A stretch of DNA of 43,989 bases from the NCBI GenBank assembly GCA_018666135.1, contig JABJAN010000098.1:1-43989 (forward strand). The letters run 5' to 3'. The stretch comes from Alphaproteobacteria bacterium (lineage in GTDB: Bacteria > Pseudomonadota > Alphaproteobacteria > Puniceispirillales > Puniceispirillaceae). The first letter of the stretch is position 1. Every line of letters begins with the position of its first letter. Made by a program: the position numbers and the translations under genes. The notes under the pieces are model-generated. The model made no database searches. It was not told the DNA's origin and saw nothing but the letters and a program-made list of their open reading frames with translations. Below, one piece after another: positions 1 through 43,989 of the stretch.

Positions 1-893
1 TTGAATTTGTAGATATTGCAGGACTTGTAAAAGGAGCTGCGCAAGGCGAAGGTCTTGGCAATAAATTCCTTGCAAATATACGTGAAGTTGATGCTATTGC
101 GCATGTTCTAAGATGTTTCTCAGATGACGACATCACCCATGTAGAAGGCGATATAAACCCTGTTAGGGATGCTGAGATTGTCGAGACTGAGCTTATGCTT
201 GCGGATATTGAATCTCTAGAAAAAAGAATGACAAGCCTTACTAAAAAAGCAAGAGGTGGCGATAAACAAGCAGCAAGCGATTTAGGATTAATGGAAAAAA
301 TCTTTAACCACCTTTCTGAAGGTCATCCTGCCAGAACAACGTCTCTTACTACAGATGAGCAAATCAGAATGAAAATGATGCAGCTACTAACTGCAAAACC
401 TATTTTGTATGTATGTAATGTAGCAGAAGAAGATGTGGTGAGTGGAAATTCATTTAGCCAATCCGTTTTTCAAAAAGCAGAATCTGAGAATTGTAGTGCT
501 GTTATCGTCTCTGCTGCTATTGAGGCTGAAATAGCCTCTCTTATTGATGAAGATGCAGTTGAGTTTCTTTTGTCACTTGGACTTGAAGAAGCAGGCTTAG
601 ATAGAATGATAAGCGCGGGATATTCTTTATTAGATCTGACCACTTTTTTTACAGTTGGTCCTAAAGAAGCACGTGCTTGGACAGTTCAAATAGGTGCTAA
701 AGCGCCTGAAGCTGCTGGTGTTATCCATACCGATTTTCAACGTGGTTTTATTAGAGCAGAAACAATTGCCTATGATGATTACATTGAATTTGGCGGCGAG
801 GCAGGATGTAAAGATTCTGGTAAATTTAGGATCGAAGGTGCAGATTATCTAGTCAAAGACGGGGATGTGTTTCACTTTAGATTTAATGTGTAA
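1..893 (+). CDS. ychF: YchF/OLA1-type ATP/GTP-binding protein, 5' end outside window
   Basis: C-terminal part of the universally conserved P-loop NTPase YchF, a translation-associated factor that binds ribosomes and prefers ATP. The frame is open from base 3 with no start inside the window. It begins in the G3 region ([20 protein letters not shown]), which is nearly invariant in the family, so the P-loop lies upstream. It runs through the helical insert and ends in the TGS domain with the family-typical [12 protein letters not shown] terminus. The first in-window ATG (195) is internal, not the true start. It is convergent with petC and separated from it by a bidirectional terminator. Confidence 0.96.
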
Positions 894-963
894 CCTTTTA
901 TATTCTACATCTTATCTGTAGCTACTGCTAATTAGGGCATTTCATTTTTTTGAAAATGTGCAT

Positions 964-998
964 AAAAAAAGCAAGCAATAGAGTTGCTCGCTTTTTTT
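964..998. terminator. Bidirectional intrinsic terminator between ychF and petC
   Basis: An 8-bp stem, gcaagcaa (971-978) with ttgctcgc (984-991) including one G-T pair, has a 5-nt loop. It is flanked by seven A on the left (964-970) and seven T on the right (992-998). The symmetry gives a U-tract on either strand, which suits the two convergent genes. Confidence 0.85.
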
Positions 999-1023
999 AA
1001 CAGGAAATCTTAACGAAAAAAGA

Positions 1024-1788
1024 CTAAGCCTTTTTAATATCAGCCCATATAAATTTCATCGCACCATAGCTCATTCCAACCATGATTAAAAGGAATATCA
1101 TTACATTTACCCCTTTTCTCTTGCGTTGCTCTATGCTTGGTTCAGCTGCCCAGGTAAGAAAATATACAAGATCGCTAGCGATTGCTGAAACATCTGTTGC
1201 AGAATTATCTGCATAACTTACATCATCTCCATAAATAGGCTGTGGCATTGCGATTAGGTAACCAGGATAGGCTGCGTTATAATACATACCCTCTGGTACA
1301 TCTTGTCCCTCTGGTGCGTCTTTATAGGACGTTAACAGACTATATAGATAATCAGGACCATTTGCTCTTGCTTTGGTGATAAGAGATAAATCTGGCGGAT
1401 ATGCGCCCCCATTACTTGCACGTGCAGCTTGTTCATTTGCATAAGGAGAAGGAAATTTATCAGCAGCTATACCAGCGCGCGTAAACATTTCACCTTCATC
1501 ATTAGGACCATCTTCTACGTCATATTCAGCAGCAAATGCTTTTATTTCTGCCTCATTATAACCAAGGTCAGCCAAGTTACGAAATGCAATATAATCAAGT
1601 GAATGACATGACGCACAAATCTCACTATATGCTTGGAATCCGCGTTGCATTGCTGCTTTATCTAAAGTTCCGAAAGGACCATTAAAGCTCCAATCCTTAT
1701 GCTTTAGAACAACATCACCGCCACCTGCTGCAAATGCATTACCCGCAAGCAGCATAAATCCAAGAATAAACCCTAAACCCCGATTCAT
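1024..1788 (-). CDS. petC: Cytochrome c1 of the bc1 complex
   Basis: Cytochrome c1 subunit of ubiquinol-cytochrome c reductase. It takes electrons from the Rieske centre on the periplasmic face. The 254-residue product has an N-terminal signal peptide (about 1-20, ending AFA), a CASCH haem c site with C58, C61 and H62, and the likely axial Met at 181 in [10 protein letters not shown]-terminal membrane anchor spans about 227-248. Length and layout fit alphaproteobacterial PetC. It is the last gene of petA-petB-petC, and its ATG overlaps the petB stop by 4 bp (ATGA), which suggests translational coupling. Confidence 0.97.
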
Positions 1789-3041
1789 CTTACCTTCTCC
1801 TTAACAGCGGATGCGGCACCTGCCATTGCAGCTCCTCCCAAAACTGATTTTGATAGTGATTGGGGCAACGGTTTGGGCGTTTCTATAACTGATAACAAAG
1901 GCAGAATAACGAGGAAATGAAGGAAATACCAAGCAGTTGCTACACGCGATAATACTACATATATACCTTCTGCTGGCATCCCACCAAGATACCCAAGAGC
2001 TACACAATCAACTACAAATACCCAGAAGAAGATTTTAAATAGAGGGCGGAAGTTACCAGACCGAATTGGCGATCTATCTAACCATGGAAGTACAAATAAT
2101 ACTGCAATTGCACCAAACATCGCTAATACACCGCCAAGCTTATCAGGCACAGCACGGAGAATTGCGTAAAATGGCAAGAAATACCATTCTGGAACAATAT
2201 GTGCTGGTGTCTGCATCGGATTAGCTGGAATGTAATTATCTGGATGCCCCATAAAATTAGGGAAGAAAAATATTGCGGCAGCAAATAAACTTAAGAAAAT
2301 GGATAATCCAAAAAAATCTTTAATGGTATAATAAGGATGAAAAGGGACAGTGTCTTGCGGTCCACTTACATCAATGCCAATTGGGTTGTTGGAGCCAAAG
2401 CGATGCAACGCTACTAGGTGCAATATAACAACACCAACAATTAAAAACGGCATTAGATAATGAAGTGCAAAAAATCTATTTAATGTTGGGTTATCAACAG
2501 AAAATCCGCCCCATAATAAAGTAACAATTGAATCACCAATAAATGGAATAGCGGAAAATAAGTTAGTAATAACGGTTGCACCCCAAAAACTCATTTGGCC
2601 CCAAGGCAACACATAACCCATAAAGGCAGTAGCCATCATAAGCAATAATATAAGCACCCCTAAAATCCATAATAATTCCCTTGGCGCCTTGTAAGAACCG
2701 TAATAAAGACCTCGGAAGATATGAATAAAGACCACGATAAAAAAGAAGCTCGCTCCATTCATATGAATATAGCGAATTAACCAGCCGTGATTAACATCTC
2801 TCATTATACGCTCGACAGATTCGAACGCGTAATCCACATGCGGCGTGTAACTCATTGCCAGCACGATACCAGTCGCTATCATAATAACTAATGAAATTCC
2901 AGCGAGTGACCCAAAATTCCAGAAATAATTCAAGTTTTTTGGCGTTGGATATTCATTTAGCTCATGATCCATAAAAGAAAAAATTGGAAGCCGATGATCA
3001 ATCCAACGGACGACTGGGTTTGAAAATTTATCTGCTGACAT
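1785..3041 (-). CDS. petB: Cytochrome b of the bc1 complex
   Basis: Membrane core of the bc1 complex with two b haems and the Qo and Qi quinone sites. The 418-residue polytopic protein has haem-ligand pairs H93/H107 and H193/H207 (each 14 apart), and the Qo-site PEWYF motif before [17 protein letters not shown]. The full-length fused form with a C-terminal helical domain is as in alphaproteobacteria, not the split b6/subunit IV form. It sits 20 bp downstream of petA and overlaps petC by 4 bp. Its TGA stop is one of several in the window showing that TGA is a true stop here. Confidence 0.97.
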
Positions 3042-3061
3042 AATTCTTTCCTTATACGCGA

Positions 3062-3616
3062 TTAGCCGATTTTAATTACTGCATTTGATGCAAACTGATA
3101 GGGAGGCACTTCCAGATTAAGTGGTGCAGGTCCCTTTCTAATTCTTCCAGAGCTATCATAGTGAGAACCATGACATGGACAAAACCATCCATTATACTCA
3201 CCTTTAATATCACCTGTCTTTTGTCCTAATGGCACACAGCCAAGGTGCGTACATACGCCAACCATAACTAAAAATTGTGGGTTGGTAACACGCTCATCAT
3301 CTGTTTGCGGATCTTTTAGATCACCCATATCAACTGATTGTGCTGAAGTAATTTCATCTTCAGTTCTATGTCTGATAAAAACTGGTTTACCACGCCATTT
3401 GACTGTGATTGCCTGACCAACTTCAATCTTTGAAATATCGACATCAATAGATGCTAGGGCTAATGTATCAGCCGCAGGGTTCATTTGGTCTATCAAAGGC
3501 CATGCCACCGCTGCAGCGCCAATGCCTGCCATTGCATATGTCGCAACCACGATGAAGTCACGGCGACCAACATGCGACTCTGTTTCACCCTTTTCTAAGG
3601 TTTGTGTTTTTGCCAT
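3062..3616 (-). CDS. petA: Rieske iron-sulfur subunit of the bc1 complex
   Basis: Rieske [2Fe-2S] subunit passing electrons from ubiquinol to cytochrome c1. The product has 184 residues. The N-terminus has twin arginines (GRRDF, 17-21) followed by a hydrophobic segment (about 22-42), as expected for a Tat-exported, membrane-anchored Rieske protein. Cluster-binding boxes are CTHLGC (C122, H124, C127) and CPCHGSH (C146, C148, H149); the two non-ligand Cys (127 and 148) form the usual disulfide. It is the first gene of the operon, so the promoter probably lies in 3617-3807. Confidence 0.97.
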
Positions 3617-3807
3617 CTTCCCCTCACCACATCTAAATTAATTGTTTTACCAATTAGTTTTTGTGACTGTATTTAAATTATATTTTTGAACATGACACAA
3701 TATAGTCATGAGCTTGAAAAATTTCCATTACATAATCCCCGAAAAAGACCTTAAAAGCTAATCTTTTCCCCCAGATGGAACAATTTGTCGCAAGAATAAA
3801 AAATTAT

Positions 3808-4662
3808 CTAAGGCCAGCGAACTCTTGGAGGCAAACTCATTAGAATAGCTTCAATATTGCCACCTGTTTTGAGACCAAAAAGAGTTCCCCTATCATAGAG
3901 CAAGTTAAACTCTACATATCTGCCACGACGTATTTCTTGATATTCACGGTCAGCATCATTCCATGGTGTGTTCATAGTTGCTCTTACAATGCTTGCGTAA
4001 GAATCCTTAAATGTTGATCCAACATCTTTGGTAAAGGCAAAATCAGCATCAAAATTGTTACTATTTAAATTATCAAAAAAAATACCCCCTGCTCCGCGAG
4101 GCTCATTTCTATGTTTCAAATAGAAATATTCATCACACCATTGTTTATATTTTGTATAATAATCAGAATTATGCTTATCGCAGGTTGCTTTTAAATCTAC
4201 ATGAAATTTTTCTGCTTGCTTCTCCGCCGGTCGAATCGGCGTTAAATCACCCCCACCACCAAACCAAGATTTGCTTGTTACAATAAAGCGCGTATTCATA
4301 TGAGCTGCAGGAACAAACGGATTTTGGGGATGCACTACAACAGATATACCTGCAGCCCAGAATTTACCATCTTCTTTGGCGCCTGCAATAGAGCCCCTAA
4401 ATTCTTCGGAAAACTCCCCGTGAACGATAGATGTATTAACCCCTACTTTTTCAAATACTCTGCCGTTCATAATCCGCATACTGCCGCCACCGCCGCCTGG
4501 TCTAGTCCAGCTTTTTTCTTCAAAATGACCCGCTGGCAAATCAGATAATATGCCTTTATCTTCTGTTTCAATAGTTTCAAATTCAGCGCAGATTTGATTC
4601 TGTAATTCTTGAAACCAGCTAGCAGCCATTTCTTTTTTTTCTATCAAATTATCCATTATCAT
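3808..4662 (-). CDS. hemF: Oxygen-dependent coproporphyrinogen III oxidase
   Basis: Oxidative decarboxylation of coproporphyrinogen III to protoporphyrinogen IX in haem synthesis, the aerobic cytosolic enzyme. The 284-residue product carries the family blocks [41 protein letters not shown] and the C-terminal [20 protein letters not shown] followed by SLPPRVRW. These are essentially diagnostic. The start could be the first ATG (MIMDN) or the third codon (MDN); neither has a strong Shine-Dalgarno. Its position beside petABC places haem supply next to a haem-protein operon. Confidence 0.96.
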
Positions 4663-4830
4663 TTATCAAAACCTATCCTATATTTCGAGTAGTGACGGAT
4701 ATTTCCACCTAATTTAAGCGACCATTTCATATCTTAATTTATGATAAAATAATAGAGGGTAAAAATATTTCCCCTTAATCACAAAGCTCGTAAATTGGCT
4801 TGGGCATACACATTGACATGAATGTTTATT

Positions 4831-6036
4831 TCAACCAATAGGCAAGAGTGATAAACTTGATGGGAGGGAGAACTGATTATCCACCCACAAAGTTTCTAAT
4901 TCAAGCAACTTTTTGCCAAGTTCAGGTCCTGGCTTCCAGCCTAATTCTTGCAGATGATGCCCTGTGATTGGAAATTTTGGTTTCGTAAAATTATCAAAAT
5001 TTTGCAATGCATCTGCAGAAAAAATAAAATTATTTTCAATCGCAAATATACGCGCTTTCGCTCCCAAATCAGCCGCTTGCCAATAGGCAACCCTCTGCCA
5101 ATTTTTGGTGTTAAGCTGGGTTGCTTCTGATTTTGTGAGACGCTCCATCAATCGCTCAAAACGCTGATATTGAAGACGCGACAGCCGCAGTCTGTTATAC
5201 ACAGCCAGCCTATCATCCCATATTATTATAACAGCAAGCCTTGCAAGCCAATCAAGTTCGAGAAACAGTGTTTTTGCTGGTGCGGGTTGCAAGCGCATCA
5301 GATTAAAATTAAATCCCAGCCCATCTCTATCTAGTGCTAATGACTGTGCCATAAAAAGTGCTTCTGTCGGGTTTTCAGCAGATATCCATTTGCGCAACTC
5401 ATCTGTCACTCGTTCTGAAGAAAGCGTATGTATCTTGTGAAGATGCTTTTTTATAGCAACAATGTCTGTATCTTGAAGTGTAAATGCTGGGAGACAAGCA
5501 AGAAATCTGAATGCTCTTAAAATGCGCAAATAATCTTCTTGGATACGCAAATCAGGGTCTCCAATGAATTGAAGTTTTTTACGATTTATATCCAACAGAC
5601 CGTTCTGTGGGTCAAACAGCTCATCCAAATCAGAAATATAAATAGCATTTATGGTAAAGTCGCGCCGATTGGAGTCAACCAGCCAATCAGAAACAGCTTC
5701 TACCTCAGAATGGCGCCCATCGCTGTTTACATCCCTTCGAGTTTGCGTGATTTCCAAAGATACGTCATTCTCAACCACGGTGATAGTGCCATGTGACAGA
5801 CCTGTTTCATATAGATTTATTTTATGTTGATGCAAAATGTGAATGAAGTCAGTAATTGGGATATTAATTGCCAAATCAAAATCTTCAACTGGCTGCTGCA
5901 TTAACCAATTCCGCACTGCCCCGCCCACAAGGCGTGCTTCTGCGCCATGCTGTCTAGCTATTTTCTGGATTTTTTTTATGAGCAACTCTGCCTCTCCATA
6001 TGGAAAGTCAGATGCGTTCAGGTCTGCTTCTATCAT
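4831..6036 (-). CDS. CCA tRNA nucleotidyltransferase / poly(A) polymerase family
   Basis: Class II nucleotidyltransferase that adds or repairs tRNA 3' CCA. Visible are RLVGGAVRNWLM followed by the catalytic pair in DFDLAI, then RRDFTINAIY and the RILRAFRFLA segment of the head/neck region. The 401-residue length matches alphaproteobacterial members. I use the ATG at 6036; an in-frame TTG lies three codons upstream (6045), with no clear ribosome site for either. It belongs to the conserved alphaproteobacterial run DUF1285 - NUDIX - DUF6111 - CCA enzyme. CCA-adding versus poly(A) activity cannot be separated by eye. Confidence 0.92.
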   Translation of the reverse strand: MIEADLNASDFPYGEAELLIKKIQKIARQHGAEARLVGGAVRNWLMQQPVEDFDLAINIPITDFIHILHQHKINLYETGLSHGTITVVENDVSLEITQTRRDVNSDGRHSEVEAVSDWLVDSNRRDFTINAIYISDLDELFDPQNGLLDINRKKLQFIGDPDLRIQEDYLRILRAFRFLACLPAFTLQDTDIVAIKKHLHKIHTLSSERVTDELRKWISAENPTEALFMAQSLALDRDGLGFNFNLMRLQPAPAKTLFLELDWLARLAVIIIWDDRLAVYNRLRLSRLQYQRFERLMERLTKSEATQLNTKNWQRVAYWQAADLGAKARIFAIENNFIFSADALQNFDNFTKPKFPITGHHLQELGWKPGPELGKKLLELETLWVDNQFSLPSSLSLLPIG

Positions 6037-6076
6037 AATTATCAAACGCTTTTTTGCTGAATATCAAATAATAAAA

Positions 6077-6364
6077 TTAACCATCATCTGGATTCTTGGT
6101 TTTAAATGCCCCTTTTTTTATGTCCCCATTTTGGATTTCTGCAGGAATGTAATTTGTATTAGTAGAAGCCCCTTTTAGCTCAAATAAAGCAAATGAAACA
6201 ACACTGAGAATCACGCTTATAAGAAGAATTAATATAGCCCTATTTTTTTCAATAAATTCGCGTATCGTGTTGTCTTTTGACATTTTAATGGAAATTAACC
6301 GCATCAATTCTATTAAAATGATCGCAATTATTATAGCGCCTGCGATATATAAGTACCGTCTCAT
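6077..6364 (-). CDS. DUF6111-like small membrane protein
   Basis: Short 95-residue protein with two hydrophobic helices (about 4-24 and 43-63) joined by a basic loop, then a polar tail. The tail YIPAEIQNGDIKKGAFK resembles the C-terminal signature of the DUF6111 family found between NUDIX and CCA-enzyme genes in alphaproteobacteria. Function is unknown. The assignment rests on both the tail and the conserved position. It lies 21 bp downstream of the NUDIX gene and 40 bp upstream of the CCA enzyme, presumably in one transcript. Confidence 0.75.
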   Translation of the reverse strand: MRRYLYIAGAIIIAIILIELMRLISIKMSKDNTIREFIEKNRAILILLISVILSVVSFALFELKGASTNTNYIPAEIQNGDIKKGAFKTKNPDDG

Positions 6365-6385
6365 TTTAGCAACCCTTTCTTCAGG

Positions 6386-6955
6386 TTAGTTAGCCATGAT
6401 ATCTGATAGCTGTTTTAAAATGGCTGCCGTCGCCCCCCAAACAACAGGGTTTGTATTTTTAATTTCCCAAAATGACCTACTGCCAGTAATTGTCTTATAT
6501 TCTGACCTGTGATAATGATTTGGATCAAGATATAATGACAAAGGGGAAATCTGTATTTCCTCAACTTCTATTGGATTATGCTTTAGCGTTTTCATTGCTT
6601 GGTCTGGTGAAGCAGGAAAATATCCTACCACTGGTGATATATGAAAACCAGTAGTTGTTACAACTGGCGATAAATAACCTAAAACATCAACTTCATCAGA
6701 AGCAAGACCTATTTCTTCATTAGCTTCTCTTAGTGCTGTATCTACAATGGTTTTATCTTGATGATCAAGTTTTCCGCCAGGGAAACTCATCTGACCAGCA
6801 TGTTGATTTAGGTGTTTAGCCCTCTTTGTAAGCAATATAGAAAGTGATGCACCCTCTCCAAGGATGAGACATAGAACCGCTGCTGGTCTCATATTTGATG
6901 GCACGGAAAGCTCTTTTATTTGACGAGAAACCCCTGCTTTTATTTGCTCTAACAT
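6386..6955 (-). CDS. NUDIX hydrolase, CoA pyrophosphatase type
   Basis: Predicted NudL/CoAse-type pyrophosphatase that cleaves CoA and its derivatives. The 189-residue protein shows the CoA-type lead-in LLTKRAKHLNQHAGQMSFPGG running directly into the Nudix box, whose core is ALREANEEIGL. The first acidic position of the box is Asp rather than Glu (GGKLDHQD), a conservative change. Substrate is inferred from the lead-in motif and from synteny with DUF1285, DUF6111 and the CCA enzyme. Confidence 0.9.
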   Translation of the reverse strand: MLEQIKAGVSRQIKELSVPSNMRPAAVLCLILGEGASLSILLTKRAKHLNQHAGQMSFPGGKLDHQDKTIVDTALREANEEIGLASDEVDVLGYLSPVVTTTGFHISPVVGYFPASPDQAMKTLKHNPIEVEEIQISPLSLYLDPNHYHRSEYKTITGSRSFWEIKNTNPVVWGATAAILKQLSDIMAN

Positions 6956-7041
6956 CTGTTAATAACAGTTCCAAAATTTTAAATTGAACCCACTATATGG
7001 TCTGATAAAAATTTTTTTCAATTTTTTTGTTTCAAGCATAT

Positions 7042-7545
7042 TCATCGCAAGATAACGAATTCTTCTCCAGACCAAACGCCCATATTACCATGACTATCTT
7101 CAGTTACCATATCCATTAATTGATAATATACTGGACGGCTTATTTTAGCAGTTAACCCATCATTCAGGCGTAAATAAGGCGTGGATGAATTATTCTGAGC
7201 TTTCTGGTTATCAGCATTCTTGAAAAAAATACTATGGTGCCCGCCTAGCTCGAATTTTCTATCCACATTATCCCTCATTACTAATCTGGAATGCATCTTA
7301 TCTGTTGGTGATAGAACCGTCAGATTAGTTATTATAAATGGCGCATCTTCAACAGTTACTTCTCCTTTTTCTATTGGCGTAGTCAGCCAGTATCTTCCTT
7401 TTTCATCCTGAGATAAAATAGACGCAAAAAGTTTAACCATCGCCTGGCGCTTGATTTCTCCACCCTGATGAAACCACTTCCCATCTGAAGCGATATGAAT
7501 ATCAAATTTTTCATATTTTTGATGCATAGTGATATTTTCGCTCAT
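7042..7545 (-). CDS. DUF1285 family protein
   Basis: Cytosolic 167-residue protein of the DUF1285 family, function unknown. Recognisable stretches are FDIHIASDGKWFHQGGEIKR at the N-terminus, then GRYWLTTPIEKGEVTVEDAP and the C-terminal ISRPVYYQLMDM. Its place immediately upstream of the NUDIX, DUF6111 and CCA-enzyme genes is the usual alphaproteobacterial arrangement. The Met at codon 7 (MHQKYEK) is an alternative start. It diverges from the broken reading frame at 7651, so 7546-7650 must hold promoters for both directions. Confidence 0.88.
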   Translation of the reverse strand: MSENITMHQKYEKFDIHIASDGKWFHQGGEIKRQAMVKLFASILSQDEKGRYWLTTPIEKGEVTVEDAPFIITNLTVLSPTDKMHSRLVMRDNVDRKFELGGHHSIFFKNADNQKAQNNSSTPYLRLNDGLTAKISRPVYYQLMDMVTEDSHGNMGVWSGEEFVILR

Positions 7546-7650
7546 TCTAATTATATGTGAGCCATCTTCTATCTATAAGAAGGCAAAAATCAATCATTTG
7601 ATAACTATTTTATGCAACACTATTATGATTGAAAATAGCTGTGTAATTAA

Positions 7651-8451
7651 ATGAACAAAATGATATCAAATTCTTTTATCACAAGAAAGGGGGAACTCCG
7701 TTATGGAAATGAAAATATTCCAGTTACTGCCTCTATTATTTTATCTCGAAAAGGCAAAATACTTTTTCTCCTTATTCGCAAACACGCAACCGTTTCGTCA
7801 TTGTTAGGCTTAATAGGCAATATTAGGGCTTATAACGGGTTCATTGAAGTCTGCTATACCCAAAATGGAAAAGAAACCCAAATCCCGCCAGCACCAGCTG
7901 ATGTGGTCAGTCTTACAATTGGCAGATTAATACTATCAAAAATTGAATCTAAACGGCAAAGGCTCTCACAATCACATATATATTCGAGCAGCGACGCTAT
8001 CAGGCATGATTCATCCCTTCCAGATATTTTTCATCAGCTGATTTCTATGCATTCGCCTAGTGATTTAACTTCTAATGCTCTTTTGAAACTGCAAAATTTA
8101 GACCTAAGTATTGCAGCTTTTTATTTCAGGGATCAGACAAATAAATTTTGTCTGGGGAAAACGCCAAAAACTTATTTTTGACCTGACAAGTCGCTTTTTT
8201 ATAATGACACTGTTGATGCAACAAATTTTGGCACAAATGCCTCTGCAATTATAACTATCTTAGAAACAGCAATGGCGTGCCGTTCCCCAATATTACAAAA
8301 AGGGATAATGAAAACTGACCATACAGAAGAAAGTACATATTTTCCTTTTGCAAGAATCGCAATTCCGATGTCTTCAATAGCCGAGCAACCCTTTAATTAC
8401 CGAGTGCTAACCATAGCTATTAGACAAACAGACAATGCCGTTATGATTTAA
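7651..8451 (+). pseudogene. Unrecognised reading frame interrupted by one in-frame TGA
   Basis: An ATG-started frame runs 176 codons to a TGA at 8179-8181 and then continues open in the same frame for 89 more codons to a TAA at 8449-8451. The joined product would be about 266 residues. I do not recognise the family. The second half (for example YFPFARIAIPMSS) vaguely recalls the end of alphaproteobacterial PAS-like domains (PF07310 type), but too weakly to name. A single TGA in a long AT-rich frame looks like a recent nonsense change, a TGG-to-TGA sequence error, or readthrough. If real and terminating, the product is the 176-residue N-terminal part. Confidence 0.6.
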
Positions 8452-8530
8452 AAAATAGAATTTTTTTTTGATTCATTTTCGTAATTAATTACAATTATTA
8501 AGAGTTTAATAATAATTATATTCTATTTTT
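8451..8530. promoter_or_regulatory. Inverted-repeat region upstream of the arsR-family gene
   Basis: Just before the ArsR gene, an 11-bp inverted repeat (aaaaatagaat at 8451-8461 and attctattttt at 8520-8530) brackets a perfect 12-bp palindrome gtaattaattac (8481-8492). ArsR proteins are dimers that bind such palindromes, so this is a plausible autoregulatory operator and promoter. The sequence is A/T only apart from the palindrome ends, so chance palindromes are a concern. Confidence 0.4.
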
Positions 8531-8561
8531 AAGTTAAAACTGAGGTTATAAAGGAAAAAAC

Positions 8562-8891
8562 ATGTCCCGACCGCTAGAAAGAAACAAACATAATTCTCAG
8601 ATGACAACTGTTCTGAAGGCCATTAGTAATATAAAACGGTTACAAATCTTAAATGAGCTCGCGGATGGAAAAGAAAAGTCAGTTTCCGAGTTGGAATCAG
8701 TGGTTCCTGAGTTAAGTCAATCTGCGTTGTCTCAGCATCTTGGAAGATTAAGACGTGCCAATATTGTAAAAACACGACGCGAAAGCCAGTCTATATTCTA
8801 TTCAGTTGAGAATGATGAAGTGATAAAAATCCTACGGTTTTTGTCAAAAATTTATTCAAATGACTTAGTGATTAAAAAAACGAAGCACTAA
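8562..8891 (+). CDS. ArsR-family winged-helix repressor without cysteines
   Basis: Small (109 residues) DNA-binding protein of the ArsR/SmtB fold. The core shows LKAISNIKRLQILNELADG, the helix-turn-helix SELSQSALSQHLGRLRRANI-like region (LSQSALSQHLGRLRRANIV) and the wing RRESQSIFYSV. It contains no cysteine, so neither the metal-binding ELCVCDL motif nor the two-Cys persulfide switch of BigR/SqrR is present and the signal is unknown. A good ribosome site (aaagga) precedes the ATG. It is 114 bp upstream of the TauE-type exporter, and regulation of that exporter is a reasonable guess. Confidence 0.9.
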   Translation: MSRPLERNKHNSQMTTVLKAISNIKRLQILNELADGKEKSVSELESVVPELSQSALSQHLGRLRRANIVKTRRESQSIFYSVENDEVIKILRFLSKIYSNDLVIKKTKH

Positions 8892-9005
8892 AAAATTTAC
8901 AAATCTTCTGATTTAGAAATTTGAACTTTCATTTCGTTCTGCTTTAAGGTACTTCTTGCAAGACATCCTAATGGTCATTTGAAGTGACATAGTGAAGCTA
9001 ACGTA

Positions 9006-9920
9006 ATGTACATTTATTTCCCTATTGCAGAAATTTCTCTAAATATATTTATTGTGATTGGGCTTGGCGGGTTTATAGGGTTTCTATCTGGATTATTTGG
9101 TGTTGGTGGCGGTTTTTTAATGACCCCTCTATTAATTTTTCTTGGAATTCCTGCGCCTGTTGCTGTTGCTACTGAAGCAAATCAAATTGTTGCCTCTTCT
9201 GTTTCTGGTGTAATTGCTCATTGGCGTCGAAAAAATGTCGATTTTAAAATGGGTGCCGTGTTATTATTTGGCGGTATCGTTGGCTCATCACTTGGCGTGT
9301 TGCTTTTTGCCTTACTCGAAAAAATTGGGCAGCTCGACCTAGTAATCAAACTCTCTTATGTATTTTTTCTTAGCGCGATTGGAATTCTGATGCTTTGGGA
9401 GAGTGTGCGCACCTATATTCGAACACGCAGCTCTGAGTTTTATCGCAGAAAATTACACAAACATAATTGGTTGCACGGGCTGCCATTTAAAATGCGTTTT
9501 AGACGCTCAAAACTCTACATAAGCGCCCTTGTTCCATTCTTAATTGCTGCCTTTGTAGGTGTTCTCTCAGCTATTATGGGTGTTGGCGGTGGATTTATCA
9601 TGGTACCAGCCATGATTTACTTGCTTGGAATGCCTACATCTGTGGTCATAGGAACATCCTTATTTCAAATTATTTTTGTTACAGCAAATGTTACATTATT
9701 GCAGTCCGTTCAAACTCAGACTGTTGATTTTTTACTTGCTGGGACACTTTTATTCGGTGCCGTTATTGGCGCTCAAATTGGAACTCGTTTTGGCGGGATG
9801 CTCAGAGGAGAGCAATTGCGCGGAATGCTTGCATTGATTGTATTACTGGTGAGCATCAAAATCGGCTATGATCTTATCGTGATGCCATCAGATCTATTTT
9901 CAACAGAGATTTTAAAATGA
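9006..9920 (+). CDS. TauE/SafE family sulfite/organosulfonate-type exporter
   Basis: Polytopic inner-membrane protein (304 residues, about eight helices) of the TauE/SafE family, whose studied members export sulfite, sulfoacetate or related anions. The internal duplication is obvious: SGLFGVGGGFLMTPLLIFLGIP near residue 30 and AIMGVGGGFIMVPAMIYLLGMP near residue 195. It overlaps the next gene (TIGR02186) by 4 bp (ATGA), a pairing common in alphaproteobacteria, and follows an ArsR regulator. The substrate cannot be read from sequence; sulfite is favoured by family and context. Confidence 0.9.
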   Translation: MYIYFPIAEISLNIFIVIGLGGFIGFLSGLFGVGGGFLMTPLLIFLGIPAPVAVATEANQIVASSVSGVIAHWRRKNVDFKMGAVLLFGGIVGSSLGVLLFALLEKIGQLDLVIKLSYVFFLSAIGILMLWESVRTYIRTRSSEFYRRKLHKHNWLHGLPFKMRFRRSKLYISALVPFLIAAFVGVLSAIMGVGGGFIMVPAMIYLLGMPTSVVIGTSLFQIIFVTANVTLLQSVQTQTVDFLLAGTLLFGAVIGAQIGTRFGGMLRGEQLRGMLALIVLLVSIKIGYDLIVMPSDLFSTEILK

Positions 9921-10735
9921 TACAGTGGTTATGGTATACATCTCTGAGACATATGAAACGCTATATTGGCATTCAATATCCCATTGGTCTTACTGGGGCT
10001 CTAATTCTTTATATTTTATGCGTTCCTGCAATTGGTTATACACAATCAAATGCATTAGTTGCAGATTTATCTCTATCTAACATTTCAATTAATACTGATT
10101 TTAATGGGACATCTGTTTTGCTGTTTGGCTCAGTCTCAGGGGAGGCTGGTGATGATATTATTGTGGTGATAAGTGGTCCAAATTCGGAAATTGTAACACG
10201 TGAAAAATCAAAAATGACGGGTATTTGGGTAAATTCAAATTCAGTAAAATGGAAAAATGCTCCAAGCTATTATCAGATTTTCACTACAAGACCTCTTTCA
10301 CAAATTGCAACAAAGTCTGTATTAGAAGAATTATCGGTTGGTGCTGAATTTTTAGATCTTAGATATGATTCTGAGCAAGCTCTCTCTCCTAGCTCCTACC
10401 TTACTTGGAGTAAAGCCCTACACAGAAACATGCAATCTGCTTCACTTTGGAAAATTAATGAAACATCCGTGCAAGTAATGCGTGGTACGCTTTTTAGAAC
10501 ACAAGTATCCCTACCTGCAAATATTACCATTGGTGATTATGATGTTAGAATAATCCATTTTAGGGATGGTCGCTTTATTGCTGAAGATAAGACCGCAATT
10601 GCCGTTAAAAAGGCAGGGATTAGTGCATTTATCTATAAGTTAGCTCATGAATATTCTATTTTTTATGGGTTGTTCGCCGTGGCATTTGCCGTATTTGCAG
10701 GATGGTTAGCTGCTGCTATTTTTCCAAAGCCATAA
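9917..10735 (+). CDS. TIGR02186 family alphaproteobacterial membrane protein
   Basis: Predicted exported protein of 272 residues anchored at both ends. There is a basic N-terminus with a hydrophobic segment (about 22-42), a large periplasmic domain and a C-terminal helix (about 247-268). The domain features LLFGSVSGEAGDDIIVVISGP and the GIWVNSNSVKWKNAPSYYQI segment (in part), characteristic of TIGR02186. Function is unknown, but it is translationally coupled to the TauE exporter, so a role as an accessory periplasmic subunit of the exporter is likely (inference). Confidence 0.85.
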   Translation: MIQWLWYTSLRHMKRYIGIQYPIGLTGALILYILCVPAIGYTQSNALVADLSLSNISINTDFNGTSVLLFGSVSGEAGDDIIVVISGPNSEIVTREKSKMTGIWVNSNSVKWKNAPSYYQIFTTRPLSQIATKSVLEELSVGAEFLDLRYDSEQALSPSSYLTWSKALHRNMQSASLWKINETSVQVMRGTLFRTQVSLPANITIGDYDVRIIHFRDGRFIAEDKTAIAVKKAGISAFIYKLAHEYSIFYGLFAVAFAVFAGWLAAAIFPKP

Positions 10736-10822
10736 CAGTTTAAAACAAAAATTTCAGATTACGCGTTGGCTTATTTAATGAAAACACAGTAAACTGAAAA
10801 TAAAAAATATAATAGGTGTCTT

Positions 10823-11299
10823 ATGCAAAATGAAACGAAAAATCGGTTCTTTTTGGTGGTTGTAGATGAAACAGAAGAACTACATCAAGCTCTTCACTTT
10901 GCCTGCGCAAGAGCGAAGGCAATTGATGCCAATATTGCTCTTGTATATGTTATCACCCCCAATGATTTTGGTCATTGGGCAAGTGTAAATGCATTAATGA
11001 GAGAAGAAGCCAGAGAGCAGGCTGAAGAAATCATAAAAACGCATTCAGACTATGCCAATCACTATACTGGCAAAACACCATTAGTGTTTATTAGAGAGGG
11101 CGAAACTACTGACCAAATATTACAACTAATAGAAGAGGAGCCGCATATTTGTCAGCTAGTGCTTGGTGCTAATACTAAATCTGAATCAGCTGGACCCATT
11201 GTTAACTATATCACTGGACGAGGAGCCGCTAGGTGTAAAGTACCTGTTGTTATTGTTCCAGACTGCTTGTCTGATGAACAAATTGAGGTACTGTGTTAA
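10823..11299 (+). CDS. Universal stress protein (UspA) family
   Basis: Single-domain UspA protein of 158 residues. The N-terminal strand and helix FLVVVDETEELHQALHFACA and the C-terminal VLGANTKSESAGPIVNYI followed by CKVPVVIVPD give the alpha/beta Usp fold. The canonical ATP-binding G-x2-G-x9-G(S/T) spacing is not clear, so ATP binding is uncertain. It follows the TIGR02186 gene after an 87-bp gap that contains distant 7-bp inverted repeats (10736-10742 and 10790-10796), so it may have its own promoter. Confidence 0.88.
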   Translation: MQNETKNRFFLVVVDETEELHQALHFACARAKAIDANIALVYVITPNDFGHWASVNALMREEAREQAEEIIKTHSDYANHYTGKTPLVFIREGETTDQILQLIEEEPHICQLVLGANTKSESAGPIVNYITGRGAARCKVPVVIVPDCLSDEQIEVLC

Positions 11300-11407
11300 T
11301 CACTTAAACTTTTGCTGCACCCTATTTCATTTAACCGAAGGCTTGACTATTCCTAGCCTACTACCTTATTTCAAGCAAAAGCATTTAATAAAATTAGGAC
11401 AGATATC

Positions 11408-11920
11408 ATGCGCATATTTATTTTATGTATCACTTTATTATTAGGATTAACTATGACCCAAACAGAGGCACAAGCGAACACAAAACTTATTTTGCAAACC
11501 AGCGTTGGACAGATAGATATTGATTTATTGCCTGAGCTTGCGCCAAATCATGTCGCTCGCATTTCAGAATTAGCAGAATCAGGATTTTATGATGGCATAA
11601 TTTTTCATCGTGTAATTCCTGGCTTTATGGCACAAACTGGAGACCCAAGTGGCAATGGGACAGGCGGTTCAGGGCAAAAATTAAATGCTGAATTTACAGA
11701 TTACCCTTATCGTGAAGGCACTGTTGGAATGGCAAGATCAGCGAATCCGAATAGTGCAGATTCTCAATTCTTTATCTGTTTTGATGGTTGCTCCCATTTA
11801 ACAGGAGAATATACCGTTTGGGGACAAGTTTCTGACGGCATGGATGTGGTTCATAAAATAGCAACTGGTCAGCCACCAAGCGAGCCAGATGAGATTATTT
11901 CAGCAAAAATTGCTGAATAA
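11408..11920 (+). CDS. Exported cyclophilin-type peptidyl-prolyl isomerase
   Basis: Cyclophilin of 170 residues with a signal peptide (about 1-24), so a periplasmic foldase. Core motifs are FYDGIIFHRVIPGFMAQTGD, GTGGSGQKLNAEF, GMARSANPNSADSQFFICF and the VWGQVSDGMDVVHKI strand; the catalytic Arg lies in FHRVIPGFMAQ. This is the short bacterial PpiA/PpiB layout. The stop is 1 bp from the convergent stop of the RarD gene. Confidence 0.93.
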   Translation: MRIFILCITLLLGLTMTQTEAQANTKLILQTSVGQIDIDLLPELAPNHVARISELAESGFYDGIIFHRVIPGFMAQTGDPSGNGTGGSGQKLNAEFTDYPYREGTVGMARSANPNSADSQFFICFDGCSHLTGEYTVWGQVSDGMDVVHKIATGQPPSEPDEIISAKIAE

Positions 11921-11921
11921 A

Positions 11922-12818
11922 TTATTCAACCACAGGTTTTTTCAAACGGTGTTTTTGTCCTAAAAGCAATGGCGAGAATTGAATTATCAATCCTACCCAA
12001 ATTAAAACAAAAACACCCATATCTATTATACTAAATGCCTCACCAAGCAGCACGCTTATGATAAGTTGACTGGTGGGGTTTATGTAGAATAGCAATCCAG
12101 CTATCGCCAAGGGCAAGTTTTTATTTCCAGTGTGGAACAAATATAACGGAATAATGGTAAATAACCCGCAACAAACGGCAAGCAGTAAACCTGTCATATT
12201 CCCTCCAAGAAACAATGGTACCCCTTGCTGTGATTGCCAGGTAAAATACACTATTGCTATAGGGGTTAACATAATTGTTTCAATCGCCGTGCCTGTATCT
12301 GCTTTAACTGGCAATTGTTTGCGTATAATTGCATAAGCAGCAAAGGTTATTGCCATACTTATGGCTATCCACGGGAGTTCAGTTAATGAGCTTGCCTTCA
12401 GCAGAACAGCCGCAATCGCAAATAATAGCGCAATTTTTGTCATCCTCTCAAGACGTTCCCCAAGCACGTAATACCCCATGGCTGCTGTCAATAAGGGATA
12501 AATATAATAGCCAAGTGCAGATTGCATTAGCTGACCATATTTTAGGGCAAATATAAATAACAACCAGTTGATGCCTATTAAAAGCGCGCAAATCAAAAAC
12601 AAGAATGCTTTCTTTGGGGAATTTAGCGCTACCACAATTTCAGCCGATCGCTTTTGAGCAAGCAAAATTACCCCAAAAATGACACAGGACCAAAAGACGC
12701 GCTGTGCGACTACATCAATAAGCATATAGTCATTTAATAAACGATAATAAAGTGGAGACATTCCCCAAAACAATGCGCCAGAAGTTGCACAAAAATATCC
12801 ATAAAGTGTTTTATTCAT
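11922..12818 (-). CDS. rarD: RarD-type EamA/DMT-superfamily permease
   Basis: Ten-helix drug/metabolite transporter of 298 residues. The N-terminus (GYFCATSGALFWGMSPLYYR) and the block ALLIGINWLLFIFALKYGQL with SALGYYIYPLLTAAMGY are typical of the RarD subgroup. The substrate is unknown for most members. The gene is convergent with the cyclophilin gene (1-bp gap) and lies about 155 bp downstream of the flavoprotein gene on the same strand. Confidence 0.88.
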   Translation of the reverse strand: MNKTLYGYFCATSGALFWGMSPLYYRLLNDYMLIDVVAQRVFWSCVIFGVILLAQKRSAEIVVALNSPKKAFLFLICALLIGINWLLFIFALKYGQLMQSALGYYIYPLLTAAMGYYVLGERLERMTKIALLFAIAAVLLKASSLTELPWIAISMAITFAAYAIIRKQLPVKADTGTAIETIMLTPIAIVYFTWQSQQGVPLFLGGNMTGLLLAVCCGLFTIIPLYLFHTGNKNLPLAIAGLLFYINPTSQLIISVLLGEAFSIIDMGVFVLIWVGLIIQFSPLLLGQKHRLKKPVVE

Positions 12819-12973
12819 TTAAGGGAACTTCCAGTTTTTTAGGTATGTTAGGAATGCAAGTTTTTCACGGTCTCATAAAGCAAAAGAAAATAAACCGTAT
12901 CTAAAACTAAAAACTGGCTATCAATAGCATTGCAAAGCAAAACTTAATACAACTGAATTCAACCTATAGCTAT

Positions 12974-14206
12974 TTAGTCACTATGCAGAAGCTGTTTCAA
13001 AGCTATGCTATCATCTGCTATTAGTTTATGAGGTGGATTTGCAGACTGCTCAATCAATTTTTTACCAATCATGAATGCCTGAGGGTCGTTAATAGCTTCA
13101 ACACTTACCAATTTATTGTCATACCAGCTCCATACAGAAAAACTGTCTTGTCTTTTTCCTTGGCGGCGTTCTGTATGAATTAAGGCCACTTCATCCAAAG
13201 GTGGCTGTAGTTCTGCAATCTGCAATTTAATTTCATATTGATCTGACCAAAACCAAAATGTCTCTTGTTTCGGCATAGCAGAATCAGTGATAGATGCTGC
13301 TGCGACTGCTGCACTTAATTGTGCATGATACACTGATTCTATTCTCTGGCTTGCTCTATCAGGGCAATAAGCAAGATCACCAATTACATAAATATCATCA
13401 GCTGCACTATAATTACTATTTACCAGCACCCCGTCTGATATGGTAAGACCTAATTCTTTGGCAAGCTTAGTATTTGCAGAAACTCCTATGCCAAAGATGA
13501 GAAGATCGCATTCCAATCTCTGGCCTGAAGATAATATGACAGACTTAACCAAGCCAGAATCTGAATAAATTATTTCCTCAAGCCCTTTATTCAGATGCAC
13601 CTTAACTCCCTTGGATTCATGTAAACTCTTAAAAAAATCGGAGATTTGCGGTGTTGACACTCTTGCCAAAAGCCTAGGGGCTATTTCAATTATATCAACT
13701 GACAAGCCAGCAATGCGCAGGGATGATGCAACTTCAAGTCCAATAAATCCGCCTCCTACAATGACAGCTTTTTGGCTTTGCTGCATCGATGCCTTTAATG
13801 ATTCAGCGTCTGTGGTGTCTCGAAGAACATGCATATTGCTTGCCTTATCTGCAAAATATGCAGGCAGTTTTGCATCTGCTCCAGCGGCGAGAATAATGAT
13901 ATTATAATTTAGCTCGCTGCCATTTTCTAAATATATAATCTTGGCGTGAGCATCTATGCCAACGACTGCATTACCAATCAGTAACTCTATTTTTTCCTTC
14001 TCATAAAACTCTGCTGAACGAAGCAAGTAGCTATCAAATCCGCTTATTTTTGAGTGCAGAAAGGATTTTGATAATGGTGGTCTTTGTACTGGAAGGGTTG
14101 GCATACGATCAAGTAACAGAATTCTTCCTTGAAATCCGTTATGGCGTAATTTTTCTGCGCAGGTAACACCTGAATGGCTAGCGCCAATAATTGCTATTAT
14201 TTTCAT
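12974..14206 (-). CDS. FAD-dependent NAD(P)H:ferredoxin/rubredoxin reductase-like flavoprotein
   Basis: Two-dinucleotide-domain flavoprotein of 410 residues, like the reductases of class I oxygenase and P450 systems. The FAD fold begins IIAIIGASHSGVTCAEKL. The NAD(P) fold is VIVGGGFIGLEVASSL near residue 150, and the FAD-closing strand contains VYVIGDLAYCP-like IYVIGDLAYCPDRAS. A C-terminal reductase domain includes VSVEAINDPQAFMIGKKLI. No oxygenase or ferredoxin gene is adjacent, so the partner is unknown. Confidence 0.88.
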   Translation of the reverse strand: MKIIAIIGASHSGVTCAEKLRHNGFQGRILLLDRMPTLPVQRPPLSKSFLHSKISGFDSYLLRSAEFYEKEKIELLIGNAVVGIDAHAKIIYLENGSELNYNIIILAAGADAKLPAYFADKASNMHVLRDTTDAESLKASMQQSQKAVIVGGGFIGLEVASSLRIAGLSVDIIEIAPRLLARVSTPQISDFFKSLHESKGVKVHLNKGLEEIIYSDSGLVKSVILSSGQRLECDLLIFGIGVSANTKLAKELGLTISDGVLVNSNYSAADDIYVIGDLAYCPDRASQRIESVYHAQLSAAVAAASITDSAMPKQETFWFWSDQYEIKLQIAELQPPLDEVALIHTERRQGKRQDSFSVWSWYDNKLVSVEAINDPQAFMIGKKLIEQSANPPHKLIADDSIALKQLLHSD

Positions 14207-14282
14207 AATCGCCTATTCGCTGTCTAAGCTTTCTACTATATATAAATATAGCACAATCGTGCGGGTCTTTCTATATAAGAGT

Positions 14283-14534
14283 TTATGCTATTTTAATAGT
14301 ATCCTGCTCATATAGATTATACTGAAAACGTGCTTGCTCATCTATATAACTTTGAGCATGCCAATTCATTACCATCATAATGGACAAGGCAAATCCAGCT
14401 ACCATAATATAGATAGCAAGGCGTTTAGCTCTAGCTGATAGTTTTGCATCCTCTAGTTTCCTTGCAAAAAACCAAATTACACTCCCTAAAATAAGAATTC
14501 CAAATCCACCTAGTAAAACTGTATCATTTGTCAT
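14283..14534 (-). CDS. Small two-helix membrane protein, unknown function
   Basis: I chose the ATG at 14534, giving 83 residues (MTNDTVLLGG...), because AGGA lies at ribosome-site distance upstream. A longer in-frame ATG at 14654 has no such site. Two hydrophobic segments (about 5-25 and 43-62) flank a basic, helical linker (RKLEDAKLSARAKRL), and a polar C-terminus follows. I do not recognise a family. It is divergent from proteorhodopsin across the 446-bp regulatory gap and 76 bp downstream of no other gene on its strand, so it may share light- or nutrient-responsive control (inference only). Confidence 0.65.
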   Translation of the reverse strand: MTNDTVLLGGFGILILGSVIWFFARKLEDAKLSARAKRLAIYIMVAGFALSIMMVMNWHAQSYIDEQARFQYNLYEQDTIKIA

Positions 14535-14980
14535 TATAAATCCTAATTTGGTTGTAATTAATCTGTATTGCGTAACTATATATTCATCCCCACTCTGGTA
14601 GATTTTTCCAAAGGTTTCAGGCTCTTTTACGCCAAGACTTAAACACATTCTCATAAAAAATCATAGAAACCTATAGTGGAACAACAAAAATAACATGAGA
14701 TTCACTTTTAAAAACCCTTAATAGTTGTTTTTATAAAATATTTTACATTTATTAGATGTTATATTGTGCAATATTATATAATTTTTATGATTATATTATT
14801 ACACAAAAACAGTTAGTTAACATTTTTTTAGGATTTATTTACAGAAAATAAATTTTCTATCTTGCCTACACATCAGTTTTTATTCATGTTGTTCCCTAGG
14901 GGGAAATCAAATTCGATAATTTAGAGTTTGGTATCAAAAAGGTAGGGCGTTCTGGAACAAAGTTTTTTGGGAGTGTCCTA
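14535..14980. promoter_or_regulatory. AT-rich divergent control region upstream of proteorhodopsin
   Basis: The 446 bp between the small membrane-protein gene and proteorhodopsin. Visible inverted repeats are atattg-tg-caatat (14761-14774), agaaaat-aa-attttct (14843-14858, perfect 7-bp arms) and ttccc-tagg-gggaa (14892-14905). A gataat box (14915-14920) could be a -10 element, but no convincing -35 accompanies it. A strong ggag ribosome site precedes the proteorhodopsin ATG. No RNA gene or other coding region is seen. Confidence 0.45.
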
Positions 14981-15751
14981 ATGACAATGCTAAAAGCAAT
15001 TAAATTTGCACTTACGACAGGTTTTCTGTCTTTATTACCTGTGGCTGCAATGGCTGCAGAAAATCTAAAGCAAGATGATTTCGTTGGCATCAGCTTCTGG
15101 CTGATTTCAATGGCTCTAGTTGCTGCAACTGCTTTCTTCTTTTTGGAAACACAGCGTGTTTCAGGAAAGTGGAAGACATCTCTTGTAGTATCTGGTCTTG
15201 TGACATTGGTTGCGGCTGTACACTATTTTTACATGCGTGACGTATGGGTAGCAACTGGCGATACGCCAACTGTTTATCGTTATATTGACTGGTTGATAAC
15301 AGTTCCGTTGCTAATGATTGAGTTCTACTTGATCCTTCGCGCGATAACAAATGTATCAGGCGGCGTTTTCTGGCGTTTGACAATTGGTACTTTGATTATG
15401 TTAATCGGTGGTTATCTTGGTGAAGCAGGTTACATGAATGTAACTGTTGCATTCATCATTGGTATGGCTGGTTGGGCATATATCTTATATGAAATCTTTG
15501 CTGGTGAAGCTGGTCGGGTTGCAGCAGATGAAGCACCTGAGTCAGTGAAATCTGCATTTTCAACTATGCGTTGGATTGTAACTATCGGATGGGCAATTTA
15601 TCCTTTAGGGTATTTCTTCGGATATATGACTGGTGGTGCGGATATGGCATCATTAAACATCATCTACAATCTAGCTGACGTTCTTAACAAAATCGCATTC
15701 GGTGTTATCATCTGGAATGTGGCTGTTACTGAAACAGAAGCAAAAGCGTAA
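14981..15751 (+). CDS. Proteorhodopsin, green-tuned light-driven proton pump
   Basis: Seven-helix retinal protein of 256 residues pumping protons outward in light. A signal peptide (about 1-25, cut after AMA) precedes the helices. Offset by +6 from GPR numbering, it has the proton acceptor D103 (D97), T107 (T101), donor E114 (E108), counter-ion partner H81 (H75) and retinal Schiff-base K237 (K231). L111 (position 105) is the green-tuning residue. By eye against bacteriorhodopsin W138, the helix 5 fenestration position is F158, so a carotenoid antenna is not expected. A ggag site 8 nt upstream supports the ATG at 14981; MLK (14987) is the alternative. Confidence 0.98.
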   Translation: MTMLKAIKFALTTGFLSLLPVAAMAAENLKQDDFVGISFWLISMALVAATAFFFLETQRVSGKWKTSLVVSGLVTLVAAVHYFYMRDVWVATGDTPTVYRYIDWLITVPLLMIEFYLILRAITNVSGGVFWRLTIGTLIMLIGGYLGEAGYMNVTVAFIIGMAGWAYILYEIFAGEAGRVAADEAPESVKSAFSTMRWIVTIGWAIYPLGYFFGYMTGGADMASLNIIYNLADVLNKIAFGVIIWNVAVTETEAKA

Positions 15752-15762
15752 ACTGATTAATT

Positions 15763-15800
15763 AAAAGACAGGTTCACCTACTGAACCTGTCTTTTTTTTT
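15763..15800 (+). terminator. Strong intrinsic terminator between proteorhodopsin and crtE
   Basis: A perfect 14-bp stem, from aaaagacaggttca (15763-15776) and its complement (15782-15795), with loop cctac, runs into nine T (15792-15800). The crtE ribosome site (aaaggga) begins immediately after. Most proteorhodopsin transcripts should stop here, leaving crt expression to readthrough or its own promoter. Confidence 0.93.
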
Positions 15801-15811
15801 AAAGGGAGCTG

Positions 15812-16840
15812 ATGATGCCAGATAGCTATTTCATAACAGGTAAACAATACCTAGCAACTAGCAAGCACCCTGTTGGTGAAACTCCAACCCATATTTTTAA
15901 TAATTTTCTTTTATCTATTCTACCCGCAAAGGGTCACCCGTTATCTGAGCCTGCACATCACCACTTTTCAAATAAAGGCAAACAGTTACGGGCAAAGATA
16001 GCTCTTGGTGCAGCAGATGCGTTTGGCGCAGATAGCTCTGCAAGCCTATATTGGGCGACTGCAGTTGAATTACTTCACAATGCTTCGTTGATTCATGATG
16101 ATATCTGTGATGGAGACCAAATTCGAAGAAACAAAGCCTCTGTCTGGTCAAAATATGGACGTGACATAGCACTTGCTCTTGGAGACTGGATGATTGCTGA
16201 GGCATTTGAACAAGCAGCAATGGCAGCTCAGGCTTCTGGGTCATTTAGTCTTGTATCCAAATTAGCAATGCATGTAAAATCTACCATCACCGGCCAATCA
16301 CTTGAATTTGATAATACGCGTTATCCTGATATTGAAAAATATCTCAACATAAGCGCAGGCAAGACAGCCCCATTATTTGTGGCTGCTATTGACGGCATCG
16401 CAGAGATTGCAGGAAGAGCAGATTTAATAGAACCTATTACACATTATTTTGCAGCGATGGGTGTGTGTTATCAATTCGCCAATGATATTCAAAATATTAT
16501 TGGCACTGACGGAGCAGCAAGCCCATCTTCAGACCTAAAAAGACGTGCACCTAATGCTGTAATTGTTTATTTCAGAAGTTCACTTGCACCTGATGAGCGT
16601 AAGGCATTTGATACATGGCTTGCCGGCAAATCGCAAAATAATGCCGCACAATGGCAGAAAAAAATGACAGAAGCTGGCGCCATAATTACCGCAGCTGAAG
16701 AGATGAGAAGTCTTTTAAAGGAAGCTGAAAAGTTTGCCTGTTTGTTGCCAAAGGAATGTAGTTCTGTAATTGCTCCAATTCAAATACAACTTACTGCTGT
16801 TTGCAAACAAATTGGGGCTTCTTGCTCTGCACAATCATAA
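15812..16840 (+). CDS. crtE: Geranylgeranyl diphosphate synthase
   Basis: Trans-isoprenyl diphosphate synthase making GGPP, the C20 precursor of carotenoids, in the cytosol. The product has 342 residues. The first aspartate-rich motif is intact (HDDICDGDQIRRNK, D96/D97/D100). The second is degenerate, NDIQN (224-228) where DDxxD is usual, followed by the normal SDLKRR. GGPP as product is inferred from the cluster. The start is at tandem ATGs (15812, 15815) behind gggag. It leads the crtE-I-B-Y-blh-idi2 cluster. Confidence 0.92.
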   Translation: MMPDSYFITGKQYLATSKHPVGETPTHIFNNFLLSILPAKGHPLSEPAHHHFSNKGKQLRAKIALGAADAFGADSSASLYWATAVELLHNASLIHDDICDGDQIRRNKASVWSKYGRDIALALGDWMIAEAFEQAAMAAQASGSFSLVSKLAMHVKSTITGQSLEFDNTRYPDIEKYLNISAGKTAPLFVAAIDGIAEIAGRADLIEPITHYFAAMGVCYQFANDIQNIIGTDGAASPSSDLKRRAPNAVIVYFRSSLAPDERKAFDTWLAGKSQNNAAQWQKKMTEAGAIITAAEEMRSLLKEAEKFACLLPKECSSVIAPIQIQLTAVCKQIGASCSAQS

Positions 16841-16971
16841 GCAGTGCATTTTTTTCGTTATTTATAAGCAATTACCTATATCCACCGTGGCATCTATCAT
16901 TCTATTAGGGCTATAATGAGTTATATGAACAAATAGGGGTTAAATAAATTTAATGACGGTACAACAATAAT

Positions 16972-18462
16972 ATGACACGATCTTTGGTAATTGGTGCTGG
17001 ATTAGGCGGAATAGCAACCGCGCTTCGTCTACGTGCGATGGGTGATGAGGTTGAAGTAATAGAAAGACTAGCTTCCCCTGGCGGAAGAGCTCAGGTTTTC
17101 GAAAAAAATGGGTTCAAACATGACGCTGGTCCAACCGTGATAACAGCGCCGTTTTTGTTTGATGAATTATTCACGCTGTTTGGCGAAAAAAGACAAGATT
17201 ATCTTGATTTTAAGCCTTTAGATTTATGGTATCGTTTTTACTTTGATGCAACAGGCGATACATTTGATTACGCTGCCAGCATTGAAAAAACAAAACAAGA
17301 AATATCCCGTTTCAACCCAAAAGACGCAGATGGCTATGACAGGCTTCTTAAAACATCCAAGGCAATTTTTGATGTTGGCTTCACTAAATTAGCAGATAAA
17401 CCTTTTACCAAATTCAGTGCGATGCTGGCACAAATACCGTCCCTTTTAACACTTAAAAGCTATTTATCTGTTGCCCAACTTGTAAATCAGCACATAAAAC
17501 ATCCCCAAATTCGTCAGGCATTCTCAATCCATCCATTATTGGTAGGAGGCAATCCATTTGATACTACATCCATCTACGCTCTTATCCATTATCTGGAACG
17601 AGAATGGGGTGTTCATTTCTGTATGGGGGGCACTGGCAAGCTGATATCAGAACTTGAAGCCTTGATGATACGCCAAGGTATTACTATTCGCTACAATACA
17701 GATATAGAACAAATATTAGTCAAAAATAAACAGGCAACTGGTGTGCGGACAACAAACGGAGATGTTATATCTGCCAACAGGGTTGTATGTAATGCTGATT
17801 CGCCTGCTGTTTATGATGAGCTATTATCTGACCAGCCAAAACGCCTTAAAAAAGCTATCCCTGATAAATTAACCCGCTATTCCATGGGGTTATATGTGCT
17901 GTTTTTTGGGACTCAAAAAAAATATGACTCTGTTGCACATCATACGATATGGATGGGCAAGCGTTATCGTGCATTATTAGCCGATATTTTTAATTCTAAA
18001 ATATTAGCAGATGATTTTTCCCTTTATCTTCATAGACCAACAGCAACAGACCCAAGTTTTGCACCAGATGGGTGTGATAGTTTTTATGTGTTATGTCCAG
18101 TTCCCAATCTACAAGGTAATGTGAATTGGGACGTACAGGGTCCTGCACTACAAGAAAGAATCATTACTGCATTAAACCGCACTATTATGCCAGGATTGCG
18201 GGAGACAATCACAGACCCTTTTTGGATGAGCCCTCGTGACTTTAAATCAAATTATCGCGCCAAACATGGGGCTGGGTTTTCTATTGCACCGATTTTTGCG
18301 CAATCTGCATGGTTTAGATATCATAACCAAGACCCGCATATTAATAATCTGTTTCTTACAGGAGCCGGCACCCACCCGGGGGCTGGTATGCCAGGGGTGT
18401 TAAGTTCGGCAAAGGTAGTTGAAAATTTGATTGCACAAACATCCTTTAAAAAGGCAAATTAG
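16972..18462 (+). CDS. crtI: Phytoene desaturase
   Basis: FAD-dependent CrtI desaturating phytoene to lycopene in four steps. The 496-residue protein has the N-terminal dinucleotide fold VIGAGLGGIATALRLRAMG with the ERLASPGGRAQVFEKNGF substrate-side lead, the DAGPTVITAP block, and the C-terminal CrtI signature GAGTHPGAGMPGVLSSAKV. A 131-bp gap separates it from crtE. A five-codon frame (MTVQQ, 16953-16970) ends one base before its ATG, and crtI itself has no clear ribosome site. Confidence 0.96.
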   Translation: MTRSLVIGAGLGGIATALRLRAMGDEVEVIERLASPGGRAQVFEKNGFKHDAGPTVITAPFLFDELFTLFGEKRQDYLDFKPLDLWYRFYFDATGDTFDYAASIEKTKQEISRFNPKDADGYDRLLKTSKAIFDVGFTKLADKPFTKFSAMLAQIPSLLTLKSYLSVAQLVNQHIKHPQIRQAFSIHPLLVGGNPFDTTSIYALIHYLEREWGVHFCMGGTGKLISELEALMIRQGITIRYNTDIEQILVKNKQATGVRTTNGDVISANRVVCNADSPAVYDELLSDQPKRLKKAIPDKLTRYSMGLYVLFFGTQKKYDSVAHHTIWMGKRYRALLADIFNSKILADDFSLYLHRPTATDPSFAPDGCDSFYVLCPVPNLQGNVNWDVQGPALQERIITALNRTIMPGLRETITDPFWMSPRDFKSNYRAKHGAGFSIAPIFAQSAWFRYHNQDPHINNLFLTGAGTHPGAGMPGVLSSAKVVENLIAQTSFKKAN

Positions 18463-18506
18463 AGTTATTTATTTATAAGAACCATCCTAATAGGGTAATT
18501 GCTAAC

Positions 18507-19439
18507 GTGCTTCTTAATAATCCAACACCTAACAATGAAACAGTTGAAGCAACTATTAGTCTGCAAAAAAATGGAAAAAGCTTTTATTGGGCTTCGAGGT
18601 TTCTTGGCAAAGAAATGGCAGAAAATGCAGCTAGGTTATATGCGTTTTGCCGGGTACTTGACGATATGGCTGATGGTGATTTTGCAGAGGGTCCTCATAG
18701 GCTTTTAAAAATGCACCAATGGCTTGTTCATCAATCAGGAGACTCTGACCCAGTTTTAGAAGAAATACAGCCTTTTTTAACAGAAATGCAGCTTCCAAAA
18801 CAAGCGGTAAAAGACTTGATTGACGGGCTATTGCAGGATCAAACAGACGTTCTAATTCAATCTGAGGCTGAGCTTATCCAATATAGCTATCACGTGGCTG
18901 GAACAGTTGGTTGGATGATGTGCCCAGTTCTTAAATGCCGTGACAATAATGCCTTTGCGTTCGCAATTGACCTTGGGATTGCTATGCAACTTACCAACAT
19001 CGCTCGTGATGTATATGAAGATGCTTGTATGGGAAGACGATATCTGCCAGCTGATTGGGTAAATGATATCTCACCGTCCGAAATTATAGATGCGGCAAAT
19101 GAAATAGAATCACAGAATGCAGATGCTATTAAATCTGCAATCACAAGACTATTGGACCTTGCAGAAACATATTATAATAGCGGCAGAAAAGGGCTTAGAG
19201 CGCTTCCATGGAAGGCACATCTGGCAATTGGTGTGGCTGCTTTTATTTATCGAAGGATAGGTATAGAGCTGCGTAAAAATAACGTAAATTGGCAAAATGG
19301 CCGCACTGTTACTTCCGGTTTTGCAAAGTTCCAATCAAGCTGGGCTGCAATACCCTTATTATTATCAAGGCTTAAGCGCCTTCCCTGCCATGATAAAAAA
19401 TTACATTATTACTTAGCAGAAAAAATTGATTATTTATGA
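18507..19439 (+). CDS. crtB: Phytoene synthase
   Basis: Head-to-head condensation of two GGPP to phytoene. The 310-residue protein has the first aspartate motif DDMAD (in CRVLDDMADGD) and the second in LTNIARDVYEDACMGRRYLP, both squalene/phytoene synthase signatures. Translation appears to start at GTG 18507 (aggg 11 nt upstream); the first in-frame ATG falls too deep in the conserved fold. Its TGA stop overlaps crtY by 4 bp (ATGA), indicating coupling. Confidence 0.95.
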   Translation: MLLNNPTPNNETVEATISLQKNGKSFYWASRFLGKEMAENAARLYAFCRVLDDMADGDFAEGPHRLLKMHQWLVHQSGDSDPVLEEIQPFLTEMQLPKQAVKDLIDGLLQDQTDVLIQSEAELIQYSYHVAGTVGWMMCPVLKCRDNNAFAFAIDLGIAMQLTNIARDVYEDACMGRRYLPADWVNDISPSEIIDAANEIESQNADAIKSAITRLLDLAETYYNSGRKGLRALPWKAHLAIGVAAFIYRRIGIELRKNNVNWQNGRTVTSGFAKFQSSWAAIPLLLSRLKRLPCHDKKLHYYLAEKIDYL

Positions 19440-20572
19440 GCCAAAAAGCAAAAGATAAATTTACAAAACACATTGCTATTATTGGCGGTGGATGTGCTGG
19501 ATGGTCGCTTGCAGCGCAGGCTAATAAATTATCTGCTAAAACTATTAGTTTTTTTATCAAAGATGAAACTCGCGCGTCCCATAGCTGGGGATTCTGGCAG
19601 ATGCCGTGGCTTGATAATGCCGCTTCACATAGCCGAAAAAAATGGCATAGTTGGGAGATAATTACGGAAACAGATTACGTTATTCATCAAAGTGAAAATC
19701 ACCCATATTGCAGCCTTAAAAGCGATGAGTGGATAAATTGGTGTAAACAAAAATTTCATTCTGCAAAAGCTAAGACAGAATTAATGTTAACCCCTGTCCA
19801 CAAAACGCAAGATAACAGCATAATTACCAATGCAGGTAAGAGGCATTTTGATGCCATTTATGATTCACGCCCGCCGATTGCTAAAAAAGATATTCTTCTG
19901 CAACATTTTAAAGGTCTAGAGATTCGCGTACCAAAGCCCGTATTTAATCCAAATACCGCTATTTTAATGGATTTTAGAGTGTCTCAGAAAAACGGAATTC
20001 ATTTTATCTATGTACTTGCCTATGATGCCTACACAGCCTTGGTTGAATCCACATTTTTTAGCAGCAAACCTCATACAGACGAGACCTATGAGACTGCTAT
20101 CAAAATATATCTAAAACGATTTTACGATATTGATAATTTTGAGATACTACATAGCGAGTCTGGTATTATTCCAATGGGAGATACTCTAAAACAAGATCTT
20201 AATCCGCATTTATTAGCAATCGGTAGCAATGGCAATGCTATCCGTCCTTCATCTGGATATGCCTTTAGTTTTATCCAAAAACAAATAAGCAGTTTTGTGA
20301 ATCGAAAATCTACACCAAAAACTCCCCATAAAATATATGATCTGTGGATGGATCGTGTGTTTTTAGCTGTGTTGCAATCAAACCCTAAAAAAGCCCCTGG
20401 CTTATTTATAAATCTAGCACAGGCGCTTAATGGAGATGCTTTTGCCCGGTTTTTAAGTGGAAGTGCAAAAATTGGAGATTATATTCGGGTTATCGGCGCA
20501 ATGCCTAAATGGCTGTTTATTTATCATGCATTTAAGGTTTTGACTGGCATTGATAAAAAGGAACACAGATGA
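19436..20572 (+). CDS. crtY: Lycopene beta-cyclase (CrtY type)
   Basis: Cyclises lycopene to beta-carotene. The 378-residue flavoprotein begins IAIIGGGCAGWSLAAQANKL (nucleotide-binding fold) and has the CrtY-family SHSWGFWQMPWLD segment near residue 47, YDSRPP near 146 and the GSNGNAIRPSSGYAF block near 270 that follows the LIPMG-like IIPMGDTL. It overlaps crtB and blh by 4 bp each, so three genes are likely translationally coupled. Confidence 0.93.
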   Translation: MSQKAKDKFTKHIAIIGGGCAGWSLAAQANKLSAKTISFFIKDETRASHSWGFWQMPWLDNAASHSRKKWHSWEIITETDYVIHQSENHPYCSLKSDEWINWCKQKFHSAKAKTELMLTPVHKTQDNSIITNAGKRHFDAIYDSRPPIAKKDILLQHFKGLEIRVPKPVFNPNTAILMDFRVSQKNGIHFIYVLAYDAYTALVESTFFSSKPHTDETYETAIKIYLKRFYDIDNFEILHSESGIIPMGDTLKQDLNPHLLAIGSNGNAIRPSSGYAFSFIQKQISSFVNRKSTPKTPHKIYDLWMDRVFLAVLQSNPKKAPGLFINLAQALNGDAFARFLSGSAKIGDYIRVIGAMPKWLFIYHAFKVLTGIDKKEHR

Positions 20573-21414
20573 GTTTATCTATTATAGATTGGTGGGCTTT
20601 AGCATTTGTTGTTTTTATCGGCTTACCACATGGTGCATTTGATGCGGCAATATCGCTGTCCTTGTTACCTTCCTCTAAAAAAACCCTTCGATATATTATG
20701 GTATTAATAGCCTATCTTTTAATTGCTATTGGTGTTGTTTTTATCTGGCATAAATTTCCGTCATTTTCTCTTACCCTATTTTTGATTATAAGCCTGGTTC
20801 ACTTCGGTATGGCTGATTATTCTGCCAATCCGACAAGATTTAAATGGGTGCATATAATTGCGCATGGCGGCATTGTGACATTATGGCTACCTGTTATTCA
20901 TAAAGAATCTGTTGCAGAAATTTTTTTGATATTAACCAGCAATGCTACTCCATTTTTGTGGAATGCTTTATCTGTCTTAACACTGCTATGGCTAGTAGTA
21001 TGTGTTATTCATATGAGCCAAATATGGCGCATAAAACACCAACAACCTATTGCCCTTGAATTAGTTGGATTAATCATCATTGCCTGGTTTATCCCGCCAT
21101 TGGCAACATTTGCACTGTATTTTTGTTTTATCCACTCAAGACGTCATTTTGTATTTATCTGGCAGGAATTGCAGTCTGTAACCACAGCCTATATGTTAAT
21201 TATAAGTGCGACACTTCTTTCCCTGGCAAGCTGGGTTATGGGCGCTGGCCTATTTTGGTATTTATACCAACAAATGGCTGCAAATGAAGCAGCCCTGCAG
21301 ACTATTTTTATTGGGCTAGCAGCATTGACTGTCCCTCATATGATATTAATTGATTTTATATTCAGACCACATTCAAAAAAACTAATTAAGAATCGACATA
21401 TATTAAATGGATAA
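20569..21414 (+). CDS. blh: Beta-carotene 15,15'-dioxygenase (Brp/Blh)
   Basis: Membrane enzyme cleaving beta-carotene into two retinal molecules, the chromophore for the proteorhodopsin. The 281-residue polytopic protein has the conserved iron-ligand histidines H21 (GLPHGAFD), H78 (LVHFGMADY), H189 and H193 (FIHSRRHF), matching the spacing known for Blh, and a late PHMILIDF motif. It overlaps crtY by 4 bp and idi2 by 8 bp. Confidence 0.95.
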   Translation: MSLSIIDWWALAFVVFIGLPHGAFDAAISLSLLPSSKKTLRYIMVLIAYLLIAIGVVFIWHKFPSFSLTLFLIISLVHFGMADYSANPTRFKWVHIIAHGGIVTLWLPVIHKESVAEIFLILTSNATPFLWNALSVLTLLWLVVCVIHMSQIWRIKHQQPIALELVGLIIIAWFIPPLATFALYFCFIHSRRHFVFIWQELQSVTTAYMLIISATLLSLASWVMGAGLFWYLYQQMAANEAALQTIFIGLAALTVPHMILIDFIFRPHSKKLIKNRHILNG

Positions 21415-22453
21415 GCCAAGCAAAAAAGATTTAAATTCAGCTAATCGTAAAGACGTTCATATTGATTTAGCAAAATCTGATATATCACGTTCGTCCTTGT
21501 CTCATCCACTAGACAGCGTTACGCTGCCTTATAATTCCCTTCCAGAAATAAACCTAGATGAGGTTGATACAAGCTGTCGTTTTTTTGACCATACATTATC
21601 CTTTCCTTTTATGATAACTGGGATGACAGGTGGCACTGAGCGAGGAGACAAACTTAATCTAGCATTTGCAGAAATAGCAAATCAGTGCAGGGTTGCCTTG
21701 GGTATAGGTTCTCAACGGAGTAGCTTGGCACATGGCAGAAGCCAGAAGCAGCTTCGCAGGTTAGCTCCAAGCATACCTATTATTGGAAATATTGGCGGTG
21801 TACAATTAGCACAAGAAAATGGTTTAGACCTTGCCAAGGCAGCAATAGATGACCTTGAAGCAAATGCTATTGCGATTCATTTAAACCCTTTACAAGAAAT
21901 CATTCAACCAGAAGGAGACCGTGATTGGCGAGGCGTGCTATTAGCAATTGAAAAAGCGGTTAAGACACTGCCCTGTCCAGTTCTTGTCAAAGAAGTCGGG
22001 GCTGGCATTAGTTTGCCAGTAGCACATAAACTAAGTGAGGTTGGCGTCACGCACATTGATGTGGCATGTACTGCTGGAACAAGCTGGGCTAAAATTGAAG
22101 CTGCAAGACTTGCGCCCTCTCAGTTATCTTTTTATGAGCCGTTTCTTGAGTGGGGTTATTCAGTAACAGAAATAGTGCCCGAAATGCGAAAGTCACTTGA
22201 GCATCTAACTATAATTGGCTCTGGTGGGTTGCGCGATGGTGTGGATTTAGCCAAACTATTATGGCTTGGATGTGATATTGGAGGCGGTGCTGCAATTTTA
22301 CTAAACGCCTTAGAATCAGATAGTTTAGATATTCAACAAAATTCTCTTCAAGAAAAGTTGGAAACCATACAGCAACAGCTCTCTATTGCATTGTTTTTGA
22401 TTGGTGCTAAAAGACCGGTTTGTACAGACGATTTTTATGAGAAGAACTGCTAG
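21407..22453 (+). CDS. idi2: Type 2 isopentenyl diphosphate isomerase (FMN-dependent)
   Basis: Interconverts IPP and DMAPP, feeding CrtE. The 348-residue TIM-barrel flavoprotein shows the family blocks FPFMITGMTGGTERGDKLN, ALGIGSQRSSL, IGNIGGVQLAQENG, AIHLNPLQEIIQPEGDRDW and VKEVGAGISLPVA, and the phosphate-binding IIGSGGLRDGVDLAK. It is the last gene of the retinal cluster, overlapping blh by 8 bp. The downstream gap carries strong hairpins. Confidence 0.96.
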   Translation: MDKPSKKDLNSANRKDVHIDLAKSDISRSSLSHPLDSVTLPYNSLPEINLDEVDTSCRFFDHTLSFPFMITGMTGGTERGDKLNLAFAEIANQCRVALGIGSQRSSLAHGRSQKQLRRLAPSIPIIGNIGGVQLAQENGLDLAKAAIDDLEANAIAIHLNPLQEIIQPEGDRDWRGVLLAIEKAVKTLPCPVLVKEVGAGISLPVAHKLSEVGVTHIDVACTAGTSWAKIEAARLAPSQLSFYEPFLEWGYSVTEIVPEMRKSLEHLTIIGSGGLRDGVDLAKLLWLGCDIGGGAAILLNALESDSLDIQQNSLQEKLETIQQQLSIALFLIGAKRPVCTDDFYEKNC

Positions 22454-22907
22454 CAGCAAAATAAAAAAATAATAAACTTGCAAATCCGTTTCAGATCTTC
22501 AAATGTATACATTAAGACTTACAAAAGTCTTCCCCCAGACTGGAGGTCTCGGTTTTCCTACTTTCCGAGACCTCCAACCAAAATCCTGAAACTCTATTTT
22601 ATAAATTCATTTTGGAAATACAATATGTATTTTCACCATATAAGATTGATTATCAATAGCATAATAATCTAAATCAAAATTTGATTGCGTATTTTTGACC
22701 TATTTTAATTAAAAAACATGGTTCGCAATTAGAATATAATTGAAATTTGCAACACCATAAATCAGGTCACTAAATATGAGATGATCTTACCGTGTTTTTA
22801 TCAAAATGATAGATTTATCAAACTACAAAATTAACGTATAATTAATATTATATTATTTCAGCATTTTTTGCACAACGATCTATCAAAGGTGAGGTTTTTC
22901 AAAATAA
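22454..22907. other. 454-bp gap downstream of idi2 with hairpins
   Basis: No convincing gene: a 64-codon frame inside it overlaps the hairpins and lacks coding character. The left third holds the tandem hairpins annotated separately. The rest is very AT-rich and presumably carries the promoter of the FMN oxidase at 22908, whose ATG follows a ggtgagg ribosome site at unusually long spacing (about 13 nt). Confidence 0.6.
22514..22576 (+). ncRNA. Tandem, partly exclusive hairpins; possible 3'-end or small-RNA structure
   Basis: Stem A is aagactt (22514-22520) with aagtctt (22525-22531). Stem B is agtct (22526-22530) with agact (22537-22541), which competes with A. Stem C is a perfect 12-bp stem, tggaggtctcgg (22541-22552) with ccgagacctcca (22565-22576), and its loop is ttttcctacttt. 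Stem C is GC-rich in an AT-rich gap and is not followed by a T-run, so it is not a classic terminator. It may protect the 3' end of the crt mRNA or form part of a small RNA or leader element. Confidence 0.4.
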
Positions 22908-24065
22908 ATGAAAAATTTAATGTCAAAATATCCTAGAATTCAGGATCTGGAGCCAGCAGCGTCAAAAAAAATACCTCCTTTTATACATGCCTATCTTGCT
23001 GCAGGCACTGGCAGCGGGCACACAATGTTGCGCAATAGAGAAGCATTAGACGCCATTACCTTTACCCCAGAATTAATGCATGGTCGATATACCCCTGACC
23101 TTTCAACATCTCTCCTTGGCAAGACATATGCATTGCCATTTGGCGTTGCTCCTATTGGATTATCATCCATGATATGGCCATTGTCAGAGCAACATCTTGC
23201 TACAACTGCCGCAAAATATCAAATACCCTATACGCTTAGTACTGTTGCAGCCGCAAGTATTGAAGATGTTGGAAAAAAAAGTAATGGACGTGGCTGGTTT
23301 CAACTTTATGCACCAAAAAATCCTGATATCATGCGCTCATTATTAGATAGAGCTGAAAAGGCTGATATGCAAACTCTGGTGGTTACTGCTGATGTGCCAA
23401 GTCCTAGTCGCAGAGAAGATATGAGAAGAGCAGGAGCGCCTATAGGCTCCAGAAATGCAACCACATTAACACTTCCAATGTTACTTCAAATTCTGCAACA
23501 TCCAAGTTGGGCAATCGCGGCATTGGGTTTGCGAGGTAAACTTCGTTTTAAAAATATGGAGCCCTATGCGCCAAAAAATTCGAGTGAGCCTATTTCTCAT
23601 TTTATTGGCAGTGAACTCAACGGTTCTCTTAATTGGGAATATTTATCTGAAATTCGTAAATACTGGAAGGGCACGCTTCTATTGAAGGGTGTTTTGCGTG
23701 CCTCTGATGCTCTACGTGCAGTTGACACAGGGGTAGATGGAATTGTTGTATCCAACCATGGCGGCAGACAGTTTGACGGAAATCCTGCTTCGATCACTGC
23801 ACTTCCATCTATTCGTCAGGCAGTTGGCACAACGTTTCCTATTATATTTGATAGTGGCATTCGCTCAGGTCTTGATATTCTAAGAGCCTTGGCGATAGGC
23901 GCCGATTTTGTATTAGTTGGCAGACCATTTTTATATGGCGTTGCTGCTATTGGCAGGAATGGCGGAGACCATGTTGTACAAATTCTGGAAGAGGAAATTA
24001 GCAACGCCCTATTACAGATAGGGGCAAAAAATATAACAGAGCTTCGCCAACGACTAAATTTTTAA
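22908..24065 (+). CDS. FMN-dependent alpha-hydroxyacid oxidase/dehydrogenase (LldD family)
   Basis: 385-residue TIM-barrel flavoenzyme oxidising an L-2-hydroxy acid to a 2-oxo acid. Blocks include LPFGVAPIGLSSM (FMN contact), YTLSTVAAASIEDV, WFQLYAPKNPD, the catalytic-His block VDGIVVSNHGGRQFDG and the phosphate-site FDSGIRSGLDILRALAIGA. The substrate (lactate, glycolate, mandelate or other) is not readable. A second start (MSKYPR) lies four codons in. Its TAA stop overlaps by 2 bp the stop of the convergent helicase gene in the shared TTAA at 24062-24065. Confidence 0.92.
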   Translation: MKNLMSKYPRIQDLEPAASKKIPPFIHAYLAAGTGSGHTMLRNREALDAITFTPELMHGRYTPDLSTSLLGKTYALPFGVAPIGLSSMIWPLSEQHLATTAAKYQIPYTLSTVAAASIEDVGKKSNGRGWFQLYAPKNPDIMRSLLDRAEKADMQTLVVTADVPSPSRREDMRRAGAPIGSRNATTLTLPMLLQILQHPSWAIAALGLRGKLRFKNMEPYAPKNSSEPISHFIGSELNGSLNWEYLSEIRKYWKGTLLLKGVLRASDALRAVDTGVDGIVVSNHGGRQFDGNPASITALPSIRQAVGTTFPIIFDSGIRSGLDILRALAIGADFVLVGRPFLYGVAAIGRNGGDHVVQILEEEISNALLQIGAKNITELRQRLNF

Positions 24066-26044
24066 TCAGCCCGGCGACGACGTAAAGGTGCTTTTCCGCC
24101 TGCTGGTTTCCTTGCGGAATTGTTATTATTTGGTCTATTTCGATCAGATGGTTTAGCACTTCTGCTTCTTACTGGCTTATCTTCATTTCTTCCAGATCCG
24201 CGCAGCTTTAGTTTTGTTGAATATGTATCCTGTTTCTTTGGTTTATCTGCTTCTGAGATATGAGATTTATTTGATTTTGCTTTTTTCTCAGAACTTTTAA
24301 ATTCACCCGTATCTATATCTTTATTTTCTTTTCTATGGTTTGGCTTTGAATATCTATCATTTTTATTTTTAAAATTTTGATTAGAATTTGAACGCTCAGA
24401 CCTGCCTGCTGGCGCGCCCCTTCTTGATGAAGAAAACTTCTTATCACGCGACATTGGAATACGTTCTGGCGCTTGTGACATTTTTTTAATATCAATTTTA
24501 CCTTCCAAAAGATAATCAGGCTTTATCTCAGAAACTAATTGCTCAACCCCATTTGCTGCAATCTCAATAAAGGTAGTTGAATTATGTATTTGAATGTCCC
24601 CTATTACGGATTTATCCATATTACCAATCCGACAGAGCATCGCAACAAGCCATCTAGGCTCTGCATTATCTCTATGTCCAACAGATAATTCAAACCAGGT
24701 AGATTTAGAAAAATCTGCTGGCCCAGTAGAGCCTGATATGTTTAAATCTTCTGGTGCAGATTTACCTGCCATTTGGCTACGAACAAATGCGGAGGCAACT
24801 ATTTCAGGTGAAAATTTCTCAATTATTTTTTGAACTATTTCAGCATCTGACTGATCTAATGGAGCTGTTAATAATTCTGATTGAAGCAATTTAACCCTAT
24901 CTTTTTCGATAATAGAATCTGCTGTTGGCGGGGTCATCCAACTTGCCTGTATTCCGTTATTTTGGAACATCCTCTCAACCCGTTTAAAATTACGGTTTGG
25001 AATTAGCACAACTGATATACCTTTACGTCCAGCTCTGCCTGTGCGCCCAGATCTATGCAACATTGCTTCATCACTTTGTGGTAAATCTGCATGTATAACC
25101 AAATCAAGATTAGGCAAATCAATGCCTCTAGCAGCAACATCTGTTGCAACACAAACATTTGCCTTGCCATCTCTCATAGATTGCAGCGCAAAATTTCTCT
25201 CCTTCTGAGACAGCTCACCTGACAAGGCAACAACAGAAAAGCCACGGTTATTTAACCGTGATGCAAGATGGGTAACAGCTGCTCTGGTGTTACAAAAAAC
25301 AATTGCCCCAGTTACATCATGATACCGTAGTAAATTCATAATCGCTTTGTCTCTATCAGAGGGCTGAATTTTAATTGCGTGATAGTTAATATCAAGATGC
25401 TGTGTTTTTTTAGAAGACACAGAAAGCTGCAACGCATCTTTTTGATAGGTGCGAGCTAATTTAGCAATCTGAGCAGGAACCGTAGCTGAAAACAGCAAAG
25501 TTCTGCGGCTAACAGGCGCTTTATCCAGAATAAAAGTTAGGTCTTCTCGAAATCCCATATCAAGCATTTCATCTGCTTCATCAAGCACTACTGCTTGAAC
25601 TTCTGCTAAACGTAACGCACCCCGTTCAATATGATCTCGCAATCTGCCTGGCGTGCCAACCACAATATGAGCGCCAGTTTCCAATATTCGTCTTTCTGCT
25701 CTTGGATCCATGCCGCCAACGCAGGATGCAAATTGGGCACCTGTGCGTGCATATAGCCATTCCAGCTCTTTACGTACCTGTAATGCCAGCTCTCTTGTTG
25801 GAGCAATTATTAGTGCAAGAGGCGCATGAGGTCGATCAAAATGCGAATTATCTGTGAGTAATGTTGTTGCGATAGACAAACCAAAAGCGAGTGTTTTTCC
25901 AGACCCTGTTTGCGCAGATACAAGCAGATCCGCATCAGGGTTTTCAATTTTAAGCACCGCCTCTTGAACTGGTGTCATTGTATCATAGGAACGTGCTGAC
26001 ATCGCTTCTGCAAGTGCAGAATGGATTTTAATCGTGTCTGACAT
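24062..26044 (-). CDS. DEAD-box ATP-dependent RNA helicase (DeaD/CsdA type)
   Basis: RNA helicase of about 660 residues for RNP remodelling. The ordered motifs are AQTGSGKT (I), PTRELA (Ia), TPGR (Ib), DEAD (II), SAT (III), ARGIDLP and HRSGRTGRAGRKG (VI). A DbpA-like RNA-binding domain (WFELSVGHRDNAEPRWLVAM) and a long Lys/Arg/Ser/Asn-rich tail follow. I place the start at ATG 26044 (MSDTIKIH). The frame extends to 26182, but those 46 residues have no helicase homology and run into the hisI promoter side. Confidence 0.93.
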   Translation of the reverse strand: MSDTIKIHSALAEAMSARSYDTMTPVQEAVLKIENPDADLLVSAQTGSGKTLAFGLSIATTLLTDNSHFDRPHAPLALIIAPTRELALQVRKELEWLYARTGAQFASCVGGMDPRAERRILETGAHIVVGTPGRLRDHIERGALRLAEVQAVVLDEADEMLDMGFREDLTFILDKAPVSRRTLLFSATVPAQIAKLARTYQKDALQLSVSSKKTQHLDINYHAIKIQPSDRDKAIMNLLRYHDVTGAIVFCNTRAAVTHLASRLNNRGFSVVALSGELSQKERNFALQSMRDGKANVCVATDVAARGIDLPNLDLVIHADLPQSDEAMLHRSGRTGRAGRKGISVVLIPNRNFKRVERMFQNNGIQASWMTPPTADSIIEKDRVKLLQSELLTAPLDQSDAEIVQKIIEKFSPEIVASAFVRSQMAGKSAPEDLNISGSTGPADFSKSTWFELSVGHRDNAEPRWLVAMLCRIGNMDKSVIGDIQIHNSTTFIEIAANGVEQLVSEIKPDYLLEGKIDIKKMSQAPERIPMSRDKKFSSSRRGAPAGRSERSNSNQNFKNKNDRYSKPNHRKENKDIDTGEFKSSEKKAKSNKSHISEADKPKKQDTYSTKLKLRGSGRNEDKPVRSRSAKPSDRNRPNNNNSARKPAGGKAPLRRRRAD

Positions 26045-26303
26045 ATAGATTTCTTTCGAACAGGGTGAAAAACACCTCACTCTATACCGTTTTGTGTAAA
26101 CTGTATTTTCAACAAACAGTAACGGTTGCTTCACAGAATGAAATAATGACTGTTGAATACGCTTTGTGGTGCCAGCTGTCAAAGATTTTCAATATGTTAC
26201 AAATAATCATCTCTACTATATTATTGCTTTTTCTGGTATGCCGAGTAAATAATTCTGTTATATCCAACAGCCAAGATGCTTTTTACCATTTAATGAGAAC
26301 AAA

Positions 26304-26690
26304 ATGAGAGAATTTATTGCGCAGTTAAAATTTGATGCAAATGGATTAATTCCAGCGATAGCTCAACAATGGGACACAGGCGAAGTGTTGATGATGGCTT
26401 GGATGTCAAAGGAAACGTTATTAAAATCACTAGAACAAAAACGGGTCATATATTATTCTCGCTCAAAACAATCAGTATGGCGCAAAGGCGATAGCTCTGG
26501 TCATATTCAGCAGTTAAAAGAAGTGCGCACTGATTGTGATATGGATTGTCTTTTACTTCTGATAGAGCAAACAGGTTCTGCCTGCCATGAAAATACCAGA
26601 AGCTGCTTTACCAAACAGATATCACAATCTGGAATTTCAACAAACGCAGATACAGCCTATCCAGCCCTGGTAATCACCCCTAAAAACTAG
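26304..26690 (+). CDS. hisI: Phosphoribosyl-AMP cyclohydrolase
   Basis: Third step of histidine synthesis: opens the adenine ring of PR-AMP. The 128-residue protein has the family core VLMMAWMSKETL, IYYSRSKQSVWRKGDSSGH and VRTDCDMDCLLLLIEQTGSACHENTRSCF (in parts), including the zinc Cys residues. It is the stand-alone HisI without HisE, and no other his-pathway gene is close, so the pathway is dispersed. It is convergent with moaE across a 10-bp gap. Confidence 0.96.
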   Translation: MREFIAQLKFDANGLIPAIAQQWDTGEVLMMAWMSKETLLKSLEQKRVIYYSRSKQSVWRKGDSSGHIQQLKEVRTDCDMDCLLLLIEQTGSACHENTRSCFTKQISQSGISTNADTAYPALVITPKN

Positions 26691-26700
26691 ATCTATCACC

Positions 26701-27159
26701 CTATTTTTTTCCTGAAAGCCAGCCTTGCTTAGCAGATGTATCAGTCTCGCGTTGTGAAACCCAAGCCGTTCCTTGTTTTGTTTCTTCTGCCTTCCAAAAT
26801 GGAGCATCTGTTTTTAAAAAATCCATTATAAAGCGGCATCCATCAAACGCAGCATGACGGTGGGCAGAGGCACAGCCAACAAATACGATATTATCTTCTG
26901 GCGTCAATCTACCTATACGGTGAATTATTCTTACCGATTCAATAGGCCATTCTTGCATTGCTTGGCGCGCAATTTTATCAAGTGCTTTTTCTGACATACC
27001 AGGATAATGTTCCAGCGTAAGAGAAATTAAAGATTTAGAATCTGAATTTTCACGAACAATTCCAGAAAAAGTTGCGATCGCCCCAATTGCTCTGCATCTT
27101 AGTGATTTTATTTCAGATGTAACATCAAAATCTTCTGGCTGAATATTAATTTTTATCAA
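26701..27159 (-). CDS. moaE: Molybdopterin synthase large subunit
   Basis: Catalytic subunit of molybdopterin synthase, transferring sulfur from MoaD thiocarboxylate to precursor Z (cPMP). The product has 152 residues with GAIATFSGIVRENSDSKSL, LEHYPGMSEKALDKIA, RIGRLTPEDNIVFVG, SAHRHAAFDGCRFIMDFLKT and PFWKAEE, all family hallmarks. The start is a TTG (27157-27159) 1 nt after the moaD stop, with a strong ggagg site inside the end of moaD, so expression depends on moaD translation. Confidence 0.94.
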   Translation of the reverse strand: MIKINIQPEDFDVTSEIKSLRCRAIGAIATFSGIVRENSDSKSLISLTLEHYPGMSEKALDKIARQAMQEWPIESVRIIHRIGRLTPEDNIVFVGCASAHRHAAFDGCRFIMDFLKTDAPFWKAEETKQGTAWVSQRETDTSAKQGWLSGKK

Positions 27160-27160
27160 T

Positions 27161-27412
27161 TTATCCTCCAGTTACAGGTGGAAAAAATGCAATCTCATCT
27201 GTGTCTTTTACGCTCTTATCACTATTAACAAATTCTTGGTTTATTGCTGCTCTAACAGCGTTTAAATCGTCAAATGCCTTGGCATGACCAGCAGATTGCT
27301 GTGATAGAAATGCTGCCAATTGACTGATTGTTTTCACTGTTTCAGGACAGTGAATATCTTCTTGCGAATACCCAATGTGATCACGCACCCATGCAAAATA
27401 ATATATTCTCAT
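27161..27412 (-). CDS. moaD: Molybdopterin synthase sulfur carrier subunit
   Basis: Ubiquitin-fold sulfur carrier of 83 residues ending in the essential diglycine (FFPPVTGG), which is adenylated and thiocarboxylated. The N-terminal IYYFAWVRDHIG is the usual first strand. It overlaps the moeA stop by 4 bp and is followed directly by moaE, so the two synthase subunits are made together. Confidence 0.94.
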   Translation of the reverse strand: MRIYYFAWVRDHIGYSQEDIHCPETVKTISQLAAFLSQQSAGHAKAFDDLNAVRAAINQEFVNSDKSVKDTDEIAFFPPVTGG

Positions 27413-28644
27413 AAGCTTTTTTCCATAAAGGGTAGAAAATCAAGCATCATTCCAGGCTCTACTCCTGAATTTTCAATCGGAATTTCTACCAATCCATCTG
27501 CACCTGTTAATGACGAAATAACCCCAGCTCCTTTTCTTCCATGCAAAGCGATACCTGTCCTATTATCGTCAAATCTCACAAGCTTGGCTCTTAAATATTC
27601 TGCTCTATTTGCAGATTTACTATGCCTAAACTGAGCAGGAAGGGCAATGCGCAACGGCGCCTGCATAATTCCCCCTTGCAAATGTGTAAGTAGAGCAGAA
27701 ACAATTAAACGATAGCATACAAATGCGGCAACAGGGTTGCCAGGTAGGCAAATTACCAGTTGTTTTCCTCGTTTACCAACAGCCATTGGTCTTCCAGGTT
27801 TCATTGCAATACGCCAAAATATAACCTCGAATCCCAAAGCAGATAATGCGTCTTGAGTATGGTCTTCTATGCCTTGAGATGCACCACCTGAGGAGATTAC
27901 AACATCACATTTTTCAAGCGCCTTTTGATATGCTTCCTGCAAACTAACTTTATTATCTTTAATAATACCAAAATCAGTGCAGATGTGCCCTCCTTGATTG
28001 ATTAATGCCTGCAACATTGGACGGTTTGTATCATAAATCTGACCTTCTTGAAGGTATGCATATGACGCGTCTACCACTTCATCTCCAGTAGATAAAACAG
28101 CTACTGATAGGTGTGTGAAACAAGATATTTTAGCTCTTCCCACTGCTGATAATTGACCAATATCTGCCGCAGTAATTCTGTGTCCTTTTTTAATAATCTG
28201 TTCACCCAAGGCAAGGTTTTCACCTGCTTTACGAATATTAGAACCGGGTTGCGGAATAACAGAAATACGTACCTTTTTGTCTTTATCCAGATGGCAGGTT
28301 TCCTGCATGGCTATGCAATCCAAACCTTCTGGCACTATAGCACCTGTAAAAATAGCAACTGCCTGTCCTGGCAAAATCTCTCCTGAATAGGGGTGTCCTG
28401 CCTTAATCTGTGCTACAATGTCATACCGATGGTCTGGATTGGCAATTGCCCACTGGTAATGAAACGCAAAACCATCTAAAGCTGCATTATGACTTGATGG
28501 AAGCATTAATGGGCTATCCACATCTTCATCGCAAATTCGCCCAACTGATAAGTGAACAGGCACATTTTCTCGATTGCCTAATGGATTCACTGATTCAATC
28601 AACAAGTTGGTTACTTCAGATATAGAAAATGCATTTTCTCTCAT
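27409..28644 (-). CDS. moeA: Molybdopterin molybdotransferase
   Basis: Inserts molybdate into adenylated molybdopterin. The 411-residue product has the MoeA N-terminus (SSHNAALDGFAFHY), the gephyrin-like central domain with VAVLSTGDEV, YDTNRPML and SSGGASQGIEDHT, the MKPGRPMAVGKRGKQLVICL stretch with LPGNPVAAFVCY, and a C-terminal beta domain. It overlaps moaD and is 2 bp downstream of mobB. Confidence 0.95.
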   Translation of the reverse strand: MRENAFSISEVTNLLIESVNPLGNRENVPVHLSVGRICDEDVDSPLMLPSSHNAALDGFAFHYQWAIANPDHRYDIVAQIKAGHPYSGEILPGQAVAIFTGAIVPEGLDCIAMQETCHLDKDKKVRISVIPQPGSNIRKAGENLALGEQIIKKGHRITAADIGQLSAVGRAKISCFTHLSVAVLSTGDEVVDASYAYLQEGQIYDTNRPMLQALINQGGHICTDFGIIKDNKVSLQEAYQKALEKCDVVISSGGASQGIEDHTQDALSALGFEVIFWRIAMKPGRPMAVGKRGKQLVICLPGNPVAAFVCYRLIVSALLTHLQGGIMQAPLRIALPAQFRHSKSANRAEYLRAKLVRFDDNRTGIALHGRKGAGVISSLTGADGLVEIPIENSGVEPGMMLDFLPFMEKSL

Positions 28645-28646
28645 TA

Positions 28647-29216
28647 TTACTTTCCAAGCGTTAGATGGTTAATACCAGAAGTAGAAAGTATAAATTCGGC
28701 AATTTTGTCTATTTCTCTCATCAAAAAGCAAGGCAATGGCACATTCTTAATATGATCATCTGAAACCATCGCTAAAATAGACTTATCTTGTACATATAAT
28801 AAGGGTGTTTTATTTGCCTCACGCCAGATTTCAATTTTTGGAATTGGCTCTTTTTTAAACCCTTCCACTAATACTAGACTTGCTGGCTGCAAACGATGAA
28901 GTAGCTCGTGGAGGGTTGGCTCTATTTGAGTGTAATTTTCGGTGAATAAGGCTGAACGCGTAATAGAAGATACAAGCACTTGACGTGATCCAGCTTGCCG
29001 AAGACGATAACTATCTTTACCTTTATGGTCAGCTTCAAATTCATGATGTGCATGCTTTATAACAGCAACATCGATATTTTTCTGATAAAAATGATTTATT
29101 AATTTTTCCGCCAATGTAGTTTTTCCAGAACCTGAAAATCCTGCAAAGCCAAAAATGGCTTCATGTCCTGTGGTTCTAGCAAGAGACCGCATATCATCTA
29201 GAACCGAGATATCCAT
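28647..29216 (-). CDS. mobB: Molybdopterin-guanine dinucleotide biosynthesis protein B
   Basis: GTP-binding accessory protein of MGD cofactor synthesis, 189 residues. The Walker A is GFSGSGKTTLAEKLI near residue 26; VAVIKHAHHEFEAD follows, and the LVLVEGFKKEPIPKIEIWR block carries the Walker B-type Glu. Its presence implies that at least one MGD-dependent (DMSO-reductase-family) enzyme exists in the genome, although mobA is not in this window. Confidence 0.93.
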   Translation of the reverse strand: MDISVLDDMRSLARTTGHEAIFGFAGFSGSGKTTLAEKLINHFYQKNIDVAVIKHAHHEFEADHKGKDSYRLRQAGSRQVLVSSITRSALFTENYTQIEPTLHELLHRLQPASLVLVEGFKKEPIPKIEIWREANKTPLLYVQDKSILAMVSDDHIKNVPLPCFLMREIDKIAEFILSTSGINHLTLGK

Positions 29217-29221
29217 CTTAT

Positions 29222-30226
29222 CTATCCCCCAGTAACACTCATATGTCTTGAGACAGCCTGATTACTAGAACCGCGCTCGATAGCAAAATCATGCCCCAGC
29301 GGTTTCCTGCCGATTGCTTCAATAATAGCTTCCTTTAAGCCCTTTTTGCCTTCTGAACGCAAAGCCAGAGCAAGATTGGCGTTATCATCTTGTCCAAGGC
29401 ATAAATATAACTGTCCTGTACAGGTCATTCTGACCCGATTGCAACTTTCGCAAAAATTATGTGTCAAAGGCGTTATAAAGCCAACTCTCTGACCTGTCTC
29501 ACCAATGTCAACATATCGCGCTGGTCCAGCCGACTGATGGTTAGACTGAATTAAGGTAAATTTTTCTGATAGTTTTTGTTCAACCTCACTAACAGACATA
29601 TATTGATCTAATCTATTCTCACTCCCAATATCGCCCATTGGCATCACTTCAATAATTGTAATATCAAATCCTTGTTCGCCTGCCCAAAGCACCATCGATG
29701 AAAGTTCGTCGTCATTTATTCCTTTCAAAGCGACCGTATTTAGTTTGATTTTTAATCCTGATTGTTTTGCTTGTCTTAATCCATTTAGAACCGTATCTAA
29801 TTTCCCCCATCTAGTAATCTGGGTAAATTTTTCAGAATCAAGGGTGTCAATTGAGACATTAATTCGTCGCACGCCTGCATCAAACAATGAATCTGCAAAT
29901 TTATGCAATTGACTGCCATTTGTGGTGATTGTTATTTCTTCAAGATTATTATTTTTTACCTGCGCACCCAAATGACTAATTAAATGCATAATATTTCGTC
30001 TGACCAAAGGCTCACCCCCTGTAAGACGTATTTTTTTTGTTCCAAGTTCCATAAAAGTATCACAAACATCTGCAATCTCTTCAAGCGTAAGTAATTCTTT
30101 TTTGGGCAAAAAAGTCATATGCTCAGCCATGCAATAAACGCATCTAAAATCACATCTATCTGTAACTGAAATACGCACATAGTCTACTATGCGGCCAAAC
30201 GGGTCTATCAGCTGATTTTCTTGCAT
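29222..30226 (-). CDS. moaA: GTP 3',8-cyclase (radical SAM)
   Basis: First step of molybdenum cofactor synthesis. The 334-residue product has the N-terminal radical-SAM cluster CxxxCxxC (C25, C29, C32), the [13 protein letters not shown] motif, a C-terminal second cluster in [20 protein letters not shown], and the terminal GG (SVTGG) needed for activity. It heads the operon moaA-mobB-moeA-moaD-moaE. The usual partner moaC is absent from the operon. Confidence 0.96.
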
Positions 30227-30344
30227 CTGTTATTTCCATCACATAATGTCTTAAATTTCTATATCTTCACGACAAAATTATGAAGATATATTTTTCTTGA
30301 ATAGAAAATAGGGTCAAGAGGTATGTTTATAAAGAATATTATTA

Positions 30345-30370
30345 CAAAAATTCTTAAAAAGATTAAGAAT
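30345..30370 (-). terminator. Likely terminator of the CitE/MaoC/GST operon
   Basis: Read on the minus strand, attcttaa (30370-30363), loop tcttt, ttaagaat (30357-30350) form an 8-bp stem followed by a run of T (30349-30345 side). The left arm contains the TAA stop of the lyase gene. The stem is AT-rich and so weak. Confidence 0.5.
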
Positions 30371-31199
30371 TGCTGTTTAATATGTTTTTCTCTTGAAGCC
30401 CCTCATATCTTTTCATCAGCTGTTCTGCCTTTTTCAAAATAGGTTTATCAATCATTTTACCTTCATGTTTAATAACAGCATTATTAGCAGTTGCGTCCAC
30501 TAATTTTTTAGCTTCTTCATATTGCTGTTTGCTTGGCATAAAAATCGATTGTGCTGGTTTAACTTGGCTTGGGTGGATAAGCAACTTACCCCCAAAACCT
30601 CGTTTTCTTGCATCCTCACAATCTGCTTTAAGTTGTTCTATTGCTGAAATATCTGAGGTAACACAGTCAAGAGGAGCTGCTTTTCCATGCAGTTTACTTT
30701 GCAAAACCAATTCAGCGCGATATGGCGCTAATACACTAAGATCTGCATCACATCCAAGGTCGGTTGAAAAATCAAAATGACCAAAAGCACACCCAATTAC
30801 ATCTGGCAGCTGCATTAAATCGCCTATTGCAGCCAACCCTGCGACTGTTTCGACAAGACATAAAATAGAGCGATTTGTTTTTTGATGCCCAAGCCATTGC
30901 GTAATCGCAATCAAGTCCTCTGATTTAGAGAGCATTATACCAATATTGCCACATTGCTCAAGACACTCTAAATCATCTGACACAAATGGGCTCTGTAAAT
31001 CATTTACCCTTACAAACAAGTTGCAAGATTTATCATCAAATTCAAGTAAATTTTTTCGTGCTTCGTCTTTTTGATCAGCAGATACCGAATCTTCTAAATC
31101 AATGATAATGCTATCTGCACCAGATTGCAGGGCTTGTTCAAACCTATCAGCCCTGATTCCAGGAACAAATAAGGGAGTTATCGGCATAAACACACTCAT
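30363..31199 (-). CDS. CitE-like acyl-CoA lyase (HpcH/HpaI family), citramalyl/malyl-CoA lyase type
   Basis: 278-residue TIM-barrel lyase. The opening PLFVPGIRADRFEQALQSGA and DSIIIDLEDSV, the Arg in LFVRVND, the metal Glu in CLVETVAGL and the FGHFDFSTDLG loop are the CitE/Mcl pattern. Members cleave citramalyl-CoA, malyl-CoA or methylmalyl-CoA. Its ATG overlaps the stop of the MaoC-type hydratase (4 bp). That pairing matches mesaconyl/itaconyl-CoA hydration followed by cleavage to pyruvate and acetyl-CoA. The exact substrate is an inference. Confidence 0.87.
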   Translation of the reverse strand: MSVFMPITPLFVPGIRADRFEQALQSGADSIIIDLEDSVSADQKDEARKNLLEFDDKSCNLFVRVNDLQSPFVSDDLECLEQCGNIGIMLSKSEDLIAITQWLGHQKTNRSILCLVETVAGLAAIGDLMQLPDVIGCAFGHFDFSTDLGCDADLSVLAPYRAELVLQSKLHGKAAPLDCVTSDISAIEQLKADCEDARKRGFGGKLLIHPSQVKPAQSIFMPSKQQYEEAKKLVDATANNAVIKHEGKMIDKPILKKAEQLMKRYEGLQEKNILNSNS

Positions 31200-32050
31200 A
31201 AATAGACCTCCGCCTGCATCGTAATTTTTCTATTTTCATTGCAACAATAAACAATTAATTCATTTTTGTCTGGTGTTTCTTCAACCCATAAATGTGCTTC
31301 CTCACCCGCAATTAAAGGAGAGAAATTCCGATACATAAAGCGCTTAGGCACCTTCCCCAAATGAGACGCCGCTGCATTTAATAGCCAAGTTGCTTGCATA
31401 GGTCCATGCACTACAATCCCAGGCTGACCCTCGATTTTAGTTGCATGATTAACATCATAATGAATTCTGTGACCATTAAAGGTTAAGGCAGAATAGCGAA
31501 ATAACAATACAGGGTCTGTACGATAAATTGCTTTATGTATTACAACTTGATTTGGTAAAGTTGATGCTGATTTTATTTGCTTATCTGCTATTTTATCAGA
31601 GGTAGAGTTTTGGTCTTCTTTGAAAACAAGACGCTGCGTTTCTGTTAATATTTTGGTTTGATTGCTATAAAAATCATGTGTTATTGTCAGAAAATATAAC
31701 GGGCCTGATGACCCTGTTTTATGCTGTATATCTGTTACTAAGGATATTTTTTTTATATCATCATTCAGCTTAAACAGGTCAAATATCTGTATCTCTCCCC
31801 CTGCCCACATACGTCTTGGATACGGCAATGGGGGCAAGGTGAAACCCAGTTTTGTATGACCATCAAGTCCTAGATTTTCTGAGGATTCAACCTCAGGTCC
31901 CAAACACCAATGTATACCTAGCGGGGTTGCCACATTCTCATATAATTGACCATCAAAGGTAATTTTGAATTGCTCAATTAATCGCTGTGCAACTTGATCC
32001 GTGCATTCTCGTTTTTGTGCTGTCCAATCAGAAAAAGTAATATCTGCCAT
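31196..32050 (-). CDS. MaoC/HTD2-type double-hotdog acyl-CoA hydratase (mesaconyl-C4-CoA hydratase-like)
   Basis: 284-residue protein with an N-terminal FAS1-like dehydratase domain (GIHWCLGPEVESSENLGLDG, then LPPLPYPRRMWAGGEIQIFD) and a C-terminal hotdog domain with the hydratase motif YSALTFNGHRIHYDVNHA and IVVHGPMQATWLL. The architecture matches mesaconyl-C4-CoA hydratase of the 3-hydroxypropionate bicycle and related C5-acyl-CoA hydratases. It is coupled by a 4-bp overlap to the CitE-like lyase, which supports a two-step C5 acyl-CoA degradation. Confidence 0.85.
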   Translation of the reverse strand: MADITFSDWTAQKRECTDQVAQRLIEQFKITFDGQLYENVATPLGIHWCLGPEVESSENLGLDGHTKLGFTLPPLPYPRRMWAGGEIQIFDLFKLNDDIKKISLVTDIQHKTGSSGPLYFLTITHDFYSNQTKILTETQRLVFKEDQNSTSDKIADKQIKSASTLPNQVVIHKAIYRTDPVLLFRYSALTFNGHRIHYDVNHATKIEGQPGIVVHGPMQATWLLNAAASHLGKVPKRFMYRNFSPLIAGEEAHLWVEETPDKNELIVYCCNENRKITMQAEVYL

Positions 32051-32084
32051 TTATCCTATCTCAATTTTTAAATTCAGCATGGTG

Positions 32085-32699
32085 TTAGTTTGCATCTGGA
32101 GCAGTAACGTTAAATCCAGGCAGATTACATGCTACATTCTGATACCAATGGCTTAGCGCTGGTCTCTTTTCGGACCAGTTATACACATTTCTAAAAGATA
32201 AATACCCAAGACATGAAGCCAGTGTTATGGCTGCTCCTGCATAAGGGTCAGCAGAGAGCCAATCATCTATATTCTTTTCTAGATAATCACATCCATTTTT
32301 TAACTTATTTTGATGATGCTCTCGCCATAATTGCGGGACTGGCTGGTCTCCTGCATATCTGCCAGCATATACCCAAAGCAAAGCTGAATCTATCATTGCT
32401 TCTGCTAGGGCTGCTTGGGTAAGCGCTATATCTCTTAAATCACCAGATTTTGGAAATAACAATTTTTCTGATTCTCGCTCCAAAAAATCCATAATCACAC
32501 GGCTATCAAATAAAATTGTGCCATCTTGTTTTATCAGCACTGGAATTCTGCCAGTGGGGTTTTGGCTTCTCAAACTATCTGCAGGGTCATTTGTATCCGC
32601 AACATCTAAATCAATTTTATTTTCAATACCTAAATGATGTGCCGCAAGTACTATTTTGCGAACGTAAGGAGATGCTTTGCTATATCGTAATTTATACAT
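32085..32699 (-). CDS. Glutathione S-transferase family protein
   Basis: Cytosolic GST-fold protein, 205 codons from ATG 32699, preceded by AGGA at 6 nt. A longer frame (to 32738) adds 13 unrelated residues. The thioredoxin-like domain starts YKLRYSKASPYVRKIVLAA and has the cis-Pro segment GRIPVLI and the SRVIMDFLE glutathione-site loop (usual ESxxI). A helical domain follows. The Ser at position 6-9 is the likely catalytic side chain. It precedes the hydratase/lyase pair by 34 bp on the same strand; a metabolic link is not evident. Confidence 0.88.
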   Translation of the reverse strand: MYKLRYSKASPYVRKIVLAAHHLGIENKIDLDVADTNDPADSLRSQNPTGRIPVLIKQDGTILFDSRVIMDFLERESEKLLFPKSGDLRDIALTQAALAEAMIDSALLWVYAGRYAGDQPVPQLWREHHQNKLKNGCDYLEKNIDDWLSADPYAGAAITLASCLGYLSFRNVYNWSEKRPALSHWYQNVACNLPGFNVTAPDAN

Positions 32700-32956
32700 G
32701 ATTTTCCTATTATTTTTATTACAGCACTTTAAAAACAAAACTGTCGTTGTGGAATTCTATTGAGACTATCTATATTCTAATTACAGTCTATTAATTCTCA
32801 AAAGAAGACAATAAATTGTCTTAAATATATTTCTTTTTTCTACCACAGATAAAAAATATGGAGAGATAGATATACTGTATTAACAGCTATACAAACCAAA
32901 TTATACTGCCTATATTTTCGGTGTTTATGACTGTAGTGATGAAATGTGATATCGAT

Positions 32957-33973
32957 ATGCGTCTAAAAATTTGTTTTGTTAGTATTGGTGCAAACGGAAG
33001 TGCAATTGCCGCAAATATGATAGCCGCAGGTGCAGACATTAAATGCTATGATCCGTGGCCAGCCCATGTAGATGCCATTCAGCAAAAGGGGCTTTTTATA
33101 CATCTTCCAGATGAGATGCAAAATCAATCAATACCAATTTATCATTTATGCGAATTGGCAGAAACAGCAGAACCATTCGATGTTATTTTTATGGCTTCGA
33201 AATCATATGACACCAAATGGATTACTGAATATATAGCACCTCACCTTGCACATGATGGTATTGTTGTCGCATTGCAAAATGGGATGACTACTGATGAAAT
33301 TGCAGGCATTATTGGAGCTGAGCGAGTCTTAAGCTGTGTTGTAGAACTATCTTGCGAGCTTTTTACGCCAGGTCAAATTCAGCGAAACACCCCAAGTAAA
33401 AAAACGTGGTTTGCTATTGAGAACAAGAAAACACCTTACCTTCTTGAAATTCTTAAATTGCTGGAAAATGCTGGTACTGTTGTGCAGGTAGATGAAATCC
33501 AATCTGCAAAATGGATGAAGTTACTTGTTAATTCTATGAGCCTTGGACCATTTGCTTTATTGGGCAAGCCTGTTCAAGAAGGCCTAAATACGCCAGGAAT
33601 GAGAGAACTTATTCTCAAAATAGGAGAAGAGACTCAAAAAATTGGTGATATGCTAGGTTTCACCCCTTTCCCAATTATGGGATTAAGTGAGAATGACGTA
33701 AAAACAACTAATAATCTGCCTGCATTATTGATGGACACTCTTGCTGGGCATATTGGTCCAGCAGCGCAAGATTGTATACTTCAGGATTTTATTAGAGGAA
33801 GACGCACAGAAATCGAAACGATAAATGGATTTATTGTTGCGCAAGCAAAAGCAGCGGGTATTGACGCACCTTATAATCAATCCATCATTGAAATGGGACA
33901 AAAAGTCAAAACTGGGGAGCTTGAACTACAAACAGAAAATGTAGCCTATCTTGCATCATTGATGAGCAAATAA
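32957..33973 (+). CDS. Ketopantoate reductase (ApbA/PanE)-like 2-dehydrogenase
   Basis: NADPH-dependent reductase family, about 338 residues. The Rossmann start ICFVSIGANGSAIAANMIAAG is close to the N-terminus, FDVIFMASKSYDT and IVVALQNGMTTDEI follow, and the C-terminal ApbA domain has the catalytic Lys region SAKWMKLLVNSM. The frame extends upstream to a GTG at 32921, with other ATGs at 32927 and 32939. I prefer 32957 because the fold begins there, but no ribosome site decides it. True PanE versus a paralogue is uncertain. Its TAA directly abuts the SCO1 stop. Confidence 0.85.
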   Translation: MRLKICFVSIGANGSAIAANMIAAGADIKCYDPWPAHVDAIQQKGLFIHLPDEMQNQSIPIYHLCELAETAEPFDVIFMASKSYDTKWITEYIAPHLAHDGIVVALQNGMTTDEIAGIIGAERVLSCVVELSCELFTPGQIQRNTPSKKTWFAIENKKTPYLLEILKLLENAGTVVQVDEIQSAKWMKLLVNSMSLGPFALLGKPVQEGLNTPGMRELILKIGEETQKIGDMLGFTPFPIMGLSENDVKTTNNLPALLMDTLAGHIGPAAQDCILQDFIRGRRTEIETINGFIVAQAKAAGIDAPYNQSIIEMGQKVKTGELELQTENVAYLASLMSK

Positions 33974-34564
33974 TTATTTTACTAATAATTTCTGCAATTT
34001 TTGCACTACCACCTGCTCAGCTTCTTTCCAAGCTATTGTACCCGCAAAATCACCCTTATTAGATAACATAAATACCGTTGCTGTGTGGTCAATGGTATAA
34101 TCATCTTCTGCAGTTACAACCTTTTTACGATAAATACCCCACGAATTTGCCAAGGATAACACCTCTTCTAATGGACCTGTGATACCTGTAATATTTTCTC
34201 CAAAATAGGGAAGATAATTTGCCAATTGCTCTGGGGTGTCTCTATCTGGATCAAGCGTAACAAAATATATGGGCAGTTCAATCCCCATATTTTCAATTAT
34301 TCTGCTCAAATCAACAAGAGTAGTTGGACAAATTTCTGGGCAATAGGTAAAGCCAAAAAACAATAGCGAAGGAGACCCCTTAAATGCTTGCTCAGTGATC
34401 GGTTCACCAAGATGATTAATTAGTGAAAACGGCTCTCCAAGAGAAAAACTAGGCTCTGGTATTTGCTTGCGAGCAATAAAATCACTGATAAAAAATATGC
34501 CTATAAACACCACGCCGAAGGCTAAAAACAACAGTTTTTTTCTTGACCATAGAAAATCTAACAT
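33974..34564 (-). CDS. SCO1/SenC/PrrC family copper chaperone
   Basis: Membrane-anchored thioredoxin-fold protein (196 residues) that helps assemble the CuA site of cytochrome c oxidase. There is one N-terminal helix (about 10-27) and a periplasmic domain with the copper ligands C75 and C79 in GFTYCPEICPTTL and H160 in TIDHTATVFM. TLDPDRDTPEQL is a further family block. It is convergent with the ketopantoate-reductase-like gene with no spacer. Confidence 0.94.
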   Translation of the reverse strand: MLDFLWSRKKLLFLAFGVVFIGIFFISDFIARKQIPEPSFSLGEPFSLINHLGEPITEQAFKGSPSLLFFGFTYCPEICPTTLVDLSRIIENMGIELPIYFVTLDPDRDTPEQLANYLPYFGENITGITGPLEEVLSLANSWGIYRKKVVTAEDDYTIDHTATVFMLSNKGDFAGTIAWKEAEQVVVQKLQKLLVK

Positions 34565-34859
34565 TGATATCCTTATCCTGAATTCAGTGAATCAGCCAAT
34601 GAATTGAATGGACCATTATCTATTCGTGTTATTATGCATCTTATAATTACATATATTTTTAGGATTTTGCCAGTCACTCTTTTACTTTTAGCCCCAGAAA
34701 CTGATGTTTAAATAAGCAATCTATGTTTATTTATGCAAATTATGGTTAAATTTACATAAATAAAATGCATAGCTAGTGGGTGAGGCATAAGGATGATAGG
34801 GCTAAAATACGAATACCAAAGAAATTGAAATCATCGCTGAATTATTATATCAACGAAGC

Positions 34860-35750
34860 ATGACCACAGATATTCTAACAGCACTTTCACATTTGATTTA
34901 TAATTCAAGTTTTGTTTTGCCATCATCTGCACAATCAGGTGTTAGCAAGCCTGTCACTGCAGGTGATCGTTTCGAAGATTTTTGCAAAGATTGGCTCTCA
35001 GAGTTAAAACCTGGTGATGTTTCAAATAGAGAATCACATTACCATGCCGCTTTTTGTTATAGAGGCTCGGCGAACAATCCGCCAGATGCAATGTATAGAG
35101 GCGGCAATGATGGTGACGCCTTTGAATTTAAGAAACATGAAAATAAAAATGCATCTTCTGCGCCAAATTTAGAACTAAATTCTTCTTCTCCAAAAGATAT
35201 GTTGCTGGCATCTAATCCAAGATTAACCAAAGAATGCATTGAGTGTGAAAAATGGGATAAAAGAAGTTTTTATTACATCATTGGTAATGTTCCTCCAAGA
35301 AGTGAGAGAGTATCCAGTTTATGGGTAGTCGATGGAAGACTTCTTGCAGCAGACTCCTCTTTCTACCTTCAATGGTTTAACGGTTTAAAGGCAAAAGTAG
35401 ACGAGTATTTGCAAGAAATTGGGCATGGCAAAACAGAAACCAAAGAAATAGGAAGAATTTCAAATATCGACCCTTTAAACAGATCTACTCTAAGAGTTAG
35501 ATCAATGTGGGAGTTAGAACACCCAGCGAGTGTTTTCAAAACTGTGGACGGCGTTCAATTTCCTGAAAAAGGAAATTCTGTTCTACATGCATTAATCTTA
35601 CAATCTCAATGGGATAATTATTCTATAAAGGGAAAAGAAGCTCTTTTGGATTTTGCTAAGAATAAAAAAATTTCAATCACGAATCTAGAAATTGCTAGTC
35701 CCTGCGGGGAAAAAAATCTAAGCGTTAAGTTAATTCGGTTTGAGTCATAA
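34860..35750 (+). CDS. Type II restriction endonuclease, NgoPII family (predicted GGCC)
   Basis: 296-residue nuclease of the NgoPII type. A PD-(D/E)xK centre is visible as D76 (NNPPDAMYRGG) and E89-x-K91 (GDAFEFKK), followed by LELNSSSPKDMLL and the CIECEKWDKRSFYYIIG stretch, which resemble NgoPII-family sequences as I recall them. It is 88 bp upstream of a HaeIII/NgoPII-like C5 methyltransferase on the same strand, which supports GGCC specificity. No controller protein gene is seen. No strong ribosome site precedes the ATG. Confidence 0.83.
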   Translation: MTTDILTALSHLIYNSSFVLPSSAQSGVSKPVTAGDRFEDFCKDWLSELKPGDVSNRESHYHAAFCYRGSANNPPDAMYRGGNDGDAFEFKKHENKNASSAPNLELNSSSPKDMLLASNPRLTKECIECEKWDKRSFYYIIGNVPPRSERVSSLWVVDGRLLAADSSFYLQWFNGLKAKVDEYLQEIGHGKTETKEIGRISNIDPLNRSTLRVRSMWELEHPASVFKTVDGVQFPEKGNSVLHALILQSQWDNYSIKGKEALLDFAKNKKISITNLEIASPCGEKNLSVKLIRFES

Positions 35751-35838
35751 GTGAGCTTTGACAAATCATTAGATGATTGACATAAATAACCACTCAGTCA
35801 AAATAGAACGTAGACAGAACAAAAATGGATATTAATTA

Positions 35839-36828
35839 ATGCCTGCTCTAAAAATTGCTACTTTCTTCTCTGGTGCAGGTGGTTTAGATTTTGGGTTTAA
35901 AAAAGCTGGCTTTAAATTAATCTGGGCGAATGAATATGATAAGGAGATTTGGGATACTTTTGAGTATAATCACCCTAAAACTCATTTAGACAAAAGAAGT
36001 ATTGTGAATATTCCATCAGATGATGTTCCTGATTGTGATGGCATCATCGGCGGTCCCCCCTGCCAAAGTTGGAGTGAAGCAGGTGCATTGAGAGGTATCG
36101 AGGATGAGCGTGGTCAGCTATTTTATGAATTTATTCGTATTTTAAGAGACAAAAAACCAAAATTTTTTTTAGCTGAGAATGTATCTGGAATGTTGGCTGC
36201 AAGGCATCGTCCCGCGCTTGATAATATTATCAGGCTATTTGAAGAATCTGGGTATAAGGTGAGCTTTAAATTGCTGAATGCAGCTGACTATGGCGTTCCT
36301 CAAGATAGAAAAAGAGTAATTTTCATTGGGTTCAGGCAAGACTTAAATATCAATTACCAATTTCCAGAAGCTCTCAAAAATAAAGTCACTTTGCGAGATG
36401 CCATTTGGGATTTGAGAGAAAATGTAGTCTCTGCTGCTAATAAAAATTATACCTCTGGGGTAAAATGTAAATTCTTGAATCATGAATATATGACGGGTGG
36501 TTTTTCCTCCATTTATATGTCAAGAAACAGAGTGCGAACTTGGGATGAGCAGTCATTTACAATACAGGCAGGCGGACGGCATGCACCGTTACATCCACAA
36601 GCACCTAAGATGCAGCATATAGAACAGAATAAAAAACTATTTGTTGCTGGCAAGGAAAACCTTTATCGAAGATTATCTGTGCGTGAATGTGCTAGAATTC
36701 AAACTTTTCCTGATAATTTTGAGTTTATCTATTCTAAAATAGCAACGGGATATAAAATGATTGGAAATGCGGTCCCAGTTGAGTTTGCAAAAATTTTAGG
36801 CACTTCAATCCGCAGACATTTAAAATAG
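35839..36828 (+). CDS. DNA cytosine-C5 methyltransferase, HaeIII/NgoPII-like (predicted GGCC)
   Basis: 329-residue m5C methylase protecting the host from the adjacent nuclease. Motifs in order: [27 protein letters not shown] with nucleophile C75, [21 protein letters not shown], target region [34 protein letters not shown] and [13 protein letters not shown]. The SWSEAG after PCQ and the target-region block followed by [14 protein letters not shown] are like M.HaeIII, so GGCC is predicted. Confidence 0.93.
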
Positions 36829-37021
36829 ACTAGAAAAATTCACTCTAATTCATCCCCAAACAAATAGAGAACAAAAAACGAGCTGGCGAATGAAATATTC
36901 AGTGTTTGATATATGCCATTTTAAGTATACAAACGCTTCTCATTTATCGATAAAATAACTGGCATTCACATAAATTAATGCTAGGGTATAGTTACAAATT
37001 TTTTAATTTACGGAGCGAATA

Positions 37022-37912
37022 ATGACAAGTTCACAATCTAATGTACGGCCAGAAATTTACCAATTTAATCTTGGAAAATTTAAAGTTACCAACATTTTAG
37101 ATGGGTATTTTCATCGCGCTGATATGCATCCCTTTGCGGCTACAAATGCACCCCCTAGCGAAATTGAAAAAGTTGCAAAAGACCATCACCTACCCTATCC
37201 AAAATTAGAACATAATTTTGTTCCTACTATTATTGAGACAGATGATTCGCTGATTGCGTTTGACCCTGGTTTTGGCAAACGGGCACCTGCGCCATCTGCT
37301 GGTTGGTATAATGATCTTCTAGAAAAAACAGGATATAATGTTGACCAAGTAACTCATGTTGTTGTCTCGCATGGGCATCCAGATCATATTGCTAATTTAA
37401 CAACAGATGATGCGCCTACCTTCAAAAACGCTGAAATTGTGATTAGTAGAGCAGAATATGAGTTTTGGTCAGGTGATGCGCCAATACCTGAGTTTAGAGG
37501 AGCAACCCGAAAAATGTTCCGAGAAGTAGTTGTGCCACTTGCTGATAGATGTCGTTTTATTGAACCTGATGCATCGATTGTTGGCGGACTAACTGCATTA
37601 AATGCATCTGGTCATTCAGCAGGTCACTTGGCTTTTCACGTAGAGAGTGAGGGCAAAGAATTAATGATATTATCAGATACCATCGCTCATTATGCAATTT
37701 CACTTGCAAATTTAGAGTGGCAATTTTCTATGGATGATAATCCTGAAATGGCTGTTCAATCGCGCAAAAGACTAGTGGAACAAGCCGCATCAAGCAAAGC
37801 CCCTATCATTGGGTTCCATATGCCATTTCCATCTGTAGGCTATATTGAGAAATCAAATAATAGCTATGAATGGAGACCTGCAACCTATCAGCTTAACTTA
37901 CAAGATGATTGA
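37022..37912 (+). CDS. Metallo-beta-lactamase-fold hydrolase
   Basis: 296-residue di-zinc hydrolase with no signal peptide. The metal motif HxHxDH is H117/H119/D121/H122 (VVSHGHPDHIANL), with later ligands in NASGHSAGHLAFH and ILSDTIAHY. The domain set resembles lactonase and other AHL-lactonase-like MBL proteins, but the substrate is unknown. A ggag ribosome site supports the ATG at 37022. It is convergent with the FliL-like gene and lies just downstream of the restriction-modification pair. Confidence 0.88.
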   Translation: MTSSQSNVRPEIYQFNLGKFKVTNILDGYFHRADMHPFAATNAPPSEIEKVAKDHHLPYPKLEHNFVPTIIETDDSLIAFDPGFGKRAPAPSAGWYNDLLEKTGYNVDQVTHVVVSHGHPDHIANLTTDDAPTFKNAEIVISRAEYEFWSGDAPIPEFRGATRKMFREVVVPLADRCRFIEPDASIVGGLTALNASGHSAGHLAFHVESEGKELMILSDTIAHYAISLANLEWQFSMDDNPEMAVQSRKRLVEQAASSKAPIIGFHMPFPSVGYIEKSNNSYEWRPATYQLNLQDD

Positions 37913-37975
37913 GAATCAAAGGCTATCTATAATTGATTATAATGCATTTTATCTAGAACAGAATTGATGTTTAAA

Positions 37976-38593
37976 TTAACCCTCATTATGAGCTAACTCA
38001 AAAAAGTGAACATAATCAACTAGATAAGGTGCATTTTTTTCATTAAGTGCTTTATTAATAGCTGCTTTTAGTTTTTCTGCTGTTTGATCTAGTGACTTGG
38101 AGCTCTTATAATCAGTAATTGACGTCTCCCCTAGCGCTATGAAAACAGCTGAACTCATTACTGGCGACATAGCTGTCATAGATTCGGCATACGCCTCAGC
38201 TTCTGTTACCTTAAGATAGGTAGAAACAGCTAAATCAGCTCTAACCACTGTCTCTTTCTCGCCTTTGATATTAGTTACAAAAGTGGTAAAAATTTTATAA
38301 TATAAATATTCACTAGGAACGAGACTGAAGATGTCTTCGCTTTTCGTTTTATTATCCGGTTCACTATCTTCTGGCAGTATTGACACGCCAACCAAAGCTG
38401 GGTCTATTCCACCCAATTTTGCTTTACGGGCAATTGATTGAACAATTTCCTCTGATGAGGGTTGTTTGGGGACAAACAATAGATGCGATATAATAAAAAT
38501 CGTGGCAATAGCAAGCACAGGTCCTGCAATAAGCATCAATATCATGACCTTACTATCAGCAGATGTTAATTTACCTATCACCTTTGCTAGCAT
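37976..38593 (-). CDS. FliL-like single-pass membrane protein
   Basis: 205 residues: a short cytoplasmic N-terminus, one membrane helix (about 17-40) and a periplasmic domain. The run YLYYKIFTTFVTNIKGEKET followed by VVRADLAVSTYLKV, and later AAINKALNEKNAPYLVDYVHF, match the stomatin-like FliL pattern (membrane protein around the flagellar stator). No flagellar gene is nearby in the window, so either it is an orphan FliL paralogue or the resemblance is structural only. Confidence 0.6.
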   Translation of the reverse strand: MLAKVIGKLTSADSKVMILMLIAGPVLAIATIFIISHLLFVPKQPSSEEIVQSIARKAKLGGIDPALVGVSILPEDSEPDNKTKSEDIFSLVPSEYLYYKIFTTFVTNIKGEKETVVRADLAVSTYLKVTEAEAYAESMTAMSPVMSSAVFIALGETSITDYKSSKSLDQTAEKLKAAINKALNEKNAPYLVDYVHFFELAHNEG

Positions 38594-38758
38594 TAATTAT
38601 CCAGACTATTTGTTAAATAAAATCAAAACTTGGAGGTATTCCTTATATAGCTATCACCATACAAAACTCATGCCAGAGTAATGTCACATGATAATCTTTT
38701 TTCTAATTATATTTGGCAAAGGTTATTCCCAAGATAACAGTAAATAGAACAAGGCTTA

Positions 38759-39529
38759 TTAGTCTGCTGTCCAACCGCCATCAATTAATAACGAAGTGCC
38801 TGTTATCATTGCACTTGCATCTGATGCAAGAAATACCACTGCACCCATAATATCTTCAATTTCGGCAACACGTCCTAGTTTTATTTTGCTTTCAATCCAT
38901 TTTTTTCTCTCTGGATTAGCAAAGGTTGACTGACTAAGTGCGGTTCTAACAAATGTTGGGCAAATTGTATTAACTCTTATTTGATGAGGCCCCCATTCAA
39001 TTGCCTGAGATTTTGTATATCCTTCTGCTGCATGTTTAGTAGCGCAATATACAGCTCTATCTATTCCACCAACAACAGCCATTTGAGACGAAATTGTCAT
39101 TAATGAGCCAGATTTTCCTGTTTCAATAAGTCGCTTGGCAACTGCCTGATTTAAAAAATAACCTGCCTTAATATTAAGCTGAGACACAGCATCGAAATCC
39201 TCGATACTTGTGTCTAAACTTGCACCATGGCGGGCCATACCAGCGCTATTCACCAAAATATCAAATGGGTCTTGTTTATTTATCATGTCTCTTGTTGCGC
39301 TGATATCTGTTACATCCAACACACAAGCAGTAGCATCCCATCCCTGTTCTCTCATCTGTGATTGTAAATCATGCAAACTATCCGCCGAGCGGACTACCAA
39401 TGTAACAGATGCTCCTGCTTCACATAATGCGACTGCGCATCCAACACCAATGCCAGACGATGCGCCAGCGACTAATGCCCTCTTGCCAGCTAAATTAAAG
39501 GAAGGTGTGCGTGGAAGTGATGTGCTCAT
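38759..39529 (-). CDS. Short-chain dehydrogenase/reductase (SDR)
   Basis: Classical SDR of 256 residues: TGxxxGxG variant ALVAGASSGIGVGCAVALCE, NSAGMARHG (NNAG-type), the catalytic Ser in TISSQMAV, YCATKHA (YxxxK) and the C-terminal ASAMITGTSLLIDGGW. AGAGG-like agagg ribosome site 8 nt before the ATG. It is 14 bp downstream of the HpsN/HisD-family gene on the same strand, so probably co-transcribed, and may oxidise a related polyol or sulfonate. The substrate is not readable. Confidence 0.9.
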   Translation of the reverse strand: MSTSLPRTPSFNLAGKRALVAGASSGIGVGCAVALCEAGASVTLVVRSADSLHDLQSQMREQGWDATACVLDVTDISATRDMINKQDPFDILVNSAGMARHGASLDTSIEDFDAVSQLNIKAGYFLNQAVAKRLIETGKSGSLMTISSQMAVVGGIDRAVYCATKHAAEGYTKSQAIEWGPHQIRVNTICPTFVRTALSQSTFANPERKKWIESKIKLGRVAEIEDIMGAVVFLASDASAMITGTSLLIDGGWTAD

Positions 39530-39543
39530 TTTTTTAGCCTCTA

Positions 39544-40854
39544 TTATTCCGCAGCGTCGCCATATCCAACATTCTTACCGCCATAGCGTCTTACCCGAAT
39601 ATTACATTGCTCTGCATGACCAATAAATCCCTCTAAAATGCATAAACGCGACCCGTAGGCACCAATTTCAGCTGCAGCTTCATCTGTCGTAATTTTTTGA
39701 TAGGAATGTGTTTTCAAAAACTTGCCAACCCATAAGCCACCTGTATATCTTCCTGCCTTCTTTGTTGGCAGGGTGTGGTTGGTGCCAATCACCTTATCAC
39801 CATTAGCAACATTAGTGCGTGGGCCAAGAAATAGAGCCCCATAACACGTCATTTTTTCAAGGAACCAATCATCTCTATCTGTCATTACCTGAACATGCTC
39901 TGATGCAATTTCATCTGCCATCTGCAGCATTTCATCATAGGTATCACACAAAATCACCTCACCATAATCTTGCCAGCTAACAGATGCTGTATCAGCAGTT
40001 GGCAGAATACCTAAAAGCCTATCAATCTCACTCAAGGTTTCTTGTGCCAGCTTTTCAGAAATAGTTAATAATACTGCTGGTGAATTATATCCATGTTCTG
40101 CTTGACCCAATAAATCGGTGGCACATAATTCTGCATCTACTGTTTCATCTGCAATCACCATTGTTTCAGTTGGTCCTGCAAATAAATCTATACCTACTTT
40201 GCCAAAAAGTTGTCTTTTTGCTTCAGCAACAAATGCGTTTCCTGGTCCAACTAGCATATGAACTGGCTCAATCGTCTCAGTCCCCAATGCCATAGCGCCA
40301 ATACCTTGCATACCTCCAAGCACATATATCTCATCTGCGCCTCCCATATGCATTGCAGCGATAACAGCGGGGTTTGGTTTACCTTGAAATGGCGGTGTAG
40401 ATGCAACAATACGAGGCACACCAGCGACCGAAGCTGTAAGTACAGACATATGAGCAGAGGCAACCATAGGAAACTTACCTGCTGGAACATAACAGCCTAC
40501 TGACTGCACAGGAATATTCTTATGTCCTAATATCACCCCTGGTAATGTTTCAACTTCAATATCTTGCATAGATGCACGTTGCGCCTTGGCAAAGTTTCTT
40601 ACCTGTTCTTGAGCAAATTTTATATCCTCAATATCCCGTGGGGACACCTCTGCAATCAGAGCATCTATTTCACTTTGTGATAAACGGTATGAGGGCGGCG
40701 AATAATTATCAAATTTCTCTGCAAGTTCACGAACAGCTATATCTCCCCTAGCCTCTATATCTGAGAGAGTTGTTTCAACTATCTGGCGCACTTTTGCATC
40801 ATCTTCTGAACGCTCTAATGCCGATTTACCTTCTTTTAAATACCGAATTGCCAT
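39544..40854 (-). CDS. Histidinol-dehydrogenase-family enzyme, sulfopropanediol 3-dehydrogenase (HpsN)-like
   Basis: 436-residue Zn/NAD dehydrogenase of the HisD fold. The Zn and catalytic positions appear kept: Q and H in [15 protein letters not shown] in [12 protein letters not shown], the D in [14 protein letters not shown] and the late His in [18 protein letters not shown]. The HpsN-like features are [27 protein letters not shown] and [18 protein letters not shown], which differ from true HisD. Together with the SDR partner this suggests oxidation of 2,3-dihydroxypropane-1-sulfonate to sulfolactate. Specificity is inferred, and a histidinol role is less likely. Confidence 0.82.
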
Positions 40855-40912
40855 TATATTTCCTCAATTATGTTTCTTACCTAATAAATCTAAAACTACG
40901 CGATTAACGATA

Positions 40913-41362
40913 CTATAAAGTGCCATTTATTACATAACTCAATATGCGTGTTATCTGCTCTGGTGTATCAACTACTGCTAGGGCTGCCCCATCCACTTCC
41001 TTGAGTGCATGCTGATGGTCAGCTCCATGCATTATAATAAGAGGTTTGCCAAGCGCAGCTGCGAACCCCGCATCAAAAGCAGCATTCCATTGCTTGTATT
41101 TTTCGCCAAACCGAACAACCACAATATCAGCTTGCTCAAGGTAGGTACGAGTTCTAATTGCATTGAGTTTTGCGCCTTTGTGATCATGCCAAAATTTGGC
41201 TGTTTCTGCACCCATGATTTCTACCCCGCAATCATCAGATGCGCCATGGTCTGTCACAGGAGAAGTAAACGAAACTGGCAACCCAGCGGCAACGGCTTGT
41301 TGTTCAATAATATCTCGCCAATCTGTGTGAATTTCTCCAGAAAGATAAACTGTCCAATGCAT
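40913..41362 (-). CDS. ytoQ: YtoQ family protein (nucleoside deoxyribosyltransferase-like fold)
   Basis: 149-residue cytosolic protein. MHWTVYLSGEIHTDWRDII, FTSPVTDHGASDDCGVEIMG and NAAFDAGFAAALGKPLIIMH are characteristic of the YtoQ (TIGR03646) family. The fold resembles nucleoside 2-deoxyribosyltransferases, but the function is unknown. It lies 58 bp upstream of the HpsN-like gene on the same strand and may belong to the same transcript. Confidence 0.87.
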   Translation of the reverse strand: MHWTVYLSGEIHTDWRDIIEQQAVAAGLPVSFTSPVTDHGASDDCGVEIMGAETAKFWHDHKGAKLNAIRTRTYLEQADIVVVRFGEKYKQWNAAFDAGFAAALGKPLIIMHGADHQHALKEVDGAALAVVDTPEQITRILSYVINGTL

Positions 41363-41577
41363 TTATTTACTCCTAATATTTTTTGGTAACGCAGTGTACC
41401 ATAAACTGGCGTTAACACGAGCATAACGAGAGATTAATTTTATGCATTATTGCATATGATGGAACACCAATACATATTTTATGAAAGGCAATAAACCAAC
41501 CCATAATAAAATAATAGTGACAATTTTATTGCCTCATAATAAAGTTACGTCTCAGACAATATGTAAGGATAAGAAAC

Positions 41578-42501
41578 GTGCAAAAATTTCAGATTATTTT
41601 CGCAGGATATGGCCCAGAGCATACCTCATTTTCCAAATCACTTAAGATAATGGGAGATAAAATTGCACATCAATTTTCTGATTTAGTAGATGTACAATAT
41701 GTCTATAACGTGATGGATTTGGGATATAAATCTGAAGATATTTTATGGATGACCGACAAAAATATATTAACCATCACTTATCAGTCTACAAGTTATCTAA
41801 CAGATGACGTTCCTGAGCTTGGTTTTGTAGATTTACCTTTTTTGTTTCGAGATAATGCACACGCACGAAGCGCAATGGACGGCGCACTTGGACATTATTT
41901 AAGCAACCAAATTGAAGATAGAAAGAATTATAAAATTCTTGGTTATTTGGAAAATGGATTTAGACAAATATCAAATTCACTAAGAAAAATTGAACAGCCT
42001 GATGATATGAAAGGCATGAAAATTAGAGTATTGCCAAGTGATATCCACTCCCGCTTCTTCGAGCTTTTAGGGGCAATTCCAATGCGTATGGATCTTACAC
42101 AAGCTATTAATGATATACAGACTAGCGCTCTAGATGCCCAAGAAAATCCCTATACGAACACCACTACCTATGGTGTTCATAAGTTTCATAAATACCATAC
42201 GCTTTCAAATCATTTTTATATTTCACGTGCAATCATGTGTAATAGAACCCAATTTTATGAGTGGCCTGAAGCCTTAAAAAAAGCCATAATCGCAGCCGCA
42301 GGTGACGCAATAAAATGGCAACGTTCTCAAATAGAGATAGATGTAAAAGAAGCTGAAAAATTAATCCTTGAGGCAGGCGGGCAAATACATTCTCTTACAT
42401 CAGAACAAACAAGATTATTTCAAGAAAAAATTACCCCTCTTTATGAACAGGCAAGAGCCCAACTTGGAGATGAGCCGTTTAATCTTCTCTCTAAATCATA
42501 A
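41578..42501 (+). CDS. TRAP-type (DctP-like) solute-binding protein lacking a signal peptide
   Basis: 307-residue DctP/TRAP binding fold: VPELGFVDLPFLFRDNAHAR, ILGYLENGFRQISNS (the usual Gly-Phe-Arg loop), DDMKGMKIRVLPSDIH and AINDIQTSALDAQENP are family hallmarks. The GTG start (41578) follows aagga at 8 nt, and the product begins at the first beta strand. The in-frame upstream sequence back to the stop at 41518-41520 has no start codon and no signal-like segment, so no export signal is encoded. No membrane subunits (DctQ/DctM) are adjacent. Confidence 0.82.
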   Translation: MQKFQIIFAGYGPEHTSFSKSLKIMGDKIAHQFSDLVDVQYVYNVMDLGYKSEDILWMTDKNILTITYQSTSYLTDDVPELGFVDLPFLFRDNAHARSAMDGALGHYLSNQIEDRKNYKILGYLENGFRQISNSLRKIEQPDDMKGMKIRVLPSDIHSRFFELLGAIPMRMDLTQAINDIQTSALDAQENPYTNTTTYGVHKFHKYHTLSNHFYISRAIMCNRTQFYEWPEALKKAIIAAAGDAIKWQRSQIEIDVKEAEKLILEAGGQIHSLTSEQTRLFQEKITPLYEQARAQLGDEPFNLLSKS

Positions 42502-42545
42502 ATCTCTCATCTTAGATTTTTAAAAAAAGCAGCTAATAAAAGATT

Positions 42546-43691
42546 TTAAAATGGACAGGATCTAATTATTTGCCTGTCCACATTATGAATATCACGATGC
42601 CCACACATAGCCATGGTATAATCAAGTTCTTTATGAATAATCTGCAATGCGTCTGTTACACCTTGCTTGCCATTAGCGCCTAAACCATACAAAAATGCAC
42701 GTCCAATCATTACCCCCTTGGCACCAAGAGCAATCGCTTTTAGCACATCTTGACCTGAACGAATGCCGCCATCCATCCATACATCTATCTTATCGCCAAC
42801 AGCAGCAGCAACTTCAGGGAGCATCGCAATTGAAGTTTCAGCGCCATCAAGCTGTCTGCCGCCATGATTTGATACAACAAGCGCGTCTGCTCCTATTTTC
42901 TGAGCCTGTTTTGCATCCTCAGGGTCCATTATTCCTTTTAAAATTAGTTTGCCGCCCCACCAATCACGGATACGCGCTATATCATCCCAATCTAGCGCTA
43001 GATCAAATTGGTCACCAACCCATGAAGACAAAGAAGATAAGTCAGACACCCCATCTACATGACCAACAATATTTCCAAAATGATGCCGCCTAGTACCCAT
43101 CATTCCAAGACACCAAGCAGGTTTTGTTGCCATATTAATGATATTTTTTAACGTTAATTTAGGGGGGGTAGATAAGCCATTTTTTATATCTTTATGACGC
43201 TGACCTAATAGCTGGAGATCTAATGTAACAACTAGCGCTGAACATTCAGCTGCCTTTGCACGCTCAACTAGTTTTTTCGAGAATTCATGATCACGCATAA
43301 CATATAGCTGAAACCAAAATGGCGCTGAGCTATGCTTGGCAACATCCTCAATTGAGCAAACAGACATTGTGGATAATGTAAAGGGTATACCAAACTCTGC
43401 TGCTGCCTGAGCTGCTAGAATTTCCCCATCTGCTATTTGCATACCTGTAAGACCTGTTGGGGCAATTGCAACTGGCATGGAAGCAGCTTGTCCTGCCATG
43501 TTTGTCTTTGTAGTTCTGTTTGTCATATCTATTGCGACTCGCTGGCGAAATTTAATCTGCTCCAAATCCGTTTGATTAGCCCGATAAGTTGTTTCTGTCC
43601 ACGAACCACTATCAGCATAATCATAAAACATTTTCGGAACACGCCGTTTTGCCTGCTGCCGCAATTCCTCAATAGTTGTTATTATTGCCAT
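42546..43691 (-). CDS. FMN-dependent alpha-hydroxyacid dehydrogenase (LldD-like)
   Basis: 381-residue TIM-barrel flavoenzyme. Motifs are MPVAIAPTGLTGMQIADGE, FTLSTMSVCSIEDVAKH, FWFQLYVMRDHEF, the LVVTLDLQLLGQRHKDIKNG substrate side, the catalytic-His block ADALVVSNHGGRQLDGAETS, and VWMDGGIRSGQDVLKAIALG. The N-terminus RVPKMFYDYADSGSWTE is typical of L-lactate dehydrogenase (LldD). It is a different paralogue from the enzyme at 22908. Its neighbourhood suggests another 2-hydroxy acid, for example sulfolactate, as a possible substrate (inference). Confidence 0.92.
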   Translation of the reverse strand: MAIITTIEELRQQAKRRVPKMFYDYADSGSWTETTYRANQTDLEQIKFRQRVAIDMTNRTTKTNMAGQAASMPVAIAPTGLTGMQIADGEILAAQAAAEFGIPFTLSTMSVCSIEDVAKHSSAPFWFQLYVMRDHEFSKKLVERAKAAECSALVVTLDLQLLGQRHKDIKNGLSTPPKLTLKNIINMATKPAWCLGMMGTRRHHFGNIVGHVDGVSDLSSLSSWVGDQFDLALDWDDIARIRDWWGGKLILKGIMDPEDAKQAQKIGADALVVSNHGGRQLDGAETSIAMLPEVAAAVGDKIDVWMDGGIRSGQDVLKAIALGAKGVMIGRAFLYGLGANGKQGVTDALQIIHKELDYTMAMCGHRDIHNVDRQIIRSCPF

Positions 43692-43823
43692 AAATTATTT
43701 CCTCTAAGAGAGTGCTATTAAATATTTAGGGTATTGTAAGGTGACAAACAACTGATTAATTGCCCTTAAAGGCGCAAGGTCTGCGTCATTATTATTGCCA
43801 CTAGATTATTGTGACTAGCCTAT

Positions 43824-43988
43824 TTATAGTCTGGTCTGTATGTGAGAGAGTTTTTTGACGTCCTCTGGTAGGTCAATATCTTCTATTACTTCCTGATTGT
43901 CCCAATTAACCCCATTTATCGCAGAAATATAAGCAGATAGAATTTGTCTGCCTCCTTGATCTCCTGAAATAGACTGCAATTCATCAAA
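43824..43988 (-). CDS. C-terminal fragment of a gene running off the window
   Basis: On the minus strand a frame open at the window edge runs 54 codons to a TAA at 43824-43826. Residues such as ISGDQGGRQILSAYISAING and the DLPEDVKKL tail weakly resemble the end of Gfo/Idh/MocA-type oxidoreductases, but this is too short to assign. It is upstream of the LldD-like gene on the same strand, with a gap of about 130 bp. Confidence 0.55.
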   Translation of the reverse strand, partial: FDELQSISGDQGGRQILSAYISAINGVNWDNQEVIEDIDLPEDVKKLSHIQTRL

Positions 43989-43989
43989 A

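Follow-up and report, generated by a model that had tools for sequence, protein, structure and literature searches.

A leaderless branch of the DctP family of TRAP binding proteins, probably acting in the cytoplasm

The DNA stretch analyzed here (the window: 43,989 nucleotides, the whole of contig C48 in a 134-contig, 1.77-Mb draft genome of an alphaproteobacterium of the family Puniceispirillaceae) encodes near its end a DctP-family protein without a leader, which we read from sequence comparisons as a protein of the cytoplasm that takes no part in transport, with a probability of roughly 0.8 that covers every such role. Such a protein would stay in the cytoplasm and close on a small intermediate, a carboxylate or else a sulfonate or phosphate; its ligand may belong to sugar-acid or hydroxy-acid catabolism, which would place its role inside catabolic pathways. 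The gene and its upstream boundary are laid out as follows:

41578..42501, forward strand: leaderless DctP-fold protein gene (307 aa, GTG start; from the profile match, the starts of orthologues and the structure model)
41565..41569, forward strand: Shine-Dalgarno-like AAGGA, 8-nt spacer to the GTG at 41578-41580 (read from the sequence)
41518..41520, forward strand: in-frame TGA, boundary of the upstream frame (read from the sequence)

The sequence-only reading had proposed a GTG start with a good ribosome site, no start codon in the upstream frame before a stop, and a product that sets in directly with the mature fold. All three proposals hold up: AAGGA stands 8 nt before the GTG, the 19 codons of open frame between the TGA and the GTG contain no ATG, GTG or TTG, and in the model the first strand is predicted at residues 4-9. 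No export signal was found in frame upstream of 41578. Around the gene, neither a terminator-like site nor an inverted repeat was found, and promoter-like sites were not in excess of those in shuffled sequence. The product matches the DctP profile PF03480 with an E-value of 3e-54 (184.7 bits, cut-off 23.4), this being its sole Pfam domain at E 0.001, with no DNA-binding domain fused to it at that threshold; it also passes NF037995 (TRAP_S1; 134 bits against a cut-off of 50) and stays under the cut-off of TIGR00787 (153.8 versus 175.05 bits). The AlphaFold model, built on a 24-sequence alignment, has a mean pLDDT of 95.2, aligns with solved TRAP receptors from residues 1-5 on and finds its best structural match in an exported TRAP binding protein (Z 38.9, rmsd 1.8 Å over 298 residues, 22% identity). 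In the predicted model, then, the two-lobe Venus-flytrap fold of the TRAP type is complete and the leader alone is missing.

Leaderless homologues in relatives had been named as the thing to look for, and they were found in the genus and in a wider clade with more distant alphaproteobacterial members, from marine and other bacteria, most of the sequences compared being draft genomes or metagenome-assembled genomes. Of 61 genomes, 20 gave a match with an E-value of 1e-20 or lower. Eight of the nine other genomes of the genus carry an orthologue of 80-84% identity that aligns from residue 1; all are leaderless, with 1-15 in-frame codons between stop and start, and in one of them there is a TTG 15 codons upstream, with no stretch resembling a signal. 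Further leaderless groups are represented by a Pseudolabrys metagenome-assembled genome (56% identity), by L039-L041 (29-32%) and by seven genomes that belong to a different family within the order (L014-L020, 28-30%). With a 17-sequence profile at E 1e-60, matches were obtained in 5 of the 385 genomes sampled from the class, namely our own and four of a family termed f106, in which a 24-sequence profile then gave 43 matches, with at least one leaderless copy in 21 of 24 genomes. Across 398 sampled genomes of the phylum, the same 24-sequence profile at E 1e-60 added only four other matches, exported-type proteins with signal peptides scoring at most 230 bits. A viral origin was considered and set aside, the single scan of viral contigs having turned up no relative.

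The lack of a leader was assessed in 50 clade loci scoring above 290 bits and retaining their 5' end, the window itself, duplicates and L156 (cut at a contig edge) being excluded; signal peptides were called by a home-made hydropathy rule, not by SignalP. By this rule 49 of the 50 have no signal peptide. The single flag, in L141, was counted as false, as it calls for an implausible start 40 codons upstream and the near relatives L139 and L122 are unflagged. The in-frame codons above the fold number at most 12 in 29 of these loci and at most 20 in 35; in the 29, the stop lies too close to the fold for a normal-length Sec or Tat signal to fit in frame. The lower-scoring, exported-type rows present the opposite picture, with a signal peptide flagged in 82 of 89 and 12 or fewer upstream codons in none, seven low-scoring rows with at least 300 upstream codons having been kept outside this count (96 if included). 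Of the seven unflagged exported-type rows, those in L061, L045, L060 (two frames) and L064 look by eye like missed leader or lipoprotein signals, the others being extra matches in L087 and L090. Bit scores separate the two sets, with clade members at 304 or more and the nearest exported relatives, L133-L136, at 230 or less. Close homologues with signal peptides, which would have marked the gene as a truncated copy, were sought and none was found among the genomes searched. Frame lengths in eight related genomes with 111 DctP matches served as a control within genomes: the 14 leaderless frames span 302-378 aa from stop to stop and all other complete DctP frames have at least 328 aa (partial matches of 132, 199 and 243 aa were excluded), the ranges overlapping at the top while short frames are leaderless only. 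As a separate observation, an exported-type DctP of Polaromonas sp. P2-4 is split across two frames around 6001-6758 of L082, possibly by a frameshift or as a pseudogene.

The 38 leaderless rows formed one clade both in a quick 126-row tree (SH-aLRT 100) and in a careful 98-row tree (100/100, and 100% of 200 bootstrap trees), each of which came with warnings for several long branches and uneven composition. Before the first tree was built, 18 named loci (near copies, cut or partial rows), third frames per locus and rows with fewer than 180 model positions or less than 70 bits were dropped; for the second, 28 more rows were removed, comprising nine long-branched exported rows, three fusions and 16 second frames of a locus. 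Tree labels denote score classes, and the leader was read independently of them. Among the genus orthologues, dN/dS lay between 0.037 and 0.157 in the 14 pairs, out of 21, that allowed a computation, with many saturated dS values; by this measure the window gene and these orthologues are under purifying selection.

The ligand pocket combines retained and clade-specific features. A typical carboxylate site consists, in 4P47 numbering, of Arg152, Arg173, Asn213 and an aromatic residue at 196, and a sulfonate or phosphate can take the place of the carboxylate, according to PMC11668362. By alignment, the window equivalents are Arg129, Arg150, Asn190 and Leu173. Arg129, Arg150, Asn190 and His212 occur in all 38 clade rows and Glu189 in 36; Arg150, present throughout, is the conserved carboxylate-binding arginine (SiaP Arg147, 4P47 Arg173). 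The aromatic residue at position 173, by comparison, is found in 0/38 leaderless versus 42/85 exported rows. The clade has a residue set of its own: Tyr11 is invariant (38/38, against 0/85 outside rows), as are Asn126, Asn194 and Thr208 (each 38/38 versus 12/85), followed by Asp172 and Tyr73 (each 37/38 versus 15/85) and Ser72 (36/38 versus 16/85), with Lys or Arg at position 51 in 32 of the 38 clade rows. At a constant offset of 27, Arg156, Arg177, Asn217 and His239 of IseP would fall on window residues Arg129, Arg150, Asn190 and His212; by the same offset, positions 126 and 194 would correspond to Tyr153 and Leu221 of IseP, residues that touch or border its ligand site.

Its neighbors in the window are the following genes:

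40913..41362, reverse strand: YtoQ-family gene (PF11071/TIGR03646), divergent neighbor (profiles and synteny)
39544..40854, reverse strand: HpsN-like gene of the histidinol-dehydrogenase superfamily (nearest solved structures are those of sulfopropanediol 3-dehydrogenase, HpsN)
38759..39529, reverse strand: short-chain dehydrogenase (SDR) gene, on the same strand as the HpsN-like gene and 14 bp apart from it
42546..43691, reverse strand: FMN-dependent L-lactate dehydrogenase family gene, convergent, filling the end of the contig after the leaderless gene

The YtoQ-family gene adjoins the leaderless gene in seven further loci of the genus. The HpsN-like product scores 387.2 bits to sulfopropanediol 3-dehydrogenase versus 257.5 bits to the best histidinol dehydrogenase. 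The lactate-dehydrogenase-family gene is variable content within the genus: L031 and L032 have it next to the leaderless gene as the window does, L035 has a piece of 43% identity, and it was not found beside the leaderless gene in L030, L033, L034, L036 and L037. Elsewhere in the window (34860-36828), genes for an NgoPII-type restriction endonuclease and a C5-cytosine methylase make up a restriction-modification pair that was possibly inserted recently: in L030 the genes flanking it are separated by about 200 bp, and the spacing is comparable in other relatives of the genus. The absence of DctQ and DctM partners, which the sequence-only reading had also claimed, was borne out for the whole of contig C48, which stops 1.5 kb past the gene. 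In the genome itself, contigs C75 and C22 each encode DctQ, DctM and a DctP adjoining them; C59 has a partial DctM and C98 begins with a piece of a DctP, both of which are unplaced.

To look beyond the genus, 33 chosen probes were run over 7 kb around 59 clade loci, on contigs that are often short and many of which come from near relatives, some neighbor matches being only 25-40% identical. Genes of the Gfo/Idh/MocA type were found near 29 loci, HIBDH-like genes near 20, Amidohydro_2 near 15, HpsN-like near 14, Ldh_2 near 13, TctA near 10, IlvD near 7, and TAXI together with DctM, represented by one probe, near 3. The nearest characterized relatives of these neighbors are L-arabinonate dehydratase and an ACMSD-like decarboxylase, along with L-threonate, tartronate-semialdehyde type and L-sulfolactate dehydrogenases, the last three each matched under its own NCBIfam cut-off; taken together they point to sugar-acid or hydroxy-acid chemistry, as far as sequence relationships go. 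The neighborhoods differ between subgroups and some copies, e.g. L123 and L172, have none of the probed genes nearby, so that the clade may not share a single reaction. A gene for a conserved 245-aa protein without a Pfam or NCBIfam match and without a convincing PDB match was seen near 15 of the 59 loci, often directly upstream in family f106 (L128:7905-8642, with matches in L127, L129, L130, L175, L178, L179, L181, L182, L183, L185, L186, L188, L192 and L193); in 12 of the 15, 6-31 bp separate the end of its match from the leaderless gene's match downstream.

HpsN-like and SDR genes lie within 7 kb in six of seven loci of a distant leaderless group (group C), so that they adjoin the leaderless gene in two groups sharing less than 30% identity. 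HpsN is present in 16 of 16 genomes with a leaderless copy, our own included, but also in 27 of 45 relatives without one, and it was not found near the remaining leaderless subgroups with the 33 probes over 7 kb. The link is one-way and suggestive only; a specific role in dihydroxypropanesulfonate (DHPS) breakdown was set aside as the main claim, HpsN being common without the gene and not detected near the other subgroups.

How well does a cytoplasmic, non-transport protein stand against other readings? One might suspect an ordinary gene for an exported TRAP binding protein that has lost its 5' end or is decaying, since the PF03480 match begins at profile position 43 and the partners are missing on the contig. 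We consider this scarcely credible and rejected it, given the close leaderless orthologues, a predicted fold complete from residue 4, the low dN/dS and the single clade; orthologues and distant relatives, moreover, begin at the same point. Very improbable, too, is a transport receptor still in service, exported by an unrecognized route or from an unrecognized start codon and feeding one of the unlinked DctQM pairs on C75 and C22, or the partial DctM on C59. In its favor, the site corresponding to SiaP Glu172, described as the QM-facing acidic site in PMC9352664, is Glu, Asp or Gln at position 175 in 37 of 38 leaderless rows (Gln in the window), compared with Glu or Asp in 84 of 85 exported rows. 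The DctQM pairs of C75 and C22, however, have DctPs of their own, and 29 of the 50 loci leave no room for a normal Sec or Tat signal. An uptake receptor is in general probably not what the window protein is, because those clade clusters that do carry a transporter, TctABC or TAXI-DctM, also hold a receptor gene from a different family (TctC or TAXI), the export of which is presumed.

A cytoplasmic ligand sensor, or a sensor subunit reporting an intracellular acid to a separate regulator, is a more serious competitor that we nevertheless regard as unlikely. A DctP domain does occur in a regulator, namely in the PucR-type (HTH_30) protein L050 with its C-terminal DctP domain, and in L051 and L059 DctP stands in frames that extend 374-377 codons upstream of it; these three fusions are unflagged for a signal peptide, and the DctP domain of L050 is apparently used as a cytoplasmic sensor. 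Also in favor of a sensor are the GntR gene near the three group B copies and the ligand clamp that the window protein has kept. Against it, the window protein has a single domain; the fused domains sit elsewhere in the 126-row tree, and GntR, the sole regulator among the 33 probes, lies near only 3 of the 59 loci. The L050 regulator itself (7302-9305) comes from a Lachnospiraceae member, in a cluster that also holds a leader-bearing DctP and a gene resembling DctM by eye. Of the sequence-only reading, which took the protein to be a cytoplasmic binding or sensor protein re-used from the TRAP family, the cytoplasmic re-use stands, at the level of sequence, as the probable explanation, whereas the neighborhoods favor a pathway enzyme or carrier over the guessed sensor.

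Within the cytoplasmic, non-transport reading, catalysis would be the leading intracellular role, at somewhat less than even odds, because the clade has invariant pocket residues of its own and metabolic enzymes are nearby more often than regulators. Carrying or buffering of a ligand is the less likely option, and any other intracellular role is improbable; the retained clamp and fold would also suit a protein that only binds. Tentatively, we put forward a DctP-fold family of cytoplasmic enzymes whose substrate would be a hydroxy- or sugar-acid or else an organosulfonate, for instance one formed during dihydroxypropanesulfonate breakdown, and whose reaction would be, e.g., an isomerization or a dehydration; in such an enzyme the old transport clamp would hold the substrate and the set Tyr11/Lys51/Asn126/Asp172/Asn194 would act on it. 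TRAP receptors are given a periplasmic annotation by default; a cytoplasmic clade that is conserved would mean that 'DctP' labels can hide pathway proteins. With this clade one can test whether a transport receptor has turned into an intracellular binder or enzyme, a case of greater interest should catalysis prove true, and the protein may supply a step missing from the breakdown of hydroxy acids, sugar acids or sulfonates in SAR116 and other Alphaproteobacteria.

With the DctP-type TRAP binding proteins (PF03480; DctPAm 7bbr, SiaP, IseP) the window protein shares sequence family, whole fold and the Arg-Arg-Asn clamp. Unlike them, it lacks an export signal and a DctQM linked to it in the window, and falls into a clade of its own that is without the aromatic residue at 173 and has as its own residues the invariant Tyr11, Asn126, Asn194 and Thr208 and the near-invariant Asp172. 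The L050 regulator is similar in apparently using a DctP domain without export and differs in the fusion to a DNA-binding domain and in its position elsewhere in the tree. Cytosolic single-domain proteins matching profiles of solute-binding proteins have been surveyed before, around 1% of those retrieved being predicted to be cytosolic, and the accessible part of that survey names no DctP branch of the present kind (PMC9602780). Among the matches listed in open-access PMC text there was no description of a leaderless cytoplasmic DctP branch, and by that measure the branch is new, while cytosolic members of solute-binding protein families and enzymes derived from them are already known. Such enzymes include cyclohexadienyl dehydratase (PMC7683729). 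If the enzyme reading is right, the likeness would lie in a binding-protein fold re-used away from transport. Cyclohexadienyl dehydratase belongs to a solute-binding protein family different from DctP, and a catalytic member of the TRAP-receptor family would, to our knowledge, be the first.
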